64,000 bases of DNA from Candidatus Nitrosocosmicus agrestis (lineage in GTDB: Archaea; Thermoproteota; Nitrososphaeria; Nitrososphaerales; Nitrososphaeraceae): the NCBI RefSeq assembly GCF_008389435.1, contig NZ_VUYS01000002.1:124001-188000 (forward strand). Reading direction: 5' to 3'. The first letter of the stretch is position 1, and every line of letters starts with the position of its first letter. The notes below the pieces were generated by a model, which saw only the letters and a list, made by a program, of their open reading frames with translations, ran no database searches and was not told the DNA's origin. Made by a program: the position numbers and the translations under genes. This document shows, one piece after another, positions 1 to 64,000 of this stretch.

Positions 1-534
1 TTCAGCATACCTGAGAAACTCCTCTGAAGGTTTTTTAGATAATTCACTTAATTCTTTAATTAATTCTAACGGTCTGGTATCTATCACAATATAGATATGA
101 TAACCATTTCCTGTCCACAGTATAGTCGGTTGAGAACTATATAATTTTTCTTCGATTGTCTTTATACTCCTATTCTTTGTCTTTTCTAACTTAGTTATTG
201 CTTCCGGATATGGTAGATTTTTTTCTAAATCAAGATCGATAAAAATAATATTTGGAGCTTGTATGTCTGAATAACTGAGATAATCGTTGTTGTCTAAAAC
301 TGGGTAAGCATTGATTCTACAATCTATAAAATCTGCTTTAATGTATTCATTTAGTATTTGTTCTTTGTTATAGACTGTAAATTGTCTATTATTACTAAAA
401 GCCGTTGATATTTTCCTCGGGAATAATTGTTGTCTTCCTTCAAAATGTGAAAGAATAAAATCTATTCCTTCTTTAACTTTGTTGATTCTATCATCCTTTT
501 TCTTATAGTCAACACCACTATTTCCAGAAATCAT
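1..534 (-). CDS. Archaeo-eukaryotic primase superfamily protein (partial)
   Basis: This reading frame runs off the left edge; 178 N-terminal residues are visible. Residues 97-103 (IFIDLDL) match the hydrophobic-D-hydrophobic-D metal-binding motif of archaeo-eukaryotic primases, and residues 142-148 (GNGYHIY) resemble the following histidine motif that binds the incoming nucleotide. The start ATG at 534 lies inside the polymerase gene, overlapping its end by 17 bases, so the two are translationally coupled. Together with the polymerase and the helicase it probably primes replication of the integrated element. It is not the chromosomal PriS, because it sits in a mobile-element operon; the length and C-terminal domains are unknown. 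Confidence 0.75.
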   Translation of the reverse strand, partial: MISGNSGVDYKKKDDRINKVKEGIDFILSHFEGRQQLFPRKISTAFSNNRQFTVYNKEQILNEYIKADFIDCRINAYPVLDNNDYLSYSDIQAPNIIFIDLDLEKNLPYPEAITKLEKTKNRSIKTIEEKLYSSQPTILWTGNGYHIYIVIDTRPLELIKELSELSKKPSEEFLRYAE

Positions 535-2536
535 CTAAAGTTGAGTCCCCTTTAACATGCTTATTGTAATTATAACCTAAACATTCTACCTGTTTTTCAA
601 ATATTGATTGTAATGTTTTGAGGTATTCGCTTCTGTCTATGAATGCGGGATCTGAATGTGCTTTTCCAAGGCAATTAGCTTTGTAATAATGTATGGTATC
701 TCCCTCCTTAGCATTTTGTTGTTTTCCCACAATATATTGAAATTTATTATCAGAATACTCAGATGGATCTCTTTCTAAAGTAAGACTAATTGCTAACCGT
801 TCATGTGGAACTTGACCTTTTTCCATATCTTGATATGCTTTTCTTAGTTTGATTGTAGGATTTCTACCATGTTTTAGATCTTCAACAAACCCTCTTTGAA
901 GATTATTTATCCATGGGGGTCTATCAGATTTTTTACCTTCCATTCCCACTATATCCGGAGCTTTAGTTACATCATCCTGATGTATTCCTATGTAATGCTT
1001 CTTACCTAAAAGTAGAAACTTTTTATAAGTTTTGACTAATTCAATTTCTGTATCCTCGAGCATTATAGAGCATTCTGCGAGAAATTTATCGATATCTAGT
1101 TCACCTTTTACGTCTGTTACAAAAATACTGTCGGTATCTCCATAAATTACGTCAAATCCATAAACTTTCTCTGCAATATGTTTCATATAGTCTAAAGTTC
1201 TTCTACCAAAGGCAGTAGTTAGTTCTGCTACTCGGTAATCAGCAAATTCAAAAAACTTGGTATTAAAAAGACCATAACAACCATTAATCAAAATCTTTAG
1301 TCCTAATTGCATAGCATTATTTCCCAGGTCTTTTTGTCTGAATCGTTCATTTCTATACTGTTCTAGGAGCTTTGGAATTATACCTCTGTATCTTTTGCAA
1401 ATCCAATATTCTTTTTGTCCTTGATGTTGTTCTTTTTCACCTTTGTCATGTATTAAATTCATGATTTCCTTTGGAACTCTAGCTTCGGGGTCATCTTTAC
1501 AACATGAACAGTTAACAGTGTCAAAGCTAATGTTGTAAATTATTATCAAAGTAGGATAAAGCGATCGCACATCAAAAACATACACGAGTTTTTTATCTCT
1601 ATAATAACCTTTTTTAGGATCGAGGACTAATCCACCTTCAATTTTCTTTTTTCCTCTTTGTATAGGATCAAGCGTTGGAGGTTTGCATTCACCGTTGTTA
1701 ATCTTGTCATTGATGACTTTGGTCCACCAACTAGTTAAACTATTGTTACAGACTCTATCAAATGGTACTTTTGTAATTATAGATATGGCATTCATCAAAT
1801 CAAAGATTTCATAGTTATTATGTCTGGAAAGGTCCATAACTAATGATGCATCTTTTATAACATATTCTAGTTGTTTAACATTAGATAATTGTTGTATCTT
1901 TTGTCCATCCATGTATTCAAGCTTTCCTTCACCTAAAATTGTTCTGCATACTGTATCTAGTTTCAGATTTAGATATTTACCATTGTAAATACCCATCACC
2001 ATTTCCTTTTTGTAAACGTTATAGAGGTCTATGTGATAATAATACCTAAATTTGTTTAATTTTCTAATGGTTGGAACGGCAGAAAAATTTCGTATATCGT
2101 GACCTCTGATATAAGGAACGCCTCTACGGTCAAAAGCAACAATTGAAGAAATATCATAAAATTTGCAAACTTCATCTATTATCTTTAAATCAGAATTTAT
2201 TCCACTAAACTTACCTCTACTGTTTTGAATTCTAACACCCTTGGTGTTCCAACCAATTGTTAATCTATACTGTAGAATTTCAGACATGATCCATTTTACC
2301 AATTCCTTTTCTGGTTGCATGTGATTGACAAAGTCTAATTCATGCTTTGATTTTATGTTTCCTAAATTATCAACTATTGCTCCTGCAAATATTGAATACG
2401 GTTTTTGAGAATTATTTTCATCATATCTATATTCTAAATCAAGAGCAGCGTAGGGTTGCATTAGCAATTCATTCCTTTGAATATTATAATTGGTATTGGA
2501 AGTGATTAAAGGAACGTTTGAACTTGAACTTGTCAT
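518..2536 (-). CDS. Family B DNA polymerase with proofreading exonuclease
   Basis: The 672-residue protein carries all hallmark motifs. Exo I is at residues 33-35 (DLE), Exo III is around 225-229 (YVIKD), polymerase motif A is at 322-330 (DVRSLYPTL), motif B is at 414-422 (KILINGCYG, where the usual NS is NG), and motif C is at 465-470 (YGDTDS). A late stretch (GMEGKKSDRPPW) resembles the thumb-proximal KxxxxR region of the family. At about 670 residues it is shorter than cellular PolB (about 780-900), like polymerases of mobile elements and viruses. Its start overlaps the helicase stop by four bases and its end overlaps the primase start. It probably replicates the element; it could alternatively belong to a casposon-like or spindle-virus-like lineage. 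Confidence 0.92.
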   Translation of the reverse strand: MTSSSSNVPLITSNTNYNIQRNELLMQPYAALDLEYRYDENNSQKPYSIFAGAIVDNLGNIKSKHELDFVNHMQPEKELVKWIMSEILQYRLTIGWNTKGVRIQNSRGKFSGINSDLKIIDEVCKFYDISSIVAFDRRGVPYIRGHDIRNFSAVPTIRKLNKFRYYYHIDLYNVYKKEMVMGIYNGKYLNLKLDTVCRTILGEGKLEYMDGQKIQQLSNVKQLEYVIKDASLVMDLSRHNNYEIFDLMNAISIITKVPFDRVCNNSLTSWWTKVINDKINNGECKPPTLDPIQRGKKKIEGGLVLDPKKGYYRDKKLVYVFDVRSLYPTLIIIYNISFDTVNCSCCKDDPEARVPKEIMNLIHDKGEKEQHQGQKEYWICKRYRGIIPKLLEQYRNERFRQKDLGNNAMQLGLKILINGCYGLFNTKFFEFADYRVAELTTAFGRRTLDYMKHIAEKVYGFDVIYGDTDSIFVTDVKGELDIDKFLAECSIMLEDTEIELVKTYKKFLLLGKKHYIGIHQDDVTKAPDIVGMEGKKSDRPPWINNLQRGFVEDLKHGRNPTIKLRKAYQDMEKGQVPHERLAISLTLERDPSEYSDNKFQYIVGKQQNAKEGDTIHYYKANCLGKAHSDPAFIDRSEYLKTLQSIFEKQVECLGYNYNKHVKGDSTLDDFWK

Positions 2537-5127
2537 ACCGTTTCCCCCTTTTGAGGGTTAGTCAAAGATTCATTATTACTTTCAAACCACTTTACCAACA
2601 ATTGCGGTTTGTTTTTTATGATTTTGATATTTGGATGTCTTATAATATTTGAAACGAGATCCCTTACAATTCGATTTTCTCTTGAAGTTAACTTATCTCC
2701 CAAATAATTTCTAACTATTTCATTATTCTTACAAACGGATCCTATGGCATAATTGACGGCTATTATCGAGCCATCAGATAATTGTATAATTTTTAGAATT
2801 TCCTGTAAAGCAGTGTATTTAATACCGTCGCTATCTGTAATTATGGGAGAAACGGGATATTGTGTCTGATACTCCTCTTCGTCTTCGTCTTCTGCATGTG
2901 ACCTTGTCACATGCTCAAATGGTTCTGACCCGGAGAGAGGCACGGTGATTTTTTTGGTATTTTGTATGTTAAAGATCCCACATGATTTTATTGGGTTACA
3001 ACAGAGATTTTCAGTCTTATCCTCTTTTACAGGTAAAAATTTCTCCGATTTTTCTTTTGAATCTCGACTCTTACTTAAGCCATCGTCTAAATCACCATCA
3101 TGTTTTTGCTGAGCCTGTGGTGATGAAATATCTTTGAACGTGTGACAGTAATTATTGTTATTGTCACACGGTTCTACTGTTTCAATAGTATCAGCTTTGT
3201 CGATGGAATTCTGAACAGAATCATTCTCAAAATCATTATCATCAACAGATTGTGTGTCGCACTCATAATTTTTATTAGATTTCTGATCATAAGGAACAAA
3301 ATCCTCTTTTAGATCGAGAAATTCTTTTGTTCTAAACCAGTCATATTCAGAATTCAATCTTATCTTAAGTTCTGAATTACTATAATCACTTACTGTTGAT
3401 ATCTCCCCTATCCTTAAAGCTTCAAATTCTCTCATCGTTCGAGTTACCACCGGTTGTGAAATTGATAGTTCATTGCATATCTGTGATGTTGTAAGTTCTC
3501 CAGTTTCGCTTTTTAGTAGGAGGTCTAATAACCTTACACGTCTCACAGGTGCTGTTGATAAAGCAACTTTGACAGCGATTGGAACATCCTGTATGGTCAG
3601 GGAGTTTCTTCCCTGAGAAATTGCATGTCCGATTGCAAGGTTACGTAAAAGAATAACCGCTCTAGATGCATCCTCAATTACAGGAAAGTCTGTATCATAA
3701 TCTTGACCTTCTACTTGATGTGGTTGTTGATAATAGTTACCATTTTGTTCATTATTTGATTCATTATTTTCGTTACTATAATTCGATTTATGTTTTGTAA
3801 ACTTTGATTGAGAGACATAGACGTCTCCTCTAAGAGGAGCGAGTAAATTTGCTAGTTGTGCTATATATTCTAAAGCCTTGTCTTGTTCTCCTTCCTCTTC
3901 TTCATTCCATCTTATTTTTATAACGTTGTTTTCAAGCCTTGTCCTACCTTCTATTTCAGGAGCAGCGTCAAATACTTTTAAATAATCTAAAAGTTTTTCT
4001 TCAATTTCTTTGTTTGTGCTGGAAAAATTATTGTTTTTGGCTATTCGTTTTAAGTCCCAAACTGTTTTCTTTTGAAGGTTAGGACGGATAAAATATATCT
4101 TATGACCTAATGTTCCCAATAATTTCCACACTCTAAAAGGGATCTCGACTGCGGCTCCCAGCCATACAAACATAGTATCCCCGTATTTTCTATGCCCATG
4201 GGCACCAGAATCATTTTCCAGTCCATGTCCGTCAAGAACTCGGGTTATTATTCCCATGGTTTTTTGAAGATCTTCCTCCTTGCCTGTAAAAAATAACGCC
4301 AATTCGGGAGTAAGTACGAGTTTACCTTTCATTTTTGGTAACATGTCAACTTTTTGTAGTTGTTCCTCGTTTAATGCTGCGTTATGTGAGATAAGTGAGC
4401 TTGGAGTAAAGCCGTCTGTGTAAAAAACATGGACATATTTTCTAAAGAGCTGAATTACCATGGTTTTCATTGAAGATGGAGGTGCAACTATTACGCCCAT
4501 AAACGGGAGAGTGAAATCCATAACGTTCAGTATTGATTTAACCGTTAAGCAAAATTCCATAAATATCCAGGCTTCTGGATAATGACTTTTGAATATCTTT
4601 TCTAAAATCTCATATTTTTCGGCTACCTTAGATTGCCATTCTTTATAGGGATCAGATGCTTCTTGGAATTGACTTCTAAGTTTCTTTACGTCATTTAAAA
4701 AATTAGATTTAAATTCGTCGTTTGGTTGATCTTCAATATTAGGATCAAGTCTATCTTGACAAAGAAAAATTTCATCTCTATATGAGACAATCTGATTCTC
4801 TATATCTGATATCCCTTGATCTATTAATTGAGAATCACCTGTCATTTGCTTGAGGTATTTTAGTTTGATTCTAACCTCCTTACATAATTTTTGAATTGAA
4901 GATTTAGATTTTCCTACTATTACTATGCAAATAGTCTCATTTCCAGAATTAAATTGTAATATACCCCTATCTAGAATGATCTCATCTATCCCCATTTTAG
5001 AGACATTTTCAGTTATTTTGAATCTGATCGTTCTCGTATTTTTATCGATTGGACCAATATTGCTGTCGCGACTATGACTCAAATTTTTCACCTTTCTTCT
5101 GGTCATGACAGAGACATCTACAAACAA
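2533..5127 (-). CDS. AAA+ replicative helicase-like protein with winged helix
   Basis: The 864-residue protein has an N-terminal part of unknown fold, a P-loop at about residues 214-222 (VAPPSSMKT, with Met where most P-loops have Gly, much as MCM has Ala), a Walker B-like strand at 269-280 (KLVLTPELALFF), a sensor-like strand around WLGAAVEIP, and a winged-helix region near residues 535-590 with a recognition helix (SQPVVTRTMREF). The C-terminal third is rich in Asp, Asn and Ser and looks disordered. This layout is like MCM-type or plasmid replication helicases. An alternative ATG at 5106 would give a protein seven residues shorter. It lies between the zinc protein and the polymerase, with overlaps on both sides. 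Confidence 0.7.
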   Translation of the reverse strand: MFVDVSVMTRRKVKNLSHSRDSNIGPIDKNTRTIRFKITENVSKMGIDEIILDRGILQFNSGNETICIVIVGKSKSSIQKLCKEVRIKLKYLKQMTGDSQLIDQGISDIENQIVSYRDEIFLCQDRLDPNIEDQPNDEFKSNFLNDVKKLRSQFQEASDPYKEWQSKVAEKYEILEKIFKSHYPEAWIFMEFCLTVKSILNVMDFTLPFMGVIVAPPSSMKTMVIQLFRKYVHVFYTDGFTPSSLISHNAALNEEQLQKVDMLPKMKGKLVLTPELALFFTGKEEDLQKTMGIITRVLDGHGLENDSGAHGHRKYGDTMFVWLGAAVEIPFRVWKLLGTLGHKIYFIRPNLQKKTVWDLKRIAKNNNFSSTNKEIEEKLLDYLKVFDAAPEIEGRTRLENNVIKIRWNEEEEGEQDKALEYIAQLANLLAPLRGDVYVSQSKFTKHKSNYSNENNESNNEQNGNYYQQPHQVEGQDYDTDFPVIEDASRAVILLRNLAIGHAISQGRNSLTIQDVPIAVKVALSTAPVRRVRLLDLLLKSETGELTTSQICNELSISQPVVTRTMREFEALRIGEISTVSDYSNSELKIRLNSEYDWFRTKEFLDLKEDFVPYDQKSNKNYECDTQSVDDNDFENDSVQNSIDKADTIETVEPCDNNNNYCHTFKDISSPQAQQKHDGDLDDGLSKSRDSKEKSEKFLPVKEDKTENLCCNPIKSCGIFNIQNTKKITVPLSGSEPFEHVTRSHAEDEDEEEYQTQYPVSPIITDSDGIKYTALQEILKIIQLSDGSIIAVNYAIGSVCKNNEIVRNYLGDKLTSRENRIVRDLVSNIIRHPNIKIIKNKPQLLVKWFESNNESLTNPQKGETV

Positions 5128-5305
5128 TTCTAATCCCTGTTGGTTTGTTTGAATAGACTGTTTTACACTTGTTACAAGTTATCGGACATTTAGCAATAGA
5201 TAATTCCAGTATTGAAAAACTATTTATCGATTCATTGTTACCTTCATAAAGTTTAATTTCATGTTTATCCTTATTAACAATGGGAAAATTCTTTTCATCT
5301 TTCAT
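5072..5305 (-). CDS. Small CxCxCH zinc-binding protein
   Basis: The 77-residue protein has a CxxxCxxC cluster (CPITCNKC) followed about 20 residues later by CRCLCH, so four or more cysteines and a histidine could bind zinc. It begins four bases after the AbrB-like gene stop and its end overlaps the helicase gene, so it is part of the replication operon. The CxCxCH ending is shared with another small protein of this chromosome near 22110. Function is not known; a DNA-binding or recruitment role in replication is only a guess. Confidence 0.6.
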   Translation of the reverse strand: MKDEKNFPIVNKDKHEIKLYEGNNESINSFSILELSIAKCPITCNKCKTVYSNKPTGIRIVCRCLCHDQKKGEKFES

Positions 5306-5308
5306 TTT

Positions 5309-5470
5309 TTAAACCTCTAATTTTTCGATAATGATCTTGTCATTGTCCTTGTTGATTTTGACAAAATCTCCTCTTTGCATTTGAAGATCTTTTAGAAAGT
5401 CTTTGGGTAAGACAACGGTTAGTGATGTTTTACCCACGATTCCATTGATTCTATGAATATGTCCTCTCAT
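5309..5470 (-). CDS. AbrB/SpoVT-type DNA-binding regulator
   Basis: A 53-residue ORF (MRGHIHRINGIVGKT..., ending KIIIEKLEV) has the swapped-hairpin AbrB pattern: a short strand, then SLTVVLPKDFLKDLQ, then a basic/acidic strand with GDFVKI. It is too short for most ORF callers. It is the first gene of the leftward replication operon, four bases before the zinc protein. The palindrome at 5504-5529 lies between it and the divergent gene, fitting a small dimeric repressor that controls its own operon. A MazE-like antitoxin is the main alternative, but no toxin gene is adjacent. Confidence 0.65.
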   Translation of the reverse strand: MRGHIHRINGIVGKTSLTVVLPKDFLKDLQMQRGDFVKINKDNDKIIIEKLEV

Positions 5471-5503
5471 TACAATATAGACTGTAGATACTGTTATTAG
5501 GAA

Positions 5504-5529
5504 GATACTATTATGTATATGATAGTATC
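5504..5529. promoter_or_regulatory. Palindromic operator candidate in divergent promoter
   Basis: GATACTAT at 5504-5511 is repeated in perfect inverted orientation as ATAGTATC at 5522-5529, with a 10-base spacer. A further half-site GATACT lies at 5487-5492. The palindrome sits in the 65-base gap between the AbrB-like gene and the divergent gene starting at 5536, and overlaps the region where the TATA box of the rightward gene should lie. Binding by the AbrB-like protein is inference. Confidence 0.5.
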
Positions 5530-5535
5530 ACGTAT

Positions 5536-6786
5536 ATGTTACAATCTAATACTAACAAATTAACGATCAAAAGCATCACTATCGAAGATATTCTTTATCG
5601 CGATGTCGAAAAACTCGAATCTAATAATGATGAGGAGAAAGAGTATAAAGAGGAGATTAGCCTTTACCGGGACATTATCCGTTTTATTCTTTCAGATTAT
5701 AAGGACAAATACAACCCAGAAATTGAGAAGGATGACATGAACGGTATACCGATTATAGTTTCTTTTAGGATTTGGCCATTATGCAAGTGGTTATTTAACA
5801 ATAACAAGGATTTGCAAGATGCATATGAAGAGGAATATGGAAGCAGACGGGTTGCTATTGAGAAGAGACCAACAAAGATTAAAGGAAAAGTTGCACGTAG
5901 GTTAGAAAGACTTGTACAGTTAGGATTATTCGATATTGATGAAAACAAGGTCAAATCTCAAAGAAACAAGGGTCTGGAGACACTATTATATCATGTTCCA
6001 AGGAGTGGTATATTAGTCGCATTGACTTTGGATCTACAGAACTGCGATAAGGGTTCAGACAGGTATAAGAAAATGTTGCTCCTGACGTTGAACGAGTACC
6101 TTATATCTATTCCTCCAAATTATAAGAACTACGATAATTACTATTATTATTTTCTAAAGACTCTTTTGACTAAATGTATAAACAAATACGATGATATTCT
6201 CGACTACTTTTTTTATTATATGTCTAAACATTCCTTTGGGTTCTTGATAAATTTTCATGATTTAAGATATACCATGAACAATTTCATTTTTGAAAAAATT
6301 TTAAATGACAATAATTTTAGGGAATTGTTCTATGAGACGTTAAATAATTTTAAAACACCATTGTTTTCAAAAGAACCACAAGATAAATTGGACAAAAAAA
6401 TATTAGATACGGAATTAAAAAATATTGAAAAAAGCAGACATATGATTAAAGTCTGCTTTAAATCAGATATTGAGTCTCAAATTGACAAAGACATGTGGGA
6501 GTCTTTAAAATATGATACCCACATGATGAAATCTTTTCAGTATACCAATAGCCAAAAAAAACGTTTTATTCCAAACCATGTCTATAAAAATGGATTATAT
6601 GAAAAGATAGAACGAGAAAAGGTTATAAATCATCAAATAAGAAATGAATGGGAAATAATAAAAAACAACAACCTTAATTCAAATAAGATTACGATGATCG
6701 TAAAATGTCAAAGGTGTAGTCACATATTCTCATATTTATATAATATAGAAAGTCAAACTTGGGATGCAGTTGGACTAAAACCGTAA
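5536..6786 (+). CDS. Hypothetical element protein, possible winged helix
   Basis: I do not recognise this 416-residue protein. The N-terminal half contains a basic helical stretch (residues about 105-135, including KGKVARRLERLVQLGLF) that could be part of a winged helix; the middle is rich in Tyr, Asn and Lys. The C-terminus has a single CxxC (KCQRCSHIF), too little alone for a zinc ribbon unless it dimerises. It is transcribed away from the replication operon and toward the integrase gene, with which it converges 43 bases apart. It belongs to the mobile element, perhaps as a regulator. Confidence 0.5.
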   Translation: MLQSNTNKLTIKSITIEDILYRDVEKLESNNDEEKEYKEEISLYRDIIRFILSDYKDKYNPEIEKDDMNGIPIIVSFRIWPLCKWLFNNNKDLQDAYEEEYGSRRVAIEKRPTKIKGKVARRLERLVQLGLFDIDENKVKSQRNKGLETLLYHVPRSGILVALTLDLQNCDKGSDRYKKMLLLTLNEYLISIPPNYKNYDNYYYYFLKTLLTKCINKYDDILDYFFYYMSKHSFGFLINFHDLRYTMNNFIFEKILNDNNFRELFYETLNNFKTPLFSKEPQDKLDKKILDTELKNIEKSRHMIKVCFKSDIESQIDKDMWESLKYDTHMMKSFQYTNSQKKRFIPNHVYKNGLYEKIEREKVINHQIRNEWEIIKNNNLNSNKITMIVKCQRCSHIFSYLYNIESQTWDAVGLKP

Positions 6787-6829
6787 GACGTTATTAATGA
6801 ATTATTTGATTTTTGAATTTAACAAAACC

Positions 6830-8176
6830 CTAGTCAAAGTTGCCTGATTGAATTAGCTGTCTTGCTATCAGCTGTTTTCCTTGTTCATCAACTGAAGAAA
6901 AGGCTTTGACTAAATCTTGCAAGACAGAATCCATTTCTTTATATCTGGTCTCTAGTTCCATTATCTTCTTGTTTTCTTCTTCTTTAATTTCATCAAATGC
7001 TTCTGGTTTTAGAGGATAGGAACATTTAGAACAGTATTTATTCTCCAATATATTTGGTAAATCGCATCGTGGACATATTGACTGTATAGGTTTCTTCTTT
7101 TGGAGTTCTTCTGTAATTATTCCATTGTATTCTAATATTTTGTTTTTTAGTTCATTACCCATTCTTCTCTTGATATATCTAGATCCTTGTTTTGAATTCA
7201 TTGACCACCTTACTTTCTTCTTTAATGCATATTCAGGAAGATAGTCGGAATCGGCAGTTATCGCTGAATGTCTTATGCAATAAGGATTCCATTTCTTTAC
7301 TTTGAGCAAACGGTTCAATCTTTCCTTTTCCTCTTCATCCGTTATCTGGTTTGATTCAATTAGTCTTTCAATTCTTTCTTTTAGATGCTTCATAAAATTA
7401 TTTAGAGCGTCAGCATGTATTGGAGCACCGGTGATTTGATTACAAATTATACTTGCATTTGGTTCATTTTTAAAAGGATGTTCATTAATCCAATCTCTAA
7501 CATAAGGAAATGAAAAAGTAAGTAGAATAGGACCAGTTCCAGTTTTTGATTCGAAAGGAATTTCACCTTCTCCATATTTTTGCTTTAATTTTATATGCTT
7601 TATTTTGAGACCTGAAATCTCATGAGGTCTAGCGTCTAGGTCCCAAAGTAACGATAATGCAGCTTTATTTCTTTTTAAGGGTTCATATTTTATTATTGCT
7701 TGAAAGTCATCTTTATCCCATATTTCAGATTCCAGATATGGACTGATTCTTTTACTCTTCTTTTCTTTGATTTTCAGAAAAGATGGAGTCACCCAATCTG
7801 AAGGATCCAATGATTCTTCATTTCTCTGTTGTCTTAATTTTTCATTGTATAACCATCTAAAAAAATACTTAATTCTCTGTAAATAGTCATTCCAAGTTCG
7901 CATCCATTTTCCGTCAGGATCATCCTCTTTACTTTTTATTTTAGAATCAAGAAATGACAGTATCTCTTCCTTTTTAGATATTTGAATAAAATCTAAATTT
8001 TTTCCAAAGAATTTTGCCATATTAATTAGGGCTTTGATATTCTGATTTTGATAACTTTCAGATGTATTAACAGATCTCAAGTACAGATAAAATTCATAAA
8101 TTAATTGAGCATTATTGTAGTTATCCAATAGTCGAATATTTTTTATGGAGGTCTCTAACTTTACTGGCATTAACAA
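6830..8176 (-). CDS. Tyrosine recombinase (integrase) with C-terminal zinc ribbon
   Basis: The 448-residue protein has an N-terminal core-binding SAM-like region, then the catalytic domain: Arg183 (LDARPHEI), the box II region at 299-304 (YCIRHS, Arg302 and His303), and the nucleophile Tyr334 (SRYIKR). After the catalytic domain, four cysteines (368, 371, 382, 385) form a zinc ribbon, followed by a helical tail. It is read leftward and its start is 90 bases from the 3' end of tRNA-Lys, the position expected for an integrase that recombines at that tRNA. The catalytic residues look intact, so the element may still be mobile. Confidence 0.88.
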   Translation of the reverse strand: MLMPVKLETSIKNIRLLDNYNNAQLIYEFYLYLRSVNTSESYQNQNIKALINMAKFFGKNLDFIQISKKEEILSFLDSKIKSKEDDPDGKWMRTWNDYLQRIKYFFRWLYNEKLRQQRNEESLDPSDWVTPSFLKIKEKKSKRISPYLESEIWDKDDFQAIIKYEPLKRNKAALSLLWDLDARPHEISGLKIKHIKLKQKYGEGEIPFESKTGTGPILLTFSFPYVRDWINEHPFKNEPNASIICNQITGAPIHADALNNFMKHLKERIERLIESNQITDEEEKERLNRLLKVKKWNPYCIRHSAITADSDYLPEYALKKKVRWSMNSKQGSRYIKRRMGNELKNKILEYNGIITEELQKKKPIQSICPRCDLPNILENKYCSKCSYPLKPEAFDEIKEEENKKIMELETRYKEMDSVLQDLVKAFSSVDEQGKQLIARQLIQSGNFD

Positions 8177-8265
8177 AGCCTCCTGCTATCACGAATATCG
8201 GTAATATACATTATTTTATGACGAATATAATATAGAATAACTTGTATATAGACCCGTATACTATG

Positions 8266-8354
8266 CGGGTTCGGTGGGATTCGGACCCACGACATTTTAA
8301 CCTCTTTCGAACTGGTTAAGAGCCAGACGCTCTGCCTGGCTGAGCTACGAACCC
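8266..8354 (-). tRNA. tRNA-Lys(CTT) with short non-canonical intron
   Basis: On the minus strand the acceptor arms GGGTTCG and CGAACCC pair fully, the D-arm is GCTC/GAGC, the anticodon loop is CTCTTAA (anticodon CTT) and the T-arm is GTGGG/CCCAC. Between the anticodon arm and the T-arm there are about 21 bases instead of the usual 5. Removing 15-16 bases (about 8296-8311) restores a five-pair anticodon stem TCTGG/CCAGA and a normal variable loop, so a small archaeal intron after position 42-44 is likely. The 3' end faces the integrase gene, making it the probable attachment site. Confidence 0.85.
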
Positions 8355-8440
8355 TACGAATAAATGAGTTGCAAAAACACTATTTAAATCAAACTAAGAA
8401 CATATAATCGAACGAAACAAATTTAGAAAAAATGGATTAA

Positions 8441-9040
8441 TTAGGCAGGAGTTGTAGCCCTTGGTTGTTCATTCTGATTAATGATTTCAACAATGGCTTC
8501 AGAAACAGAGCATTTACGTCGCTCTTTTTCCTTTAGAACCTTCCTATATGCTTCTAAAGTAATGTAGACGGGAATTGATCCGGTTCCTTCTAGTAATGCT
8601 TTAACACGGTACAACCCGTTCTCCATACCTCTTTCGGCTATTTTCTTTAATTTTACTTTGTCTAACAATCCTCCTAATGGACCCATAGGCATATCATAGT
8701 CCACTGTGAGTGATGTCCTTGTCTTTTTCTCTTCTAACTCATCAAAATCTACTGTTATTTGCCAGTGTTTAAAGGGACCTTCAATCATCTTAGCAACTAT
8801 TTTTTTATGTGGAATATAGTCAATGGTTTCACAATCCCATTCCAATTTCTTGCCATCAAAATCACCACTTATTCTAAAAATTGTACCTACCCCAAATCCG
8901 TTTTTAACTTCTAATGGAATTACATTTAGACCCATATTTTCAGGGAATTGATCTGCCATATGTTCTGGTCTGGCAAAATAAGTAAAAACTTCGCTTAAAG
9001 GTGCAGCAATATCCATACTCTTTTTAATGGTAGTCGTCAT
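8441..9040 (-). CDS. SRPBCC-fold (START-like) protein
   Basis: The 199-residue protein begins with the pattern of the SRPBCC hydrophobic-pocket fold: a beta strand with IDIAAPLSEVFTYF-like spacing (here MDIAAPLSEVFTYFARPEH), then the long beta sheet (RISGDFDGKKLEWDCETIDY) and the closing helix around residues 120-150. Such proteins bind lipids, quinones or aromatic compounds. The last 50 residues, with a helical YRKVLKEKERRKCS stretch, are an extra tail resembling a ribbon-helix-helix dimerisation segment. It stands alone beyond the tRNA. The ligand cannot be told from sequence. Confidence 0.7.
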   Translation of the reverse strand: MTTTIKKSMDIAAPLSEVFTYFARPEHMADQFPENMGLNVIPLEVKNGFGVGTIFRISGDFDGKKLEWDCETIDYIPHKKIVAKMIEGPFKHWQITVDFDELEEKKTRTSLTVDYDMPMGPLGGLLDKVKLKKIAERGMENGLYRVKALLEGTGSIPVYITLEAYRKVLKEKERRKCSVSEAIVEIINQNEQPRATTPA

Positions 9041-9107
9041 AAGATAACTTGTAAAAGAAACAATATGAATTTATAGTTTTTCCTAATTAAAGTATAAAAA
9101 AGTGTAT

Positions 9108-10058
9108 TTATGCTAAGGGATTGCTATTAACAATCTTATCTAAGCACTTTACTATATCTTGTTTTGACACATCTATAGGGTTATTGTCAAGATGCCCTCT
9201 ATCAGGCATAATAACATCCGCTGCTTCATCTAAAGGTAGCTTAAGTTTTAATGGTTCGAACTTTAATTTCTGACATATTTTCTTAAATCTATCTGTATAT
9301 ACAGAATTGTTAAACTCATGAGCCACAGTAGTACAAGAGGATAGTGCATACCCATGAGGCACACCCTCGTTGGAAAATACATAGGACAATGCATGACCCA
9401 ATGTTGTTGAAGAATTTCCAAATCCTATTCCTGAGAGCATTGCTCCGTATGGCAATAATTCAGGCTTGTCATTTATAATAGCATCTTCCAGGATATCAAA
9501 AGCTTCTTTACAGAATAGTTTGGTCAAAGGATTAGACAACTTACTATCAAAGCCCTCGGAAGCTTGTGCTGCAGCATCACAGGCAGAGTTTCTCATAATG
9601 TTAAATGGCGTACCAGGCAGAAAATAAGGATCGACTATAGCAGCATCTGCCAAAAATGCCTCATCCTGAAGGAGCTTCTTTTTGTGGTCGAAACTGATTA
9701 CAGCATAGGTTGTCATTTCTGCACCAGTTCCAAAGGTAGTAGGAATCAAAATTTTTGGAACACCAGTCAATTTACTCAAATATTTACAAACATCCATCGA
9801 ACTACCTCCACCCAAACCGATGTAACAAGAAATATTCTTTCCTTCAAATTCATTCTTTATCTTCTCAATAGTTTCGATGGCTGGATCAGGAGTTACTTTA
9901 TCATAAATAGTGTAATTTTTGATACCCATATATTCAATCCATTTTTCATAGATTTTGCTCTCAGTAGTAGTGATTATTAAAGCATTGTCAGGATACTCAA
10001 ATTCTTTTGCAGCATTCTCACCAAATGCAATTTTTTTAGGAATTAGAATCTTCCACAC
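9108..10058 (-). CDS. Iron-type (group III) alcohol dehydrogenase
   Basis: The protein has the family's NAD(P)-binding GGGSSMDVCKYL stretch, the following PTTFGTGAEMT motif, and late histidines in GHALSYVF and VPHGYA. One expected metal ligand is changed: DAAAQASEGF has Gln where DAxxHAxE has His. I prefer a GTG start at 10058, because a TATA-like TATTTAAATT lies 27 bases upstream (10081-10090) and family homology starts at WKILIPKK; the ATG at 10166 would add 36 unrelated residues. Thaumarchaeal enzymes of this family reduce malonic and succinic semialdehyde in the 3-hydroxypropionate/4-hydroxybutyrate cycle, which is a plausible but unproven role. Confidence 0.75.
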   Translation of the reverse strand: MWKILIPKKIAFGENAAKEFEYPDNALIITTTESKIYEKWIEYMGIKNYTIYDKVTPDPAIETIEKIKNEFEGKNISCYIGLGGGSSMDVCKYLSKLTGVPKILIPTTFGTGAEMTTYAVISFDHKKKLLQDEAFLADAAIVDPYFLPGTPFNIMRNSACDAAAQASEGFDSKLSNPLTKLFCKEAFDILEDAIINDKPELLPYGAMLSGIGFGNSSTTLGHALSYVFSNEGVPHGYALSSCTTVAHEFNNSVYTDRFKKICQKLKFEPLKLKLPLDEAADVIMPDRGHLDNNPIDVSKQDIVKCLDKIVNSNPLA

Positions 10059-10080
10059 ACTAACCCTGAAATCATATTTC

Positions 10081-10090
10081 AATTTAAATA
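10081..10090 (-). promoter_or_regulatory. TATA box of the alcohol dehydrogenase gene
   Basis: TATTTAAATT read on the minus strand is centred about 27 bases before the GTG at 10058, the usual TATA-to-start spacing of archaeal leaderless transcripts. Confidence 0.4.
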
Positions 10091-10178
10091 TTTTCTTATT
10101 GATAAATGTCCATGATTTTGAACAGGGATTTATTAGATCCTCTAACGGTAGTATGCAGGATTTCAAATCAGATAATCT

Positions 10179-10700
10179 TCACCTAAACCTTCGAGATTCG
10201 ATCTCTTTCTGTAAAATCAGATGATTTAATTCACGCAACCTATTTTCCAGAGTTTGAATTTCTTTTTTCTTGTCAGCAATATATTCAGGGACTTGGTGAA
10301 TGGAAATTCCCAATCTCCGGGCAAATCCATGAACTTCATGTATTTGCATGACAAAATCATGAAAAGTTTGATTGGTTTTGAATGAATGAACATCTATTTC
10401 CCGCAGCAACCTATCCATTTCTGCCTCGGATGATCCCATCTGAAGCAAATAATTGTGTATGCGGATACCGTACGCCACTTTATTCAGTGTCAAACCTTCG
10501 TTTCTGATTTGTACCGCAACTCCTCTTAACAGGTCTATATCAGGAACTTCAGTTGAACCCCAGTAATTAATAATTCTGGTTACACTGCCACATCCAATTC
10601 CATTACAACTAGCTATCACATCGCGAGGTAAACCCAAAAACCACTGGTCACGCACTTTGATTTTAATTTCATATGGAATTCTTGAACCCAAATATTTCAA
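10179..10700 (-). CDS. Helix-turn-helix plus coiled-coil protein of a repeated thaumarchaeal family
   Basis: The 173-residue protein starts with a homeodomain-like helix-turn-helix (residues about 10-45, IKVRDQWFLGLPRDVIASCNG), continues with a helical middle domain (PDIDLLRGVAVQIRNEGL) and ends in a short coiled coil (KKKEIQTLENRLREL). I recall proteins of this style as a multi-copy family in Nitrososphaera-type genomes, often with longer coiled-coil tails; this copy may therefore be truncated at its C-terminus, but that is memory-based. No partner gene is evident. The N-terminal domain suggests DNA binding, reminiscent of transposase-derived domains. Confidence 0.55.
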   Translation of the reverse strand: MKYLGSRIPYEIKIKVRDQWFLGLPRDVIASCNGIGCGSVTRIINYWGSTEVPDIDLLRGVAVQIRNEGLTLNKVAYGIRIHNYLLQMGSSEAEMDRLLREIDVHSFKTNQTFHDFVMQIHEVHGFARRLGISIHQVPEYIADKKKEIQTLENRLRELNHLILQKEIESRRFR

Positions 10701-10839
10701 TTAGATCATATGTAATTCAATTTATAAAAGAAATAATCCTCTAATCTTGTATTCAGGTATATCAAAATACGTCTGAATTCTCTTTGGACGTAGTTTTAAC
10801 CGCCTTTGGAAGTGGATTTGTTCTGTATGTGTACAAAGA

Positions 10840-10953
10840 ATTGACCGTGGTTGGTAGTAGGGACAATGTTTTGACGAGAGATTGACCGTGGTTGGTAGTA
10901 GGGACAATGTTTTGACGAGAGATTGACCGTGGTTGGTAGTAGGGACAATGTTT
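10840..10953. repeat. 41-bp tandem repeat, about 2.8 copies
   Basis: A 41-base unit starting ATTGACCGTGGTTGG begins at 10840, 10881 and 10922; the first two copies are complete and identical, the third stops after about 32 bases. The repeats are directly joined, with no variable spacers, so this is not a CRISPR array. They lie in the 354-base gap (10701-11054) between two divergent genes. Apparent small ORFs here are just the repeat translated. Confidence 0.9.
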
Positions 10954-11054
10954 GGATAGTTTCAAGTTACCATATTGTCGGCAAATGAGCACTGATTATA
11001 TATGATCAAAGTTAGATTTAAGAAATATAGATTCGTCATTTACGTCATGTAAGT

Positions 11055-11510
11055 ATGAATACGGTATCCGGAGATTTCCATTATCCTACTCTAATATACG
11101 ATAACTACTGTACATCCTGTTCTAAATTTGCTCATATAATTTACCTAATTTCACGAAAAAAAATTGAAATTCTTGGGCATTTTGATATTGAAAGAACAAA
11201 AAAACTCAAAGAAATAGTATTTAAAGACTATAACAAGGATACAACCCGCATGTTCTGGTACATTAAAGAAGGCAAAGCCTCAGCTTCAAGGTTGGGTTTA
11301 ATCTCTCTTATCAAAGACCTTATCCCCATGGTTTTAGGCTTAAGTAAATACAAAAAGGTATCTTTAGTTGAACAAAAATGTGCAAAAGCGTGCTATATAG
11401 GAAATAATTTTTACTCAAAATATGGATGTGGCGACGATCCATTGAGTGTTTTTAAAAGAATAAGATACCTGGTAAGCAATTCAGACTCCATCACTTGGAA
11501 GAGTCCATAA
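11055..11510 (+). CDS. DCC-like (DUF393) thiol-disulfide oxidoreductase family protein
   Basis: The 151-residue protein has an N-terminal thioredoxin-like start, PTLIYDNYCTSCSKFA, matching the YDGxCxxC motif of the DCC/DUF393 family (here YDNYCTSC). Further pieces of the family are less clear, and three more cysteines (CAKAC, YGCG) occur toward the end. It probably takes part in thiol redox reactions. It is followed after 47 bases by a membrane-anchored protein on the same strand. The assignment rests mainly on the CxxC motif. Confidence 0.5.
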   Translation: MNTVSGDFHYPTLIYDNYCTSCSKFAHIIYLISRKKIEILGHFDIERTKKLKEIVFKDYNKDTTRMFWYIKEGKASASRLGLISLIKDLIPMVLGLSKYKKVSLVEQKCAKACYIGNNFYSKYGCGDDPLSVFKRIRYLVSNSDSITWKSP

Positions 11511-11557
11511 TTTGAAGAATGACTTAAAAGCTAGAAAAAATCTAACCATTTATTGAA

Positions 11558-12640
11558 GTGTTTGGAATAGTGACTTTAACAGATCTCCTTATAACCATTA
11601 CCGTCATCCAAACAGTCATAATAGCATTTTTGATGGTATTTATTCTTTTTAAGATTAAAAAGTCTGTCAATCAACCAGCAACTGATAAAATAGACAACGA
11701 GTTATCAAAAAAACTCTCCAGTCTAGATACCAAAGTATCTTTGATTTCAAACGAATTTACTCAGGCGATAAAAGAAAATACCGAAAACATTACAAAACTT
11801 TCATCTACAGTCGAAGCAACTTCTGCATCAACTGCTGCCGCCTTGGCTACAGCAAATTCATCACTGTCCTCTTTATCTGATGCGTCGTCAGCACTTTTGA
11901 ATCCAGCAATGACCTCAGGCTTATTCGAACGCGTTACTGACAGTAATTACATTCAACCCCAGTTTTTAGAAATTGATGAAGGCGATCCGAATGTTAAAGA
12001 TAGCGATGCAGATCTGATTGATAAAATCAAAATAGACCCGGCTATCGTACAGAACTATAACGGATTACCAAATCAAAAGGGCTTAAGCAAGATCATCCCC
12101 TCCTCCCCCTCCTTTTCTTCTTCCCCTATCTCTTCTTTCATCTCCGCCCAGAACTATGAGTCCAAGGTTTTCTCACCTTCCTCCCTTAACTTGGGTTCAA
12201 GAATTGGGTTAAAAGCACACTTAGGCCATCCGGTTCTTCAAGACGGTTCATCCGAAGAAGAAGGAGAAGAAGAAAAACAAGGAAGGTATAACCAATCAAT
12301 CGACAAAAAAACAAAAGAATCCGCCGATTTACCGTTTGTAGCATCAGAAAGTTCAAGAGAAATGAATCCATCGTCACCAAGCTTTCCGAATGAACTTGAA
12401 GCAGTTAAGGATATTTCATCTAATCCACAGACTAATCGTAAAACCGACAAAGAAAACCAGGACTCAAATTCAAACGGCCAGACAGGGGACAATAATGAAA
12501 GAAACAGTAATCCAGAAATAGACAAATTAGATATAGAGATCCTTTCTGCACTTAAAAGACTAGGAGGAATGGATGAAACTTCAGCCAATGAAAATGAAAC
12601 TGCAGACACTTTCGCCAATGAAAATAAAGAAAATAATTAA
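11558..12640 (+). CDS. Membrane-anchored coiled-coil protein with disordered region
   Basis: The 360-residue protein starts at GTG (11558). Residues about 8-30 form a hydrophobic segment (LLITITVIQTVIIAFLMVFILF) ending in KIKK, so the rest is probably cytoplasmic. Residues 35-110 are Ser/Thr/Lys-rich helices that could be a coiled coil, the middle (about 195-330) is low complexity rich in Ser, Glu and Asn, and a short helix (DIEILSALKRLGG) lies near the end. A similar plan, with a comparable C-terminal helix, is seen in the protein at 26656-27630. Function is unknown; a scaffold role is possible. Confidence 0.55.
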   Translation: MFGIVTLTDLLITITVIQTVIIAFLMVFILFKIKKSVNQPATDKIDNELSKKLSSLDTKVSLISNEFTQAIKENTENITKLSSTVEATSASTAAALATANSSLSSLSDASSALLNPAMTSGLFERVTDSNYIQPQFLEIDEGDPNVKDSDADLIDKIKIDPAIVQNYNGLPNQKGLSKIIPSSPSFSSSPISSFISAQNYESKVFSPSSLNLGSRIGLKAHLGHPVLQDGSSEEEGEEEKQGRYNQSIDKKTKESADLPFVASESSREMNPSSPSFPNELEAVKDISSNPQTNRKTDKENQDSNSNGQTGDNNERNSNPEIDKLDIEILSALKRLGGMDETSANENETADTFANENKENN

Positions 12641-13032
12641 ATGACAATGCAACAAATTCGAAAAAAGAATCCAATAGGTATGAGAAACTGATAATATTAG
12701 TATTATAATAACAATAATAACACTCACACACGCATCCTTCCTCATTCAAAAAGGTAAAAAAAATATGGACCAAATCTTTTCAAATTTTTCTTCTTTTCCC
12801 TTTCCTAACCCGTCTTTTTTCTTACCACGAGCAAATTCCTTCCTTTGATTACGTGGCTAATTCAAGGTTTTATGGCCTATTGAAAACAATACTAAGCAAG
12901 CTCACGTAAAACAAAACCAGTAATCACTCATGTCCTCAAATTAGAATATGGTCATAAATTATAAATGCCAAACTTTCGTAAACATTTTATCGATGCCATG
13001 ACATCATTGTAGGTGAAAAGAGAATTTCTGGC
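12641..13032. other. Intergenic, nothing recognised
   Basis: The 392 bases hold short AT-rich and AC-rich tracts (for example around 12700-12735) but no ORF, repeat or RNA gene that I can support. Confidence 0.5.
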
Positions 13033-14088
13033 GTGGATGATGATAATAACCAAAAAGGTGTTGACGAAAAACCCAAAAAGGTTGACAAATATGAACAACA
13101 TCAAACCATCATCAACTTATTTGACTCGGGGATCCCGCCCGAGATCATTTCATTACAACTAGACGTTGAGCCCTCCGAAGTAGAAGAGGCGATAAAGAAT
13201 CTAAATGAAAAAATTGAAAAAGAAAACAGCAGGCTAATTGCCAAGACTAGTAGCGATGGTGATAATGATGAAACAGATGATAATCAATCAGTATTTTATG
13301 TAGATGCCCTAATCGATATCCAAAAAATCATTACTGCTTCCCAATCAAGTATGTGGAAAGCGTTAAGATCGGATCCGATATTTACCGCACCATTTGAGGA
13401 AACTCAAGAAGTATTAAGCAGCTACAAATATGACAAAATGAAACTGATAATATTAAACATCGACATTGTAGGTTCCACCAAACTATCAATGAATCTACCA
13501 ATTGAAAGAGTGTCAAAAATTATTCAGACGTTTACCCAAGAGATGACAAAAATAATCAGACTTTACGGAGGATATGTTTTAAAATACGTCGGAGATGCAA
13601 TACTTGGGTTTTTCAACGTAGATTCGGCCCATCTATACACCCTGTGTATTAATGCGATCAACTGCGCAAGAACCATGATCAAAGTAATAAATCAGGGTTT
13701 CAATCCGGTTTTTGGTCAGTACGATTACCCCGAAATCGGCGTAAGAATTGGAATTGATTATGGAGAAAATGTAATTGTAAAGTATTATCCACATGTTGAT
13801 AAGATCAAGGACCTGTCACTGTACGATTACAAGGCAGTGCACAAAAATAGCGACCTGATTTCAGGTAAAAGACCTGTATATGATATTTTAGGATACACCA
13901 TAAGCATTGCTTCGAAGATGACAGCCTATGCCCGTGAAAATCACATTATCGTTGGACAGCTAATTTATGACGTATTATCAAAAGAAGAACAAGAATTCTT
14001 TTCTATTGTAGATATCAATCCCGAGAATTGGAATTATATAAGTGATGAAACTGGAGAAATCTACAAATTGTATTTAAACAGGGCCTAA
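13033..14088 (+). CDS. Class III nucleotide cyclase-like protein with N-terminal HTH
   Basis: The 351-residue protein starts at GTG. Residues about 15-60 look like a small helix-turn-helix (LFDSGIPPEIISLQLDVEPSE). From about residue 130 follows a cyclase homology domain: the first metal Asp is in LNIDIVGSTKLS and the second in YVGDAILGFF. The segment that normally reads GxxVNxAxRL is GYTISIASKM, so the Asn and Arg that stabilise the transition state are Ser and Lys. It may have low activity, a different product, or only bind nucleotide. It stands alone and is followed by a hairpin terminator. Confidence 0.75.
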   Translation: MDDDNNQKGVDEKPKKVDKYEQHQTIINLFDSGIPPEIISLQLDVEPSEVEEAIKNLNEKIEKENSRLIAKTSSDGDNDETDDNQSVFYVDALIDIQKIITASQSSMWKALRSDPIFTAPFEETQEVLSSYKYDKMKLIILNIDIVGSTKLSMNLPIERVSKIIQTFTQEMTKIIRLYGGYVLKYVGDAILGFFNVDSAHLYTLCINAINCARTMIKVINQGFNPVFGQYDYPEIGVRIGIDYGENVIVKYYPHVDKIKDLSLYDYKAVHKNSDLISGKRPVYDILGYTISIASKMTAYARENHIIVGQLIYDVLSKEEQEFFSIVDINPENWNYISDETGEIYKLYLNRA

Positions 14089-14175
14089 ATAACCATTTTA
14101 CTTTGTGTCGATGGCCCTCCTTGCAGTCGTGTAATCTAAATAAATAAATAAAAAAAGAAAAAAAATACAGATCAA

Positions 14176-14200
14176 GACAGGCAAATCTGTCCTTTTTTTT
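14176..14200 (+). terminator. Stem-loop with T8 tract
   Basis: GACAG (14176-14180) pairs with CTGTC (14187-14191), and eight T residues follow at 14193-14200. It lies 88 bases after the cyclase-like gene and before the small zinc protein gene. Confidence 0.5.
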
Positions 14201-14245
14201 ATAGCGGCAGTTAAAGATTTAACCTTATTCAAAGATAATCAGTAT

Positions 14246-14377
14246 ATGACAAAAGTATGTTCTTTTTGCGAAACCACCACAATCAGTGAATCCGAAAGTG
14301 TTTGTGGCAAATGTAGAACAAAATATGGAATAGGCTCTTACGATAATAGTAAGGACGGTTGTGGTTGTGGGACTTGA
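14246..14377 (+). CDS. Small zinc-ribbon protein (43 aa)
   Basis: The ORF encodes 43 residues with two CxxC knuckles (CSFC and CGKC) and a CGCGT tail, a typical minimal zinc ribbon of archaea. The ATG at 14246 is preceded by a TTATTC/AAAGATAATC AT-rich region. No homologue of known function is recognised. Such small proteins may bind nucleic acid or other proteins. Confidence 0.5.
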   Translation: MTKVCSFCETTTISESESVCGKCRTKYGIGSYDNSKDGCGCGT

Positions 14378-14598
14378 TCAATATTTTTAGATATACATAT
14401 ATGAAAACAACGACCACTTTTTACACATAAAAATACACCAGCAAATATACCTATTCAAAAAAAATAACTAGCTAGTCTTGGAAGATAAAAAATAGAACAA
14501 GATCAAGACAGGGTCAGATATTGGTAATACTAAATCATACTTTTTATTGTATTAAAAAATCATACAGCCACCGTATCATCATACCCTGTGTTAAAAAA

Positions 14599-15441
14599 TC
14601 AAAGAAAGACTTTATTAAAGATTGACTCTGCACGCTTCTTTGACTCTTCAGTTATTTTTACAATAACCAATCCTTCATTAGGCTGTCCGTAACAAACAAC
14701 CCAACCAACGGGTGCAAAGATCAAAAATGGAAGTGCCACTATATCTTCCTCCCCTTCTATCACTATCTGCACCTTTTCAGATGAGGTAGCAGCAAACTCG
14801 TCAAGATCGTGGAATTTAACATCACTTGATATCCTTTTTGTTTGTGATACAGACAAATCACTTGAGTCTGTTTTTTTAGACGCCGTTTTTAATGAAATTA
14901 AAGTAGTTTCAGCAGTTTTAGATGCATCTTTTTCCTTTTTATTTCCAATTACTTCATCTTTATCTTTTTCTTTATCTTTTTCTTTATCTTTTTCTTTATC
15001 TTTTTCTTTATCTTTATCTTTATCTTTATCTTCAAATCTTTCTGCTGCCCCCTCTGTCACTATTGCCACTTTTGATTCGTTCTCCTCGTCCTCTGAATTA
15101 TTACCATCAGCTTCCACTTCAGTTTGAAAAACAAGTTTTCTTACCTCAGAGATTATTTTTTCATCCAATTCGCCAGGATTGTTATTTAATTTAAGAACTC
15201 TATCTACCTCATAATCTAATTTTGTGGTTTTTATGACCCTCTTTTCTTTCCCATCGATAACAGAAATGTCTGGAATAATTCCAAATCCAAGTAATTTTTC
15301 TGTAGTGGTATCTCCCACGGTCACAATCTTGGATGCATTTCCTAGTGTTTGAGTAACATTTTTTTTATTGACAAGATTGTCTTTTATCAAAATTCCAAAT
15401 GGTTCTTTTAAAAGATCCAATTTCTCAGGATTCACCTTCAT
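14599..15441 (-). CDS. GTP-dependent dephospho-CoA kinase with low-complexity insert
   Basis: The ends of the protein match the archaeal GTP-dependent dephospho-CoA kinase family (DUF359), which makes coenzyme A in its last step: the N-terminal half has KEPFGILIKD, SKIVTVGDTTTEKLL, DISVIDGKEKR and NNPGELD, the C-terminal half has VIEGEEDIVALPFLIFAPVG and YGQPNEGLVIVKI. Between them is an insert of about 110 residues containing a (KDKE)n run encoded by 12- and 6-base DNA repeats (14957-15032), while the family is usually about 170-190 residues long. I prefer the ATG at 15441; a TTG at 15459 would add six residues. The halves stay in one frame, so the gene is probably functional. Confidence 0.85.
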   Translation of the reverse strand: MKVNPEKLDLLKEPFGILIKDNLVNKKNVTQTLGNASKIVTVGDTTTEKLLGFGIIPDISVIDGKEKRVIKTTKLDYEVDRVLKLNNNPGELDEKIISEVRKLVFQTEVEADGNNSEDEENESKVAIVTEGAAERFEDKDKDKDKEKDKEKDKEKDKEKDKDEVIGNKKEKDASKTAETTLISLKTASKKTDSSDLSVSQTKRISSDVKFHDLDEFAATSSEKVQIVIEGEEDIVALPFLIFAPVGWVVCYGQPNEGLVIVKITEESKKRAESIFNKVFL

Positions 15442-15459
15442 CTCGTTAAACTTCCTCAA

Positions 15460-15796
15460 AAAATTAAACTACTATATCATACAAAGATGTTTATCTCAAA
15501 ATAATTTGACAAACCGTTGTTATTGAAAGTTTACAGAGTAATAGGGTAAGAAAGTAGATGCTGGTTTTTGAAAAAAATAAAGATTATAACTTTATTGTAT
15601 GCCTAAAATGGGATTTGGATTCCACAATAACAGTCAAAAAAATTTTAAAGATAAAAAACTATGACGGGAGTTCATGAATATATGTCCCAGTACTTGGGTG
15701 AATGATTGAAAGTATGTGTGTATGGGTATGGGCAAGTAAGTGAGTAAATGAGTAAATATGTAAATATATAAGAAAAAATGCCTCGAATTTTTCAGA
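15460..15796. other. Intergenic with GTAAGTGAG/GTAAATA-type short repeats
   Basis: No supported gene. Around 15705-15772 there is a degenerate tract of GTAAGTGAG/GTAAATGA/GTAAATAT units downstream of the Mrp gene. Nothing else is recognised. Confidence 0.5.
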
Positions 15797-16870
15797 TTAG
15801 GTTTGTTGTGGTTGTTCTTGTTCCATCAATTCAGAAGCTATAACACTAATCCTTCCTGCAGTAATTTTTGAAATCTTGTAAAATGCTTGAGCATATTCGG
15901 AATTAGGATCGGAAATAATAACTGAAGTCCCTGTGTCGCTTCCCTTCATAATCTGAGCAGTTAATGGAATTTCCCCAATAAATGGAACCTTAAATTGTTC
16001 GCTTATCTTTTGACCACCTCCTTCACCAAAAATGTGAATCTTTTCAGAACAGTTGTGACACTTGAGATAGCTCATATTCTCAATAACACCGATAATAGGA
16101 ATATTGAGTTTGTTAAACATTCCAATGGATTTTACAGCCACGTTCATAGCTACCTCCTGAGGTGTTGTTACAATCAATATTCCTGTAATTGGTATTGTTT
16201 GGGCCATAGTAAGTGGGGCATCTCCAGTTCCTGGCGGTAAATCAATTATAAGGTAATCAAGTTCTCCCCAATTTACATCGGTGATGAACTGTTTTACTAT
16301 ACCTGCGATTATAGGTCCACGATAGATACCTGCTTGCTGTGATTGCTCATAGAAAAATCCCATAGACATCACTTTGACATTTTCAGCGACAGGAGGCTGT
16401 ATTTTCCCTTCAATTACCTCAGGAGTTTCTTTAAGGCCCAGCATCAATGGGACACTTGGACCATATACATCAGCATCCAGTATACCAACCTTGGCTCCAG
16501 TTTTTGCTAAAGCAACTGCCAAATTCACTGAAACGGTGGTTTTTCCTACACCACCCTTCCCACTGGCAACCGCCAAAATATTCTTTACACCGGGCAGAAT
16601 CTGATCCATGGTTATGGTTCGCCCCTCCATTACTCTTGCTGTTACCTTAAGATCCAAATCCTTTATTCCCAGGTTTGAAATGGTATTTCTGACATCTTGT
16701 TCAATTTCACTATTAAAAGGACAAGCAGGTGTTGTCAATTCCAAAGTAAAAGCTAATTTATCTTCGTTAATTGTAATATCTTTGATCATACCCATAGATA
16801 CAATATCTTTGTGTAACTCTGGATCCTTAACATTTTTTAAAGCACTAATGACTTTATCCACAGTAACCAT
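15797..16870 (-). CDS. Mrp/NBP35-family iron-sulfur cluster carrier ATPase
   Basis: The N-terminal 90 residues are a MIP18/DUF59 domain (SALKNVKDPELHKDIVSMG). The P-loop ATPase follows with the deviant Walker A GKGGVGKTT, then DADVYGPSVP and DLPPGTGDAPL. Toward the C-terminus a CxxC (YLKCHNCSEK) matches the cluster-binding site shared by two subunits of the dimer. It assembles or carries Fe-S clusters. I chose the ATG at 16870 because it fits the family start (MVTVDKVISAL); an upstream TTG at 16894 adds eight unrelated residues. It stands alone. Confidence 0.93.
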   Translation of the reverse strand: MVTVDKVISALKNVKDPELHKDIVSMGMIKDITINEDKLAFTLELTTPACPFNSEIEQDVRNTISNLGIKDLDLKVTARVMEGRTITMDQILPGVKNILAVASGKGGVGKTTVSVNLAVALAKTGAKVGILDADVYGPSVPLMLGLKETPEVIEGKIQPPVAENVKVMSMGFFYEQSQQAGIYRGPIIAGIVKQFITDVNWGELDYLIIDLPPGTGDAPLTMAQTIPITGILIVTTPQEVAMNVAVKSIGMFNKLNIPIIGVIENMSYLKCHNCSEKIHIFGEGGGQKISEQFKVPFIGEIPLTAQIMKGSDTGTSVIISDPNSEYAQAFYKISKITAGRISVIASELMEQEQPQQT

Positions 16871-17031
16871 AATAATATAAAAATCGGGTCGCAATTCTAT
16901 TTAAATCATTCATTCTCAAAATGAATAATGATGCCTTCAAGATCACCGGAATGATTATTCCAAGATATTAATCCCACTACTAAAACATAAAGTTCATAAA
17001 CTGATGATTCTGGATATCTTTTGTCTTTATA

Positions 17032-17688
17032 ATGTTTGCTATTGCACATATGTCTGATGTAGTAAGGATCCCTCCAAGTAAGTTAACCAACTCTCTAAAA
17101 CTGACAGCAATCGGGATTTTAAAGGAAAAATACGAAAGTATGGTTAGTGCTGATTTGGGATATGTTATACTGATAATCGATGCCGAAACAAACGCTATCG
17201 GCAAAGTAATTGCTGGTGATGGTGCGACCTATCACAAAGTTAACTTTACTGCATTGACGTTTTATCCTAAACTTCACGAAGTAGTAGAAGGTGAAGTAGT
17301 TGAGATTACAGATTTTGGTGCATTTGTTAGGATAGGTCCCACAGATGCGCTCCTACATTTGTCTCAGATCGCTGATGATTATCTAAAAAGCGACGTGAAA
17401 CAAGGCCTAATTTTATCCAATCAATCTGAAAAAACATTGCGAATAGGCTCCAAAATACGAGCAAGAATCACTGCAATCAGTTTAGGAAAGAGTGCATCAA
17501 TGGGTAAGATAGGTATAACGTGCAGGCAGCCATTTTTAGGCGCTTTGGAATGGGTTGAAAAAGAGATCCGACGTGCCCAAGGTGGAGGCAGCGGCAGCGG
17601 CAGTGACAGTAATTCAAAAGAAGGGGGTACAGGAGCGTCCAGTGCACAAAATAAAGGTTCAGATGGCAAATCATCTAAAAAAAGATAA
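17032..17688 (+). CDS. rpo7: DNA-directed RNA polymerase subunit Rpo7 (RpoE')
   Basis: The N-terminus (MFAIAHMSDVVRIPPSKL) is typical of archaeal Rpo7/Rpb7, and the C-terminal half is an S1/OB RNA-binding domain (VEGEVVEITDFGAFVRIGPTD). It forms the stalk of RNA polymerase with Rpo4 and helps melting, termination and RNA binding. The last 35 residues are a Gly/Ser/Lys-rich tail (GGGSGSGSDSN...) not found in most homologues. The Spt4 gene follows 42 bases downstream, a conserved archaeal pair. Confidence 0.95.
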   Translation: MFAIAHMSDVVRIPPSKLTNSLKLTAIGILKEKYESMVSADLGYVILIIDAETNAIGKVIAGDGATYHKVNFTALTFYPKLHEVVEGEVVEITDFGAFVRIGPTDALLHLSQIADDYLKSDVKQGLILSNQSEKTLRIGSKIRARITAISLGKSASMGKIGITCRQPFLGALEWVEKEIRRAQGGGSGSGSDSNSKEGGTGASSAQNKGSDGKSSKKR

Positions 17689-17730
17689 AAGATAAAAAGG
17701 CATCATGCGAAATAAGGTTGTTAGTAGGCA

Positions 17731-17919
17731 TTGGTAAGAGAAGTAGCATGCAAAAAATGTAAAGCATTAACAACTGGTAAGATGTGTCCAGTTTGCAAAT
17801 CAACTGAACTTTCAAAAGATTGGTTTGGGATCTTGTTAATAATGAACCCACAAAAATCAAAAGTTGCTTCGACGTTAGAAATCAAAGTTCCCCACAAATA
17901 TGCTTTGAAAGTCACATAA
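17731..17919 (+). CDS. spt4: Transcription elongation factor Spt4 (RpoE'')
   Basis: The 62-residue protein has the four-cysteine zinc site CxxC...CxxC (CKKC and CPVC) and the family motif STELSKDWFGILLIMNP. It pairs with Spt5 to keep RNA polymerase processive. The start is TTG at 17731 (MVREVACKKC), which fits family length. It lies between Rpo7 and NadC genes, with only six bases before NadC. Confidence 0.93.
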   Translation: MVREVACKKCKALTTGKMCPVCKSTELSKDWFGILLIMNPQKSKVASTLEIKVPHKYALKVT

Positions 17920-17925
17920 TTTGAA

Positions 17926-18924
17926 TTGAATAGTAATTTTAGTAGTAGCAGTAGTAGTAGTAAAAATACAATATATTTTGAAAAAAATTCCCCATACAAG
18001 AATATATATGATTCAGAATTAGAGCTTAGAAAAGCATTATCTGATTTTTTAGCAGAGGACATTGGTACTGGTGATATTACAAGCAATCTACTAATTCCTC
18101 AAGAAAGTATATCTAAAGGTGATATAGTATGCAAGAGCAGTAATAACAATAACAATAACAATAACAATAACAATAGTGATAGCGGTACGGACAGCAAAGT
18201 CTGTGAAATAGTTGTAAGCGGCCTTGCAGAAGCGAAATTAATTTTTGAAATTTGCGGTTGCAAAGTATCTCAAATGGTGGAAGACGGATCAGCAATCTCA
18301 AATGGAACAATCGTCATGACAGTTTCCGGATCCTCTAGATCGATTCTGAAAGGAGAAAGAACAGCTCTCAATTTGCTTATGAGAATGAGCGGTATTTCCA
18401 CCAAAACCGGACAATTTGTAAGAAGGCTCGGTAACCTTTCAAAGACAGTCAAGATCGCTTCTACTAGAAAAACTGCACCGGGTTTGCGATACTTTGATAA
18501 AAGAGCAGTTGTTCTTGGAGGCGGTATATCACATAGAGAAAGAATGGATCAGTTGATTCTGATAAAGGACAATCACATTGCCATAGTAGGTTCAGTTAAA
18601 GAGGCCATAAAAAAGGCAAAATCGGCTTACCCGTCAGGCAGGAAAAAGATAGAATGCGAGGTAACAGACTATCAAGGGATACTGGACGCAATTGATGCAG
18701 GAGCGGATATAATAATGCTAGATAATTTTACACCTACACAAGTGGATAATTCCATTCAAAGGCTAAAAAAAGCAGGTTTGCGAGATAAAGCAATTATAGA
18801 AGTAAGTGGTGGAGTTAAATACGAAAATGTTCAGGAATTTGCAGCTTGCAGACCAGATGTTATTTCGATTGGATCGTTGACTCACTCTGTACAGGCAATA
18901 GACTTTAGTTTGGAAATAACTTAA
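17926..18924 (+). CDS. nadC: Nicotinate-nucleotide pyrophosphorylase (carboxylating)
   Basis: The enzyme turns quinolinate and PRPP into nicotinate mononucleotide in NAD synthesis. Evidence is the N-terminal LSDFLAEDIGTGDITSNLL, the central ASTRKTAPGLRYFDKRAV with the phosphate-binding arginine and lysine residues, RMDQLILIKDNHI, and the C-terminal barrel motifs (EVSGGV, ISIGSLTHSV). Start is TTG at 17926. Two low-complexity additions are unusual: a Ser run near the N-terminus and an Asn run of about 11 residues near position 70, encoded by AATAAC repeats at about 18142-18174. NadA lies downstream in the opposite direction. Confidence 0.95.
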   Translation: MNSNFSSSSSSSKNTIYFEKNSPYKNIYDSELELRKALSDFLAEDIGTGDITSNLLIPQESISKGDIVCKSSNNNNNNNNNNNSDSGTDSKVCEIVVSGLAEAKLIFEICGCKVSQMVEDGSAISNGTIVMTVSGSSRSILKGERTALNLLMRMSGISTKTGQFVRRLGNLSKTVKIASTRKTAPGLRYFDKRAVVLGGGISHRERMDQLILIKDNHIAIVGSVKEAIKKAKSAYPSGRKKIECEVTDYQGILDAIDAGADIIMLDNFTPTQVDNSIQRLKKAGLRDKAIIEVSGGVKYENVQEFAACRPDVISIGSLTHSVQAIDFSLEIT

Positions 18925-19400
18925 TTTGTATATTCAGTTTAATTGCATTTGTTTTTTTTATATTACTACCAAAATGACGATATATTGGTTGACCTTGTCC
19001 CACCCACCAGTACAATAACAAAGGACAATAACAATACTGTTTTTTAGTAAAGATCAGTATTCATCTATTCATCTATTCATCTATTCATCTATTCATAATT
19101 AAAACACATCTGAAAATCAGATAAAGACATGGAACTATTTTGTCGGTATCTGTTTTCACCCAAATTTGAAATTTCCAAGTACTGTTGCAACTTATCAGAG
19201 CATATGAATTGAAAAGTAAAGCCTATTATTTTTTTCTCGTAAATACATGTATACAAAATTTTTCCAAAGGTTTCAATTTTAACGTCGTTTATTTGTCTAT
19301 GTATAAAACAAGAGAAGGTTCGAAGAGGCTTGGAGAGAGAGAGGAAGGGGGAAAGAGAGGAAGAGGGAAAGAGTCTAGAATAAAGATAAAAAAAGTCTTA
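18925..19400. other. Convergent intergenic region with microsatellites
   Basis: The 476 bases between convergent nadC and nadA have no supported gene. They hold an 8-base tandem repeat (TATTCATC-type, about five copies, 19049-19097) and a purine-rich GA tract at about 19320-19380. The ORF across 19185-19640 overlaps nadA antisense and has no recognisable domain. Confidence 0.6.
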
Positions 19401-20351
19401 TCAGGTTATGGCCAACATTCTCTCAATTGGAATGATAGCTTTTCGCGCTATCTTCTCAGGAACCTTTACTTCATAAACATCGTTTATCAAAGAATTATGA
19501 ACTTTTTCAACTGTAATTTTTTTCATATATTTGCAAACTGCGTCGTTTTTAACTGGGATAAACTCCTTAGAGGGATTCTCTTCCTGCATCCTATGCAATA
19601 TTCCAACCTCAGTTGCTATCAGAAATTGATTATTCTTTGACTCTCTGGCCTCTTTCATCATTCCCTCAGTAGATAATATTTTACAATCCTTGTTAATATC
19701 ACCCTTTGAAACGTGATAGAGAGTGGATGATGTACAGCTGCACTCAGGATGCACCATGAATTCAGCATTACTATATTTTGCTAACATTGAGTTGATATCC
19801 TTGTCAGTAATTCCAGCGTGAACGTGACATTCACCAGGCCAGATTTTGATATTATTTCTTTTTGTTTCTTCAGCAACATATGCCCCTAAAAACATATCAG
19901 GCAAAAACAGCACGGGTTGATCTGCAGGAATACTTTTTACTACTTTTACTGCGTTTGAGGATGTACAACAGTAATCCGAAAGTGCTTTAATTTCAGCAGA
20001 GGTATTAACATAGCTTACCACAACTGCATTAGGATTTTCATTTTTCCATTTTAGTAGCTCCTTTGGATTAATGGATGAAGCAAGCGAACATCCTGCTTCA
20101 AGGTCGGGGATGAGAACTTTCTTGTCGGGACTAATGATTGAAGCAGTTTCGGCCATAAAATGTACCCCACAAAATACTATGTATGAGGCATCGGTTTCTC
20201 CAGCTAATCGAGATAATTTCAACGAATCGCCAATAAAATCAGCAACTTCTTGTACTTGTGATATTTGATAGTTATGTGCCAAAATAATGGCATTTTTTTC
20301 TTTCTTTAGCCTTTGAATTTCCTTACTGAAGTCAAAATTCAGAATTGACAT
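19401..20351 (-). CDS. nadA: Quinolinate synthase NadA
   Basis: The enzyme condenses iminoaspartate with dihydroxyacetone phosphate to quinolinate using a [4Fe-4S] cluster. Evidence is the N-terminal NAIILAHNYQISQVQEVADF, the first repeat cysteine in VFCGVHFMAETA, LEAGCSLA, the HPECSCTSS region and the last cluster cysteine in VCKYMKKITVEKV. I chose the ATG at 20351 (MSILNFDF); a TTG three codons upstream is possible. Convergent to nadC, so the two NAD genes are neighbours but not one operon. No aspartate oxidase or dehydrogenase is seen here. Confidence 0.94.
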   Translation of the reverse strand: MSILNFDFSKEIQRLKKEKNAIILAHNYQISQVQEVADFIGDSLKLSRLAGETDASYIVFCGVHFMAETASIISPDKKVLIPDLEAGCSLASSINPKELLKWKNENPNAVVVSYVNTSAEIKALSDYCCTSSNAVKVVKSIPADQPVLFLPDMFLGAYVAEETKRNNIKIWPGECHVHAGITDKDINSMLAKYSNAEFMVHPECSCTSSTLYHVSKGDINKDCKILSTEGMMKEARESKNNQFLIATEVGILHRMQEENPSKEFIPVKNDAVCKYMKKITVEKVHNSLINDVYEVKVPEKIARKAIIPIERMLAIT

Positions 20352-20499
20352 TAGTTGCAAAACAGATAAAGATGTGCCGCCATTTAAATAATAATGAACT
20401 AGTCCTTGATTGCCACGAATTTTTTATTCTTGGTAATTGTTGCCTGTATATCCCTCATAGAATGTATACAATAAATATGAGATAGATAATATCAACATT

Positions 20500-20679
20500 A
20501 TGCCGACTCACGGATCGTTAACAAAAGCTGGGAAAGTTAGAGGTCAAACCCCCAAAATCCAAGCTCGAGAAAGAACTAGCCCACCTTCAAGGGTAAGAAA
20601 CAAAAATAATTTTGTTAAGAGATTTGAAAAAAGGGTTCAACCAGGTCAGAAAAAGCCTGAAAGAATGCGAAGACGTTAA
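20500..20679 (+). CDS. rps30e: Ribosomal protein S30e
   Basis: The 59-residue ORF ([19 protein letters not shown]...) has the classic S30e pattern GSLxxAGKVRxQTPK, then a basic tail rich in Arg and Lys ([20 protein letters not shown]). It is absent from simple ORF lists because it is short. It lies upstream of L15e on the same strand. Confidence 0.9.
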
Positions 20680-20865
20680 GATTTCTTTTTTTGGTTAATA
20701 CTCAATTTTTGGTTTCTTTTCTTTTTCAGTATTTTAACATGTTTTTTTCATTTTAAGAAAATAACTGCTATCTATTATCCTACCTGCATATTGTCAAATT
20801 AAAAATAGAAAGGTTACAATCACCTCCCAAAGAAAATATTAATGGGTATTAAATAACTCAAGGAT

Positions 20866-21318
20866 ATGTACAGCCACATTGCGGAAACATGGAAGACAAT
20901 GCTAAAAAACAGATCTCCTGAGCTTAAAAGAAAGGCATACACATGGAGGAGAGAACCAACGGTAAATCGAATTGAGCATCCAAGCCGTTTGGATAGAGCA
21001 AGAGCAGTAGGATATAAAGCCAAACAAGGGATCATTGTAGTGCGAATCAGAGTAGGAAGAGGTGGAATGAGAAAACAAAGACCAGTAGCAGGAAGAAGAC
21101 CAAAACATATTGGTGTAGTTCACATTAAACAAAAAATTAGCATGAAAAGGGTTGCAGAAAGACGTGTAAATGAAAAGTACTTAAATATGAAAGTAATGGG
21201 CTCTTATATGATTTATCAAGATGGTATGTATTCGTGGTTTGAAGTTATATTAGCTGATCCAAGTCATCCTGCGATAACAAAAGACAAAGAAATGCGAAGC
21301 AGGATAAACTTTAACTAA
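20866..21318 (+). CDS. rpl15e: Ribosomal protein L15e
   Basis: The 150-residue protein matches the archaeal/eukaryotic L15e family from end to end: MYSHIAETWK, then RIEHPSRLDRARAVGYKAKQ and GRGGMRKQRPVAGRRPK in the RNA-binding core, and MKVMGSYMIYQDG followed by the short C-terminal tail. The ATG at 20866 gives the usual length. Confidence 0.95.
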   Translation: MYSHIAETWKTMLKNRSPELKRKAYTWRREPTVNRIEHPSRLDRARAVGYKAKQGIIVVRIRVGRGGMRKQRPVAGRRPKHIGVVHIKQKISMKRVAERRVNEKYLNMKVMGSYMIYQDGMYSWFEVILADPSHPAITKDKEMRSRINFN

Positions 21319-21419
21319 CTAGTAAGAACGCACATAAAAATATTTTATATGTATATAAATAAATAAATATACATAAAGGCGTATCCACCCACTACATTTC
21401 TTTCATTTCAAACCGAGTT

Positions 21420-21821
21420 CTACTTTGAGTCGATTTCCTTAATTTTTACAATAACATCCGAGACATCTTGCAATGGTACGTCTCTATCTAGTGTGATGTA
21501 AATCAACAAATTATCTTTGGTAGAAGGAACAAGTACAAGTGTCACCAAATCATTCTTGGTTATGGAAAAATCCGTTTTTCCAATAGATTCATTAAAAGAA
21601 TTTCTTAGTTGTTGTCTTATTGCTTCAACAAAATGCTCATCCCTCGCTTGTTCAGGAGACAATAGTGGAGTAACATTTTTTCTAAGTTTTCCTGCTACGG
21701 TCCTACCGTATCTGTTGATAATTCCAACATAGCGTATTTTTTCTGAAATACCCATAAGTTCCAGGCATTTGTTCTGAAAAGAAAGTCTAATTGCAGAAAA
21801 ATCGTCGTTCTTGTTAGCCAT
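21420..21821 (-). CDS. Conserved hypothetical protein
   Basis: I do not recognise a characterised family. The 133-residue protein is alpha/beta in pattern with LELMGISEKIRYVGIINR and strands LVTLVLVPS and LLIYITLD, a layout reminiscent of a profilin/roadblock-like or sensor fold. It has no membrane segment. It stands alone between the L15e gene and a small Cys-rich protein gene. Confidence 0.55.
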   Translation of the reverse strand: MANKNDDFSAIRLSFQNKCLELMGISEKIRYVGIINRYGRTVAGKLRKNVTPLLSPEQARDEHFVEAIRQQLRNSFNESIGKTDFSITKNDLVTLVLVPSTKDNLLIYITLDRDVPLQDVSDVIVKIKEIDSK

Positions 21822-22109
21822 ACAGTAATCTTGTTGTCCAATTGATTAATAAAGCATTTTTCCTCTAGGGGTATTTTTGACATTCGCACGAGAGCAAATC
21901 TATATATCTTCTTTTTAATTTTTTATGCAATATCAGCAATATGCCATAATAGTAGTAGTAGTAGAAATGGTCCAATTCACCCGATTATTCAAAATACTGC
22001 AACGAACTTAAAGAACTTGAAAAATAGTAGGATGACAAAAATAAAAGTGATTTACAATGCAGGTACATATGTCTTCTAAGGATTGTCAAGTTATTGTTAT
22101 CAATATCAT

Positions 22110-22265
22110 CTATGCAGATTGATTTATTGCGTGACAAGTACATTGACATTTAACCATTTTCATATCAAACGAACAATCTTCATCTGGACCACAGTTCTCG
22201 TTTACTGGCCATTCGCCTGGGCAATCGGAGTGATTTTCTCTTTTACAAAAAAACGTTAAAAACAA
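22110..22265 (-). CDS. Small Cys-rich CxCxCH protein (51 aa)
   Basis: A 51-residue ORF starting at TTG (22265) has seven cysteines, ending with CQCTCH. The cysteine spacing (C7, C15, C25, C31, C40, C42, C44) and the final CxCxCH resemble the small zinc protein of the integrated element at 5072. The start codon is uncertain and no domain of known function is recognised. It lies 22 bases after the stop of the preceding leftward gene. Confidence 0.4.
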   Translation of the reverse strand: MFLTFFCKRENHSDCPGEWPVNENCGPDEDCSFDMKMVKCQCTCHAINQSA

Positions 22266-22287
22266 TCTACTACCTTTTACATAATAA

Positions 22288-22569
22288 CTAAATATCTATA
22301 TTAAATAATTGTGGTGCGTAAATCGACCCTTCCCTAACTCTTTTAACTTTAGCAACAGAAAGATAATGAGGCCATAGAGTAATCATTATCGATCCTTCCG
22401 GAACATTTTCGGGCGATTCAATAATAACTAGATCCTTTAAATCTACACCGTGTTCGATTAATTTTTCTTTGCTGCGGTCAATTAGTTCTGCGGGCATTCC
22501 ACTACTATATAAATAAACTTTATCGGTGTACTCTATTCTACTAGACACAGAATACCTTAAAATTTGCAA
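22288..22569 (-). CDS. Hypothetical protein (93 aa)
   Basis: The 93-residue protein has no recognised family. It contains a helix (PAELIDRSKEKLIEHGVDL), a strand DLVIIE and a Trp-Pro turn (ITLWPHYLSV). It may be soluble and alpha/beta. Upstream, 49 bases away on the same strand, lies a small zinc-ribbon gene. Confidence 0.5.
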   Translation of the reverse strand: MQILRYSVSSRIEYTDKVYLYSSGMPAELIDRSKEKLIEHGVDLKDLVIIESPENVPEGSIMITLWPHYLSVAKVKRVREGSIYAPQLFNIDI

Positions 22570-22618
22570 TAAAAAAATGTTCCCGTAAATTCCAAAGTGT
22601 TCGGTTCAAAAAAAAATC

Positions 22619-22789
22619 TTATAATTCATCTATCTTGTATTTAGTCGTGCAACCCACACACTCGTAGATCTCGCTACCAACCTGTCCTGAAACATTAAAT
22701 CGTACTATTGTTTTACATTTAGGGCATCTGCCTTCGGTAGATTTGGTTTTTCTGACCGGTTTCGAAGTTTTTCTCTTTCTACTACCCAT
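22619..22789 (-). CDS. Small zinc-ribbon protein (56 aa)
   Basis: The ORF begins with a basic stretch (MGSRKRKTSKPVRKTKS) and carries two CxxC knuckles (CPKC, CVGC) about 22 residues apart, the signature of a zinc ribbon, as in transcription-factor-like or ribosome-associated archaeal proteins. The basic arm suggests nucleic-acid binding. Function is unknown. Confidence 0.6.
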   Translation of the reverse strand: MGSRKRKTSKPVRKTKSTEGRCPKCKTIVRFNVSGQVGSEIYECVGCTTKYKIDEL

Positions 22790-23289
22790 ATTACAAATAT
22801 AATAAACCTTGTCCTTTTAATAAATTAATTTAATCTAACTTTTGTTAACAGACTATTTTTAGCCTAAAAATTCCTAAAGATTCAAAGTACAAATAAAGAT
22901 ATTTCAAATTTCAACTTACCCAATTTCCCCCCCCCCAACTCCTTAAGCCTCTACAAACAAATATTCTAAATCATTAATATTCTTAAATCTCCATCTGTTC
23001 CATCTTTCTTCCTGCCTTCCTAGCTATCTCTCTATAGCTCTTTCCTCTTCCACAGAATCTCTTGCATCCTTGTTTTATTTTCTAACCATCGGCTAATAAG
23101 GAGTGTAATTAAGATAACAATAGAACCATCTCGATTTAGATAGTGCTCATCAATCCTAATCATAAAGCAAATAAAAATAAAAATAAAAATAAAAAAAATA
23201 AGGAAATAGTTAGCTATAATTTTTTTATAAATACTTAAAATCTTGACTTAATGTGACAAAAAGTATCTGGGAAAAAAAGAAGAAGGATT
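22790..23289. other. Intergenic, low-complexity DNA only
   Basis: The 500 bases hold a C9 run (around 22927), pyrimidine-rich stretches with CTTCC-type units (22990-23060) and an AAAAT microsatellite (about 23170-23205). No gene or RNA is recognised. Confidence 0.55.
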
Positions 23290-23901
23290 TTAATTCTGTC
23301 CTAATGCATTGCTTCCTTCATTGAATTGGTTTTGGAAGCTCAAGCTGTTACAGGATACAATTGCATCTTCACCTGAAACACACTGTGCCTTTTGATCATT
23401 ATCTTGGTCTTGGTCTACTCCTTGGTCGCTGTCGTTACCGTTGTGTTTCTTGTGACCATCTCCACCGTGTTGTGCTGCTGCATTGTTACCTTCATTATCT
23501 TGATTTTGTGCACTCAAGTTATTGCACGAAAGAGCTATGCTGCCGCCAGCTACACACTGTGTATTTTGTTTGCTGTCTTGGTCTTGGTCCACTCCTTGGT
23601 CATTGTCGTTACCTTTTCCTTTACCATTTTGCTGTCCGGCTGCATTGTTACCATCATTATCTTGGTCTTGTGCGCTCAAGTTATTGCAAGAGGCCAATAC
23701 ATCATCACCAGACACACATTGTGCGTTTTGTTTTGAAGATTGACCTTGATCGATGTCTTGGTCACTATCATTACCTTTGTTTTTCTTTTCTTTTGCCATT
23801 ACATCATTTACTGTAAATGTGGGACTCAAAAACAAAGTAAATGCCACCACTGCTACCACCGCTAAAATCAATGGTTTTTTATTGTTTAATGTAAACATCA
23901 C
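23290..23901 (-). CDS. Secreted protein with three Cys/Asn/Gln-rich repeats
   Basis: The 203-residue protein has an N-terminal signal peptide (about residues 8-36, LILAVVAVVAFTLFLSPTF). The rest is three repeats of about 45-55 residues, each with an Asp/Gln-rich strand (NDxDQxxDQ), a QCVxG, an SCNxLS and an NxGxNAxxQ ending. Each repeat has two cysteines, which may form a disulfide outside the cell. The Asn/Gln/Gly-rich design is like repeat surface proteins; resemblance to curlin-type NxxxQxGxxN repeats is suggestive only. Partner and function are unknown. Confidence 0.6.
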   Translation of the reverse strand: MMFTLNNKKPLILAVVAVVAFTLFLSPTFTVNDVMAKEKKNKGNDSDQDIDQGQSSKQNAQCVSGDDVLASCNNLSAQDQDNDGNNAAGQQNGKGKGNDNDQGVDQDQDSKQNTQCVAGGSIALSCNNLSAQNQDNEGNNAAAQHGGDGHKKHNGNDSDQGVDQDQDNDQKAQCVSGEDAIVSCNSLSFQNQFNEGSNALGQN

Positions 23902-24296
23902 AAGTTAAGGTAGTCTGTATAATATGTATATTTCTTAAAATGAAACTATTATTTTATCATGCTAAACTTTTACTAAATAATAAACTGCATAACTATTTCT
24001 AAAGATTATTTGGTACTAGTTTCACAAGAGGAACATATTTTTCAGGGCAAAGATAATAATAGCAATAGTCAACTAATCAGGGAAAAAAATTAAAGATATT
24101 GACGGAGTAGATATATATCTTCTAACTAACTAACTAACTATTACCCTTTTTTTAAGCAAACCAGTTGAAAAAAAGAGTATAAACATCTTCCAAAGCAAAC
24201 GAAGTGAATATTTTTATTGAATGGATCGTGTGTATCATATTTATCTCGGATTTGCATGGTTTTTTATAATAATAGGTGTAAAATGGAGACAATAGT
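23902..24296. other. Intergenic with TAAC microsatellite
   Basis: The 395 bases include a (TAAC) tandem at about 24124-24142 and a poly-A/T-rich background. It separates divergent genes for the secreted repeat protein and a PurU-like enzyme. No other feature is seen. Confidence 0.5.
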
Positions 24297-25163
24297 ATGA
24301 CCGAAAAAACTGATATTATTGACAGTAAAACATTTGTTGAGGTAACTATAGTTGGCAAAGACAAAGAAGGCATAGTTGCAGATACAACAAATTATATTTT
24401 CAAGAATGGTGGAAACATTGAAAAAATCAACCAGAATGTAGTCAAAGGTTTATTTGGTATGCATCTTGAAGCTTCCTTCCACACCATAGACAAGGCCAAG
24501 ATGCAAAAAGAATTAGGCGAACTGGGAAAAAAGCTTCAGATGGAGGTAAAGGTTCATTTTCATGAGGAAAATAAAGTAAAAAATGTTGCGATATTAGTAA
24601 GTCGCGAGGACCATTGTTTGTTAAAAATACTAAACTCCAAAACAGCAGGCGAGATAAACTGCAATATTTCCTTAATAATTGGTTCAGATGAGAAGCTAAA
24701 ACCGATCGCAGATAACTACTCCATCCCATTTTTCTTTGTTAATCACACTGATCAGAACATAGCCGAAAAGGAGATCCTTAATCTAGTAGAAAAATTCGAC
24801 ATTGATCTTATCGTTTTGGCCAGATACATGAGGATACTCACACCTAATTTTGTGTGGCGCTACCCAAACAGAATAATAAATATTCACCCATCATTGTTAC
24901 CGGCTTTTCCAGGAGCCTATGCTTATGTACAGGCGTATGAAAGAGGAGCAAAAATTATAGGCTGTACTGCTCATTTTGTGACAGAGGATCTTGATCAAGG
25001 ACCAATAATCATTCAAGAATCGTTTAAAGTTGCACCAGAAGATACCTTAGAGACAATAAAAATTAAAGGCCAAATAGCTGAAGCCTTTGCACTATTAGAA
25101 GCCGTAAAGTTGTTTTTGGAAGACAAGTTGGAAGTTTATTGGGGCAAAGTAACCTACAAATAA
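24297..25163 (+). CDS. purU: Formyltetrahydrofolate deformylase-like protein (PurU type)
   Basis: The N-terminal 85 residues are an ACT-type regulatory domain (FVEVTIVGKDKEGIVADTTNY). The C-terminal part is a formyltransferase-fold hydrolase with the catalytic region NIHPSLLPAFPGAY and the conserved Asp in TEDLDQGPIII. This combination is typical of PurU, which releases formate from 10-formyl-tetrahydrofolate; the formyl group may serve purine synthesis. The start at ATG 24297 fits family length (288 residues). No purine gene is adjacent, and a PurN-like activity is not excluded. Confidence 0.85.
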   Translation: MTEKTDIIDSKTFVEVTIVGKDKEGIVADTTNYIFKNGGNIEKINQNVVKGLFGMHLEASFHTIDKAKMQKELGELGKKLQMEVKVHFHEENKVKNVAILVSREDHCLLKILNSKTAGEINCNISLIIGSDEKLKPIADNYSIPFFFVNHTDQNIAEKEILNLVEKFDIDLIVLARYMRILTPNFVWRYPNRIINIHPSLLPAFPGAYAYVQAYERGAKIIGCTAHFVTEDLDQGPIIIQESFKVAPEDTLETIKIKGQIAEAFALLEAVKLFLEDKLEVYWGKVTYK

Positions 25164-25307
25164 AAATATGAAAGTATCGAAAACAGCAAGAGGAGTAGGA
25201 GGAGGAGGAGGAGAAGCAGTAATAATAATAATAGTAGTAGTAGGAGTATCATTACGGTCAGAAGCAGGAGCATTTATAGACGAATTTAAATAAATTCTTA
25301 AAGAGGC

Positions 25308-26042
25308 ATGGAAATAAAGACTTTAAATCAAAGCAGGTTTTCAGACAGCATCCAAAATCAAGATATTAAATCAGTCATTTTGCCTCTTGGTTCAACAGAA
25401 CAACATGGTGATCATCTTCCATTTTCAACTGATACCCTAATAGTGGAACATATTTCAAGGGCCATTTCCAAGCGTGTAAAAATGTTTGTTCTTCCTGCAA
25501 TTTATTACGGAGTATCATATGAACATGACCCCAAGTTTAATGCATCTGTTGACTACAATACTTTAGTAGATTTCATTTCAAGCGTCTGTTTATCCATGTC
25601 AAAAAAAGGGATACAAAAAGTATTCCTGATAAACGGCCATCATGGCAACACGGGGTTGCTCCAGTATGTGGGTCAAAATATACAGTCAAGATACGGGCTA
25701 AAGTCCAATTTCTTTTACTTTATCAACTATTGGCAAATGATTGATCGAAAGTTTGATCATGCAGGCGAGGTGGAAACATCGCTAATGATGGCAATAAATC
25801 CCGAGTTTGTGGATATAAATGCAGCAAAGCAAGGTTTTGATATTCGAGATATAATAGATGACCAGAATTTATTTAGGCATGGAATAAACATGTCAATAAA
25901 CAACCCCGGAGGATTTGTAAAATTTACCAAGAATGGTGTTTGGGGAAATCCCTTAAAAGCAAGTCCCGAGGAAGGACAAAGATTACTTTCTCAAATCATC
26001 GATAAAATCACAGAATTGATGACCGACCCAGTTTACGATTGA
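25308..26042 (+). CDS. Creatininase-family amidohydrolase, possible ArfB deformylase
   Basis: The 244-residue protein has the metal-binding pattern of the creatininase family: GSTEQHGDHLP (Glu and His), a GHHGN near the middle (INGHHGNTG) and DHAGEVETS. In archaea one branch (ArfB) deformylates a pyrimidine intermediate leading to riboflavin and coenzyme F420. The window has three F420 genes, so this role is plausible, but ArfB cannot be distinguished from creatinine hydrolase-like enzymes by sight. It starts at ATG 25308; an AGG/AAT-rich low-complexity stretch precedes it. Confidence 0.7.
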   Translation: MEIKTLNQSRFSDSIQNQDIKSVILPLGSTEQHGDHLPFSTDTLIVEHISRAISKRVKMFVLPAIYYGVSYEHDPKFNASVDYNTLVDFISSVCLSMSKKGIQKVFLINGHHGNTGLLQYVGQNIQSRYGLKSNFFYFINYWQMIDRKFDHAGEVETSLMMAINPEFVDINAAKQGFDIRDIIDDQNLFRHGINMSINNPGGFVKFTKNGVWGNPLKASPEEGQRLLSQIIDKITELMTDPVYD

Positions 26043-26128
26043 CCCAGGTACCACACAAGCAGAAAACTAAATTTAATATAGGACATCGATTTGATACACA
26101 ATAGGTTAGATAAAAGTTGTCTGTAGAT

Positions 26129-26350
26129 ATGGCTGTTAAAGTCTTAGATGAAAGCCTCGGTAGAGATGTTTTAATTAAATTAAAAGGTGGCAAGGTAATT
26201 AGAGGAAACTTGCAAGGTTTTGATCAACATATGAATTTATTATTAGAAAGCTCGGTTGAAATTTTGGAAGAAGGAAAAACCGATGAAATTGGAAATATCG
26301 TGGTAAGAGGAGACAACGTGGTGATAATCTCACCGCCCCAGTTCAAGTAG
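26129..26350 (+). CDS. Sm-like (Lsm) RNA-binding protein
   Basis: The protein shows the Sm fold: MAVKVLDESLGRDVLIKLKGG is the Sm1 motif and IVVRGDNVVIIS the Sm2 motif. Archaeal Lsm proteins form heptamer rings that bind U-rich RNA. I prefer the ATG at 26129; TTG at 26117 would add four residues. The L37e gene follows 60 bases downstream, an arrangement conserved in archaea, so the pair is probably co-transcribed. Confidence 0.9.
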   Translation: MAVKVLDESLGRDVLIKLKGGKVIRGNLQGFDQHMNLLLESSVEILEEGKTDEIGNIVVRGDNVVIISPPQFK

Positions 26351-26410
26351 CAAGGAAACCAGGTACGAGAAGGGAAAGGAAAGAAAAGGAGAGAAGGTGT
26401 AAAATAATAA

Positions 26411-26581
26411 ATGACTAAAGGAACAACTTCGATGGGTAGATTTACCCGAAAGAAAACCCACATCAGATGTAGAAGATGTGGTCACAATTCATATCATAAA
26501 CGCAGCAAAACCTGCGCAAAATGCGGATATCCAGATCCAAAGATCCGAAAATACAGCTGGATAAAAAGAAGGGTAAAATAA
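26411..26581 (+). CDS. rpl37e: Ribosomal protein L37e
   Basis: A 56-residue ORF starts [18 protein letters not shown] and has the two CxxC zinc knuckles (CRRC and CAKC) of L37e, followed by [14 protein letters not shown]. It is just downstream of the Lsm gene. Confidence 0.93.
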
Positions 26582-26655
26582 TATTTTAAATTTTTACCAT
26601 CCAAGGTAGCTTTATTTTTATAAGCTATTACTACAATATAATAATTATCAAGAAA

Positions 26656-27630
26656 ATGATTGATTTGTTCATAATTTCTGCTTCTGTCGCATTAGGGTTA
26701 ATTAGTGCAGTATTCATAACACGATACGCGATAAACAGAAAGAACAGCAATCTCACATTATTAGGCAATGTAAAAAATGAATTAAACAATATAGAGTTTG
26801 AGAAATCTGTTGCACTAGAAGCCCTGGGAAAAATCGATCAATTCTTTAAAGAAAAAAAAATTGACGAATTTGAAAGGGATAGACTGGCTAAAAAGTACAA
26901 CAACATGTTGGATGAATATGATAAACGAGTTTTCCAGCTTACTCCTATTCTGGAAGCTCAAGAGATTTACGAATACAGAAAGGAGCTTAACTCAATAGTT
27001 TCAGAATACACAAAAAAAATAGATGCGAGGCTAAAAAATCTAACTGGCACTTCACCTAATTCTTATAACCATCTTAACAAAGGAGACGACGAGGCAACGA
27101 TAGTAACAGGAGGATTAGATTCATCTTTCAAAATGAATTCCGATAGAAACAAATCAGAATCCTTTTTTTCAAAGTTTACATCCCTAAAGCTGAATCCAAA
27201 GAAAAATAGTAAAATACATTTGAAAAAAAAACTGCCTTTGCAAAATGACAAAGAAACGCTGAGTAAAGTTGGTAAAGATACAATTAGAGATAAAAGTGAG
27301 CTTGATGGCTCAATAAAAAAAGAAGACAACAAACCTAATTCACATCTATCACAAGATAATAATAAAATTAATACACATTCTACTTTGCAATTGCCCAATC
27401 CAACCAAAACTAGTTACACCTCTATTAATGCTATTGACAGCACCTCTAACCCTATTTTACCAAACCTTGTGTCGACCAATGAGCAGAAAGACAACAAAAA
27501 TCATTTATCCTTGTCGACATCAAAAGACGATAAGGAAGATGTCAAAAATGTATTAGATACAGGTAAGGAGATTGAAAAAATTCAAAGCGATATCTTGAAA
27601 ACATTGAGACGACTAGAAGACAATCCATAA
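26656..27630 (+). CDS. Membrane-anchored coiled-coil protein
   Basis: The 324-residue protein has one hydrophobic segment (about residues 3-24, DLFIISASVALGLISAVFI), then about 100 residues of charged helix that could be a coiled coil (GKIDQFFKEKKIDEFERDRLAKK...), then a disordered Ser/Lys/Asn-rich linker, and a short helix near the end (IQSDILKTLRRLEDN). This plan resembles the protein at 11558-12640. Function is unknown; the linked-helix design fits a membrane tether. It lies between the Lsm-L37e genes and rpiA. Confidence 0.55.
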   Translation: MIDLFIISASVALGLISAVFITRYAINRKNSNLTLLGNVKNELNNIEFEKSVALEALGKIDQFFKEKKIDEFERDRLAKKYNNMLDEYDKRVFQLTPILEAQEIYEYRKELNSIVSEYTKKIDARLKNLTGTSPNSYNHLNKGDDEATIVTGGLDSSFKMNSDRNKSESFFSKFTSLKLNPKKNSKIHLKKKLPLQNDKETLSKVGKDTIRDKSELDGSIKKEDNKPNSHLSQDNNKINTHSTLQLPNPTKTSYTSINAIDSTSNPILPNLVSTNEQKDNKNHLSLSTSKDDKEDVKNVLDTGKEIEKIQSDILKTLRRLEDNP

Positions 27631-27715
27631 AAAAATAGGTCAATAATTTGACAGCATAACATGTCTTTTTCTCAATCGATTTAAATATACTGTATTTGTT
27701 CCTCTATAGTTAGTC

Positions 27716-28438
27716 ATGTCCGCAACCCCTACTAATATTCAAAATCAAAATAATGGACCATATGACTTTAGCTTTGATAATATTGCAAAAAATATAATAG
27801 ACAATCACATTTCTGGGAACGAACAATTCATAGGTTTAGGCAGTGGCAGAGCAGTGACTAAGATAGTGAAACTTTTATCACCCCAGGTAATCAAGAACTG
27901 TAAATTTGTATGTACATCCTTGCAAATAAAAATTGAAGCTGAGAAAAAAAATCTGGAGATAGTTGATGAGTCAAAGATTCCGCTATTGGATTTAGTAATA
28001 GACGGTGCAGATCAAATTGATAAGAAAAAACATTTGATCAAGGGTGGCGGGGGTGCGTTATTAAGAGAAAAAATCCTTTACTATTCTGCAAAAAAAACTA
28101 TTATTGTTGCAGACTCTTCAAAGTTTTTTGAATCCTTCTCTAGAACGGTTCCCCTGGAAATTATTCCATTTGGCAGGAATGCAGTCATCCCTTTTATAGT
28201 AAGGATCGGAGGTAATCCATCACTTCGCTCTTTGGATAGAGGGTATCCATACATCACTGAAAATGGTAACCTCATTTTAGATACCATGTTTGATGATTAT
28301 TCTAATATTGAAAATTTGGAAGTACAATTAAAGAAAATCCCAGGCATCATGGAGACAGGTCTGTTTATCAAACCACCCGACCACTGCTATTGCGCCCTAG
28401 AAAATGGAAAATTCGAAGATCGTTCAAAGAGCATATAA
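27716..28438 (+). CDS. rpiA: Ribose-5-phosphate isomerase A
   Basis: The 240-residue enzyme interconverts ribose 5-phosphate and ribulose 5-phosphate. Signs are the phosphate-binding loop FIGLGSGRAVTKIV, the stretch LVIDGADQIDK with the catalytic acid region, and the KGGGGALLREKIL loop. A TATA-like TTTAAATA lies about 30 bases before the ATG. The dihydroorotase-family gene follows 21 bases downstream and is probably co-transcribed. Confidence 0.92.
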   Translation: MSATPTNIQNQNNGPYDFSFDNIAKNIIDNHISGNEQFIGLGSGRAVTKIVKLLSPQVIKNCKFVCTSLQIKIEAEKKNLEIVDESKIPLLDLVIDGADQIDKKKHLIKGGGGALLREKILYYSAKKTIIVADSSKFFESFSRTVPLEIIPFGRNAVIPFIVRIGGNPSLRSLDRGYPYITENGNLILDTMFDDYSNIENLEVQLKKIPGIMETGLFIKPPDHCYCALENGKFEDRSKSI

Positions 28439-28459
28439 GAAGTATATATGGTGTGAGAT

Positions 28460-29953
28460 ATGAGTGACAAATGTGATTTATTAATCAAGGATGCACAGGC
28501 AGTTATCCCCAAAATAGGGATAACAAAAACAAACATTCTCATCGAGGATGGCAAAATTAAGAATCTATCAAGCTCAATTGATGGTATTGAGTATACAGCG
28601 TCCATTAATGCCAATAACAGATACGTATTACCAGGACTCATCGATCCTCACGTGCATTACGGAGTGTTCTCACCCATAGAAATTGCCTCAGAAACTGAGT
28701 CAAGGACTGCAGCTTTAGGCGGCGTAACCACAATTATGCGTATGCTCCGCGTATATGAACCCTACACACAAGAAATTGAAAAGCAGTTACAAGGTAGTGT
28801 GAATAATCATTATATAGATTATCAAATTCACGCATCTATATTAAACCCTCAGCAGGTATCTGATATACCGCATCTACATAAAAGTGGAATTCGCTCTTTT
28901 AAATTGTACATGAACCTTGGATCTACAGACAATAGAATCCTAATGGACATGTATCCATCTCAAAATAACCACCTTCCCAGAAACGTCAACATCACAGACG
29001 AGCTTTGTTTTCAAGTTCTTTCTGCTTGCTCATCACTAAAAAATACGACAGTTTTGGTGCATGCAGAGGATCACAGCACATGTGCCCGAATTATTGAAGA
29101 AAAGAAAAAGGAATCTTTGGGACATGCCAAGAAATCAAATAGCAGAGAAGAAATAAAAGCCGATCAAAAAGACGAAAAAAATTTAAAAACAGATACCGCG
29201 GAAAATTACAATCCACTAAAGGTTTGGTCTGAATGCAGGCCACCGATAAGCGAAGAAATTGCCATCAAAAAGATAATGAAAATGGGCAGAGAATTGAGAT
29301 CAAATATTTACTTTGTGCATATTGGTTCAAACCATGCTTTAAACACGATTCTAAATGAGCGGCAACTAGGTGGTTGTAACGCTTATATCGAAACGTGTCC
29401 GCATTACTTGACTCATTCAATTGATTATAGTAACTTGAGAGGAAAAGTGGTTCCACCTTTGCGAACAAAAAATGACATTGCCAGTTTATGGAATGCTATT
29501 AAAAACGGACTCGTCGACACCATAGGTACCGACCATGTAGCCAATACATTGGCCCTTAAATATGGACAAAATGGCGATATCTGGACAGCATTAGCAGGTT
29601 TCCCAGGCCTAGCGACCATGTTACCAGTTCTGCTGCACTTTGGAGTAATACAACGCAATATTCCTCTTACTCAAATAGCAGAATTATCTAGCTATAATGC
29701 AGCAAAGATCTTTGGATTTTATCCTAAGAAAGGCACCATACAAAAAGGATCGGATGCAGATTTGGTTATAATTGATTTGGAAATTTCTAAAAAAGTTACC
29801 CCAGAATTATTGCAATCCTCCTCAGATTATACTATTTATGATGGAATGGAATTGCAAGGATGGCCCACTGTTACAATCTCCCGAGGTAAAATAATCATGG
29901 AGAATGAAACAGTCTATCAGCATAACAAAGGTCATGGAAAATTTTTAAAGTAA
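28460..29953 (+). CDS. Dihydroorotase/hydantoinase-family amidohydrolase
   Basis: The protein has the TIM-barrel metal motif DPHVHYG, the carboxylated-lysine region (FKLYMNL), VLVHAEDH, the metal histidine in FVHIGSNH and the Asp motif GTDHV. A lysine- and glutamate-rich insert (about residues 215-250) follows the second histidine motif. In archaea this branch is often dihydroorotase for pyrimidine synthesis, but hydantoinase and allantoinase share the motifs. The rpiA gene is 21 bases upstream. I therefore leave the exact substrate open. Confidence 0.82.
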   Translation: MSDKCDLLIKDAQAVIPKIGITKTNILIEDGKIKNLSSSIDGIEYTASINANNRYVLPGLIDPHVHYGVFSPIEIASETESRTAALGGVTTIMRMLRVYEPYTQEIEKQLQGSVNNHYIDYQIHASILNPQQVSDIPHLHKSGIRSFKLYMNLGSTDNRILMDMYPSQNNHLPRNVNITDELCFQVLSACSSLKNTTVLVHAEDHSTCARIIEEKKKESLGHAKKSNSREEIKADQKDEKNLKTDTAENYNPLKVWSECRPPISEEIAIKKIMKMGRELRSNIYFVHIGSNHALNTILNERQLGGCNAYIETCPHYLTHSIDYSNLRGKVVPPLRTKNDIASLWNAIKNGLVDTIGTDHVANTLALKYGQNGDIWTALAGFPGLATMLPVLLHFGVIQRNIPLTQIAELSSYNAAKIFGFYPKKGTIQKGSDADLVIIDLEISKKVTPELLQSSSDYTIYDGMELQGWPTVTISRGKIIMENETVYQHNKGHGKFLK

Positions 29954-30070
29954 AGGCGAATTAACTACTCTAATAATTTTGATGATAAAAGTGAGAATAC
30001 AAGATATAATTTTTAAAATAATAGCAAAAAAATAATATTCAAAGATTGATTTTATAAAAAGTCATCGAGT

Positions 30071-30520
30071 TTAGGGAAATGGTATAATGCTGGAATAATC
30101 CTTCTCGTTATCATCAGATTCTTCCCCTACATTGGAGTTAAAGGGCAAAGACATTGGAACATCTCCACTGTTGATGTTTTCTTCGCCATCATTATTGCTG
30201 CTACTGCTGCTACTAGTGCTGCTAGTGCTGCTAGTGCTGCTAGTGCTGCCATCTTCGAGGTCATGGTTATTTTTATTATTATTATTACTATCATCGTCAT
30301 CATCGTCATTGTTATTATTGTTATTATTGCCATTGCTATTACAATCGTCACACTGATTTTTATCGCCGGAATCATGATTCAGCTCAGGCAAACCGCTGGA
30401 TTGAGTTGATGGATTTTGATCGGCGCTAGTTGTTGCATTTACAACTCCAAAATCAAGTGTAAAAACTAACGTGGTAATCATTACAAGTAATATACCATAA
30501 GATTTCAATCCGCGATTCAT
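30071..30520 (-). CDS. Secreted low-complexity Ser/Asn/Asp-rich protein
   Basis: The 149-residue protein has an N-terminal signal (about residues 8-30, GILLVMITTLVFTLDFGVVNA). The mature part is an Asn/Asp run followed by repeated Ser-Ser-Thr units; their DNA is 9-base GCTGCTAGT-type and trinucleotide repeats (30190-30330). Length changes in these repeats could alter the protein within a population. Function is unknown; it may be a surface or cell-wall protein. Confidence 0.5.
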   Translation of the reverse strand: MNRGLKSYGILLVMITTLVFTLDFGVVNATTSADQNPSTQSSGLPELNHDSGDKNQCDDCNSNGNNNNNNNDDDDDDSNNNNKNNHDLEDGSTSSTSSTSSTSSSSSSNNDGEENINSGDVPMSLPFNSNVGEESDDNEKDYSSIIPFP

Positions 30521-30598
30521 ATGTGTAATTGAATTATTAGAATTACATATTAATGGATTTTGATAAATATTTCTATATAATTAGTTCAGAAATTTATT

Positions 30599-30817
30599 TT
30601 ATTTTATTCTTTGACCATCATCCACAAATGTAACATTAAACTTTTTTAAATCAAATGAGGAATAATCACCGATCATTTGATAAGGTGGAATCAAAAGTGG
30701 AATAACATTTCTATCAACATTCTGTTGAGCGTATAAATTAATGCTCTCCTCAACAACACCCAGTAATATTATCCAGGTAATAAAAATAGATAACATTATT
30801 AAGATATGTTTTTTCAT
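30599..30817 (-). CDS. Small membrane-anchored protein (72 aa)
   Basis: The 72-residue protein has a hydrophobic N-terminus (HILIMLSIFITWIILLGVV) that may be a signal anchor, then a short soluble tail without motifs. It has no recognised family. It lies upstream of the low-complexity secreted protein gene on the same strand. Confidence 0.4.
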   Translation of the reverse strand: MKKHILIMLSIFITWIILLGVVEESINLYAQQNVDRNVIPLLIPPYQMIGDYSSFDLKKFNVTFVDDGQRIK

Positions 30818-31071
30818 TAGAATGTTATATTATATTCTACTATAATTGATATTTAAGTTTTGAGAAAGAATACCACATTTAATCAAACAAACAATTCATA
30901 AATTCTCAAATTGATTTGGGTTAAACAAAAAAAGATAAAATTGTTGAACCCTACATTTGATACTAAAATCATCTTTTAGTGATTCAAAATGTACATATGT
31001 CCAATTACATTCCATCTAAACCCTATTTGACTTAAAGAGTAATAAGAAAGGATTGCGAAGCTATTACGTCT

Positions 31072-31794
31072 TTGTCAGACACTACCTTGTCCCCAATTAT
31101 GAAAGTAGAAAGTATTTACAAAAGCTACAAATCTTCAGCTGAAGAAATTCCAATATTAAAAAATATTAATTTTCAAGTTAATAAGGGGGAATTTGTTTCG
31201 ATTGTTGGTCCATCTGGAAGTGGCAAATCTACACTGCTTAATATTTTAGGCACTCTTGATAGGCCAACTGCAGGAGACATTTTCATTAATGATGTAGATG
31301 TGTTTTCGCTTAATGACAGAGACTTGGCATATTTGAGAAATAATGCAATTGGTTTTATCTTCCAATCATATAATCTGATAAATAGAGCTTCTGTTTTAAA
31401 AAATATTGAAATTCCATGCATAATATCTGGTTTAAATAAGAAGGAACGGATTGATAGAGCATTCAAGATAATGGGTCTTCTGGGTATCCAAGACAAAGGA
31501 AATTTCAAACCTTTCAATTTAAGTGGTGGTCAGCAGCAGCGCGTAGCAATAGCAAGAGCTCTGATGAACAATCCTTCAATAATACTTGCCGATGAACCCA
31601 CCGGGAACCTAGATACAAAAACAGGGAATGAAGTTTTTAATCTGTTAAAGATGCTTTCAGGAAAATATGACAGGACTATTGTAATGGTAACTCATAATCC
31701 TGAGTTGGCTGTAAAAACCGATCGAATAATTTACTTAAAAGATGGTGAGATAGAGCGTGAAGAGCGAATCATGACAGCCCAAAATGATGATTAA
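31072..31794 (+). CDS. ABC transporter ATP-binding protein (MacB/LolD type)
   Basis: The 240-residue protein has Walker A (GPSGSGKST), the Q-loop region ([10 protein letters not shown]), the signature [15 protein letters not shown] and Walker B ([11 protein letters not shown]). The pattern matches MacB/LolD ATPases that work with FtsX-like permeases. The permease gene lies 350 bases downstream. The start given is TTG; the ATG at 31099 would shorten it by nine residues. Confidence 0.92.
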
Positions 31795-32144
31795 TAGATA
31801 AATAAATAAAAAAAATAAGTAAATTAAGCAAGTCAAAATGTTTGATATAATGTTTTTGTAATAGAGTTACCTGCTTTATATTAGTCAAATAATCAGATAG
31901 GTGTAATATAAGCAATGCTCTGTAGCTGATTCACATATGATAATATTTCCAGTCTTTCATAATCACACAGAATCAAAATCCCAATCATATCAAAATATTT
32001 ATCGTATACCTGATTCCAAATACAATATCTTAGAATTGATCTGCTTTGGATACCTAACAATCGGAAAAATTGTCATATACTTTCATGGTAAATATCAAGA
32101 CGATTTTAAACAGGTTCCAGTTGTGAAAGGGAGTCGGAATACCT
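31795..32144. other. Intergenic between transporter genes, nothing recognised
   Basis: The 350 bases between the ATPase and permease genes are AT-rich. A 72-codon ORF at 31937-32155 overlaps the permease start and has no domain; I do not call it. Confidence 0.5.
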
Positions 32145-33413
32145 ATGGATATTAAAGAAATTTTTATCCTAGCGTTTCAGGCCCTAAAGGAAAGAAAGAT
32201 TAGATCATTATTAACAATTGTCATGGTTATGGCAGGAACTAGTTTACTTGTCGCTGTAAATGGTGTTGGTGCAGGATTTACAGAGTTTTTTAATAAGCAG
32301 TTTAGCAATCTGGCCCCCAACATACTGTTTGTAACAGGTGGACAGGAACAGGGTTCCGGAACGGTAGGTTCTACCGGTGGAGGCGGAGGAGGTGGCAGCT
32401 CTGGAGGCTCAAAGATTACGCTAAATGATGCTGTAATAAACAGGATCAAGTCTTTGCCATTTATTGACGATGTTATCCCTTCATATCAATCCCAAGTTAC
32501 TATGAAATCAAGAGGAGAGGAAAAATCACATCCAGCCTTATCAATAGATCCAGACAATTTGTTTGTAATTGCACCGACCTTAGAGTTTAAGGCAGGTTCT
32601 CAGATAAGACAAAATGATCCCTCAGCTATAATATTATCAGATAATATTGCGAATCCACCAGGAGACGATAATCCATTTGTTACTCTTGGGCAAACCATAG
32701 AGTTAGAATATTCTTTCGTTGACGATACAACAGGTGAGCAGGATACAAAGACAAAAAACTTTTTGGTGACCGGCATCATGGAGCCTACTGGTAATCCCAC
32801 CATCGATAACGCTGCAGTAATAAATCTAAAAGCAGGAGACACCCTATTTCAAAAATCTGGAAAATTTGATTCTTTGTTTGTGGTCGCTTCGTCGAGTGAT
32901 TTAGTCGACGTAGTAGAAGGAGAAATAAAAAAACTGTACGGAAATGATATAGGAGTAACCACCGTAAAAGCAATCCTCAAAACCATAAAACAGTTTACAG
33001 GAGGTATCACATCTTTCTTGCTGAGTATAGCAATAATTTCACTGGTGGTTGGTGCTGTAGGCATTATTACCACTTTATACACGTCCGTAGTCGAAAGAAT
33101 CAGAGAAATTGGTACGCTAAAAGCGATCGGTGCTCAAAGTTCGAATATTTTATCAATGTTCGTTATAGAAGCTCTGATAATCGGAATTCTTGGGGCATCC
33201 ATTGGACTGTTGGGCGGTATAGCTGGAGGTTATGCCTTATCCCAAGCCACTCCGAGAAACGAGGGCGATGCACCGTTAATTCCGCTTTTTTTTGTTTCAG
33301 ACATGATTACCGTATGGTTTATTTCGGTTGGTCTTAGTGTCATCGCGGGTTTGCTGCCAGCATGGAAAGCTTCTAAAGTAAGCCCCATAGAAGCATTGCG
33401 GCCCAAAACCTAA
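32145..33413 (+). CDS. ABC transporter permease (MacB/FtsX type)
   Basis: The 422-residue protein has an N-terminal helix (LTIVMVMAGTSLLVAVNGVGAG), a periplasm-like domain with a Gly/Ser-rich loop (TGGGGGGGSSGGS), and three C-terminal membrane helices (for example SFLLSIAIISLVVGAVGIIT, FVIEALIIGILGASIGLLGG). The conserved ERIREIGTLKAIGA coupling motif and the late PAWKASKVSPIEALR are typical. It probably exports a lipid or peptide with the upstream ATPase. The Gly run is a low-complexity insert. Confidence 0.9.
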   Translation: MDIKEIFILAFQALKERKIRSLLTIVMVMAGTSLLVAVNGVGAGFTEFFNKQFSNLAPNILFVTGGQEQGSGTVGSTGGGGGGGSSGGSKITLNDAVINRIKSLPFIDDVIPSYQSQVTMKSRGEEKSHPALSIDPDNLFVIAPTLEFKAGSQIRQNDPSAIILSDNIANPPGDDNPFVTLGQTIELEYSFVDDTTGEQDTKTKNFLVTGIMEPTGNPTIDNAAVINLKAGDTLFQKSGKFDSLFVVASSSDLVDVVEGEIKKLYGNDIGVTTVKAILKTIKQFTGGITSFLLSIAIISLVVGAVGIITTLYTSVVERIREIGTLKAIGAQSSNILSMFVIEALIIGILGASIGLLGGIAGGYALSQATPRNEGDAPLIPLFFVSDMITVWFISVGLSVIAGLLPAWKASKVSPIEALRPKT

Positions 33414-33522
33414 CCAATCAAAGTGGTGCCATATTAGATAGATAAATAGATAACAGATTAAGATACATCAAATAAGGACAAAAATTACCATATTTATAAC
33501 AATTGTTTACGTAATTAAAGTA

Positions 33523-34761
33523 ATGGCAAGAAGCAATACAAAATTTTTTTACGCGGTTCTGATAGCGACAATCACCCTTTTAATGACACTAACCGTATTG
33601 TATTCAAATAATCTAGGTTTAGAAGTAACCTTTGCTCAGAGTCTCAAAGATCCAAATCTGCAATTGACCCCAGCATATACTGGATTTACTTCACCAACAG
33701 GCATTGCATTTTTAGACGATTCAGGTCAAAATATTTTGGTTATAGAAAAGAAAGGAGACGTAAGATTGATTTCTAATGGAGTATTAGAAGAAACTCCGAT
33801 CAAGCATTTTGATGTAAATTCTCAAAGCGAGAGAGGTTTATTAGGAATTGAAGTAATGAAAGAAAATAATTCTACACTTGTTTTCTTGTATATGACAATT
33901 GATGATCCACAATTCCAAGGTGACAGTTCTGGCGAAACACTACGTAACAGAGTCTACAGTTTTGAGTGGAATGGCAATGATTTGGTTAACCAAAAGCTTG
34001 TTTTGGATCTACCCGGAACTCCTGGACCAAACCATAATGGTGGTAAATTAGTCCTAGGCAAAGATAACACCCTGTATACTATTATCGGCGATTTGAACCA
34101 TCGCACAAAATTACAAAACTTTGCAGATGGAGGTGATCCGGATCTTACAGGTTCAATATTTAGAATAGACCCTCTCACAGGACAAGCTCCTTCAGACAAT
34201 CCATTTTCTGATAGCGACGTTCCAAATGTCGATAAAACTTTTGCTTACGGTATAAGGAATTCTTTCGGACTGACGGTAGACCCTTTAACTGGTACAATAT
34301 GGGATACGGAAAATGGACCATCATTTTCTGACGAAATCAATATTGTTGCACCGGGATTTAATAGCGGATGGAGGTCAATTATGGGACCGTCGGCATCAGA
34401 CGATGATATAGAAAACCTCGTGTCTTTATCCCAAAATTCTAACTATTCAGAACCAGAAATCAGCTGGGCTGAACCTCCCGCCTTAACGGATATAGAATTT
34501 ATTAACAGCAGCAATCTTGGAGACGACTACGCAGATAACATACTGGTCGGAGACTATAACAACGGAAACTTGTACTTTTTTAGACTAAATGACGATAGGT
34601 CGGGACTGGATGTTGAAGATAACGTAATTGACACAGAGAATGAGAATGACAATTTTGTGCTAGGAACGGGGTTTGGAAGTATATCAGATATCGAGACGAG
34701 CCCAGATGGCGCAGTTTATGTTTTGTCTCTTGAAACCGGAACTCTATATAAAATTACATAA
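33523..34761 (+). CDS. PQQ-dependent sugar dehydrogenase-like beta-propeller protein
   Basis: The 412-residue protein has a signal-like N-terminus (FYAVLIATITLLMTLTVLY) and a six-blade propeller of the glucose/sorbosone dehydrogenase family: SPTGIAFL, ERGLLGIEV, the PNHNGGKLV region holding the catalytic-type His, and FAYGIRNSFGLTVDP. Such enzymes oxidise sugars outside the cell if PQQ is available; many archaeal members have unknown cofactors. It stands alone after the transporter genes. Confidence 0.82.
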   Translation: MARSNTKFFYAVLIATITLLMTLTVLYSNNLGLEVTFAQSLKDPNLQLTPAYTGFTSPTGIAFLDDSGQNILVIEKKGDVRLISNGVLEETPIKHFDVNSQSERGLLGIEVMKENNSTLVFLYMTIDDPQFQGDSSGETLRNRVYSFEWNGNDLVNQKLVLDLPGTPGPNHNGGKLVLGKDNTLYTIIGDLNHRTKLQNFADGGDPDLTGSIFRIDPLTGQAPSDNPFSDSDVPNVDKTFAYGIRNSFGLTVDPLTGTIWDTENGPSFSDEINIVAPGFNSGWRSIMGPSASDDDIENLVSLSQNSNYSEPEISWAEPPALTDIEFINSSNLGDDYADNILVGDYNNGNLYFFRLNDDRSGLDVEDNVIDTENENDNFVLGTGFGSISDIETSPDGAVYVLSLETGTLYKIT

Positions 34762-34811
34762 TTTTTTTCTAAATAAAATATTTATTATATTGAACATCAT
34801 TAATTTTATAG

Positions 34812-35144
34812 ATGAAAAAAGAATTCATAGTTGCTAAAATTGAAGCTTCAACAGACGGATCTCCGTACATTTATGTCTCTTTTAAAGATCCGAATGAATA
34901 CTTAAAACCTGGCGATAAACAAATGAATCCTTTTGGTTCCAATGTAATGGCCTTTACCTCTCCAGAGGATTTGATGAAGAATTTGCCAAAGGCAATGTCA
35001 AACATCAGTAATATGTTTGGAGGGGGCGGAATGAGTGACTCCCCAACGTTTAAGGTGAGTATGAAGGAGTACGAAGAATTGAAGATAAAAGTTGGAGATA
35101 AAGTAGTTATCGATATTCAAAGGTTTGAAAGAAACGACACATAA
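34812..35144 (+). CDS. Conserved hypothetical protein (110 aa)
   Basis: I do not recognise the family. The 110-residue protein has a beta-rich N-terminus (FIVAKIEASTDGSPYIYVSF), a Gly/Met-rich flexible middle (MFGGGGMSD) and a C-terminal strand KVGDKVVIDI. It is soluble and without cysteines. It follows the dehydrogenase-like gene by 50 bases and may be co-transcribed with it. Confidence 0.5.
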   Translation: MKKEFIVAKIEASTDGSPYIYVSFKDPNEYLKPGDKQMNPFGSNVMAFTSPEDLMKNLPKAMSNISNMFGGGGMSDSPTFKVSMKEYEELKIKVGDKVVIDIQRFERNDT

Positions 35145-35217
35145 TTTGTTCAATCATTCTAAATTAGACCTGTTCTAAATGCATAGAACTTGTTTATACT
35201 ATGGAAAGATTAAAAAA

Positions 35218-35646
35218 TTAATGCTCTGAATCTTCTAGTTTTTTGTGTCTTTCCTCTTCAATCAAACTATGTTGATGCTTGTCTTCTAGGGTTGTCATGA
35301 TTGCTCCACAGTCAAAGCAAAAGTAATTACCAGTCAATCCACCGTGATTAGCAGCAGCAGTGTTTGTACTTGAATATGCATCTTCTTGAACAAAAGATTC
35401 GCTTGCAATTGTATCCTTTTGATTGTCTGAATCAAAGGAATTACTGGAGGTAGATTCATTGGAAGAACCGGTTGGATTTTCATTTTTTGAATTCAAATCA
35501 ACATTAGTTCTCAAGGATTCTTCATCATTTACTGAATCCGAAACAGAATTTGTCGAAGAAGCAGCAGCAGCAGTGGAGTTGTAATTCTTTTTATTGTTAT
35601 AATCCTCTTTTGATTCATCCAAATCAGTATCATCCTTTTTACTCAT
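35218..35646 (-). CDS. Low-complexity protein with short C-terminal Cys/His motif
   Basis: The 142-residue protein is mostly Ser, Asn, Asp and Glu in the first 100 residues, likely disordered. The last 40 have FCFDCGAIM followed by HQHSLIEEERHK, a CxxC-H-H spacing that could hold zinc. No family is recognised. The Ser run is encoded by trinucleotide repeats. Confidence 0.45.
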   Translation of the reverse strand: MSKKDDTDLDESKEDYNNKKNYNSTAAAASSTNSVSDSVNDEESLRTNVDLNSKNENPTGSSNESTSSNSFDSDNQKDTIASESFVQEDAYSSTNTAAANHGGLTGNYFCFDCGAIMTTLEDKHQHSLIEEERHKKLEDSEH

Positions 35647-35988
35647 ACTAAGCCTTGTACTATCGAGGTTGATTTTATATATTACTTATTTGGTTACTGT
35701 GCCCCAAATATAATCAAATAAAATTGTTATCGTTATTGTTGTTGTTGTCGTTCTTTCACTTTTTTGCAAGCAAAAACGGCAATATCTTGTGAGGTCATCT
35801 AATGTTATGTTCTTTTAAATTTTTCCAAGGTTAGCTAATGTGTATGCATACGTACAAACACACATAATCAGTTACACACACATACACACACATACATACA
35901 TACATAATATCACTCAAATACTCAAACTGCATTCTTCTAAGAATCCTCCAATTCCTAAAATTAACGCATATATACATATACTTCCTTC
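35647..35988. other. Intergenic with CA/CATA microsatellites
   Basis: The 342 bases contain a (CACA)/(CATACA) tract at about 35868-35908 and GTTGTT-type triplets at about 35735-35750. No gene is seen. Confidence 0.55.
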
Positions 35989-36579
35989 TTAGTCATCATC
36001 CAAAGTCACAAAACTAGCTGATCCTGTTCCAACTTTTTCATTCATATTCCCATTTCCATTTCCATTTCCATTCATACTTTCGGATTCATGCTCTAGTTCA
36101 TAAATAATTACGTTTGGTCCTTTCTGTTTTTCTTGTGGAAAGAAACTACTATTTAATGCCCCCGGATTCAAAACAAGAGTTCGGCCCACTCTCTCAATTC
36201 TTCGTATATGAGTATGTCCAAGAATTAACAAATCAAAAATCTGGCTCTGTATTAGAGTTTCTGAAAGTTTTGGATTGGTCCCATGATATATTCCGATTTC
36301 TTTTTTTTCGATAACAACTCTACCAAATTCGTTAAAGAATACGGCATTTTCAAGCTCCTTGAACTTGTTTGCTATTCCCAGAAGCTCCCCATCATTGTTA
36401 CCCCTCACGCCATACATATTTGTATTCGGTTTAAGTTCTTTAAACAAATTTATGATTCCAGGGAAAACATAGTCTCCTGCATGGAAAACGTTTTTTACAT
36501 CCAGTTTGTTGAATAATTCAATAGCCTTTTGTGTATTTTTAATGTCATCATGAGTGTCTGAAATTATACCTATTTTCAA
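35989..36579 (-). CDS. YfcE/MJ0936-type metallophosphoesterase
   Basis: The 196-residue protein has the four metallophosphoesterase motifs DTHDD, GDYV, GNND and GHTH. Members are phosphodiesterases of the MJ0936/YfcE family; the natural substrate is unclear. The C-terminus carries an extra stretch with repeated Gly-Asn units (GNGNGNGN), encoded by a CATTTC repeat at 36048-36071, which is not a usual part of the family. Confidence 0.88.
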   Translation of the reverse strand: MKIGIISDTHDDIKNTQKAIELFNKLDVKNVFHAGDYVFPGIINLFKELKPNTNMYGVRGNNDGELLGIANKFKELENAVFFNEFGRVVIEKKEIGIYHGTNPKLSETLIQSQIFDLLILGHTHIRRIERVGRTLVLNPGALNSSFFPQEKQKGPNVIIYELEHESESMNGNGNGNGNMNEKVGTGSASFVTLDDD

Positions 36580-36786
36580 TAGTCTGTTTAATTACCATGC
36601 CAAAAAAAAGTTTAACCAATTCAAAGCATCCAAAAAATAAATAAAGATAGAATTAGCATATACATCGCATATTCCACTACAAAAAAAACAAGAAACGAAT
36701 GCATCTAAAGGATCATTTGCAGATTTAAAACCCCGCAATAATCAAAAATATATATCATAACCCCTAAAATCCAAAAATTTTCATAA

Positions 36787-37374
36787 TTATTTTTTATCTT
36801 TGCTAGTCGCCAAGCGGGACTCAAATTTCTTCCCCGATCGCTGAATAACATAAAATGCATGGCATGCAATTATCAGTGCGGCAAGTGTCATTTTAGTAGC
36901 AAAGACCAGATTCCAAGGAGTGTCGGGGTTTGGATAACTTATATTTATTTCATCGACATTCATAGAGTGATGTATGGTATTTACCGTAATTAACGAACCC
37001 CAAACGAAAAAATTGTAAGTAAACTCATAGGCAGCTACAACAATCAAAGCAAGTGCAATAACAGATAATACTGAACGCACTATTTTTGGGGTATTCTGTA
37101 CTCTCTTGTATCCAATTTTGGTGACACAAAACCAGGTGATAACCGAAAACATGGCCAAATAGGATACCAGCTTACCTGAGCCATCGAAAAAAAGATCATG
37201 TTTTACTATAATCTCACCAATGGTAATTGTTTTGGTATTGTGATAATCAACCCAGCTCCAGTACATCCCAAAAGTTGTAATATACAGCATCATGAATGCT
37301 GAAAAGTAAAATATTACTATATAGACATGATAAGAATCAATTTTGGAAAAAAAATCTTGTATGGTCGGGCTCAT
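36787..37374 (-). CDS. Membrane protein with four predicted helices
   Basis: The 195-residue protein has about four membrane helices: VIFYFSAFMMLYITTFGMYW, LVSYLAMFSVITWFCV, VLSVIALALIVVAAYEF and LVFATKMTLAALIIACHAF. I do not recognise the family. Its start is 48 bases after the TfuA stop on the same strand, so it may be transcribed with the YcaO-TfuA genes. Its role, such as export or immunity, is only a guess. Confidence 0.5.
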   Translation of the reverse strand: MSPTIQDFFSKIDSYHVYIVIFYFSAFMMLYITTFGMYWSWVDYHNTKTITIGEIIVKHDLFFDGSGKLVSYLAMFSVITWFCVTKIGYKRVQNTPKIVRSVLSVIALALIVVAAYEFTYNFFVWGSLITVNTIHHSMNVDEINISYPNPDTPWNLVFATKMTLAALIIACHAFYVIQRSGKKFESRLATSKDKK

Positions 37375-37422
37375 GAATAGTGTTCTAAAGAATTAAAGAT
37401 GATATAAAATTACCTTATTTTA

Positions 37423-38088
37423 TCACTTATCACCCATTATCCGCCGTTTAATAGTATTTAATAAATGAATTGCATCAATCTCCTTTAGGCTTTTTTTGTC
37501 CGTTTTCAGATATTCTCGAAACTGTTCTATAAAATGAATATCAGAGGGGTATTTCTGTTTGCATCTATCTAAAATATCATCATAGGTCCGATATGGAAAA
37601 TAAATATTCCTAGATACTTTAAGAATGTGTTTTTTGGTTTCGTTATTTATCACAGATTTCTTTTCCGCCAAAAAAAGGTTATACCGTATGTCGATTAACG
37701 CTTCAGATTTATAGCTGGAGTAATCTGTAAATGAAACTGCAACTTCATCGTCAGAATCTAAGACTCCTCTGCGAAAAAGGTCATAGATCTTTCCAACCCC
37801 TATCATACCGTATTTTGATAATTCCGCTGCACGGAGTGCTCCTAGACTTGAAGAACCGTATAACACCGTTCCTTTTTTCTTTACCAAGTTATAGACTTCA
37901 ATGGGTGTAGGCGGATAATCCTGCAAGAAAAAACCATCTATCAATCCTACTATCTCAGTTTCTCTTAAAATGAGCTGAAGAAGATCTCCTTTTTTAGCTG
38001 GCCCACGATAGTCTGCATCCAGTATAGCCCTTGCGCGTTGAACCGGGAGCGATGGTCCTAAAAATATTATCGGTTTTAGTGCAGACAT
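37423..38088 (-). CDS. tfuA: TfuA-like protein, YcaO partner
   Basis: The 221-residue protein matches the TfuA family from its start (IIFLGPSLPVQRARAIL) through LIDGFFLQDYPPTPIEVYNL and GSSSLGALRAAELSKYGM. TfuA works with YcaO in ATP-dependent backbone thioamidation, supplying sulfur. Its start overlaps the YcaO end by 13 bases, so the pair is coupled. In methanogens such a pair thioamidates McrA, which thaumarchaea lack; the target here must be different. Confidence 0.9.
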   Translation of the reverse strand: MSALKPIIFLGPSLPVQRARAILDADYRGPAKKGDLLQLILRETEIVGLIDGFFLQDYPPTPIEVYNLVKKKGTVLYGSSSLGALRAAELSKYGMIGVGKIYDLFRRGVLDSDDEVAVSFTDYSSYKSEALIDIRYNLFLAEKKSVINNETKKHILKVSRNIYFPYRTYDDILDRCKQKYPSDIHFIEQFREYLKTDKKSLKEIDAIHLLNTIKRRIMGDK

Positions 38089-39410
38089 CTTTTCGCATTC
38101 TCCTGTGCTCTGCTTCCCACAACTTGTTTGTTTATTTTGAATGTTTCTAAACCCGGAACTATAATGCGTACAACAGGTATTTCTAGTTCAGGATTTGTCA
38201 AGTCAATGGCTATTGCTTTTGAGAGTCCCTTTTCTTTAAGACGTCCAAGTATCAGGTTTATGTCATCAATGATATCAGAATTTTCTGTTGACGGTATATC
38301 TGAAAACTCCCTTTCATATCCAGCCTTCATGAATTGCCACGAGCGATTCTCATCGCTGTCTTCTGGATCATATTTCATTTTCCTCAGATCGTCTCTTGAA
38401 CCTTGGATGTTTGCAGCTCTTGATTGAGATACTTCTGTAATGGCCCTTAGTATGGCTATACGTGCATCGGGATGGGTTCCGTGACCTTCGACCAAGTAAC
38501 CGTAATCATGGTTAACCCACTCTACACTACTTGCTATAAACGTTGGAATTCCTAGATCCGTTGTGATATCCTTAACCATCAAGGAAATATTACAGCGTTT
38601 GAACCTGTTTACAATTTTTTTGACAGGCAGATAGGTGATTTTCTCCAAATTGACGTCAGGATAAATAGAACTATCATCAGTAAACTTTTTTGCTTCAAGT
38701 TGGTTTATGGATCGTCCACTTCTTAAAACAGTATTTTCAACACTCTTTAGAACATGATATTGAAATGCACTACATGCAAAATCAGCTATGCTTACGGCGT
38801 CTCTTTCTATCACCTCACATAATCCGTGACATATAGCTTCTTCCAAAACATTACCAGAGGCAAGGCCATTGGTGTGAAAATAAGAATACGGATTAACAGA
38901 TGGTGGCTCTGGAGCATATCGAAACAAAGCCAGAGATGACGGAACCAGTATTTCTTTTTTGTTTAAAAGATCATATCCAATACAATAATCCATTATCATA
39001 TTTTCATTTAATTGAAAAGACAGGGGCTCAATTACTTCATCATATTCCAAAACATTGTAACTTTTCGCAAGTTCTCTGTATCTCCCTTTAATAATCGATC
39101 CACTAAAATTAGTAGGAAGCGAGGAAAATCTTTCAATACTTTCCATAATTACACTGGCTTTAGCGTGATTTTTTGTAGGTCCCTTTCCGCTGTACACCCA
39201 AATGTAATCTTCAGTTCCAGGCAAAACGGCAGAATAGTTTGGGATCTTTAACCGATCCATGCGGGTAATATCAGCAATTCTTGTAATTCCGATCTTATTG
39301 GTCAAAGGAATCACTTTCTTGAGGGTAGTTTCTACCGGCTGAATTCGCGAGGTCCCCAAGGTGGTCCATTTTATTCGCGATTGAAGTCTAAAACTTGATT
39401 TATTGGCCAA
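38076..39410 (-). CDS. ycaO: YcaO-domain cyclodehydratase/thioamidating enzyme
   Basis: The 444-residue protein has the ATP-binding residues of YcaO proteins: SVIMESIER at about 86-94, and the LEEAICHGLCEVIERDA region at about 189-205, then a third motif near SQSRAANIQGSRDD. YcaO activates peptide amide bonds with ATP, to form azolines or, with TfuA, thioamides. The TfuA gene overlaps its 3' end. The upstream region holds an 8-base tandem repeat and a divergent peptide gene that resembles RiPP leader peptides. Whether that peptide is the substrate is unproven. Confidence 0.9.
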   Translation of the reverse strand: MANKSSFRLQSRIKWTTLGTSRIQPVETTLKKVIPLTNKIGITRIADITRMDRLKIPNYSAVLPGTEDYIWVYSGKGPTKNHAKASVIMESIERFSSLPTNFSGSIIKGRYRELAKSYNVLEYDEVIEPLSFQLNENMIMDYCIGYDLLNKKEILVPSSLALFRYAPEPPSVNPYSYFHTNGLASGNVLEEAICHGLCEVIERDAVSIADFACSAFQYHVLKSVENTVLRSGRSINQLEAKKFTDDSSIYPDVNLEKITYLPVKKIVNRFKRCNISLMVKDITTDLGIPTFIASSVEWVNHDYGYLVEGHGTHPDARIAILRAITEVSQSRAANIQGSRDDLRKMKYDPEDSDENRSWQFMKAGYEREFSDIPSTENSDIIDDINLILGRLKEKGLSKAIAIDLTNPELEIPVVRIIVPGLETFKINKQVVGSRAQENAKRCLH

Positions 39411-39522
39411 TAATGCTAAACATGATATTTTGATAAAATCGATATATATATTGATAATAGAATTCAGTCGTTATCCTCAAACCACCCTGTTTGGGTTTTT
39501 CCTTAAATGAATAAGAATCCAC

Positions 39523-39583
39523 CATTCAGCCATTCAGCCATTCAGCCATTCAGCCATTCAGCCATTCAGCCATTCAGCCATTA
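39523..39583. repeat. (CATTCAGC)n tandem repeat, about 7.5 copies
   Basis: An 8-base unit is repeated exactly about seven times, from 39523 to 39578 with a partial copy after. It lies between the YcaO gene and the divergent peptide gene, just upstream of the peptide's TATA box. Confidence 0.95.
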
Positions 39584-39599
39584 TTTCCTCAAAAAAAAG

Positions 39600-39608
39600 T
39601 ATATATAC
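39600..39608 (+). promoter_or_regulatory. TATA box of the peptide gene
   Basis: TATATATAC is centred about 27 bases before the TTG at 39632, the spacing of archaeal leaderless transcripts. It supports 39632 as the start rather than the TTG at 39620. Confidence 0.45.
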
Positions 39609-39631
39609 TCTTAATTCACTTGAGGAATTAC

Positions 39632-39808
39632 TTGAATTCTATTAATTTGGAAGCTGAAGTAATTAGTGAGATCCTTTTAAAGGCTGCCAGTGAACCCGAA
39701 TTCAGGAAGCGATTAATAAAGAACCCAAATAAAATCCTAGAGTGCTATGATATATCCAGTGAAGCCAAAAAGATTATTCAAAAAAGTATAACTGATTTGA
39801 TACAATAG
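39632..39808 (+). CDS. NHLP/Nif11-like peptide, possible RiPP precursor
   Basis: The 58-residue peptide (62 if TTG 39620 is used) contains ILLKAASEPEFRKRLIKNP followed by NKILECYDISSEAKKII. The A-x-x-x-P-E-F-R-x-x-L-x-x-N-P ... L-x-x-Y-x-(I/L)-(S/T) pattern is that of nitrile-hydratase-type leader peptides of RiPP precursors. Only about eight residues follow the leader-like part (SITDLIQ), so a separate core is not obvious; one Cys and several Ser/Thr are present. It is divergent from YcaO-TfuA. It could instead be a stand-alone protein of the same fold. Confidence 0.55.
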   Translation: MNSINLEAEVISEILLKAASEPEFRKRLIKNPNKILECYDISSEAKKIIQKSITDLIQ

Positions 39809-39884
39809 GATACCAAAATTACGCTTTATACTACAACTTTAAGTGGCAAAAAGGTATAAACGGAAGGGTTAATTACGATTTAAT

Positions 39885-40454
39885 ATGTTTGGTTCCCCTG
39901 GTACATCTTATAAAACATTGATACTTTTCTTAATAACAATACTTGCACTAATACCCACACTATACCCAATTAGCGAACTATCAAGTGTTGTCGACAGCTC
40001 CAAAAACACATCTCATAAGATATCAATAATTGGAACAATTTCCTCAAAACACGATCCTAGTCAGAATACAGGACTAGAGCAATCCTATTATATATTCCCT
40101 CTTAGTAACATAAATGAGACTTATTCAGGGATTCTTTCCTTTACCTCCAGCAAACCAGTTCAAGTACAAACAATAAACATTTTGACATTAAACAATTCCT
40201 TAAAGTTACCGGTTCAGTTTGGTACTTTATACACCTCAGCCGTTAATAACACTGTAATAATTGCAAGCAATATCCTTGATGAACCGAGAAACGCTGGTAG
40301 TATACAATTTTCCTCTAATACAATCCGATTCATAGCAAATGAGCCCTTTCTGGTAACCTATTCTTTCAGCGGAGAACAATTTGAATCAACAATCAAGAAT
40401 AATATCGAAAGCGGTTTAGATATCTATAGACAAATCGTTGGGACAAGATCATAA
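39885..40454 (+). CDS. Secreted or membrane-anchored hypothetical protein
   Basis: The 189-residue protein has an N-terminal hydrophobic segment (TLILFLITILALIPTLYPI) and a beta-rich exported part with several N-glycosylation-like NxS/T sites (for example NNS, NNT, NET). No family is recognised. It follows the small RiPP-like peptide gene by 76 bases on the same strand, so it might share a transcript. Confidence 0.5.
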   Translation: MFGSPGTSYKTLILFLITILALIPTLYPISELSSVVDSSKNTSHKISIIGTISSKHDPSQNTGLEQSYYIFPLSNINETYSGILSFTSSKPVQVQTINILTLNNSLKLPVQFGTLYTSAVNNTVIIASNILDEPRNAGSIQFSSNTIRFIANEPFLVTYSFSGEQFESTIKNNIESGLDIYRQIVGTRS

Positions 40455-40723
40455 AGAAATAGCTACTTGCATCATCTTTTTGTAATCAAGGCTTGAGAAC
40501 AATAAACATCAACAGAGCCTTGCATAACACCAATTGAATTGTCATGTCTTTATATCTCACTATATGATCAACTTGTCTTAAAAAAATTTTTTATTAGTGA
40601 TAAGAATATAATGTATACAGAAACCACCATTATAGAAATAACAATAGTAATAGTAATAGTAACAGTAACAACTCAGAATAACAAAATAACAAATAAAATC
40701 AAGGCAGCCTCCATAAGAAACAT

Positions 40724-41176
40724 TTGTCAAACCTTAAAAGGACTCTTGCATCTTCTTGGACCGATATAGAAGTAAAGGTACTAAATACAAAGAAAGAAAT
40801 AGGTAACACAGTCAGAAATAACTACCAAATCTTTTATGACGGTGATTTGGTCGAAGTTGAAGAGACAATTGGGCCTGATTTGACCGTCATAAAATTTCTA
40901 GGAGAAAATATCCTGTTCCTTTCCGCACTATCTGTTGTGCTATCTAAGAATCTTGGAGAAATACAATTGTGTTATGCCAATAAAGATGTCAAGACTCACA
41001 GGACCGAAATCGTTATCTATTACTCTCAAAATGACATTGTTGATGAAGATACAAGGGAAAGGATGATATTTTTTCATAAGCAGCAAAACCTCGATTTTGA
41101 ATATTTTGAATTAGACAAGTTGGTTTCAAACTCTAATTCATATTTTGGGGCAAGCAATAGATCAAAAAATTATTGA
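40724..41176 (+). CDS. Hypothetical protein (150 aa)
   Basis: The 150-residue protein starts at TTG (40724). It is soluble and alpha/beta (EIGNTVRNNYQIFYDGDLVEVEETIGPDLTVIKF, then ENILFLSALSVVLS). No family is recognised. The start is uncertain because upstream sequence is open in another frame. It stands before leuD in convergent orientation. Confidence 0.45.
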   Translation: MSNLKRTLASSWTDIEVKVLNTKKEIGNTVRNNYQIFYDGDLVEVEETIGPDLTVIKFLGENILFLSALSVVLSKNLGEIQLCYANKDVKTHRTEIVIYYSQNDIVDEDTRERMIFFHKQQNLDFEYFELDKLVSNSNSYFGASNRSKNY

Positions 41177-41284
41177 TGGAGTTATCAGAAATATAAAGTA
41201 GGAAATTGAGAATATATATACATACAATGTATGCCAATATATTAATAATAATTATGAATCCAAAATGCGGTAATTTTATCCATC

Positions 41285-41776
41285 TTAACTTTTATAATTA
41301 AACAATCCCCCGGCTTCTATTATACCCGATATTATTTTACTAAAAGGTTTAATTTTATATGTTTCATTTTTGGTTAAATTTGTTATTTGATTATTTTCAA
41401 GATTTATTTCAATTTTATCTTTGTTGTCGATTTTACTTAGAACTTTCTCTTCAATTTCAATTGGCAAAAGATAGCCTCCGTCTATCGAATTTCTGTAGAA
41501 AATTCGTGCAAATGATGGTGCCAATATCGCTTTAATGCCCGTCTTTGAAAGTGCTATGGGTGCATGCTCCCTACTTGAACCACATCCAAAATTATGGCCC
41601 ACGAGCAAGAAATCACCATTTGATACCTTTTTGGTAAAATCAGCATCTATTCCTTCCATAGCGTGCTTGGCCAATTCATCATGATCGTGAATCTTCAAAT
41701 ATGGCCCAGGAATTATTACATCAGTGTCTATATTGGCCTTGTCATACTTGTGAACGTTTCCTCTTAGCAGCATCAA
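41285..41776 (-). CDS. leuD: 3-isopropylmalate dehydratase small subunit (LeuD family)
   Basis: The 163-residue protein has the swivel-domain motifs IDTDVIIPGPYL and GCGSSREHAP. It forms with LeuC the enzyme that isomerises isopropylmalate in leucine synthesis; homoaconitase small subunits look alike, and the substrate-recognition loop (PYLKIHD) does not clearly decide. The gene overlaps leuC by four bases. Confidence 0.88.
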   Translation of the reverse strand: MMLLRGNVHKYDKANIDTDVIIPGPYLKIHDHDELAKHAMEGIDADFTKKVSNGDFLLVGHNFGCGSSREHAPIALSKTGIKAILAPSFARIFYRNSIDGGYLLPIEIEEKVLSKIDNKDKIEINLENNQITNLTKNETYKIKPFSKIISGIIEAGGLFNYKS

Positions 41777-43050
41777 ACATCCCTCGGATCAGTTAATTTA
41801 CCAGTAACAGCTGAGGCCGCAACAACCATGGGCGAAGCCAAGTAAGTTTGAGAAGTAACATTTCCCATCCGTCCGGGAAAATTTCTGTTTGTAGTGCTAA
41901 CACAAATTTCATCTCTACCTAATACCCCCATGTGAGCTCCACAGCATGCCCCACAAGTAGGAGGTCCAATTACAGCACCAGACTCCATAAAAATGCTAAC
42001 TAATCCTTCCTTGATGGCTTTCATATATATTGACTGAGCAGCAGGCAAAACCTCGGTTCTAACCTTAACCTTTTTTCCCTTGAGGATTTTTGCAGCAGAT
42101 CTCAAATCAGAAAGTTTTGCTCCGGTACAGGATCCAATGTAGGCCTTGTCAATCTCGGTATTTTGTACTTCCCTAACAGAAACAACGTTTTCTGGTGAAT
42201 ATGGCTTGGCTACAGACGGTTCCATCTTTTGACAGTCATAATCAAAAATCTCACTATATGTAGCATCTTCATCACCCTTTAGTAAATTAACGATGGGTGT
42301 GCTAGTTCGTCCTTTTAAGTAATCAACAGTGACATTGTCAGGTTCTATTATTCCATTTTTTGCACCTGCTTCGGTGGTCATATTGGTAAGTGTAAATCGT
42401 TCTTCCATTTCCATTTTATCAATCACATCTCCACTAAACTGCATCGTACTGTAATTTGCACCATCCGTGCCTATGTCTGAAATTATATTCAATATGATAT
42501 CTTTAGCCATAAGGTGATCGGGTTTGTTTCCATTTAATCTAAACAATATTGTTTCAGGAACTTTAAACCAGATCTTGCCATATTTTAATACGTAAGCGAC
42601 ATCAGTATGTCCGAGACCAGCAGCAAATGCACCGACTGCTCCTGTAGTATTAGTATGAGAATCACCACCAACATATACTTCCCCCGGCAGTACTAGTCCT
42701 TCTTCATGAGAGATGGTATGGCAAATACCATACTGCCCCATTCCATATTTGAAATGTTTTTTTATTCCGTATTTTTGGGCCCAATTTGTTAACTGGATAA
42801 CATTATCAGCAGATATCCTATCTGCAGCCGGTACAAAATGATCTTCAGAGATCCATACTCTGTCTGGATCCCACAATTTTTCTAATTCAATGCCTTTTTT
42901 TTGCAACTCTTTAAACACCTTGATTACACCTGGACCAGAGACATCATGAATCATAACTTTATCGACTTTTGAGAATACGATATCTCCAGGTACTACCTGT
43001 TTTGACTGAGAGGAATGTGCTAGTATTTTCTCGGTTAAGGTCATTCCCAT
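41773..43050 (-). CDS. leuC: 3-isopropylmalate dehydratase large subunit (LeuC family)
   Basis: The 425-residue aconitase-family protein has the cluster-binding Cys motifs in IGSCTGAKLSDL and PPTCGACCGAHMGVL, and the family start MTLTEKILAHSS. Together with LeuD it isomerises isopropylmalate or a homologue such as homoaconitate. Both genes overlap and are read leftward. The isocitrate/isopropylmalate dehydrogenase-like gene lies 4 kb away and may or may not act in the same route. Confidence 0.88.
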   Translation of the reverse strand: MGMTLTEKILAHSSQSKQVVPGDIVFSKVDKVMIHDVSGPGVIKVFKELQKKGIELEKLWDPDRVWISEDHFVPAADRISADNVIQLTNWAQKYGIKKHFKYGMGQYGICHTISHEEGLVLPGEVYVGGDSHTNTTGAVGAFAAGLGHTDVAYVLKYGKIWFKVPETILFRLNGNKPDHLMAKDIILNIISDIGTDGANYSTMQFSGDVIDKMEMEERFTLTNMTTEAGAKNGIIEPDNVTVDYLKGRTSTPIVNLLKGDEDATYSEIFDYDCQKMEPSVAKPYSPENVVSVREVQNTEIDKAYIGSCTGAKLSDLRSAAKILKGKKVKVRTEVLPAAQSIYMKAIKEGLVSIFMESGAVIGPPTCGACCGAHMGVLGRDEICVSTTNRNFPGRMGNVTSQTYLASPMVVAASAVTGKLTDPRDV

Positions 43051-43169
43051 ATTATTATATAAAAAAGGTACAACAATAGATTAATACTTTTTGAATGCAG
43101 ATATTTGTCTAATTTATCGTCTCGAAGTAAAAACCTTATTTACCGAACAAACATAGCTGAATACTAAAT

Positions 43170-43928
43170 TTGAAAATTATTCCAATCAATTTGGAAAAAC
43201 AGTTTTCAGAATTTGATATTTTCGAAGCCATTCTGAACAACAAAAACGGTATTACCATTGAGGACCATGATATACTGGTAATATCAAGCAAATTTCTGTC
43301 AATAAGCGAAGGGAGGGTAAAGAAATTAAACTCGATTGTCCCTAGTAAATATGCAGTCAAAAAAGCAGACGAGTATCACATGGACCCAAAAATTATGGAA
43401 CTAATATTAAGAGAGTCGGATGAAGTTTACGGAGGTCTTTATGGATTTGTTCTTTCATCAATTCACAAGGTTCTTGCGCCTAACGCCGGTATAGACAAAT
43501 CAAATATACCAAATGGAAAGGTTGTTTTATATCCAAAATATCCTTTAGAGTCAATCGAGACACTCCGAAACAAATTCCTGGTAAATTTGAGAAAAAGAGT
43601 TGGAATAATTCTGTCGGATAGCAGAATCCTGCCCATGAGAAAAGGCACAGTGGGTATAGCGTTAGCAACGTGTGGAATCGATCCAGTTATCGATTTAAAA
43701 GGCTCTAAAGACCTTTTCGGAAATACTCTGAAATATACCTCGCAAAATATTGCAGATTGTCTAGCTTCTATTGGTACAATGGTGATGGGAGAATCGGATG
43801 CATCTACACCTGTGATTATTTTAAGAGGATTTGATGTTAAATTGAATAATGCTCAAAAACCTCATGATTCTTTAGCAATTGATCGTAGATTTGATATTTA
43901 CATAAGAGGACTAGCAAGTAATTTTTAA
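43170..43928 (+). CDS. cofE: Coenzyme F420-0:L-glutamate ligase
   Basis: The 252-residue protein matches CofE: VLVISSK near the start (ILVISSKFLSISEGR), then GGLYGFVLSS, ILSDS and MRKGTVGIALATCGIDPV. It adds glutamates to F420-0. The TTG at 43170 starts the family-like MKIIPINLE. CofC and CofD are 6 kb downstream on the opposite strand, so the pathway is encoded in this window but not in one operon. Confidence 0.9.
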   Translation: MKIIPINLEKQFSEFDIFEAILNNKNGITIEDHDILVISSKFLSISEGRVKKLNSIVPSKYAVKKADEYHMDPKIMELILRESDEVYGGLYGFVLSSIHKVLAPNAGIDKSNIPNGKVVLYPKYPLESIETLRNKFLVNLRKRVGIILSDSRILPMRKGTVGIALATCGIDPVIDLKGSKDLFGNTLKYTSQNIADCLASIGTMVMGESDASTPVIILRGFDVKLNNAQKPHDSLAIDRRFDIYIRGLASNF

Positions 43929-44015
43929 GCCGGAACAAAATAAAAAAAGTTTTATTTTTTTAAATTATAAATACTCAATCATTCTAATAACAAAAGTAAT
44001 TGGAGAAATCTGTGG

Positions 44016-44570
44016 ATGTCTGAATTTTCAACGCTATATCCTAGGAGAATAAACCTCTTGCAAGGTATCCAGAACCTCATAAAGAGAGAAGAGGTAGAGC
44101 TAGATCATCTTTTTTTGATGGTCAAAATAAGAAAAGATGAAATTGTTAGTACATTGATGTCTGAGGGATTTAAAATGGTAAAATTTGAACACAAAAAACC
44201 TTCTCAGATAGGCAGTGGATTTTCAAAAAAATTAAAGAGACCATGGGAAATGCATGTGAGGTTACTTGATTTCAACCAAGGTCTAATAGGAATCCATGCA
44301 GAAGTAGAAATATCCAGAAATTATTTTCAGCATATAAAGTCAGTACGAGTTCCAGTAGTGTACGAGATAGAGTCCATACTAAAGAAACACAGAATCGAGT
44401 ATCAATTATGGCATTCTTTTATCAAAGACTATATAACAAATATAGTAGATGATCATCAAATCGAATTAAAATCACCCAAAATTCCAGCATTACCGTGGAT
44501 TGGAATGCTTGGATTCATCAGCAGTATTGCAATCTTGTATGGTCTCAAATTCTTTATGATATTAAAATGA
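44016..44570 (+). CDS. Hypothetical protein with C-terminal membrane helix
   Basis: The 184-residue protein is soluble for its first 155 residues (WEMHVRLLDFNQGLIGIHAEVEIS shows a beta pattern) and ends in one hydrophobic helix (LPWIGMLGFISSIAILYGLKFF), so it may be tail-anchored. The family is not recognised. It lies between cofE and the DRG GTPase gene, on the same strand, with 69 bases to the latter. Confidence 0.5.
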   Translation: MSEFSTLYPRRINLLQGIQNLIKREEVELDHLFLMVKIRKDEIVSTLMSEGFKMVKFEHKKPSQIGSGFSKKLKRPWEMHVRLLDFNQGLIGIHAEVEISRNYFQHIKSVRVPVVYEIESILKKHRIEYQLWHSFIKDYITNIVDDHQIELKSPKIPALPWIGMLGFISSIAILYGLKFFMILK

Positions 44571-44639
44571 CTTTTTAGATCTGAGAACTCAAGATTAACA
44601 AAATTTTTATTATTATTTTTACTAACTATCTTAAAATCT

Positions 44640-45761
44640 ATGGGAATTCCAGAGAAAATTAAGGCCATACAGGACGAAATTCACAAAACGCAGATAAACA
44701 AGGCAACTGAATTTCACATAGGATTATTAAAAGCCAAAATTGCCAAGCTAAAAAAAGAACAAGAAGAAAACATACACGGCAAAACCATGGCTTCAGGTGG
44801 AGGAAGTGCGGGTTTTGATGTTAGAAAAGCAGGTGACGGCACTGTTGTCCTGATTGGATTTCCAAGTGTTGGTAAATCAACATTGTTAAATGCATTAACT
44901 AATGCAAAATCAAAGACCGGGGCATATTCGTTTACCACTTTGACGGCAGTACCAGGAATGTTAGACTACAAAGGAGCCAGAATTCAAATCTTGGATTTAC
45001 CCGGAATTATTGAAGGGGCTGCAGCTGGAAAAGGTTTAGGAAAAAGAGTGCTATCGGTTGCCAGGAATGCAAACTTAGTTTTGATAGTTTTGGATGTTTT
45101 CCAAATCAATCACCTTGAAGTAATCAAAAAGGAACTTTTTGAAATAGGTGTTAAGGTAGATGAGAAGCCTCCCGACATTGTGTTGGAAAAAACATCAACA
45201 GGAGGTATATCGGTTAATATTCAGGCTCCAATACATGTCGATGAAAATTTTATTAGAAATGTTATGCGAATAAATGGGATTCACAATGGACGTATTACGA
45301 TAAGAGAAAAAGGTCTTACAATCGATCAGCTTATAGATGTCATGTCAGGAAATAGAGTTTACATACCTTCCCTTGTTGTCGTAAACAAGATAGATTTAGT
45401 TGACCCAGAATACATCAAATCAGCGACTGCCAAACTGAAAGTTCCTTTTATTGCAGTCTCGGCGGATACTAATAAAAATATAGAAAGCCTTAAGAATGAA
45501 ATTTACAATAAATTAGATTTTGTAAGGATCTACATGAAACCGAAGGGACAAGAAGCAGATATGAAAGAGCCTCTAATCATGCCACGAGACAGTACAGTTC
45601 AAAATATTTGTAGTAAGATTCACAGAAATATGGTCAGGGACTTTAAGTTTGCTCAAGTTTGGGGAAAGAGTGTAAAATACGGAGGTCAAAAAGTGGGATT
45701 AGAACATAGAATTGTTGATGAAGACATTCTGACCATTGTAAAAAAAATAAATGCGATATAA
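44640..45761 (+). CDS. DRG-family GTP-binding protein
   Basis: The 373-residue protein has the G1 loop GFPSVGKSTL, G3 DLPGIIEGAA, G4 NKID and a C-terminal TGS domain. The N-terminus holds a short helical region. It belongs to the developmentally regulated GTP-binding (DRG/Obg-related) proteins, which act on the ribosome and in translation. It starts at the ATG 44640 (MGIPEKIKAI). Confidence 0.95.
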   Translation: MGIPEKIKAIQDEIHKTQINKATEFHIGLLKAKIAKLKKEQEENIHGKTMASGGGSAGFDVRKAGDGTVVLIGFPSVGKSTLLNALTNAKSKTGAYSFTTLTAVPGMLDYKGARIQILDLPGIIEGAAAGKGLGKRVLSVARNANLVLIVLDVFQINHLEVIKKELFEIGVKVDEKPPDIVLEKTSTGGISVNIQAPIHVDENFIRNVMRINGIHNGRITIREKGLTIDQLIDVMSGNRVYIPSLVVVNKIDLVDPEYIKSATAKLKVPFIAVSADTNKNIESLKNEIYNKLDFVRIYMKPKGQEADMKEPLIMPRDSTVQNICSKIHRNMVRDFKFAQVWGKSVKYGGQKVGLEHRIVDEDILTIVKKINAI

Positions 45762-46057
45762 TTACAGCGGAAATAAAGATATAGGTAGCGGCTCAGTCAA
45801 ATGCCTTCTCTTCATATTAGATACGTGATAACTCTGATTCTTCACTGCCGCATTCTTATGTTACAAGTACCTGGTATTTGATTGTATGAATCAAGTAGTA
45901 AATTAAAGTCATTAAAGGTCGAATGGAGAAGTAAAAGTAGAAGTAAAAGTATCAGCCAAAAAAAGACAAAAAAACAGACACTAACAGCAATAGGGGATGC
46001 TTAAATCAATCTAAATACAATCCAAAGTGAAAACCCAAGTGACAAAATTATGTTGAA
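45762..46057. other. Intergenic between convergent genes, nothing recognised
   Basis: The 296 bases have a GAAGTAAAAGTA-type short repeat at about 45927-45950 but no gene. Confidence 0.5.
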
Positions 46058-46465
46058 TTAAACCCTTTCTAGATGTCTATCTAACGCCCTGTTTGCAATA
46101 AAATCAGCACGACTATTCATGGAGCGAGGAATGTGCTTGTATGTTATTGTTACATAATTTTTCTCAAGTATGGCGATCTCTCGGGACAAATTCTTAAGTT
46201 CTTGGTTTCTTATTCTATACTTTTGATTCCTCTGATTAATCAAAAGTTCACTATCAGAAAGAATGTTTATTTCTTTGGTCATACTGGAGCAAATTTCCAG
46301 GGCCTTTTTTAGTGCCAAATATTCGGCCTGGTTGTTTGTTTTGATGCCCACATATTCACCATACTCTGTTATAGTCTTCCCCCCATCATCCTTAATCAGA
46401 ATACCGATTGCGGAGTATCCGGGATTCCCACGACTGGCGCCATCAATATGTACACTTAACAACAA
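46058..46465 (-). CDS. rnhA: Ribonuclease HI
   Basis: The 135-residue protein shows the RNase HI active-site acids in IDGASRGNPG, NNQAEYLAL, SDSELL and SRADFIAN. It degrades the RNA strand in RNA-DNA hybrids. It has no N-terminal hybrid-binding domain and is near the minimal catalytic size. It converges with the DRG gene. Confidence 0.93.
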   Translation of the reverse strand: MLLSVHIDGASRGNPGYSAIGILIKDDGGKTITEYGEYVGIKTNNQAEYLALKKALEICSSMTKEINILSDSELLINQRNQKYRIRNQELKNLSREIAILEKNYVTITYKHIPRSMNSRADFIANRALDRHLERV

Positions 46466-46548
46466 ATAATATCTAAAAGCATTTTCAATTTAATTATTAA
46501 TATTATAATTCGTGAATAATTCTAAAGAATTTATATTAATGTAATATA

Positions 46549-47133
46549 ATGAATCGTGTGCCAAAGAGAAAGATTAGAGAACAAGCCCCAAAGAAGAACT
46601 TTTTTCAAAAAATGGGAAAAAAAGACTTGCTCTTGCCGCCTATAATAATTGGTGCGGCAGTTTTGTTTGGTCTTGTGTTCACTCAAATTGTACCACCCCC
46701 GCAGGTACTCAGCGTATGTCTCAAAGCACATAACTTGGACAGTTACAACGTTTATCCAAGAGTCCAAGTATATGTAGATAATAAGCAATATTTGTTCCCA
46801 GATACTCTAGGCAAGCAGCCAAAGGAAGGAAAGGAATGTATGAGACCCATCCACACAGATTCCGTTGGCGACACTTTACACGTCCAATACATAAGACCAG
46901 TTCAATTGTCATTGCCAGATCTAATGAAAGTGTATTCATACGATAACAAAACATTAGATTTGGTTGATAACGCTTCTGGGAAATATGTTAACAGTACGAT
47001 AGACTTGGCCGACTATAACATAAATTACTCCTACTACTCTGACAAGGGCGAGTTTACCAAAATAGTCAACAATAGCCAATTTCCGCCTTTCTCTAATACA
47101 TTTTTTGGTAGAATTGATTTCATTTCAAAATAG
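46549..47133 (+). CDS. Membrane-anchored hypothetical protein
   Basis: The 194-residue protein has a basic N-terminus and one membrane helix (LLPPIIIGAAVLFGLVFTQIV); the rest faces outside, with a beta-rich domain (CLKAHNLDSYNVYPRVQVYV) carrying two cysteines and NxS/T sites. No family is recognised. A TATA-like TTTATATT (46530-46537) is centred 25 bases before the GTG at 46558, so translation could also start there. Confidence 0.5.
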   Translation: MNRVPKRKIREQAPKKNFFQKMGKKDLLLPPIIIGAAVLFGLVFTQIVPPPQVLSVCLKAHNLDSYNVYPRVQVYVDNKQYLFPDTLGKQPKEGKECMRPIHTDSVGDTLHVQYIRPVQLSLPDLMKVYSYDNKTLDLVDNASGKYVNSTIDLADYNINYSYYSDKGEFTKIVNNSQFPPFSNTFFGRIDFISK

Positions 47134-47144
47134 TTGAAAAAATA

Positions 47145-47153
47145 GATATAAAT
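47145..47153 (+). promoter_or_regulatory. TATA box of the dehydrogenase gene
   Basis: GATATAAAT is centred about 30 bases before the TTG at 47179, close to the spacing expected for a leaderless transcript. Confidence 0.4.
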
Positions 47154-47178
47154 ATCATCACATATTTTTTGTAGTCAT

Positions 47179-48204
47179 TTGACCAACAAGAAAGCAGTTA
47201 TTATAAACGGTGATGGTACAGGTCCCGAGTTAGTAAACGCCATGATCAAGGTATTGAAATCATGCAATACAGCAGTTGAATTAATAACATGTGATGCAGG
47301 TTCAGAATGGTGGGAGAAAAACAAGGGTAACTCATACATTTCAGATCAAGTTTGGAATTTACTAAAAGAATCTAACGCATGTTTTAAAGGTCCAACTACT
47401 ACAGTTCCGAACCCGGAAGCTCCAAGAAGCGTAGCTGTAAGTATTAGACAAAAATTTCAATTATATGCAAATATTCGCCCCATAAAGACGTACAATATAT
47501 CAAAATTGCATCTAAATTTTGTCTGTGTAAGAGAGTCAACAGAAGGGCTGTATGCCGGAATTGAATTCAAGACCAGCGAAGATTCTGCCGTTGCCATCAG
47601 GAAAACTACCGGAAAAGGTTGTAGGAGAGTGGTAAGAAAAGCATTTGAGTTAGCAAAGCAAAAGGAATTCAAAAAAATATTTGCAATTACAAAGAGAAAT
47701 ATTCTCAAAGAAACCGATGGAATTTTTTGGAACGCAGTCAACGAAATAAACAAAGAATTTCCAAATATCGAGGTTGAAGAGTATTATATAGACAATATGA
47801 CGCAACAATTAGTAAAGAATCCTGAAAGGTTCAATGATAGTCTTTTATTAAGCACTAATCTGTTCATGGACATCATATCAGAATGTGCTTCAGGTCATGT
47901 TGGTTCCATTGGTAACGTATATTCAGGAAATTACGGTGACACATATGCAATGTTTGAACCTGCACACGGAAGTGCACCCAAACATGCTCGACAAGATAAG
48001 GTTAATCCAGTTGCAACCATCTTATCAGGTGCATGGATGGTAGAATATTTAGGGGAGAAATCTATATCAGAGTCTATTTTTTCTGCCACTGAACAAATCA
48101 TTAACGAAGGGAAATTTCTAACTTATGATATGGGTGGAAGTACATCACTGTCCAAAATGGCTGATGAAATAGCAAATCGATCTGCTAGTCTTTTGAGAAA
48201 ATAG
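47179..48204 (+). CDS. Isocitrate/isopropylmalate dehydrogenase family enzyme
   Basis: The 341-residue enzyme starts at TTG (47179) and has the family's nucleotide-binding GDGTGPEL start, the substrate region PRSVAVSIRQKFQLYANIRP and the STEGLYAG loop, and the coenzyme loop HGSAPKHARQDKVNP. The RS-x5-RQ segment and the KHA-RQ-DKVNP segment are more isocitrate-dehydrogenase-like than isopropylmalate-dehydrogenase-like, so isocitrate is my preferred substrate. LeuCD lie 4 kb away, so a role in leucine synthesis remains possible. Confidence 0.8.
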   Translation: MTNKKAVIINGDGTGPELVNAMIKVLKSCNTAVELITCDAGSEWWEKNKGNSYISDQVWNLLKESNACFKGPTTTVPNPEAPRSVAVSIRQKFQLYANIRPIKTYNISKLHLNFVCVRESTEGLYAGIEFKTSEDSAVAIRKTTGKGCRRVVRKAFELAKQKEFKKIFAITKRNILKETDGIFWNAVNEINKEFPNIEVEEYYIDNMTQQLVKNPERFNDSLLLSTNLFMDIISECASGHVGSIGNVYSGNYGDTYAMFEPAHGSAPKHARQDKVNPVATILSGAWMVEYLGEKSISESIFSATEQIINEGKFLTYDMGGSTSLSKMADEIANRSASLLRK

Positions 48205-48323
48205 ATTCGATGAATCTGCATAACAGGCTGTCTGTATGCAAATACAATATTTTATTATTATTAATAGATTTATAGGTAGATAGGTAGATAGATAACAGAT
48301 TCAGCAATATTAGGCTGAACCGC

Positions 48324-48857
48324 TTATTTTTTAGATAATTCGAGAATCTCTAACTCTTCAAAGAATAGCCTTTTTCTTGCTACCACTCGCTTATTGATGG
48401 AAAGTTCTTGCATCATTTGATCCATTCTTCTCAAATCAGATAAATTTGAACGGACTATCAAAAGTTTTCCAGTTCTATTTAACAAAGGGAGACAATTTTT
48501 TATTAATTTCAAACTTACCTCAATACCCTTTGCACCCCCATGAACCGTATTATCTTCAAATTGCACCGATCCTTGAGGCAAATATGGAGGATTACTAATG
48601 ATCAGGTCAAACTTGTTTTGCAAAGGGAATGCTAAATCAGTACAAACTAAGAATACATTATTGTCATTTTTTAAATAATTGCTTTTAGCAAATAACAGCG
48701 AATTAAAAGAGATGTCAGTTCCAACAACTAGATTATAATTTTTGCACAAACCATGAGTGAGATAACCTGATCCGATTCCTATCTCCAAGGCGCATTTTCC
48801 CTTATAGAATTTAAGGGCATCTTCCAAAAAAAATGTATCTTCTGCAGGCTTGTACAT
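48324..48857 (-). CDS. HemK/Mtq2-type protein methyltransferase
   Basis: The 177-residue protein has the SAM-binding motif EIGIGSGYLTHGL and the NPPYLP motif that binds glutamine side chains in HemK-like enzymes. The short single-domain form, without the N-terminal helical domain of PrmC, is that of archaeal/eukaryotic Mtq2, which methylates the GGQ glutamine of release factor aRF1. The N-terminal YKPAEDTFFLEDAL fits this group. It stands alone. Confidence 0.85.
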   Translation of the reverse strand: MYKPAEDTFFLEDALKFYKGKCALEIGIGSGYLTHGLCKNYNLVVGTDISFNSLLFAKSNYLKNDNNVFLVCTDLAFPLQNKFDLIISNPPYLPQGSVQFEDNTVHGGAKGIEVSLKLIKNCLPLLNRTGKLLIVRSNLSDLRRMDQMMQELSINKRVVARKRLFFEELEILELSKK

Positions 48858-49012
48858 CTAGAATTTATCAAGAGTATTAATAATTTAAAATATGAGCAAA
48901 TTCTTTCACAAGCCCTGATGATTTGAATACTCGTTCGAATTACTTTGGTTAAAAAAGTAATCAACTACAGTGCATAACAAATAATTGGAATTAGTAAAAT
49001 ATAAAAAAAATT

Positions 49013-49393
49013 TCAAGATATTACTATCGTTCCTCGCATTTCAGGATGAAAAGAACAATAGTATGTATAATTTCCCGTCTTATTGCTGGCTATCCCGGTT
49101 ACAAAATCCTGCTCTGTAGTGAGATAAGCCGTGTTAATCCCTAATCCTTCAGATATAAAATCATGTTTGACAAAATCCTTATTCAATACGATTAGCTTGG
49201 TAGGCTGACTAGCATTTACATACAAGGTAGGATTTGTCTGATTAAAAGCGTTGTTCTGAGCCACCAATAATATCGAATCATTGGATTTTTGAATATTCTT
49301 TTCGCGCGGGGGATTTAACAAATTTCCTATGCCCCAGAGCGAACCCACTATAATAAATGAGATAACTATAATAGCAATGATGTTATGAAGCAA
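49013..49393 (-). CDS. Membrane-anchored blue copper (plastocyanin-like) protein
   Basis: The 126-residue protein has an N-terminal membrane anchor (IIAIIVISFIIVGSLWGIG) and an exported cupredoxin domain. Copper ligands are visible: His in KHDFISE and Cys, His and Met in YYCSFHPEM, followed by GTIVI. Thaumarchaea rely on many such proteins for electron transfer in place of haem cytochromes; the exact partner is unknown. Confidence 0.85.
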   Translation of the reverse strand: MLHNIIAIIVISFIIVGSLWGIGNLLNPPREKNIQKSNDSILLVAQNNAFNQTNPTLYVNASQPTKLIVLNKDFVKHDFISEGLGINTAYLTTEQDFVTGIASNKTGNYTYYCSFHPEMRGTIVIS

Positions 49394-49578
49394 AGTAATT
49401 ATTTCTCTTAATTATGACTAATTAATTTAACGTAAGTTTTGCTGGTAAATCAATCTAGTCAAATACAAAGTAAGAACGAATCATTCAATAACATGAATTT
49501 GTGACTACATCTGCTACTAAATATATATTTATGATAAATCACATAATTCATTTGCGAACACAATAGTCGACATCAATT

Positions 49579-50322
49579 TTAATAATTTTGATGATAATCT
49601 GCAAGAAGTTGTAAAAGATAGTCGATAGCGTTACCATTTTTATCCAATCTATGATGGGACAGATTCTTTTCCAAGGAATTTGGAACCAAGGTTTTAATAA
49701 AGAAATACTTTCTTAATAATATGTTTATATCTTCTACGTTGTCGATATCTAAGTTCATTCGACCAGAATCAAAAATCTCAATATCAACACCCTTCTCTAA
49801 TGCATTCTTAAAGTGGTTAAAAAAACTGTTATTATCGTAGCTAGTATGAATCACTGAATGTGGTTTCCTTAATAAAACATTTGTACCATCAAATCGATAA
49901 GATGGCACGATACAAATCCCCTCTTTGAATTTTTTTGAATGATGTACAAGTTTGCTTAACTCAGTCACATCAAGAAGTGGAATATCAATTGGTATTACAA
50001 TGGATTGGTCAAAATCATTCGTGTTTATATAAGGATCTGCCAAGGCGATGGCGCTATTTACACCCTGGGTTCCATTCTCTTTAATTATAACAGGTTCCTG
50101 TTTCATATCTTTAGGCATGTTTATGGATTCATCGGTAATGAGAATAATCTCACTTTCTTGTAGTCTAGAAATTTTGTAAAGCAGATCCATTACCAAATGA
50201 TTACATAATACCTTTCTTTGCTCCAAACTAAGGAATGGGCTTAGACGAGTTTTACTTTTGTCAAAATTCTTTACTGGGATAATTATTGCTGTTTTTAAAT
50301 TTGACAAATAGATAATAATCAA
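49579..50322 (-). CDS. cofC: 2-phospho-L-lactate guanylyltransferase
   Basis: The 247-residue protein has the nucleotidyltransferase start AIIIPVKNFDKSKTRLSPFLS and later PIDIPLLDVTEL and PSYRFDGTNVLL. It activates phospholactate or phosphoenolpyruvate with GTP for F420 synthesis. Its start overlaps the cofD stop by four bases, so the pair forms an operon. The N-terminal residues before LKTAIII may be extra. Confidence 0.9.
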   Translation of the reverse strand: MIIIYLSNLKTAIIIPVKNFDKSKTRLSPFLSLEQRKVLCNHLVMDLLYKISRLQESEIILITDESINMPKDMKQEPVIIKENGTQGVNSAIALADPYINTNDFDQSIVIPIDIPLLDVTELSKLVHHSKKFKEGICIVPSYRFDGTNVLLRKPHSVIHTSYDNNSFFNHFKNALEKGVDIEIFDSGRMNLDIDNVEDINILLRKYFFIKTLVPNSLEKNLSHHRLDKNGNAIDYLLQLLADYHQNY

Positions 50323-51251
50323 CGAAAATTACAAGTAATATACTTTGCCAAAGCAATTTCCTTTTTGCTATTACTCATTAAAATATCAGTATATTCAAAC
50401 TTGATATCAGGAAAACGTGGTTTTACATTAGTCTCAACTTCATTTTGATCTTTGTTATCAAAAATCATGGTTCCGACAAATTTGGAGTAATACTCTGCCA
50501 AACCACCAAGAGAAGGGTCGAGTTTTTTTGCCTTCATATAAATGGCACTTGGACCGCTTATTGCATTGTTAGAAATGAATGGGGATACCATAACAACCTT
50601 TTTTTTAAGGTCATGCAGTAGTTTTTTCATCCCAGGAATACCAATTATCGGTCCAATGCTCGAAACAGGATTACCAGGTGCAAAGACTATCAACTCGGAT
50701 GCTTTTAACAATTTTACGCATTCTTGGGTGGGCCTGGCAGTCCGGATATTTCGATAAACAATATCTATTAGCGGTAATGAAGCCTTATGCTGTATCCAAT
50801 ATTCTTGTAAATGCACCCGTTTCCGACTCCCTGTTATCATATTTGTTTCGAAATGATTGTCTGATGATGGAACTATAGGAATTGACACATTATATATTTC
50901 TGCAATCTTGCTAGTAGTTTGGGTAAGACTACTACCTGACTTTAACATATGGGTTCGGAGCACATGGGTGGTCAAATCTTTGTCTCCTAGATTAAACCAA
51001 AATTCAATACCCACCTCTCTCATATAATTACGGAAATAAAAGGTATCACCCTTTATTCCCCAGCCTTTTTTCTTATCCAAATTACCACTTAGACCATAAA
51101 TAATGGTGTCTATGTCAGGACAAATATACAACCCATAATACCAAAAATTGTCAGCTACATTGGAAATAACGGATATGTTTTTAAATTGTTTATAAAGCCC
51201 TCTGACTAATTTGATGGAACCAGTACCTCCTGCTAAAATAGTAATCAACAA
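50319..51251 (-). CDS. cofD: 2-phospho-L-lactate transferase
   Basis: The 310-residue protein has the CofD start ITILAGGTGSIKLVRGL, then NVADNFWYYGLYICPDIDTI and GDKDLTTHVLRT, which bind the phospholactyl donor and the Fo acceptor, and FAPGNPVSSIGPII. It makes F420-0 from Fo. It overlaps cofC. No Fo synthase gene is seen in the window. Confidence 0.93.
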   Translation of the reverse strand: MLITILAGGTGSIKLVRGLYKQFKNISVISNVADNFWYYGLYICPDIDTIIYGLSGNLDKKKGWGIKGDTFYFRNYMREVGIEFWFNLGDKDLTTHVLRTHMLKSGSSLTQTTSKIAEIYNVSIPIVPSSDNHFETNMITGSRKRVHLQEYWIQHKASLPLIDIVYRNIRTARPTQECVKLLKASELIVFAPGNPVSSIGPIIGIPGMKKLLHDLKKKVVMVSPFISNNAISGPSAIYMKAKKLDPSLGGLAEYYSKFVGTMIFDNKDQNEVETNVKPRFPDIKFEYTDILMSNSKKEIALAKYITCNFR

Positions 51252-51433
51252 GTTAATAGCGCATCAATTTTTTTATTTCTGTTTCGATTTAATATAAAGA
51301 TATAATTTTTCCATAAATTTTGATAGAATAGTAAAGAATTCTTAATTGAATTTATATAGTGATCAAGCTGTGTATATTATTGTTGCTTAAATTTCAATAA
51401 GATTATAAACAGGCTAATTGGAATTCAAATTTA

Positions 51434-52498
51434 TTGAAATTAAGTTCTCTGTATTATATAGTTGTCTTATCAGCAGTTGTTGTTTTATTAAGTAGTATAT
51501 TTAATCAAGGCTTTGCGATACAAATGGAAGCTGGAATTTCACCTGCAAAGAATGCGGCAGACGCGGCATTCACAGGAGACAGAATTATTACTTTGAAATA
51601 TCCCGCCAACAGTACTTTTGCCCAACAGTTGGATGGAAATAAGAAATCTGTTTCCTTTACTATTAACTCCAGCGATAGCAATAACGGGCTAAGTGCCATA
51701 TTAGAAAAAATTAATCAAAAGTTATTATCTGAAAAGCAAAGTTTGGTAAAGTTTGAAAATGCAACTCTTGATTATAGGGCTACGGTAAACGGCGGTCCTA
51801 CTTCTGCAACTATTTCTTATCAAGTCAAGCTTCATCCCGCCATAACAAATCTAGTAACAGAATCTAATGGAAGTTCTACTTCTTTATTAGATATTGATTG
51901 GAGAAGTATAGCATTAGAAGGTCCATTAATTGTAAATACTTCAGAATACGGCCAAATTGACATTAATCAACCAATAGGTGCATTGGAGAAGTTATCACCC
52001 GAAATAGCAGCTAAGATACAAAACACAACTTTGGCTGAATCATTTAATACCCCTATCTTAAACTTCGAGGAATTTGGTGCATCGATGAATAATTGGCACT
52101 TTTTGTTTGATGCAACAGGGGCACAAGCAGGAGCGGCCGGCTTTGGATTTTCAGTAACAGAAGGCGGCTCAAAAATTGTATCAATATATTCACTTGGTGA
52201 GAGTAGTTTTAGAGAAGGCACCCACACAGTGAAGGAAAGTTCAGCTTCAGCAGATATTGATGGAGTTACTGTAACAGTAAATGGATTGACCGCTCCCCCT
52301 AGTGGACAAATGCAGATAGGAGGATTCTCCCAAATACAGCAAGGTGGATCCGGCGGAACAGAACATCTTTTAGTTTCCTCAGTAGCACCTCAAGGTATAG
52401 CCACTTCTTCAGGAGGATTTCCAATTCAAGTATTGCTAATCTTTGGAGCCATGATGGGAGGAGTTGCAATCCTAGTACTAGTAAAAGCAAGGAAATAA
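51434..52498 (+). CDS. Exported surface protein with C-terminal anchor
   Basis: The 354-residue protein starts at TTG, has a signal peptide (LYYIVVLSAVVVLLSSIFNQG) and ends in a hydrophobic helix with a basic tail (VLLIFGAMMGGVAILVLVKARK), so it is anchored with its bulk outside. The middle is beta-rich with several NxS/T sites, and a Gly/Ser-rich stretch precedes the anchor. No family is recognised; it could be a cell-surface adhesin or S-layer-associated protein. Confidence 0.6.
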   Translation: MKLSSLYYIVVLSAVVVLLSSIFNQGFAIQMEAGISPAKNAADAAFTGDRIITLKYPANSTFAQQLDGNKKSVSFTINSSDSNNGLSAILEKINQKLLSEKQSLVKFENATLDYRATVNGGPTSATISYQVKLHPAITNLVTESNGSSTSLLDIDWRSIALEGPLIVNTSEYGQIDINQPIGALEKLSPEIAAKIQNTTLAESFNTPILNFEEFGASMNNWHFLFDATGAQAGAAGFGFSVTEGGSKIVSIYSLGESSFREGTHTVKESSASADIDGVTVTVNGLTAPPSGQMQIGGFSQIQQGGSGGTEHLLVSSVAPQGIATSSGGFPIQVLLIFGAMMGGVAILVLVKARK

Positions 52499-52530
52499 GA
52501 AAATCCAAATTTTTTTTTGTTATTTTTTAA

Positions 52531-53142
52531 CTATTCTAGGCCAAAGTTTTCTTCTTGTAAATAGTAGGTTCCGATATTTTCAACAGTATCGACAGTCACA
52601 AGATTTGGTTGCAATAACAATTCAGAATCATACCTGGCCCTCCCTATTCCGACCAATTCATGATTTTTATTTATTATCATCAAAATCTGATTACTAGCAA
52701 TCCCCTCACTACAATGTATTATTGAATTTCCCATAATATCTCGGCCAAAACAAACAAGGTTTACAGCCTTCTCGGTTATTACGACATGTGGGAAAGAAAA
52801 TTCTTCATTTTTTTTCTTTTCTAAGACTAATTCGGCAAAATTCAAACCAAGAATAAATTTCTTTTTTCGCATTACACCAATTTTCAGACCCAGAGAAACT
52901 AGATCATATTCTAAAAGCGAATCCAATGAGTTGAAGGATGCAGAACAAATATACACTTTTTTGTCGTTTGGGATTGTTTCTGAGATTTTTATGAAAAGGT
53001 TTGTTTCATCATAATATTCAAAAATTCCCCATTTAGAGAATGACTTCTTCAAAATGGTTTTTTCAGCACGATTTGGCTTCCTAAACTCCATCAGGTTCTG
53101 TACTCTTTCTAATTTTCGCAATGAAAAATCCATTGGTATCAT
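52531..53142 (-). CDS. PUA-domain RNA-binding protein
   Basis: The 203-residue protein has a mixed N-terminal half and a C-terminal PUA-like domain (about residues 125-200: VNLVCFGRDIMGNSIIHCSEGI, LVGIGRARYDSE). The arrangement resembles NIP7-type ribosome-biogenesis proteins, though the family could also be another pre-PUA/PUA protein. Its start region overlaps the end of the NSUN methyltransferase gene by about 60 bases, so both probably act on RNA together. Confidence 0.65.
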   Translation of the reverse strand: MIPMDFSLRKLERVQNLMEFRKPNRAEKTILKKSFSKWGIFEYYDETNLFIKISETIPNDKKVYICSASFNSLDSLLEYDLVSLGLKIGVMRKKKFILGLNFAELVLEKKKNEEFSFPHVVITEKAVNLVCFGRDIMGNSIIHCSEGIASNQILMIINKNHELVGIGRARYDSELLLQPNLVTVDTVENIGTYYLQEENFGLE

Positions 53143-54241
53143 GTAAGTGAGGATAAAACCGTCTTGTTTGATTCATATTACTGGAGAAGATGATATCGTT
53201 AAATGTGGTAAGACCAGAAGAGCCATAGTTCAACGGTTCTATCTGAGCATTTTTGAACTTATCAATCAAAAATTGAATAATCATTTCGTTTTCTTCTGGT
53301 GCAAAGGAGCAGGTACTGTATATCATAATACCACCAGGTTTCAATGCTTCAAACCCAGCAAGGATCATTCTTTTTTGCCTATTACTACAGATATTTAAAT
53401 CACGGATGGTTCGACTCCTCTTTCTTGATTCATCTTTTAATATGATCCCCTCACATGTGCAAGGAGCATCAAGCAATACTCTATCAAATCTAAATCCCAA
53501 CTGCATTATATCTTCAGACTTTATCTTAAGGACAAGAGTATTCTTTACTCCCATTCGAGACAGGTTAAACACTAAGGATGGCAATCTATTAGGGTTAGAT
53601 TCGCAAGCAACTATTTTACCAAGGTTGTTTAATTTTTGCGCTATATGAGTAGTCTTTCCGCCTGGTGCGGCAGCCATGTCCAAGACATGAAAATCGTCTG
53701 ATGGATGAATATCCATTTCACTGACCGCAACTCCCGAACTCAGATCTTGAATATAATAATATCCTTTCAAATATTCAAATGTTGAGCCTAGGCTAGGTAA
53801 TTTTCGTTCTTTAGAATTGGACTGCTCCTCTTTAATTTGATTTGACGAAATACGTGCGGACGGATTTCTAATTAGCGAGTCCATGCTGCTGCTACTACTA
53901 ACACCAGTCGAGACTCCTGAAGTTACCTTTTTAGTAAATTGATCTGACCCGTGGTTGATTACCTCAAAGACCTCATCTACAATTGTATTTTTGAGTTTAA
54001 ATCCTTTTTCAAGTAAGCGAACCTTTAGTGAATTTGGATCAATTTTGAGAGTATTAGCCCTTATATAGGTATGTAGATTGGATTTGGTGTCGACATATTT
54101 CAAAAGATCTTCTGCATCAGGTATGTAGTTTAGAAATCGCGAGATCATCCATTCCTTGTAGTGATACTTTTCAGATAACATTCTAGAATATTCATTGCCC
54201 GGAAACAGTACTGGATTATTATAGCTACCTGAGTTTGACAT
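53081..54241 (-). CDS. NOL1/NOP2/Sun (NSUN) RNA m5C methyltransferase
   Basis: The 386-residue protein has the N-terminal RANTLK motif, the SAM site MAAAPGGKTTHIAQ and the catalytic cysteines in DAPCTCEG (motif IV) and YSTCSFAPEEN (motif VI). It methylates cytosine in tRNA or rRNA. A Ser-rich insert (around residues 108-135) lies between the N-terminal part and the catalytic domain. The PUA protein gene overlaps its 3' end and may provide RNA recognition. Confidence 0.9.
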   Translation of the reverse strand: MSNSGSYNNPVLFPGNEYSRMLSEKYHYKEWMISRFLNYIPDAEDLLKYVDTKSNLHTYIRANTLKIDPNSLKVRLLEKGFKLKNTIVDEVFEVINHGSDQFTKKVTSGVSTGVSSSSSMDSLIRNPSARISSNQIKEEQSNSKERKLPSLGSTFEYLKGYYYIQDLSSGVAVSEMDIHPSDDFHVLDMAAAPGGKTTHIAQKLNNLGKIVACESNPNRLPSLVFNLSRMGVKNTLVLKIKSEDIMQLGFRFDRVLLDAPCTCEGIILKDESRKRSRTIRDLNICSNRQKRMILAGFEALKPGGIMIYSTCSFAPEENEMIIQFLIDKFKNAQIEPLNYGSSGLTTFNDIIFSSNMNQTRRFYPHLHDTNGFFIAKIRKSTEPDGV

Positions 54242-54300
54242 TTTGTTTTTACTGTAGGTTAGAATGTAAACAATTGTTGTTTATTTGTTATTAATCAAAC

Positions 54301-54340
54301 TGAAGCCAAATTGGGATTAGAAATTCCCTATTTGGCTTCA
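54301..54340. terminator. Long hairpin downstream of RNase P RNA gene
   Basis: TGAAGCCAAATTGGGA (54301-54316) pairs with TCCCTATTTGGCTTCA (54325-54340), a 16-pair stem with one mismatch and an eight-base loop. It lies just after the RNase P RNA gene on the minus strand, so it may end that transcript or protect its 3' end. A T-rich tract follows only weakly. Confidence 0.5.
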
Positions 54341-54349
54341 TTTATTGTG

Positions 54350-54642
54350 TATTAGTAGTAACCCTCCTTTTGTTTTAGGCAAGATTCAGCTAAGCAGCCT
54401 ACCTGAGTTTAATTACGGGAATATAACTCTGTTTGGCCTTTCTCTACCTGGGTCGACAGTTTCAATTTAACCTGAGATCACTCAGATTACAAATCATCAT
54501 AGCCAAAGATCTCAGCCAAATACTTTTCTATTTCGTTGCCAGAAGTCTCCTTCTAATTATCGCTAATTCAGGTACCCGTATTGAGGGAGGAGTTTCCTCT
54601 TCGTAATATGAAGTAACTTGCTCGCTAACTCACTAAACTCGT
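54350..54642 (-). ncRNA. rnpB: RNase P RNA (archaeal type)
   Basis: On the minus strand the conserved parts of RNase P RNA occur in order: a P4 5' strand GAGGAAACTCCTCCC (around 54598-54584), a P12-like stem CTGAGATC/GATCTCAG (54516-54509 and 54479-54472), the core GAGAAAGGCCAAACAG (around 54445-54430, compare GAGCAAGGCCAAAUAG) and a P4 3' strand AACAAAAGGAGGG near 54378-54362. TTAGTG and CACTAA/TACTAA-like ends could form P1. The 5' and 3' ends are approximate. No protein ORF occupies this 600-base gap. Confidence 0.82.
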
Positions 54643-54837
54643 TATGTAATTAAGGGTTATTAAATTTGTTTATACAGATGAGCATAATATGATAAGTTAT
54701 TATCATAAGGAATGGATTGATAATATAAAATATGAATTATGGTAAGTATGGTTAAGGATTCAACCAAGAAATTAAATCTGACATATTAGGATCTAGGTTA
54801 AATTTACACAGATTAAAGAGCGTACAAATTGTAAAAA

Positions 54838-55374
54838 TCAGTTTGGTGCACCGAAAATATGTGGGAAGTATTCTTTTTCAAGGGTAACAATATCTTCATC
54901 CACCTTAACTTTTGAATAATCCTTCAAAATCTCGGCGTTTAGTTCGAAGAATGTATGACCCCACCTAAATCTCTCAATTAGTTCCATAGCTCTAGCCTCG
55001 AATCCTAGAATGTAAAGAGCACCAGAAAGTGCTTCCACAGTAGAAAGCATACCTAATTTTGCATAATTAATCGGGTTACCAGCCAAAAGTGCAGGAAGTT
55101 TTCGATTATTGCTAAATCCTCTCGATGCCTGAATCACTCTTGAAGCCAGATTCCATGAGCAATCTAATGCACAAATTCCCTTAAACATTTTAGCATCAAG
55201 AGGTTTAAGATATCTATCAGTATAAGGATTCAAGACTATTGAAGACCTAGGTATTCTTTTTACTTCATTTGCTAAATGAAATTTGATAATTCTTGACGCG
55301 GTGCATTTATTGGGGTCATCTTGTCTATACATTAAAATATTAATGTCAAACTTGTCAGAGAAATTATCAATCAT
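54838..55374 (-). CDS. tsr3: Tsr3-type rRNA aminocarboxypropyltransferase (DUF367)
   Basis: The 178-residue protein matches Tsr3: DPNKCTASRIIKFHLA, LNPYTDRYLKPLD, ALDCSWNLASR and LPALLAGNPINYAKLGMLS. In eukaryotes and archaea it transfers an aminocarboxypropyl group from SAM to a 16S/18S rRNA uridine derivative. It follows the signal peptidase gene with one base between. Confidence 0.92.
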   Translation of the reverse strand: MIDNFSDKFDINILMYRQDDPNKCTASRIIKFHLANEVKRIPRSSIVLNPYTDRYLKPLDAKMFKGICALDCSWNLASRVIQASRGFSNNRKLPALLAGNPINYAKLGMLSTVEALSGALYILGFEARAMELIERFRWGHTFFELNAEILKDYSKVKVDEDIVTLEKEYFPHIFGAPN

Positions 55375-55375
55375 C

Positions 55376-55999
55376 TTATAGTCTTTCTTTTTCGTCTCCC
55401 TCTATTCCGTGTTTTTCCTTCTTACTTCCCCGGATAAATGAAGTAATGAGTAGGATGGCTATAATGCCCATGATGATATAATTGACGGGTGGTTTTAATA
55501 ATTGGGGTATTATACCAACTTGAGGAATAGTGTAAATAACCTTGCCCACATAATTTTCCTTTGTAACTGGAAAATCTATCCCCGGAATTGAACATTCGTT
55601 AGCATCTCCCTTAGTAAGAATAGTTTTTTCTTGAATTACCTGATTAATAGCTATGGGCGCACATAGAATCACATTTCCTGTCAAATTATTCCCTTTTTCA
55701 ATTATTGCAGATACTCTATGAACAATGGTTTTATTCTCCTCACTTGGATCAGAGGCTTTGAAGACTATTATGTCACCTATATTTGCATTAGCAAAAGATG
55801 TATTGTTATCTTTGTTCCAAACAACGATGAGATCATTTACATTCAAAACAGGAATCATGCTGCCGCTTGCAACAACGTAAAATGGATTTGAGTCAGCCAA
55901 AATGGTTCTGATTGATACAAAGGCTATGGCAAATATTACAACTATAATTATTATTATCTTTATATCCTTTCTCTTGTTATCCTTCTTCTTTTCTGACAA
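55376..55999 (-). CDS. Signal peptidase I (Sec11-type)
   Basis: The 207-residue protein has an N-terminal membrane helix (IIIIIVVIFAIAFVSIRTIL), the catalytic serine in ASGSMIPVL, the catalytic-type His in IVHRVSAI and later Asp/Gly residues around GDANECSIPG, and a C-terminal helix (YIIMGIIAILLITSF). The Ser-His pattern (His rather than Lys) is that of archaeal and ER signal peptidases. It cleaves signal peptides of exported proteins such as those encoded elsewhere in this window. Confidence 0.9.
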   Translation of the reverse strand: MSEKKKDNKRKDIKIIIIIVVIFAIAFVSIRTILADSNPFYVVASGSMIPVLNVNDLIVVWNKDNNTSFANANIGDIIVFKASDPSEENKTIVHRVSAIIEKGNNLTGNVILCAPIAINQVIQEKTILTKGDANECSIPGIDFPVTKENYVGKVIYTIPQVGIIPQLLKPPVNYIIMGIIAILLITSFIRGSKKEKHGIEGDEKERL

Positions 56000-56092
56000 C
56001 GTGGAATAAATGACTTGGAATTTAAACCTTACATAAACATTCTGATCTGAAAACTTTAATTTTGAAAAGTGTTCGTCTCCAAGTATGGTCCA

Positions 56093-57577
56093 TCAATAGG
56101 CCTTTGCAAATATTGCAATTTGTTTAGAATCTGCGCCGCAATATATACAAGCCTTTGAATCGGATTTATTATGAGATAAATTTGACAATACCCGTTCGTC
56201 ATCAAAAGGAATTACCCTAATATCTGCACCTGTATCATCTTTAATTTTTAATTCGCACGATTCATTTCCACACCAAAAACTTAGTATAAATCCACTGTTA
56301 GCACTGAGCTCGGCCTTTAAATCCTCAAACTTTTCTAAAAACTTTGTTCTTTTATCAAGAGATATCAGTGCATTCTTCCACAATGCAGATACTATTTCAT
56401 CAAATGCATCTTTAATCTCTGCTTTTAGATTGCTAAATGATATTATTTTTTTAGCCCTATTATCCCTCCTAACTATCTCCAATGTATTGTTTTCAATATC
56501 CCTTTGTCCTATATTGATACGCAAAGGTACTCCTTTCATTTCCCATTCGTTGTATTTCCAACCAGCAGTATATTCATCCCTATCATCTACAAAAGCTCGG
56601 TATCCCAGACTTTCAAGTCCTTCTTTTAACTTGTGAGCATGTTCTTTAACCTGTTTCTGATTATTATTTTTGTATATAGGGACTATAATTATTTGAATTG
56701 GAGCAACCGCAGGAGGGAGAATTAACCCTTTATCGTCGCCATGTACCATTATCAACGCACCCATAAGACGCCAAGATACACCCCAAGAAGTTTGCCAAAC
56801 GTACTCTTCTTTATTATTCTTGTTGAGATATCTTATGTCAAATGGTATGGAGAAATTTTGACCCAAATTGTGAGATGTACCCAGCTGAAGAGCCTTGCCA
56901 TCGGGCATCAATCCTTCCACTGTGGTGGTATATTCAGCTCCTACAAACTTTTCTTTGCTGCTTTTAAAACCAGAAACTGCTGGAATGCAAAGAGCATCTT
57001 CAATGAATTTCTTGTAAATTGACAAAATCTTCAGTACGTGTATTTTTGCTTCCTCATGACTTGAATGAGCAGTGTGACCCTCCTGCCACAAGAACTCAGA
57101 GTTTCTTATAAAAGGTTTAGTCGACTTGATTTCTGCTCTTAAAGCAGAGTTCCAAAAATTAATTTTTAAAGGTAGATCCCTATAACTTGAAATCCATTTA
57201 GGAAACATTGAATATAAAAGAGCTTCGGATGTTGGTCGTAAAGCTAATCTTTCACTTAACTGGGAATCTCCAGAGGATGTTACCCAAAAAACTTCAGGAT
57301 TAAAGCCTTTAAAGTGTTTCTCTTCTTTGTTAAGTAAGCTTTCTGGTATCAAACACGGTAAGAAACCATTCATATGCCCTAATTCCCTGAATTTGGAATC
57401 AAGATGATTTCGTATTAATTCCCATATTGCATAGCCATATGGTCTAACAACTATGAACCCCTTTACCGGAGCATAATCAGCTAATCCAGATTTTTCTACT
57501 ATTTGAGAATACCATTCACTGAAATCCCCATTTTTTTTTACAGTGAGACCGAACTCTTTAACATCTTTTTCACTCAA
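56093..57577 (-). CDS. proS: Prolyl-tRNA synthetase (archaeal/eukaryotic type)
   Basis: The 494-residue enzyme begins KEFGLTVKKNGDFSEWYSQ and has class II motifs: PRPYG/VVRPYGYAIWE (motif 1), RAEIKSTKPFIRNSEFLWQEGHT (motif 2) and TSWGVSWRLMGALIMVHGD (motif 3). An anticodon-binding domain and a C-terminal zinc domain with cysteines (CGNES, CIYCGAD) follow. It charges tRNA-Pro. The start is ATG 57577. Confidence 0.95.
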   Translation of the reverse strand: MSEKDVKEFGLTVKKNGDFSEWYSQIVEKSGLADYAPVKGFIVVRPYGYAIWELIRNHLDSKFRELGHMNGFLPCLIPESLLNKEEKHFKGFNPEVFWVTSSGDSQLSERLALRPTSEALLYSMFPKWISSYRDLPLKINFWNSALRAEIKSTKPFIRNSEFLWQEGHTAHSSHEEAKIHVLKILSIYKKFIEDALCIPAVSGFKSSKEKFVGAEYTTTVEGLMPDGKALQLGTSHNLGQNFSIPFDIRYLNKNNKEEYVWQTSWGVSWRLMGALIMVHGDDKGLILPPAVAPIQIIIVPIYKNNNQKQVKEHAHKLKEGLESLGYRAFVDDRDEYTAGWKYNEWEMKGVPLRINIGQRDIENNTLEIVRRDNRAKKIISFSNLKAEIKDAFDEIVSALWKNALISLDKRTKFLEKFEDLKAELSANSGFILSFWCGNESCELKIKDDTGADIRVIPFDDERVLSNLSHNKSDSKACIYCGADSKQIAIFAKAY

Positions 57578-57641
57578 TTAATGAAAAAATAACTATATTT
57601 TCTCTTTATGAAGTTTGTGACGATATTTTTTGGATCTATAA

Positions 57642-57932
57642 TTATTCTAGAGGATCACCTTTGCAATATACCACACCGCTTATCCTGCTATGAAAATTAC
57701 TACAAACATAACATTCAACAAAGCCCAATTCCTTCTTGAAGACAGGGCAATCTATTGACTCAAGTTTCATTCGCTTTAACATTTTTGGGCTAACACCTTT
57801 AAGTTTTAATTTTCCTTTGTCATCCATCATACCTGAACTTTTTAACTCGGTTTTAGCTCTGTCGCTAATTTTTAGCGATTTTTCTACAGGTTTGATTGGT
57901 ACCTCATATTTTGATTGCGGTGTATCACTCAT
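57642..57932 (-). CDS. Conserved hypothetical Cys-containing protein (96 aa)
   Basis: The 96-residue protein has a helical middle (VSPKMLKRMKLESI) and a C-terminal cluster of cysteines (CPVF, CYVC, VYCKGD) that could bind metal. No named family is recognised. It lies upstream of the ProRS gene, 64 bases away, on the same strand. Confidence 0.5.
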   Translation of the reverse strand: MSDTPQSKYEVPIKPVEKSLKISDRAKTELKSSGMMDDKGKLKLKGVSPKMLKRMKLESIDCPVFKKELGFVECYVCSNFHSRISGVVYCKGDPLE

Positions 57933-58117
57933 CTCTAATTAACCATTATCTACTGCATGATTATTTATAAAAATTCTTTTCCATGTAATGGGATATTCTA
58001 TTTTAGTTCGGAGAACTATTAAAAAAAGTTCTTTGTAAAGCATCACATCATCAAATTAATACAATCGAAATAAACAGACACACACCTTTAATATATGTCA
58101 GCGTTTGTAAAGTCTAT

Positions 58118-58609
58118 TTGAAGACATATGTTTTGTCCAAAAAAGATACTGAGAAGATATTAAAAATCATGAACAAAGATTGGAAAGGCATAAGCATTCC
58201 TAAATTAAAAAACATAAAGATTTTTGAAGTTGAAGAAAATAAAGGTATTTTGATCATTGATTCAGAGATTGTGGCAGTGTCAACACCGGTAGACCACATA
58301 TTGCCATTTTTGGGAAAACAAGAAATTCTTAAAAAATTCCCTTCGGTAATTGTCGACTCGGGTTCAATTAAATTCATCTGTAATGGTGCGAAGGTCCTTA
58401 GACCTGGAATAACTTTTTTCGACTCTTTTGAAAAAGATGAAATTGTGACCATAAAGGATGAAAAATTTCGAAAATATATTGCTGTAGGACTTGCAATAGA
58501 GAGCAGTAAGACATCAGAATCAATGGAAAAGGGATATGTAATTAATAATCTACACTTTGTTGGGGATAAATTCTGGAATATGTTTAAGGAAATATCCTTT
58601 AGAATATGA
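58118..58609 (+). CDS. PUA-domain protein (MCT-1/Tma20-like)
   Basis: The 163-residue protein ends in a PUA domain (about residues 78-155: SVIVDSGSIKFICNGAKVLRPGI, IAVGLAIESS) after an N-terminal alpha/beta part. This layout is like archaeal relatives of MCT-1/Tma20, translation-associated RNA-binding proteins. The start given is TTG; the true start is not certain. It overlaps the next small gene slightly. Confidence 0.75.
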   Translation: MKTYVLSKKDTEKILKIMNKDWKGISIPKLKNIKIFEVEENKGILIIDSEIVAVSTPVDHILPFLGKQEILKKFPSVIVDSGSIKFICNGAKVLRPGITFFDSFEKDEIVTIKDEKFRKYIAVGLAIESSKTSESMEKGYVINNLHFVGDKFWNMFKEISFRI

Positions 58610-58659
58610 TAAGAATAGTAACTTTATCTTTATATAGCCAAACCATTTCTAAAATAAAT

Positions 58660-58857
58660 ATGTTAACGGGCAAAATGACAGCAACTTGGCTTATCCTATT
58701 AACAATAGCAGGTTGTGCTGCAGTTCCGGTATTATTGATTTATTATACGACAGTTCACCCATTTCTTGAAACACATCCTCCAAAATTGACATTGATATTA
58801 GTCGATTTTATCCCACAAATGATTAACTTTGGATCAAATAATATGATTTTGCATTAG
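58660..58857 (+). CDS. Small membrane protein (65 aa)
   Basis: The protein has one hydrophobic helix (ATWLILLTIAGCAAVPVLLIYY) and a short tail with VHPFLETHPPKL. I chose the ATG at 58660 because TTTATATA at about 58628-58635 is centred 28 bases upstream, fitting a leaderless transcript; an ORF from 58606 would overlap the PUA gene. Function is unknown. Confidence 0.4.
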   Translation: MLTGKMTATWLILLTIAGCAAVPVLLIYYTTVHPFLETHPPKLTLILVDFIPQMINFGSNNMILH

Positions 58858-58953
58858 GTCCCTTAAATAAATCAAAAAAAATTCTTAATCCTGTCAATTT
58901 TTTTTTAACATTTGTTTAAATAATAATAACTTTGAGCTTAATATATCTTGACA

Positions 58954-60714
58954 ATGGAATTAAAGGTTCATCCGTCATTTTTTAGGGAGTTTGCAACCAA
59001 AACTTGGATATCACCCTATGAAATTGTCCGTGAATTAATCGAAAACGCCTTTGACGAGGACGCAACTAATGTAATAGTAACAGTATTAAATAATGGAAAT
59101 ATAGTGATAGAAGATAACGCAGGAATGAGTTCAGACTCTATGGACAAATTCCTAATTCTAGGCTCACCTCACAAGGCGGAAGAAACTCTTTCACCTAAAC
59201 TCAAGCGTTTAAGAACTGGAAGATATGGCACTGGAAGATTGTCATTTTTAACCTCGTTTGATCAAATGCGAATTAAAACTAGAAGAGACACCTTTAACAA
59301 ATCGATAGTAATTGATGGAGGTACTTTGGAGGAATTAATCAAAGGTCGTGCACGTTTAAATGAATTAAAAGAACCGAGGCTGAATAGAAATGGCACAGAA
59401 ATTCTATTGAGGGGTTCAAAAATTGCAGTAGACATAAACAAGTTATTAAAAGAGATAAAAAAACTTTCGATTTTGAAATATCCTCTGTTTGAAGTTTATG
59501 TAAAATCTTCTGACAATTTTAAGGAATGGGATCTCACGAATTCGCAATTGATTCGATCTCCAGATATCCAAGGATACAGGTTGGACGTAAGTCTTGAAAA
59601 TCCAAGAGTTACAGGGGAGATAATTATTGCCAGAAGACCACTAGGTCCTGACGAAAAAGGAATAGCGATCATGGTAGGAAATCATGTGGTTTTAAGAAGT
59701 ACATTTGGTTTTGAGAATAAGCTGAGTAGAGTAACTGGGTATGTAAAATGTGATGCGCTTACCTCAAGGTTTGCAGATAAATCAGCCTTGATTGAGGACG
59801 ACAATTACAATAATTTTAATCAAAATGTAAAGACATTCATAGTAGAACATGTTTTGCCCAGTTTAACCGAATATGAAGACGTATTGATCACAAGAGAGGA
59901 ATCAAAGATCTACAAAGAAATTGACAAGGTTATGGGACAAGCAGTATTAGAAACTCTTGAACCAGCTGAAGAAATAGAAGGGTTTGAATCGGTAGAGGTT
60001 AATGCAGATTCAGACAGCACTTCTGTTGTCAACTCTACCGAGATCAGTCAAAATTCAGAAACAGAATTGACAAATCATAGAATCTCTTCAGAAAATCTGG
60101 ACGCAGGTTCTAATTCACCAGAACCTTTCTCCAGAGAAGAGGTTCATGGTGTAAGTCAGAATCACACCAATGAAGAGAAGGAAAATTCCTCATCATCACC
60201 TACATCCAACTCAAATTTTACGAAGGACAAAAACAACGAAGCAGCTAGAGTTGATTTGCAATCTTCTATTGGATCCAGCAGTAAACTAATTTTTGAGCAA
60301 CAGAAAGATTTAAGAATTTCAGAAACAGGACAAAATACCCAAATTTACGATAATAATGCATCTAGCTCATATTCAGATGGCAGAAATATGGTGAAGAAAA
60401 CTATTCGCAAACCCATACTTAAAAAAACCTTTACACTCAAAAAAATCGGGTACAAGGTAGTTCCTTATGAGGATGAGACAGATCCCAGATATAGTTTTAC
60501 GAATGAAAACATTGTATTTGTCAATAAAGCACATTCTACATATAAAGTCGAGGCTGAAAGAGGGGATGAATTCCTGTTTAGACATATCACCAACATTGTA
60601 GCTGAAGTAGTAGTTGGCTCAAAATATCCAGAAGCTAGAGACATACTTGAAATACAAAATAAATTGATATCTGAAGCAATCAAGCTGCATGATTACTCCA
60701 TGTTGCGAAAATAA
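58954..60714 (+). CDS. GHKL ATPase (MORC/Hsp90-like)
   Basis: The first half is a GHKL ATP-binding domain: N-box ELIENAFDEDA at about residues 23-33, G1 EDNAGM and G2 GRYGTGRLS. A transducer-like domain follows (to about residue 310), then a disordered Ser/Asn/Glu-rich linker (about 345-480) and a conserved C-terminal domain (IVFVNKAHSTYKVEAERGDE). The ATG at 58954 gives MELKVHPSF; TTG at 58948 adds two residues. Such proteins couple ATP to dimer closing, but this one is not TopoVI, MutL or a histidine kinase by its later domains. It precedes the proteasome gene by 53 bases. Confidence 0.75.
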   Translation: MELKVHPSFFREFATKTWISPYEIVRELIENAFDEDATNVIVTVLNNGNIVIEDNAGMSSDSMDKFLILGSPHKAEETLSPKLKRLRTGRYGTGRLSFLTSFDQMRIKTRRDTFNKSIVIDGGTLEELIKGRARLNELKEPRLNRNGTEILLRGSKIAVDINKLLKEIKKLSILKYPLFEVYVKSSDNFKEWDLTNSQLIRSPDIQGYRLDVSLENPRVTGEIIIARRPLGPDEKGIAIMVGNHVVLRSTFGFENKLSRVTGYVKCDALTSRFADKSALIEDDNYNNFNQNVKTFIVEHVLPSLTEYEDVLITREESKIYKEIDKVMGQAVLETLEPAEEIEGFESVEVNADSDSTSVVNSTEISQNSETELTNHRISSENLDAGSNSPEPFSREEVHGVSQNHTNEEKENSSSSPTSNSNFTKDKNNEAARVDLQSSIGSSSKLIFEQQKDLRISETGQNTQIYDNNASSSYSDGRNMVKKTIRKPILKKTFTLKKIGYKVVPYEDETDPRYSFTNENIVFVNKAHSTYKVEAERGDEFLFRHITNIVAEVVVGSKYPEARDILEIQNKLISEAIKLHDYSMLRK

Positions 60715-60767
60715 TTATCAAAGATGATAGAAACGACTAAATCTGACTCTTTTTTTTAATTGATTAC

Positions 60768-61367
60768 ATGGCTTTTCAATTTATGCCTGGGGCAACAGCA
60801 GTAGGTATTACATATCATGATGGAGTACTCTTGGCTGCTGAAAAGAGAATTTCATATGGTAATTTTGTAGTTAATAAAAATACTAAAAAGACTTTTAATG
60901 TTACGGAGCATGTTGGTGCTGCATGTGCCGGCATGGTTGCGGATATGCAGGTTCTCGTAAGACAGGTAAGTGCATTGTCAAAGATTAGGAAATTAGAAAC
61001 CCGCCGCAATGTTGAACCAAATTCAGTCGCAAAATTAATGTCGGTAATAATGTTTGAGCGAAGATATTTCCCATTGTTAACCCAAGTTGTTGTTGGTGGA
61101 GTTACCACAGGAAAACCTGAAATTTATACTCTTGATCCACTAGGTTCAGTATTACCTGATAGATATGCAGCTGTGGGAACAGGTGCCGAAATGGCCTTGG
61201 GAGTGCTTGATGCAGAATTTACGGAAAATATGGATGAAGAAAAGGCAAAGGATCTAGCTTTGAAATCCATCAAATCATCTATTCAAAGAGATTCAGCTAG
61301 CGGTGATGGAATTGATTTATTAATCATTAGCAAGAATGGAAGAAGTGAAAGTTCATTTCCTGTGTAA
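60768..61367 (+). CDS. psmB: Proteasome beta subunit, Thr1-less type
   Basis: The 199-residue protein aligns to archaeal proteasome beta subunits (GITYHDGVLLAAEKR, AACAGMVADMQ, GTGAEMALGVLD, RDSASGDGIDLL). The mature enzyme's catalytic Thr1 (G-TTT-VG in active subunits) is replaced: the sequence reads G-ATA-VG, so position 1 is Ala. Other core residues (Lys, Asp, Ser) are kept. It is likely a structural subunit that pairs with an active beta subunit encoded elsewhere, as in other archaea with two beta genes. Confidence 0.93.
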   Translation: MAFQFMPGATAVGITYHDGVLLAAEKRISYGNFVVNKNTKKTFNVTEHVGAACAGMVADMQVLVRQVSALSKIRKLETRRNVEPNSVAKLMSVIMFERRYFPLLTQVVVGGVTTGKPEIYTLDPLGSVLPDRYAAVGTGAEMALGVLDAEFTENMDEEKAKDLALKSIKSSIQRDSASGDGIDLLIISKNGRSESSFPV

Positions 61368-61409
61368 AGTCGTATCTATTCATCATTATTTACTTTCTTT
61401 AGGCTAAAA

Positions 61410-61446
61410 GGTTGTTACATATCAAGGCATTTCCCTGCCTACAACC
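61410..61446. other. Compact RNA-like hairpin after psmB
   Basis: GGTTGT (61410-61415) pairs with ACAACC (61441-61446) and AGGCA (61425-61429) with TGCCT (61436-61440), with a nine-base bulge and a six-base loop. It begins 43 bases after the proteasome stop. It may be a 3' UTR or terminator structure. The rest of 61368-61717 (350 bases) shows no gene. Confidence 0.35.
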
Positions 61447-61717
61447 ATCTAGAATCAATTTATAAAGGATTACCGATTAAAAGGCGATAGAGATGAGACA
61501 TATCCTAAAAAGAATTTATGATTTCAGGATGTCAAAATTTCAACAGTTTTACATTAATTTCATTTCGAATAACTGAAATTATATAGAGGTTTCTATATGT
61601 AAAGTGAAGAACCTAATGAACGGGTTTTTGTAATCATATCTTACCCGTGAAAGGTATACAGTGTTCCAAAATTATTACAAATATTTTTAATCAAGTACAT
61701 GGTATAAAAGCTATAGA

Positions 61718-62392
61718 ATGAAGACTCTTCAGATAGCTACTTTTGGTGATGATGATCAAGATGGCATAGCCTTGGGAATAAGAAACTTTCCTATTCATCA
61801 ATTGATACTAATTTGTTATGCTAGCGATGAATCCAAAGCTGTAGATTATTCTAAGAAGATGGAAACAATCATCGGCATTGGTTCGGAAATTATTTTAGTT
61901 GAGAAGGAAAATGTTGTTAAAGACACTATCGAAAGAGTTAACGAGGTGTTATTAAAGAAAAGTATGGAATATCACCAGATCCTAATGAATGTAAGTTCAG
62001 GAGATAAGCTGATTAGTTGTGCAGCTCTCTCTTCCGCTTTTATTAATGGGATAAAGGCATTTGCAATGGATCATGATCACACTATTCCGCTCTTGCTACC
62101 AGTTCTTAAGTTTAGTTATTCTGAAATCATTTCCGATACCAAGATAAAAATCCTAAAGAGCATTGATAGCATAGGAGGAATGGTAAGTAGTCTTGAGGAG
62201 TTAGAGCAGATATCAGGTTACGGCAAACCACTCCTTAGTTATCATGTACAAGGTGGTAAAGAGAATAAAGGATTAGCAGACCTAGGTTTGGTAGAAGTTG
62301 ATAAAGGTGACCGAGGGAAAACTGTGATCAATATCACCACTTTGGGTAAATTGATGGTGACATCAAATTTAGTTAACTCTTCTCAGCATTAA
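61718..62392 (+). CDS. CARF-like domain protein with winged helix (Csa3-like)
   Basis: The 224-residue protein has a Rossmann-like N-terminal domain with the CARF-type motif ILMNVSSGDKLISCAALSSA (compare N-(S/T)-G-G-T-K of CARF proteins) and FINGIKAF, and a C-terminal winged helix (SLEELEQISGYGKPLLSYHVQ, VEVDKGDRGKTVINITTLGK). This layout is that of Csa3-like regulators, which bind cyclic oligonucleotides made in type III CRISPR immunity or other small ligands. No cas genes or repeats are seen nearby. A TATA-like ATTTTTAA lies about 32 bases before the ATG. Confidence 0.65.
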   Translation: MKTLQIATFGDDDQDGIALGIRNFPIHQLILICYASDESKAVDYSKKMETIIGIGSEIILVEKENVVKDTIERVNEVLLKKSMEYHQILMNVSSGDKLISCAALSSAFINGIKAFAMDHDHTIPLLLPVLKFSYSEIISDTKIKILKSIDSIGGMVSSLEELEQISGYGKPLLSYHVQGGKENKGLADLGLVEVDKGDRGKTVINITTLGKLMVTSNLVNSSQH

Positions 62393-62429
62393 TATTATGT
62401 TGACATATTAAATCCTATGAGAAATCAAC

Positions 62430-62526
62430 GGGCTCGTAGCGCAGACCTTACAAAATAAGGGCGTAAAATGGATAGCGCGGACGCCTCCTAAGCGTCAGGT
62501 CAAGGGTTCAAATCCCTTCGGGCCCG
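62430..62526 (+). tRNA. tRNA-Arg(CCT) with D-loop intron
   Basis: Acceptor arms GGGCTCG and CGGGCCC, D-stem GCGC/GCGC, anticodon arm GACGC-CTCCTAA-GCGTC (anticodon CCT) and T-arm AAGGG/CCCTT pair well. The D-loop carries about 23 extra bases (about 62445-62467), including a CCTTA/TAAGG hairpin, and without them the D-loop has the normal AG...ATGGATA form with GG. This is a non-canonical archaeal tRNA intron. The mature tRNA would be about 74 bases, discriminator G at 62526. Confidence 0.88.
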
Positions 62527-63529
62527 CCTCAACTCATTTTTTAAAATTGATAGACACTAAATTATAATAATATTCATCGAATTTAGAAATTAATTATATT
62601 CGAAAAGTTTAATTCCCATATTTTATTTCAGCCAAAAAATCCATCGCATGAATACTAACGCATACTTTAAAACCGGATCAAGCCATTCAACAATAAAAAA
62701 GGATAGACAGATAACGTTATGAGAATTTAACAGAGAATATTGTAGCGATTTCTAAGTGATTAAACAATATTTAACTTTAGTAAAATTGTTATCTGATCAT
62801 ATGTTCCATAGTATGGATATGTATAGCAAGTTATTTTATTAACTCTTGAAAATATGATCGATATCTTAAATCGGCAAATCAAAGATCTAGATCCATAATT
62901 GAGAATTATAACATAGTTTCTAATGGGAATCAAATTAAACGATTCAATGTAATCGAATAATACCTGATTAAAAGAGTCTAACTATTTGTGTTTGTTTAAT
63001 TCTTACAATTGAATAGGATTAAGTTAGTAATATAGTTCAATTTCAAAGGTCAAGATCTAAAATTAATACAGTTTGATCAAAGTATAAAAGGTCATTATAA
63101 GTTAATTTGCAAAGATACGAGGGAAACTATATTCTTTAAATATTATTCTAACTATGGTAATATAAGAACGAACTTTATACCAGTCCCTTTAGCTTGGAGG
63201 GTGAAATTGAACCAGGGAGTTTCACTTTTTCCAAGCAATCCTACCTGAAACATCTTCGAATAACATATAGCTGAAATTTTCAACAGTAATTTGAGAAGAA
63301 TTTGCTTCTGATTCAAAGGCCTTATCCAGTAATATAGTAATCTGTAACCAAATTTTTTAGGGAGATGAGTAAATCAATATGGAAATGGCATTTTGAACAC
63401 AATCACGAGTAAATAATATTTTGTATTGACAATAGTATATAACGACGACTCACTTGTAAATTTCTTTTCACATCATCAAATACCAAGAAATGTCGGTGTA
63501 TTAATAATGCTAGAAGCACTAATTATAGT
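62527..63529. other. AT-rich gene-free stretch of about 1 kb
   Basis: No ORF of convincing character is present. The region is uniformly AT-rich. One hairpin stands out at 63193-63235: CTTGGA and GTGAAA pair with TTTCAC and TCCAAG, with a TTTAAATA box at about 63137 upstream, which could mark a small RNA. A degenerate ORF at 63426-63626 overlaps the methyltransferase start and is not called. Confidence 0.5.
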
Positions 63530-64000
63530 ATGTCAAAATCAACACATTCTCCAGAAATTGCAAGAATTACCAAGGTCCTTACCAGACTGGAAAAACAATC
63601 AGAGTTGGAGAGATCTGGGAAGTTGAAACTCTTACATGACGATATGATGTTAGCTATCACACCAGATACCGGCAGATTTCTCAACATACTGATATCTGCA
63701 ATGAATTGTACAAAAATACTAGAGGTTGGTACATCAGTCGGATACTCTACATTATGTATGGCACTTGCGTTTAAACAAATACAATTATTACAACGAGATT
63801 TTTCAGGAAATATAATAACTATTGAAAAAAGCAATTCAAAGATCCAACAAGCAATGAATAACTTTAATGAAGCTGGTGTTGAAAAAAATATCCAAATTGT
63901 TGAAGGAGATGCATTGAACATATTAAAAAAACTCAATGAGAAACTAAATAGCCGCCTCAATAACGATCACAAGTTATTTGATTTTGTATTCTTAGATGCA
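63530..64000 (+). CDS. O-methyltransferase family protein (partial)
   Basis: The frame is open from the ATG at 63530 to the right edge (157 residues). The SAM-binding start is KILEVGTSVGYSTLCMALAF, then the strand IITIEKSNSKI and the Asp motif FVFLDA, a class I O-methyltransferase of the COG4122 type. The gene continues beyond the window. It may be a catechol- or other small-molecule methyltransferase; the substrate is unknown. Confidence 0.85.
   Translation, partial: MSKSTHSPEIARITKVLTRLEKQSELERSGKLKLLHDDMMLAITPDTGRFLNILISAMNCTKILEVGTSVGYSTLCMALAFKQIQLLQRDFSGNIITIEKSNSKIQQAMNNFNEAGVEKNIQIVEGDALNILKKLNEKLNSRLNNDHKLFDFVFLDA

Follow-up and report, generated by a model that had tools for sequence, protein, structure and literature searches.

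A helicase-type ATPase, PolB and AEP-PriX primase operon on a likely plasmid-like element at tRNA-Lys of Candidatus Nitrosocosmicus

Cryptic integrated elements with PolB, MCM or AEP-S3H proteins have been described from thaumarchaea, and, as parts of that account present them (e.g., ThaMY3-E2 with PolB and MCM; Krupovic et al. 2019, PMC6563490), they share with the locus studied here a tyrosine integrase, a tRNA 3′-end target, short att sites, element-borne replication genes and metal or oxidase cargo, with no virion or conjugation genes found in either. The replication modules given in those parts of the paper are AEP-S3H, split PriCT/S3H, or PolB with MCM, whereas here an AEP-PriX protein, a PolB and a helicase form one operon. 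Casposons are similar in that a thaumarchaeal mobile element bears its own PolB, but the present locus has a tyrosine recombinase at a tRNA instead, and Pfam/NCBIfam scans of the tested ORFs found no Cas1 family; a casposon was therefore rejected, in agreement with an earlier sequence-only reading of this DNA that had set it apart from casposons for the same reason. PolpTN2 of the Thermococcus plasmid pTN2 is likewise a mobile-element AEP with a C-terminal domain of the PriL/PriX kind, although that domain is PriL-like rather than PriX and the PolB that it primes in vitro is the host's (PMC3973330). The PriX domain itself is common to Sulfolobus PriSLX (profile E 1e-12, fold match), where PriX is a separate host primase subunit, while here it is fused to a RepB′/PrimPol-like AEP on an element. 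We found no description of an AEP-PriX fusion, PolB and helicase in one operon in the open-access literature (supplements aside), and no earlier description of such a cassette family in these archaea, cryptic integrated elements themselves being already known. Because it has an integrase and a target tRNA, with the tRNA 3′ end copied to its left, varies in presence and place among relatives, and shows purifying selection, we read the locus as part of a mobile element, likely a cryptic plasmid-like one that was inserted by its integrase at the 3′ end of tRNA-Lys(CTT) and would replicate itself by AEP-PriX priming of its own PolB.

The operon and its predicted proteins

The window is the whole 64,000-nucleotide stretch analysed (C28:124001-188000) from the genome (G000, 3.22 Mb) of Candidatus Nitrosocosmicus, an ammonia-oxidising archaeon of soil, and the part studied here is its positions 1-8354 (C28:124001-132354). 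Leftwards from the integrase, the gene order is integrase, a 416-aa gene, an AbrB-like gene, a zinc-protein gene, an AAA+ ATPase, PolB and primase, with operon neighbours overlapping by 4-56 bp except for the AbrB/zinc pair (3 bp gap); left of the primase lie a 171-aa protein, ArsR, a copper-type P-type ATPase and transporters. The sequence-only reading had listed an operon of a zinc protein, a helicase, a PolB with Exo I and motifs A-C and a primase with an hhhDhD motif, with a divergent gene and then an intact tyrosine integrase between it and tRNA-Lys. All of these ORFs were found as claimed, the integrase being apparently intact with conserved motifs, and we add to that list the PriX domain, the C-terminus of the primase and the cargo to the left. 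Elsewhere in the window, positions 10722-10992 hold an apparent short tandem repeat, where overlapping ORFs repeat units like SKHCPYYQPRSI.

The primase ORF is open at the window edge, with its first 178 codons inside the window (1..534, minus strand) and the end of the full gene (C28:123416-124534, 372 aa) 585 bp to the left. Its hhhDhD (FIDLDL), GNGYH and LRIPYTFNSK motifs are conserved in homologues, and residues D100 and D102, GxGxH, and R200-P-N-K are invariant or nearly so among 37 homologues. The C-terminal domain matched PriX in NCBIfam (E=3.4e-13), as did the primase profile against Sulfolobus PriX (4wyh, E=1.1e-12); PriX is structurally related to PriL/PriCT (PMC5862659). A structure modelled for a 79%-identical homologue (L155; pLDDT 90) matched first the RepB′ primase (E 1.2e-4), and its next matches, with E-values >0.001, include other primase-polymerases and PriX (1.7 Å). 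Judged from these motifs and profiles, the primase joins an AEP domain to a PriX domain in one protein, and a pTN2-type AEP-PriL module was rejected, the C-terminal domain being PriX where such a module has a PriL-like one.

The neighbouring family B DNA polymerase (PolB; 518..2536, minus strand, 672 aa) carries both exonuclease and polymerase motifs, namely DLEY (Exo I), YVIKDASLVMD (Exo III), DVRSLYPTLI (A), KILINGCYGLF (B) and YGDTDSIFV (C). PF00136 (E=1.6e-37) was the only PolB family matched, PF03175 (the protein-primed class with TPR insertions) gave no match, and the best PDB match was Sulfolobus DNA polymerase I (PolB1, 1s5j, E=1e-30). Protein priming is unsupported, given these matches to PF00136 and Sulfolobus PolB1 and the AEP-PriX primase that accompanies the enzyme, and by family assignment the enzyme is of the primer-extending class; of the protein- or RNA-primed self-replication suggested from the letters, the protein-primed part was thus dropped. 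Membership of the pipolins, Polintons or viral pPolBs, which takes a protein-primed PolB, was rejected on the same PF00136 and PolB1 matches. In a phylogenetic tree, the element PolBs branch apart from the host PolB with support of 100/99, although long branches call for care. The genome also encodes a third, very divergent PolB (L003, G000:C4:46246-47379, 814 aa).

Upstream of PolB, an 864-aa AAA+-type P-loop ATPase (2533..5127, minus strand) has the P-loop APPSSMKT, a winged helix in its C-terminal half, and a weak, distant hhalign match to an MCM profile (prob 72, E 3.4e-5); with a poor structure model (pLDDT 49), its fold was assessed by profile comparison only. We presume it to be the replicative helicase, partly from its P-loop, its position in the operon and its replacement by MCM in sister operons. 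The 77-aa CxxC zinc-binding protein (5072..5305, minus strand) has small zinc ORFs as positional counterparts at two other loci (L192, L207), again upstream of the helicase, and the 53-aa AbrB/MazE-fold regulator (5309..5470, minus strand) matched PF04014 (E=1e-4) and TIGR02609 (E=1.4e-5). The divergent 416-aa protein with a C-terminal CxxC pair (5536..6786, plus strand) matched no family; a homologue was seen only in the related genome G151, where it is split in two, and none in G041, and the protein is possibly a regulator or initiator. Finally, the 448-aa tyrosine integrase (6830..8176, minus strand) adjoins the tRNA, has the motifs ARPHE and CIRHS and the SRYIKR tyrosine, and matched the PHROG integrase family phrog_1 (E=1.8e-14), with catalytic motifs conserved in four homologues and a dN/dS of 0.09 versus G041. 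Its integration target would be tRNA-Lys(CTT) (8265..8354, minus strand), at whose 3′ end lies the att core TATACTATGCGGGTTCGGTGGGAT (8257..8280, plus strand).

Relatives and the cassette family

A fixed place of the gene set in all relatives, which would have spoken against the sequence-only reading, is not what the relatives have: the operon lies elsewhere in G041, has decayed in G151 and is missing from most of them. The homologous G041 operon is found at 1.84 Mb, away from tRNA-Lys and with no close integrase, and is accompanied, as in G000, by CopA, ArsR, the 171-aa gene, CsoR, EamA and the left-end gene pair. A second G041 locus has an 84%-identical integrase at tRNA-Lys together with a different PolB and an MCM (L121:9526-13916; 708 and 755 aa, respectively, with no adjacent primase). 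The G151 copy (JARFXS010000013, Nitrosocosmicus WA-bin7) is at tRNA-Lys and shares the right 9 kb with G000 before its contig ends; several of its genes are broken, to which assembly errors could contribute in this metagenome bin. Between G000 and G041, dS was 0.51-0.90 for the replication genes versus 1.46 and saturation for two host genes beside the tRNA, which indicates lateral transfer between species, and the dN/dS of the replication genes (0.19-0.26 for this pair, 0.14-0.26 as a whole) indicates that the module stayed under selection. A vertical host operon was rejected, as presence, place and synonymous divergence do not track the host.

A primase search of GTDB genomes returned 67 loci, all with Nitrososphaerales titles and mostly Nitrososphaeraceae, among which three bins are labelled “Nitrosopumilus sp.” or “Thaumarchaeota archaeon.” At about ten of them, the gene immediately before the primase is PolB, and wherever the DNA upstream of such a PolB-primase pair could be read (nine loci: the window, G041, G137, G151/L155, L192, L205, L207, L213 and L216), the order was helicase-PolB-primase, the helicase-type gene usually overlapping PolB by a few bases. 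The helicases differ in type: besides the window family there are MCM proper, at L207 and L213 with Pfam E 1e-30 or better, and two further ATPase types, one in L192 and the other in L205 and L216. Many other loci have a helicase-type gene before the primase and no PolB. In G000, other AEP-PriX integrated elements (C41, C17 and C12; L127-L131) lie near tRNA-Ala, tRNA-Ser and tRNA-Arg and lack PolB, and in those of C41 and C17 a helicase adjoins the primase. Across five genomes, 8 of 15 primase loci were within 8 kb of a tyrosine recombinase (0.4 expected), and among these are loci in the same genome that have tRNA-Ser, tRNA-Arg and tRNA-Ala close by. By gene order and family matches, the operon is a modular cassette that occurs either as helicase-PolB-primase, in which the helicase is exchangeable, or as helicase-primase with no PolB, and PolB may be accessory, since most related elements do without it.

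The many sister elements lacking PolB would also suit a different function, in which the PolB-primase-helicase operon of a real integrated element serves DNA repair, gap filling or element-host conflict rather than element replication, and a repair role has been proposed for PolB-containing operons of archaeal genomes and elements (cited in a part of PMC6563490). We consider this improbable, as an AEP-PriX primase and a helicase stand beside PolB at every readable locus, the swapping of the helicase for a bona fide MCM is a pattern of replication modules, and no defence family was found among the proteins, except that a homing-endonuclease model was matched over its polymerase region.

Element ends, cargo and att-like sites

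Copies of the tRNA-Lys 3′ end are present to the left as an exact 24-nt match at C28:61275-61298 (71 kb from the tRNA), 11-13 nt matches at C28 74.1 and 75.8 kb (58 and 56 kb from the tRNA), and a nearest copy of 8 nt, GGGTTCGG, near C28:88766 (43.5 kb from the tRNA). A duplicate within about 60 kb to the left had been predicted, and both the 8-nt and the 11-13 nt copies fall in that range; the left end had also been placed outside the window, and both the end of the primase gene and the candidate left edge at C28:88,766 lie beyond it. Thaumarchaeal att sites down to 8 bp are on record in at least part of the published account (PMC6563490). No att-like site was found by the repeat scan between C28 88.8 and 132 kb, and at the tRNA 3′ end, among genomes in which it is readable, between-genome conservation stops and several different sequences follow. 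Going inward from the 88,766 site, the first shared left-end genes, one for a 224-aa protein and one for an AbrB-like protein, come after 3.2 kb, and at two G041 loci the same pair lies 4.7 kb inside comparable att-like sites, with the left-terminal 3-5 kb unlike among the three compared elements. The predicted empty site for this left edge (a C-type arm joined to the tRNA) was found in none of 15 genomes, and neither an origin nor iterons nor a free circular form were recognised for the element. Overall, the repeats and shared genes indicate that the element probably spans C28:88,766-132,267 (43.5 kb) rather than about 8.9 kb.

Copper and cation cargo (CsoR, CDF, multicopper oxidase, P-type ATPase and ArsR) is encoded at C28:96032-100110 and 119834-122441, and EamA and MFS transporters and a MacB-type system are also encoded within C28 88.8-123 kb. 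There is some chance, though a minor one, that the mobile unit comprises only the ~9 kb from integrase to primase and that the copper genes and other left DNA are an older, separate insertion, which would fit both the decayed G151 copy sharing just this right part before its contig ends and a nearest left repeat of only 8 nt. Still, CopA, ArsR, the 171-aa gene, CsoR, EamA and the left-end pair travel with the operon to another G041 site, in each of the three elements compared that pair is 3-5 kb inward of an att-like site, and the interval between 88.8 and 132 kb is free of att-like sites, which makes an element of 8.9 kb whose end is left of the primase less likely.

Thaumarchaeal viruses with PolB are known, and several left-end ORFs of 200-430 aa belong to no known family, as could be expected of a defective provirus whose structural genes were lost or are unrecognisable. 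We regard such an origin as very improbable. No capsid, portal or terminase was matched among the scanned proteins, and Pfam/PHROG scans of most element ORFs found neither virion nor conjugation genes; the spindle-virus major capsid protein, of which distant forms could be missed, had no match among the scanned ORFs. The primase, helicase and PolB had no homologue in IMG/VR, the primase and helicase had no match in GenBank phages, PolB matched the latter at only about 23-26%, and the metal-resistance cargo is plasmid-like. The primase had no match in plasmids.

The element end is also part of a larger pattern, as one-way arrays of tRNA-Lys-derived att-like sites extend over C28:4472-132268 (to window position 8268), with similar arrays in islands of G041, G049, G007 and G074 (L121-L124, L141-L144, L150-L154). 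Of the 44 GGTTCGGYGG copies counted in four genomes, excluding those in tRNAs, 30 were located no more than 130 kb from tRNA-Lys on its 3′ side, and each of these 30 has the same orientation as the tRNA. Sites in the arrays are 33 bp to about 43 kb apart with cargo genes between them, and at 27 of 59 sites a palindrome with 4 or more of its 5 pairs has its centre 13 nt beyond the core, versus 0-2 sites at any neighbouring centre. PF00589 found only the tRNA-adjoining tyrosine recombinase in the G000 and G041 islands and none inside the island sequences scanned for G007, G049 and G074, with limited sensitivity for divergent integrases. Tandem integration arrays at one tRNA have been described (PMC8371274) and likewise reuse one attB, whereas here there are up to about 14 same-orientation sites and most arrays have no detected tyrosine recombinase inside.

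Two blocks of C28 are more alike among genomes than the host flanks, which are only about 80% identical in the relatives concerned: 84396-88605 is 94% identical to part of the G007 tRNA-Lys island, and 19631-21583 is 89-94% identical to blocks in relatives’ tRNA-Lys islands. This suggests that cassettes were shared laterally, and the 84.4-88.6 kb stretch is therefore unusable as plain host flank. Simple accretion with integrase loss explains the arrays. A more speculative and, in our view, doubtful idea is that tRNA-Lys acts as an integron-like platform, where the integrase captures integrase-less cassettes (a GGGTTCGGTGG core plus the palindrome 13 nt inside) and stacks them one way; if so, the self-replicating element would be both a resident and the supplier of the enzyme.

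Proposed replication and significance

For the plasmid-like, self-replicating element that we favour, the integrase would excise the element as a circle, and the AAA+ protein would open the DNA, perhaps aided at an origin by the zinc and AbrB-like proteins. The AEP-PriX protein would then lay primers for the element PolB to extend and proofread, with clamp, clamp loader and ligase presumably supplied by the host. The step from AEP-PriX to PolB is plausible, since the AEP-PriL fusion PolpTN2 primes PolB in vitro (PMC3973330).

If this is right, soil ammonia oxidisers host elements that bring their own priming, extension and unwinding, with the helicase freely exchanged. Such a cassette would offer a small, testable replisome (AEP-PriX, PolB and an AAA+ protein or MCM) and a fused equivalent of the stand-alone archaeal PriX subunit, and may yield genetic tools for organisms that have very few. 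The elements would also provide a route for copper-resistance genes among copper-dependent nitrifiers.

Follow-up and report, generated by a model that had tools for sequence, protein, structure and literature searches.

The gene studied here encodes a regulator with a CARF sensor and a MarR-like winged helix, and its family probably governs a candidate thiol/metal regulon from which the branch in our organism seems to have become detached, as a solo regulator with probable targets elsewhere. The gene lies in a stretch of 64,000 nucleotides of Candidatus Nitrosocosmicus agrestis (contig NZ_VUYS01000002.1, positions 124,001 to 188,000), hereafter the window. Work on CARF domains has centred on type III CRISPR, whose alarm signal they receive. 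The regulator described here is conserved, has a candidate operator and candidate non-defence targets, and occurs in lineages in which no Cas10 was found; it would provide a system for seeking a non-CRISPR CARF ligand and bears on whether CARF signalling is wider than CRISPR. Moreover, the candidate regulon would give a regulatory handle on two protein families, DUF7482 and DUF3179.

The protein was assigned through profile searches and a structural model. The best three matches to the PADLOC CARF3 models had E-values from 9.5e-15 to 4.9e-13, the first of them spanning residues 6-214. Pfam HFX_2341_N (PF19810) matched at E 3.1e-5 with 24.9 bits, below the cut-off of 30, and the Csa3_N profile at E 0.026 with 15 bits, not reaching the curated cut-off of 27; NCBIfam held no model for the protein, and a direct sequence search of the PDB returned no relative. 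Among the relatives scanned for it, PF19810 lies above its cut-off in L136 (37.5) and L137 (30.3) and below it in L062 (29) and L138 (19.8). The AlphaFold2 model, built with 31 homologues (pLDDT 82.9, pTM 0.65; the other four models 65-74), consists of a Rossmann-like CARF domain and a winged helix and is weak at residues 120-139. Its top Foldseek match is Csa3 (2wte, E 1.1e-7; whole-chain TM 0.46, rmsd 14), and Csa3 with cA4 (6wxq) is also matched (E 6.3e-7; TM about 0.46, rmsd about 14); from these whole-chain values the two domains appear to be placed differently from those of Csa3. With VIA-align, residues 1-131 gave Z 15-16 and rmsd 2.5-2.8 over 122-129 residues against 6sce (which we take to be Can1), 7bdv (Can2), 8jh1 (Csm6) and 1xmx (VC1899), and the C-terminal part aligned with MarR (Table 1). 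At the level of profiles and predicted structure, a real Csa3-like CARF–winged-helix regulator is thereby confirmed, as the initial annotation had proposed. Within the predicted recognition helix, residues 170-176 are identical in all 31 rows of the family alignment and residues 169-176 (GKPLLSYH) in all rows of a deep alignment of six, the other five of which are 39-65% identical overall to the window protein.

Table 1. Features of the CARF–winged-helix gene and its upstream region (positions in the window)
Feature	Position	Strand	Basis
CARF-wHTH regulator gene, 224 aa, ATG start, intact	61718..62392	+	ORF; PADLOC CARF3 9.5e-15; model and fold matches
CARF domain, residues 1-131	61718..62110	+	VIA-align ranges against 6sce, 1xmx, 7bdv, 8jh1
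Winged-helix domain, residues 137-222	62126..62383	+	MarR-type wHTH match, Z 12.4, rmsd 1.4, 78 residues
Predicted recognition-helix segment G169-K-P-L-L-S-Y-H176	62222..62245	+	conservation; modelled as a helix from 170 to 178
T8-F9-G10 in the beta1-alpha1 loop, matched to Csa3 motif 1 (T-h-G)	61739..61747	+	correspondence by inspection
N91-V-S-S-G-D-K97 in the beta4-alpha4 loop, matched to the phosphate-binding loop Gly96-Met97-Arg98 of Csa3	61988..62008	+	correspondence by inspection
Conserved core-promoter block of window-type copies, probable TATA/BRE	61677..61696	+	near-identical in 10 copies aligned
ATAGAATG conserved at the start codon; transcript probably leaderless and starting here	61713..61720	+	invariant in 10 copies aligned

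The residues of the putative ligand pocket are conserved. The motif first read as N-S-S-G-D-K occurs as N-V-S-S-G-D-K, with N91, S93, G95 and K97 invariant in 31/31 rows and in 6/6 deep rows; in the beta1-alpha1 loop T8 is found in 31/31 rows and G10 in 30/31, both in all six deep rows. According to the available part of a structural report, Csa3a uses the T-h-G-F-N/D-E loop together with Gly96 and Arg98 to bind cA4 (PMC8699464). Because the counterparts of these loops, G95-D96-K97 and T8-F9-G10, are kept, a phosphate-bearing ligand in the CARF pocket is plausible, and the retained residues are consistent with cyclic-nucleotide sensing by the window protein. cA4 itself is disfavoured by the replacement of Arg by Lys and of Met by Asp, by the lack of the Phe and by the lack of any Cas10 match.

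Matches to Cas1, Cas10 (palm domain) and RAMP are absent from the whole genome of the window's organism, which is 98.9% complete. A Pfam scan of 14 neighbouring ORFs detected no cas gene: three have no match and 11 have non-cas matches, mostly to housekeeping families, including prolyl-tRNA synthetase, an RsmB/F-type methyltransferase, a ribosome biogenesis protein, signal peptidase, a proteasome subunit and an O-methyltransferase. None of the direct repeats of the window is CRISPR-like. The earlier statement that neither cas genes nor CRISPR repeats lie nearby thus holds, and for Cas1, Cas10 and RAMP matches it extends to the genome as a whole. The window contains a 41-nt repeat in three head-to-tail copies (100%, 100% and 83%) at 10840-10962 and a tandem octamer repeat, CCATTCAG, at 39514-39590.

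The same search was applied to 70 genomes of the organism's family. Cas10, sought with one palm-domain family that a divergent Cas10 could escape, was found in 0/70 and RAMP in 0/70; Cas1 matches occur in 11/70, the window's genome not among them, while the CARF-wHTH gene, fragments counted, is present in 30/70. A type III cyclic oligoadenylate is therefore unlikely to be the signal of the regulator. Among 14 control genomes, the Cas10 search was positive in five and the RAMP search in four; the Cas10 positives include E. coli, which to our knowledge has no type III system, so the Cas10 profile is not strict. The CARF protein itself had no match in the plasmids or in the viral contigs searched.

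The genes that accompany the regulator in other genera point in a different direction. We fetched 40 CARF neighbourhoods and clustered their ORFs. In other genera the CARF homologues sit among genes for DUF7482 (PF24298, 5.7e-101), for a small Cys-Cys membrane protein with a G-C-C-G-S-W motif and for DUF3179 (PF11376, 1.4e-105), frequently joined by a DsbA-like thioredoxin and by a second membrane protein, whose cysteines are clustered. Next to one such cluster (L062) lie an HxlR regulator and MerA (TIGR02053, 548 bits against a cut-off of 454). In the genus of the window's organism a module-type gene occurs in three genomes, beside a solo copy in G007 and without one in G012 and G013; outside the genus, two CARF homologues (L076 and L082) have no partners in the stretch read. 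DUF3179 is present in 20/70 family genomes. Counting the 19 near-full-length matches (fragments in G011, G012, G014, contig C74 of G024, and G028 being left out), 18 have a CARF-wHTH gene at a distance of 0.8-4.7 kb, and the sole exception, in G040, has its CARF gene on another contig.

The association reaches far beyond the family. An alignment search of 398 genomes across the phylum found the CARF protein in 11, five of them outlying, and four of these five homologues again have the same partners. In another family of the order (L136) the CARF gene lies beside the second membrane protein and a divergent DsbA gene; in a distant family (L137, L138 and L139, of which L137 and L139 count as one genus and L139 has split frames) it adjoins DUF3179, the proteins of L137 and L138 being 45% and 39% identical to the window protein. 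The fifth homologue (L140) is longer, the match to it covers the CARF part alone, and its 5.5-kb contig holds no partner gene. Additional or split CARF-wHTH frames at L066 6217-6893 and L139 7660-8348 are perhaps decayed duplicates or sequencing frameshifts.

Cysteine motifs recur among the partner proteins. DUF3179 carries a CPLC motif in 16/16 rows and is fused with the Cys-Cys membrane protein into one polypeptide at two loci (L070 5220-6845, L074 6189-7847); a review, in the part available, lists it as a selenoprotein family with a UxxC/T motif (PMC9312934). A resemblance of the DsbA partner to the Rcas_1661 thioredoxin-like (seleno)lipoprotein family, at 136.9 bits, stays below the cut-off of 190. 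For DUF7482 a model with pLDDT 85.4 gave no Foldseek match at E <=0.001 and no VIA-align match above Z 3.0. Together the partner genes suggest an extracytoplasmic thiol/metal module and not a defence system. The earlier proposal of another purpose, perhaps a defence or stress route, is accordingly supported for the family by its thiol/metal neighbours and operator, but not in its defence part. Joint horizontal transfer could be an alternative source of the clustering. On two haloarchaeal plasmids (L156, L157) a 200-aa membrane protein bearing the motif C-C-G comes directly after DUF3179, which shows the DUF3179/Cys-Cys pairing in a setting where no neighbour is annotated as CARF.

The upstream regions of the module genes share a palindrome near CTTKAACNGTTMAAG. 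A Gibbs sampler run on the CARF upstream regions alone returned AACTTTAACGGTTGG, with 11 of 15 sites of the palindrome kind and the other four in coding starts. The matrix from these CARF sites exceeded the 95th percentile of other genes in front of 7/15 DUF7482 genes and 5/13 membrane/DUF3179 genes, compared with 12/224 others; for DsbA the count (1/8) is not significant by this threshold. When CTTKAACNGTTMAAG was used as a consensus and a site called at >=12 of 14 matches, sites were found in 30/53 module upstream regions versus 3/220 other genes in the same loci (Fisher 2.9e-22), a scan that is not independent because the consensus was set down after most module loci had been viewed. By class, sites precede 7/12 DUF7482, 7/14 CARF, 9/12 membrane and 2/6 DsbA genes and 5/9 genes of the distant loci, where they occur in L136 and L138 and none is clear in L137 or L139. 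Shuffled module upstream regions yielded a mean of 0.16 and a maximum of 2 of 53. The 53 regions derive from 69, less 3 operonic (66), reduced by similarity or length, and the controls from 237 genes, 224 after removal of overlapping or short ones and finally 220; some divergent genes share one palindrome site.

Eleven genes outside the loci that defined the consensus were also considered. All four testable module genes have a site: the membrane/DUF3179 pair of G040, whose CARF gene lies on another contig (score 12 at -51), the membrane and DsbA genes of G011, which share one region (score 13), and the DsbA gene of G012 (score 13), some exact matches in G011 and G012 having already been seen in a genome-wide palindrome scan. 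A CARF fragment at a contig edge (L148) has no upstream region. In two genomes (87 and 90% complete) with no match to CARF, the DUF7482 genes scored 10 and 8 (0/2 with a site), and isolated DUF7482 genes in CARF-bearing genomes scored 12, 9 and 8 (1/3). Within the module loci, three membrane genes that follow CARF directly lack a separate site. The palindrome usually begins 45-80 nt before the start codon and thus just upstream of the core promoter, a position that, from general knowledge of archaeal promoters, suggests activation. The identity of GKPLLSYH in the six deep homologues fits a conserved operator.

The operator does not accompany the solo copies. None of the 17 reaches a score of 12, the window copy attaining at best 10 of 14, and the window's genome has no excess of the palindrome (8 versus 23 and 8 versus 16 for the reversed control, each palindromic site being counted on both strands, hence four sites). 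One of these sites precedes a 307-aa protein with no Pfam match and was taken as chance. At its locus the window copy is not linked to DUF7482, DUF3179 or DsbA genes; its genome has no match to DUF3179, only a short DUF7482 without an operator site, and a DsbA–membrane-protein pair retained in trans. Control of this pair by the window copy was considered and rejected, the pair being present and the operator absent. Across nine genomes, 9 of the 10 genes of such retained pairs have no operator, and the tenth is in a genome without a CARF match. In G015, which has no CARF-wHTH match, an operator-like palindrome lies 50 nt before a DsbA gene (L169 2424-2438).

Window-type copies were found in 11 genomes of a single genus, where they stand alone near a proteasome beta gene. 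Homologues from named records (n=10, 82-97% identical) come from nine Candidatus Nitrosocosmicus MAGs and one labelled Nitrosopumilus, and six further solo copies, 80-90% identical, lie elsewhere in the same genus as the window-type copies. The proteasome gene is adjacent in 10 of the 11 loci; in L055 (genome G016), whose copy lacks the N-terminus in its open frame, an insertion intervenes. The two genes are in tandem in five loci (L045, L047, L051, L052, L054) and convergent in six (L046, L048, L049, L050, L053, L055) and thus do not form one transcription unit; in the window 350 bp separate them. Against nine orthologues the window protein has a mean identity of 96.6%, compared with 92.2% for the proteasome subunit and 47-90% for the other 13 neighbours with any orthologue. 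Its pN/pS of 0.036 is the lowest among eight genes compared, and with pS at 0.80 synonymous sites are near saturation, which argues for purifying selection on the window copy and against recent spread. A tree of 42 rows, to which the CARF gene of L070 was added by its coordinates, separates the module types from the solo copies, whose 17 rows group in a single clade (100/100). Since distant relatives already carry the cluster, solo life is most simply regarded as derived from cluster membership.

Alignment of the upstream DNA of 10 window-type copies (L055 left out) revealed a 20-base block that is near-identical throughout, in tandem and convergent orientations alike, while the rest of the intergenic and most of the flanking DNA hardly aligns. 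As an operator this block was rejected: in its own genome it has one further site with <=2 mismatches and, with <=3 mismatches, 9 matches versus 8 for the reversed pattern. Because there are hardly any further genomic sites beyond the level of the reversed pattern, we read it as a core promoter, and the conserved sequence at the start codon points to a probable leaderless start of the transcript. Downstream of the gene, at 62432-62527, lies a probable tRNA-Arg (anticodon CCT, read by eye) with a D-arm insertion that is likely a non-canonical intron; it is absent from the ARAGORN list, and Rfam found part of it (62460-62518).

We propose that the gene product is a ligand-responsive transcription factor of the wider HFX_2341/Csa3-like group, in which a CARF sensor is followed by a MarR-like winged helix. 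A protein of the subfamily, presumably as a dimer, would bind the palindrome upstream of the core promoter and would thereby control its own gene together with DUF7482, the Cys-Cys membrane protein and DUF3179, and often DsbA and the second membrane protein. The signal would be a small ligand in the CARF pocket, probably other than a type III cyclic oligoadenylate. The window copy would represent a solo branch that has kept the DNA-reading helix and the pocket, lacks the cluster and the operator, and has very strong purifying selection acting on it; its targets probably lie elsewhere in the genome. A possible, quite tentative extension is that in archaea lacking any type III CRISPR the CARF domain senses a small second messenger formed within the cell under thiol or heavy-metal stress, that a single palindromic operator switches on the envelope CxxC set, and that in the window's genus the sensor has been freed to become an almost invariant core regulator.

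Other explanations have to be weighed against this one. The regulator might instead be a broad global one like HFX_2341, with the thiol/metal cluster as one of many targets and the solo copies reflecting a general, perhaps housekeeping, role. The PF19810 similarity of the subfamily favours this reading, as do the strong constraint on a solo copy without a fixed partner and the available account of HFX_2341 as a global repressor in CRISPR-less species, its host having no type III cyclase homologue (PMC11434293). We hold it to be possible, if rather doubtful, since the operator is concentrated at module genes, with no genome-wide excess in the window's genome, and the association with the cluster holds over great distances. 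A redox switch acting through the protein's own cysteines, with the CARF fold only as a scaffold, would suit the thiol proteins among the linked genes. C33 is invariant in 31/31 rows, and C101 is found in 29/31 and is invariant in the deep alignment; however, C33 is replaced by His or Thr in L136, L137 and L138 and C101 by Ser in the close paralogues L056 and L060, and the nucleotide-type loop is just as strictly conserved, which makes such a switch unlikely.

Still less probable are two readings tied to other cellular systems. The protein could be a leftover CRISPR or defence regulator awaiting a cyclic oligoadenylate made by a type III system that escaped detection or was gained horizontally, as its top Foldseek match to Csa3, its retained pocket and the Cas1 matches of some relatives would allow. 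We regard this as very unlikely, because Cas10, sought with one palm-domain family, and RAMP gave no match in any of the family genomes searched while the gene is present in 30/70 of them and nearly frozen in the genus, and no cas gene stands among its annotated neighbours. That the window copy belongs to a proteasome-linked unit seems most improbable of all: the adjacency at nearly every window-type locus speaks for it, and the mixed orientations, the gap in the window and a conserved promoter block of its own in both orientations speak against it.

Compared with known systems, the subfamily is closest in kind to three groups of CARF regulators. The HFX_2341 family (PF19810, DUF6293) of haloarchaea is linked to it by PF19810, which scores above its cut-off in some members of the window subfamily and under it in others, the window protein among the latter. 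According to the available part of its account, HFX_2341 of Haloferax mediterranei has a Csa3a-like predicted structure, is a global regulator that represses cas genes when over-expressed and is conserved in species without CRISPR; that part contains neither a thiol/metal module nor a mention of DUF3179 (PMC11434293). Near two haloarchaeal plasmid DUF3179 loci that we inspected, no gene is annotated as CARF or HFX_2341-like. Csa3a and Csa3b of Sulfolobales share the CARF–wHTH architecture and have corresponding ligand loops, but the loop of Csa3a reads G-M-R where the window protein has G-D-K, motif 1 of the latter lacks the Phe, the window's genome has no cas genes or type III match, and the domains are oriented differently in the model. 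MM_0565 of Methanosarcina mazei is likewise a CARF-wHTH regulator; the available part of its description presents it as dimeric, associated with a type I-B CRISPR locus and with a target besides cas operons (PMC7465815).

The partner genes recall the DUF3179/DsbA-type (seleno)protein sets and the mer operons, through the CxxC proteins and the MerA beside the L062 cluster, and differ from them in being linked to a CARF protein. The literature searched, in part as partial texts and with the main 2020 CARF classification outside its scope, contains no report of a CARF-controlled thiol/metal cluster and does not name DUF7482. A CARF regulator acting as a global regulator outside CRISPR is already known from the haloarchaeal relative HFX_2341; what is new is the family's set of conserved partner genes together with the candidate operator.
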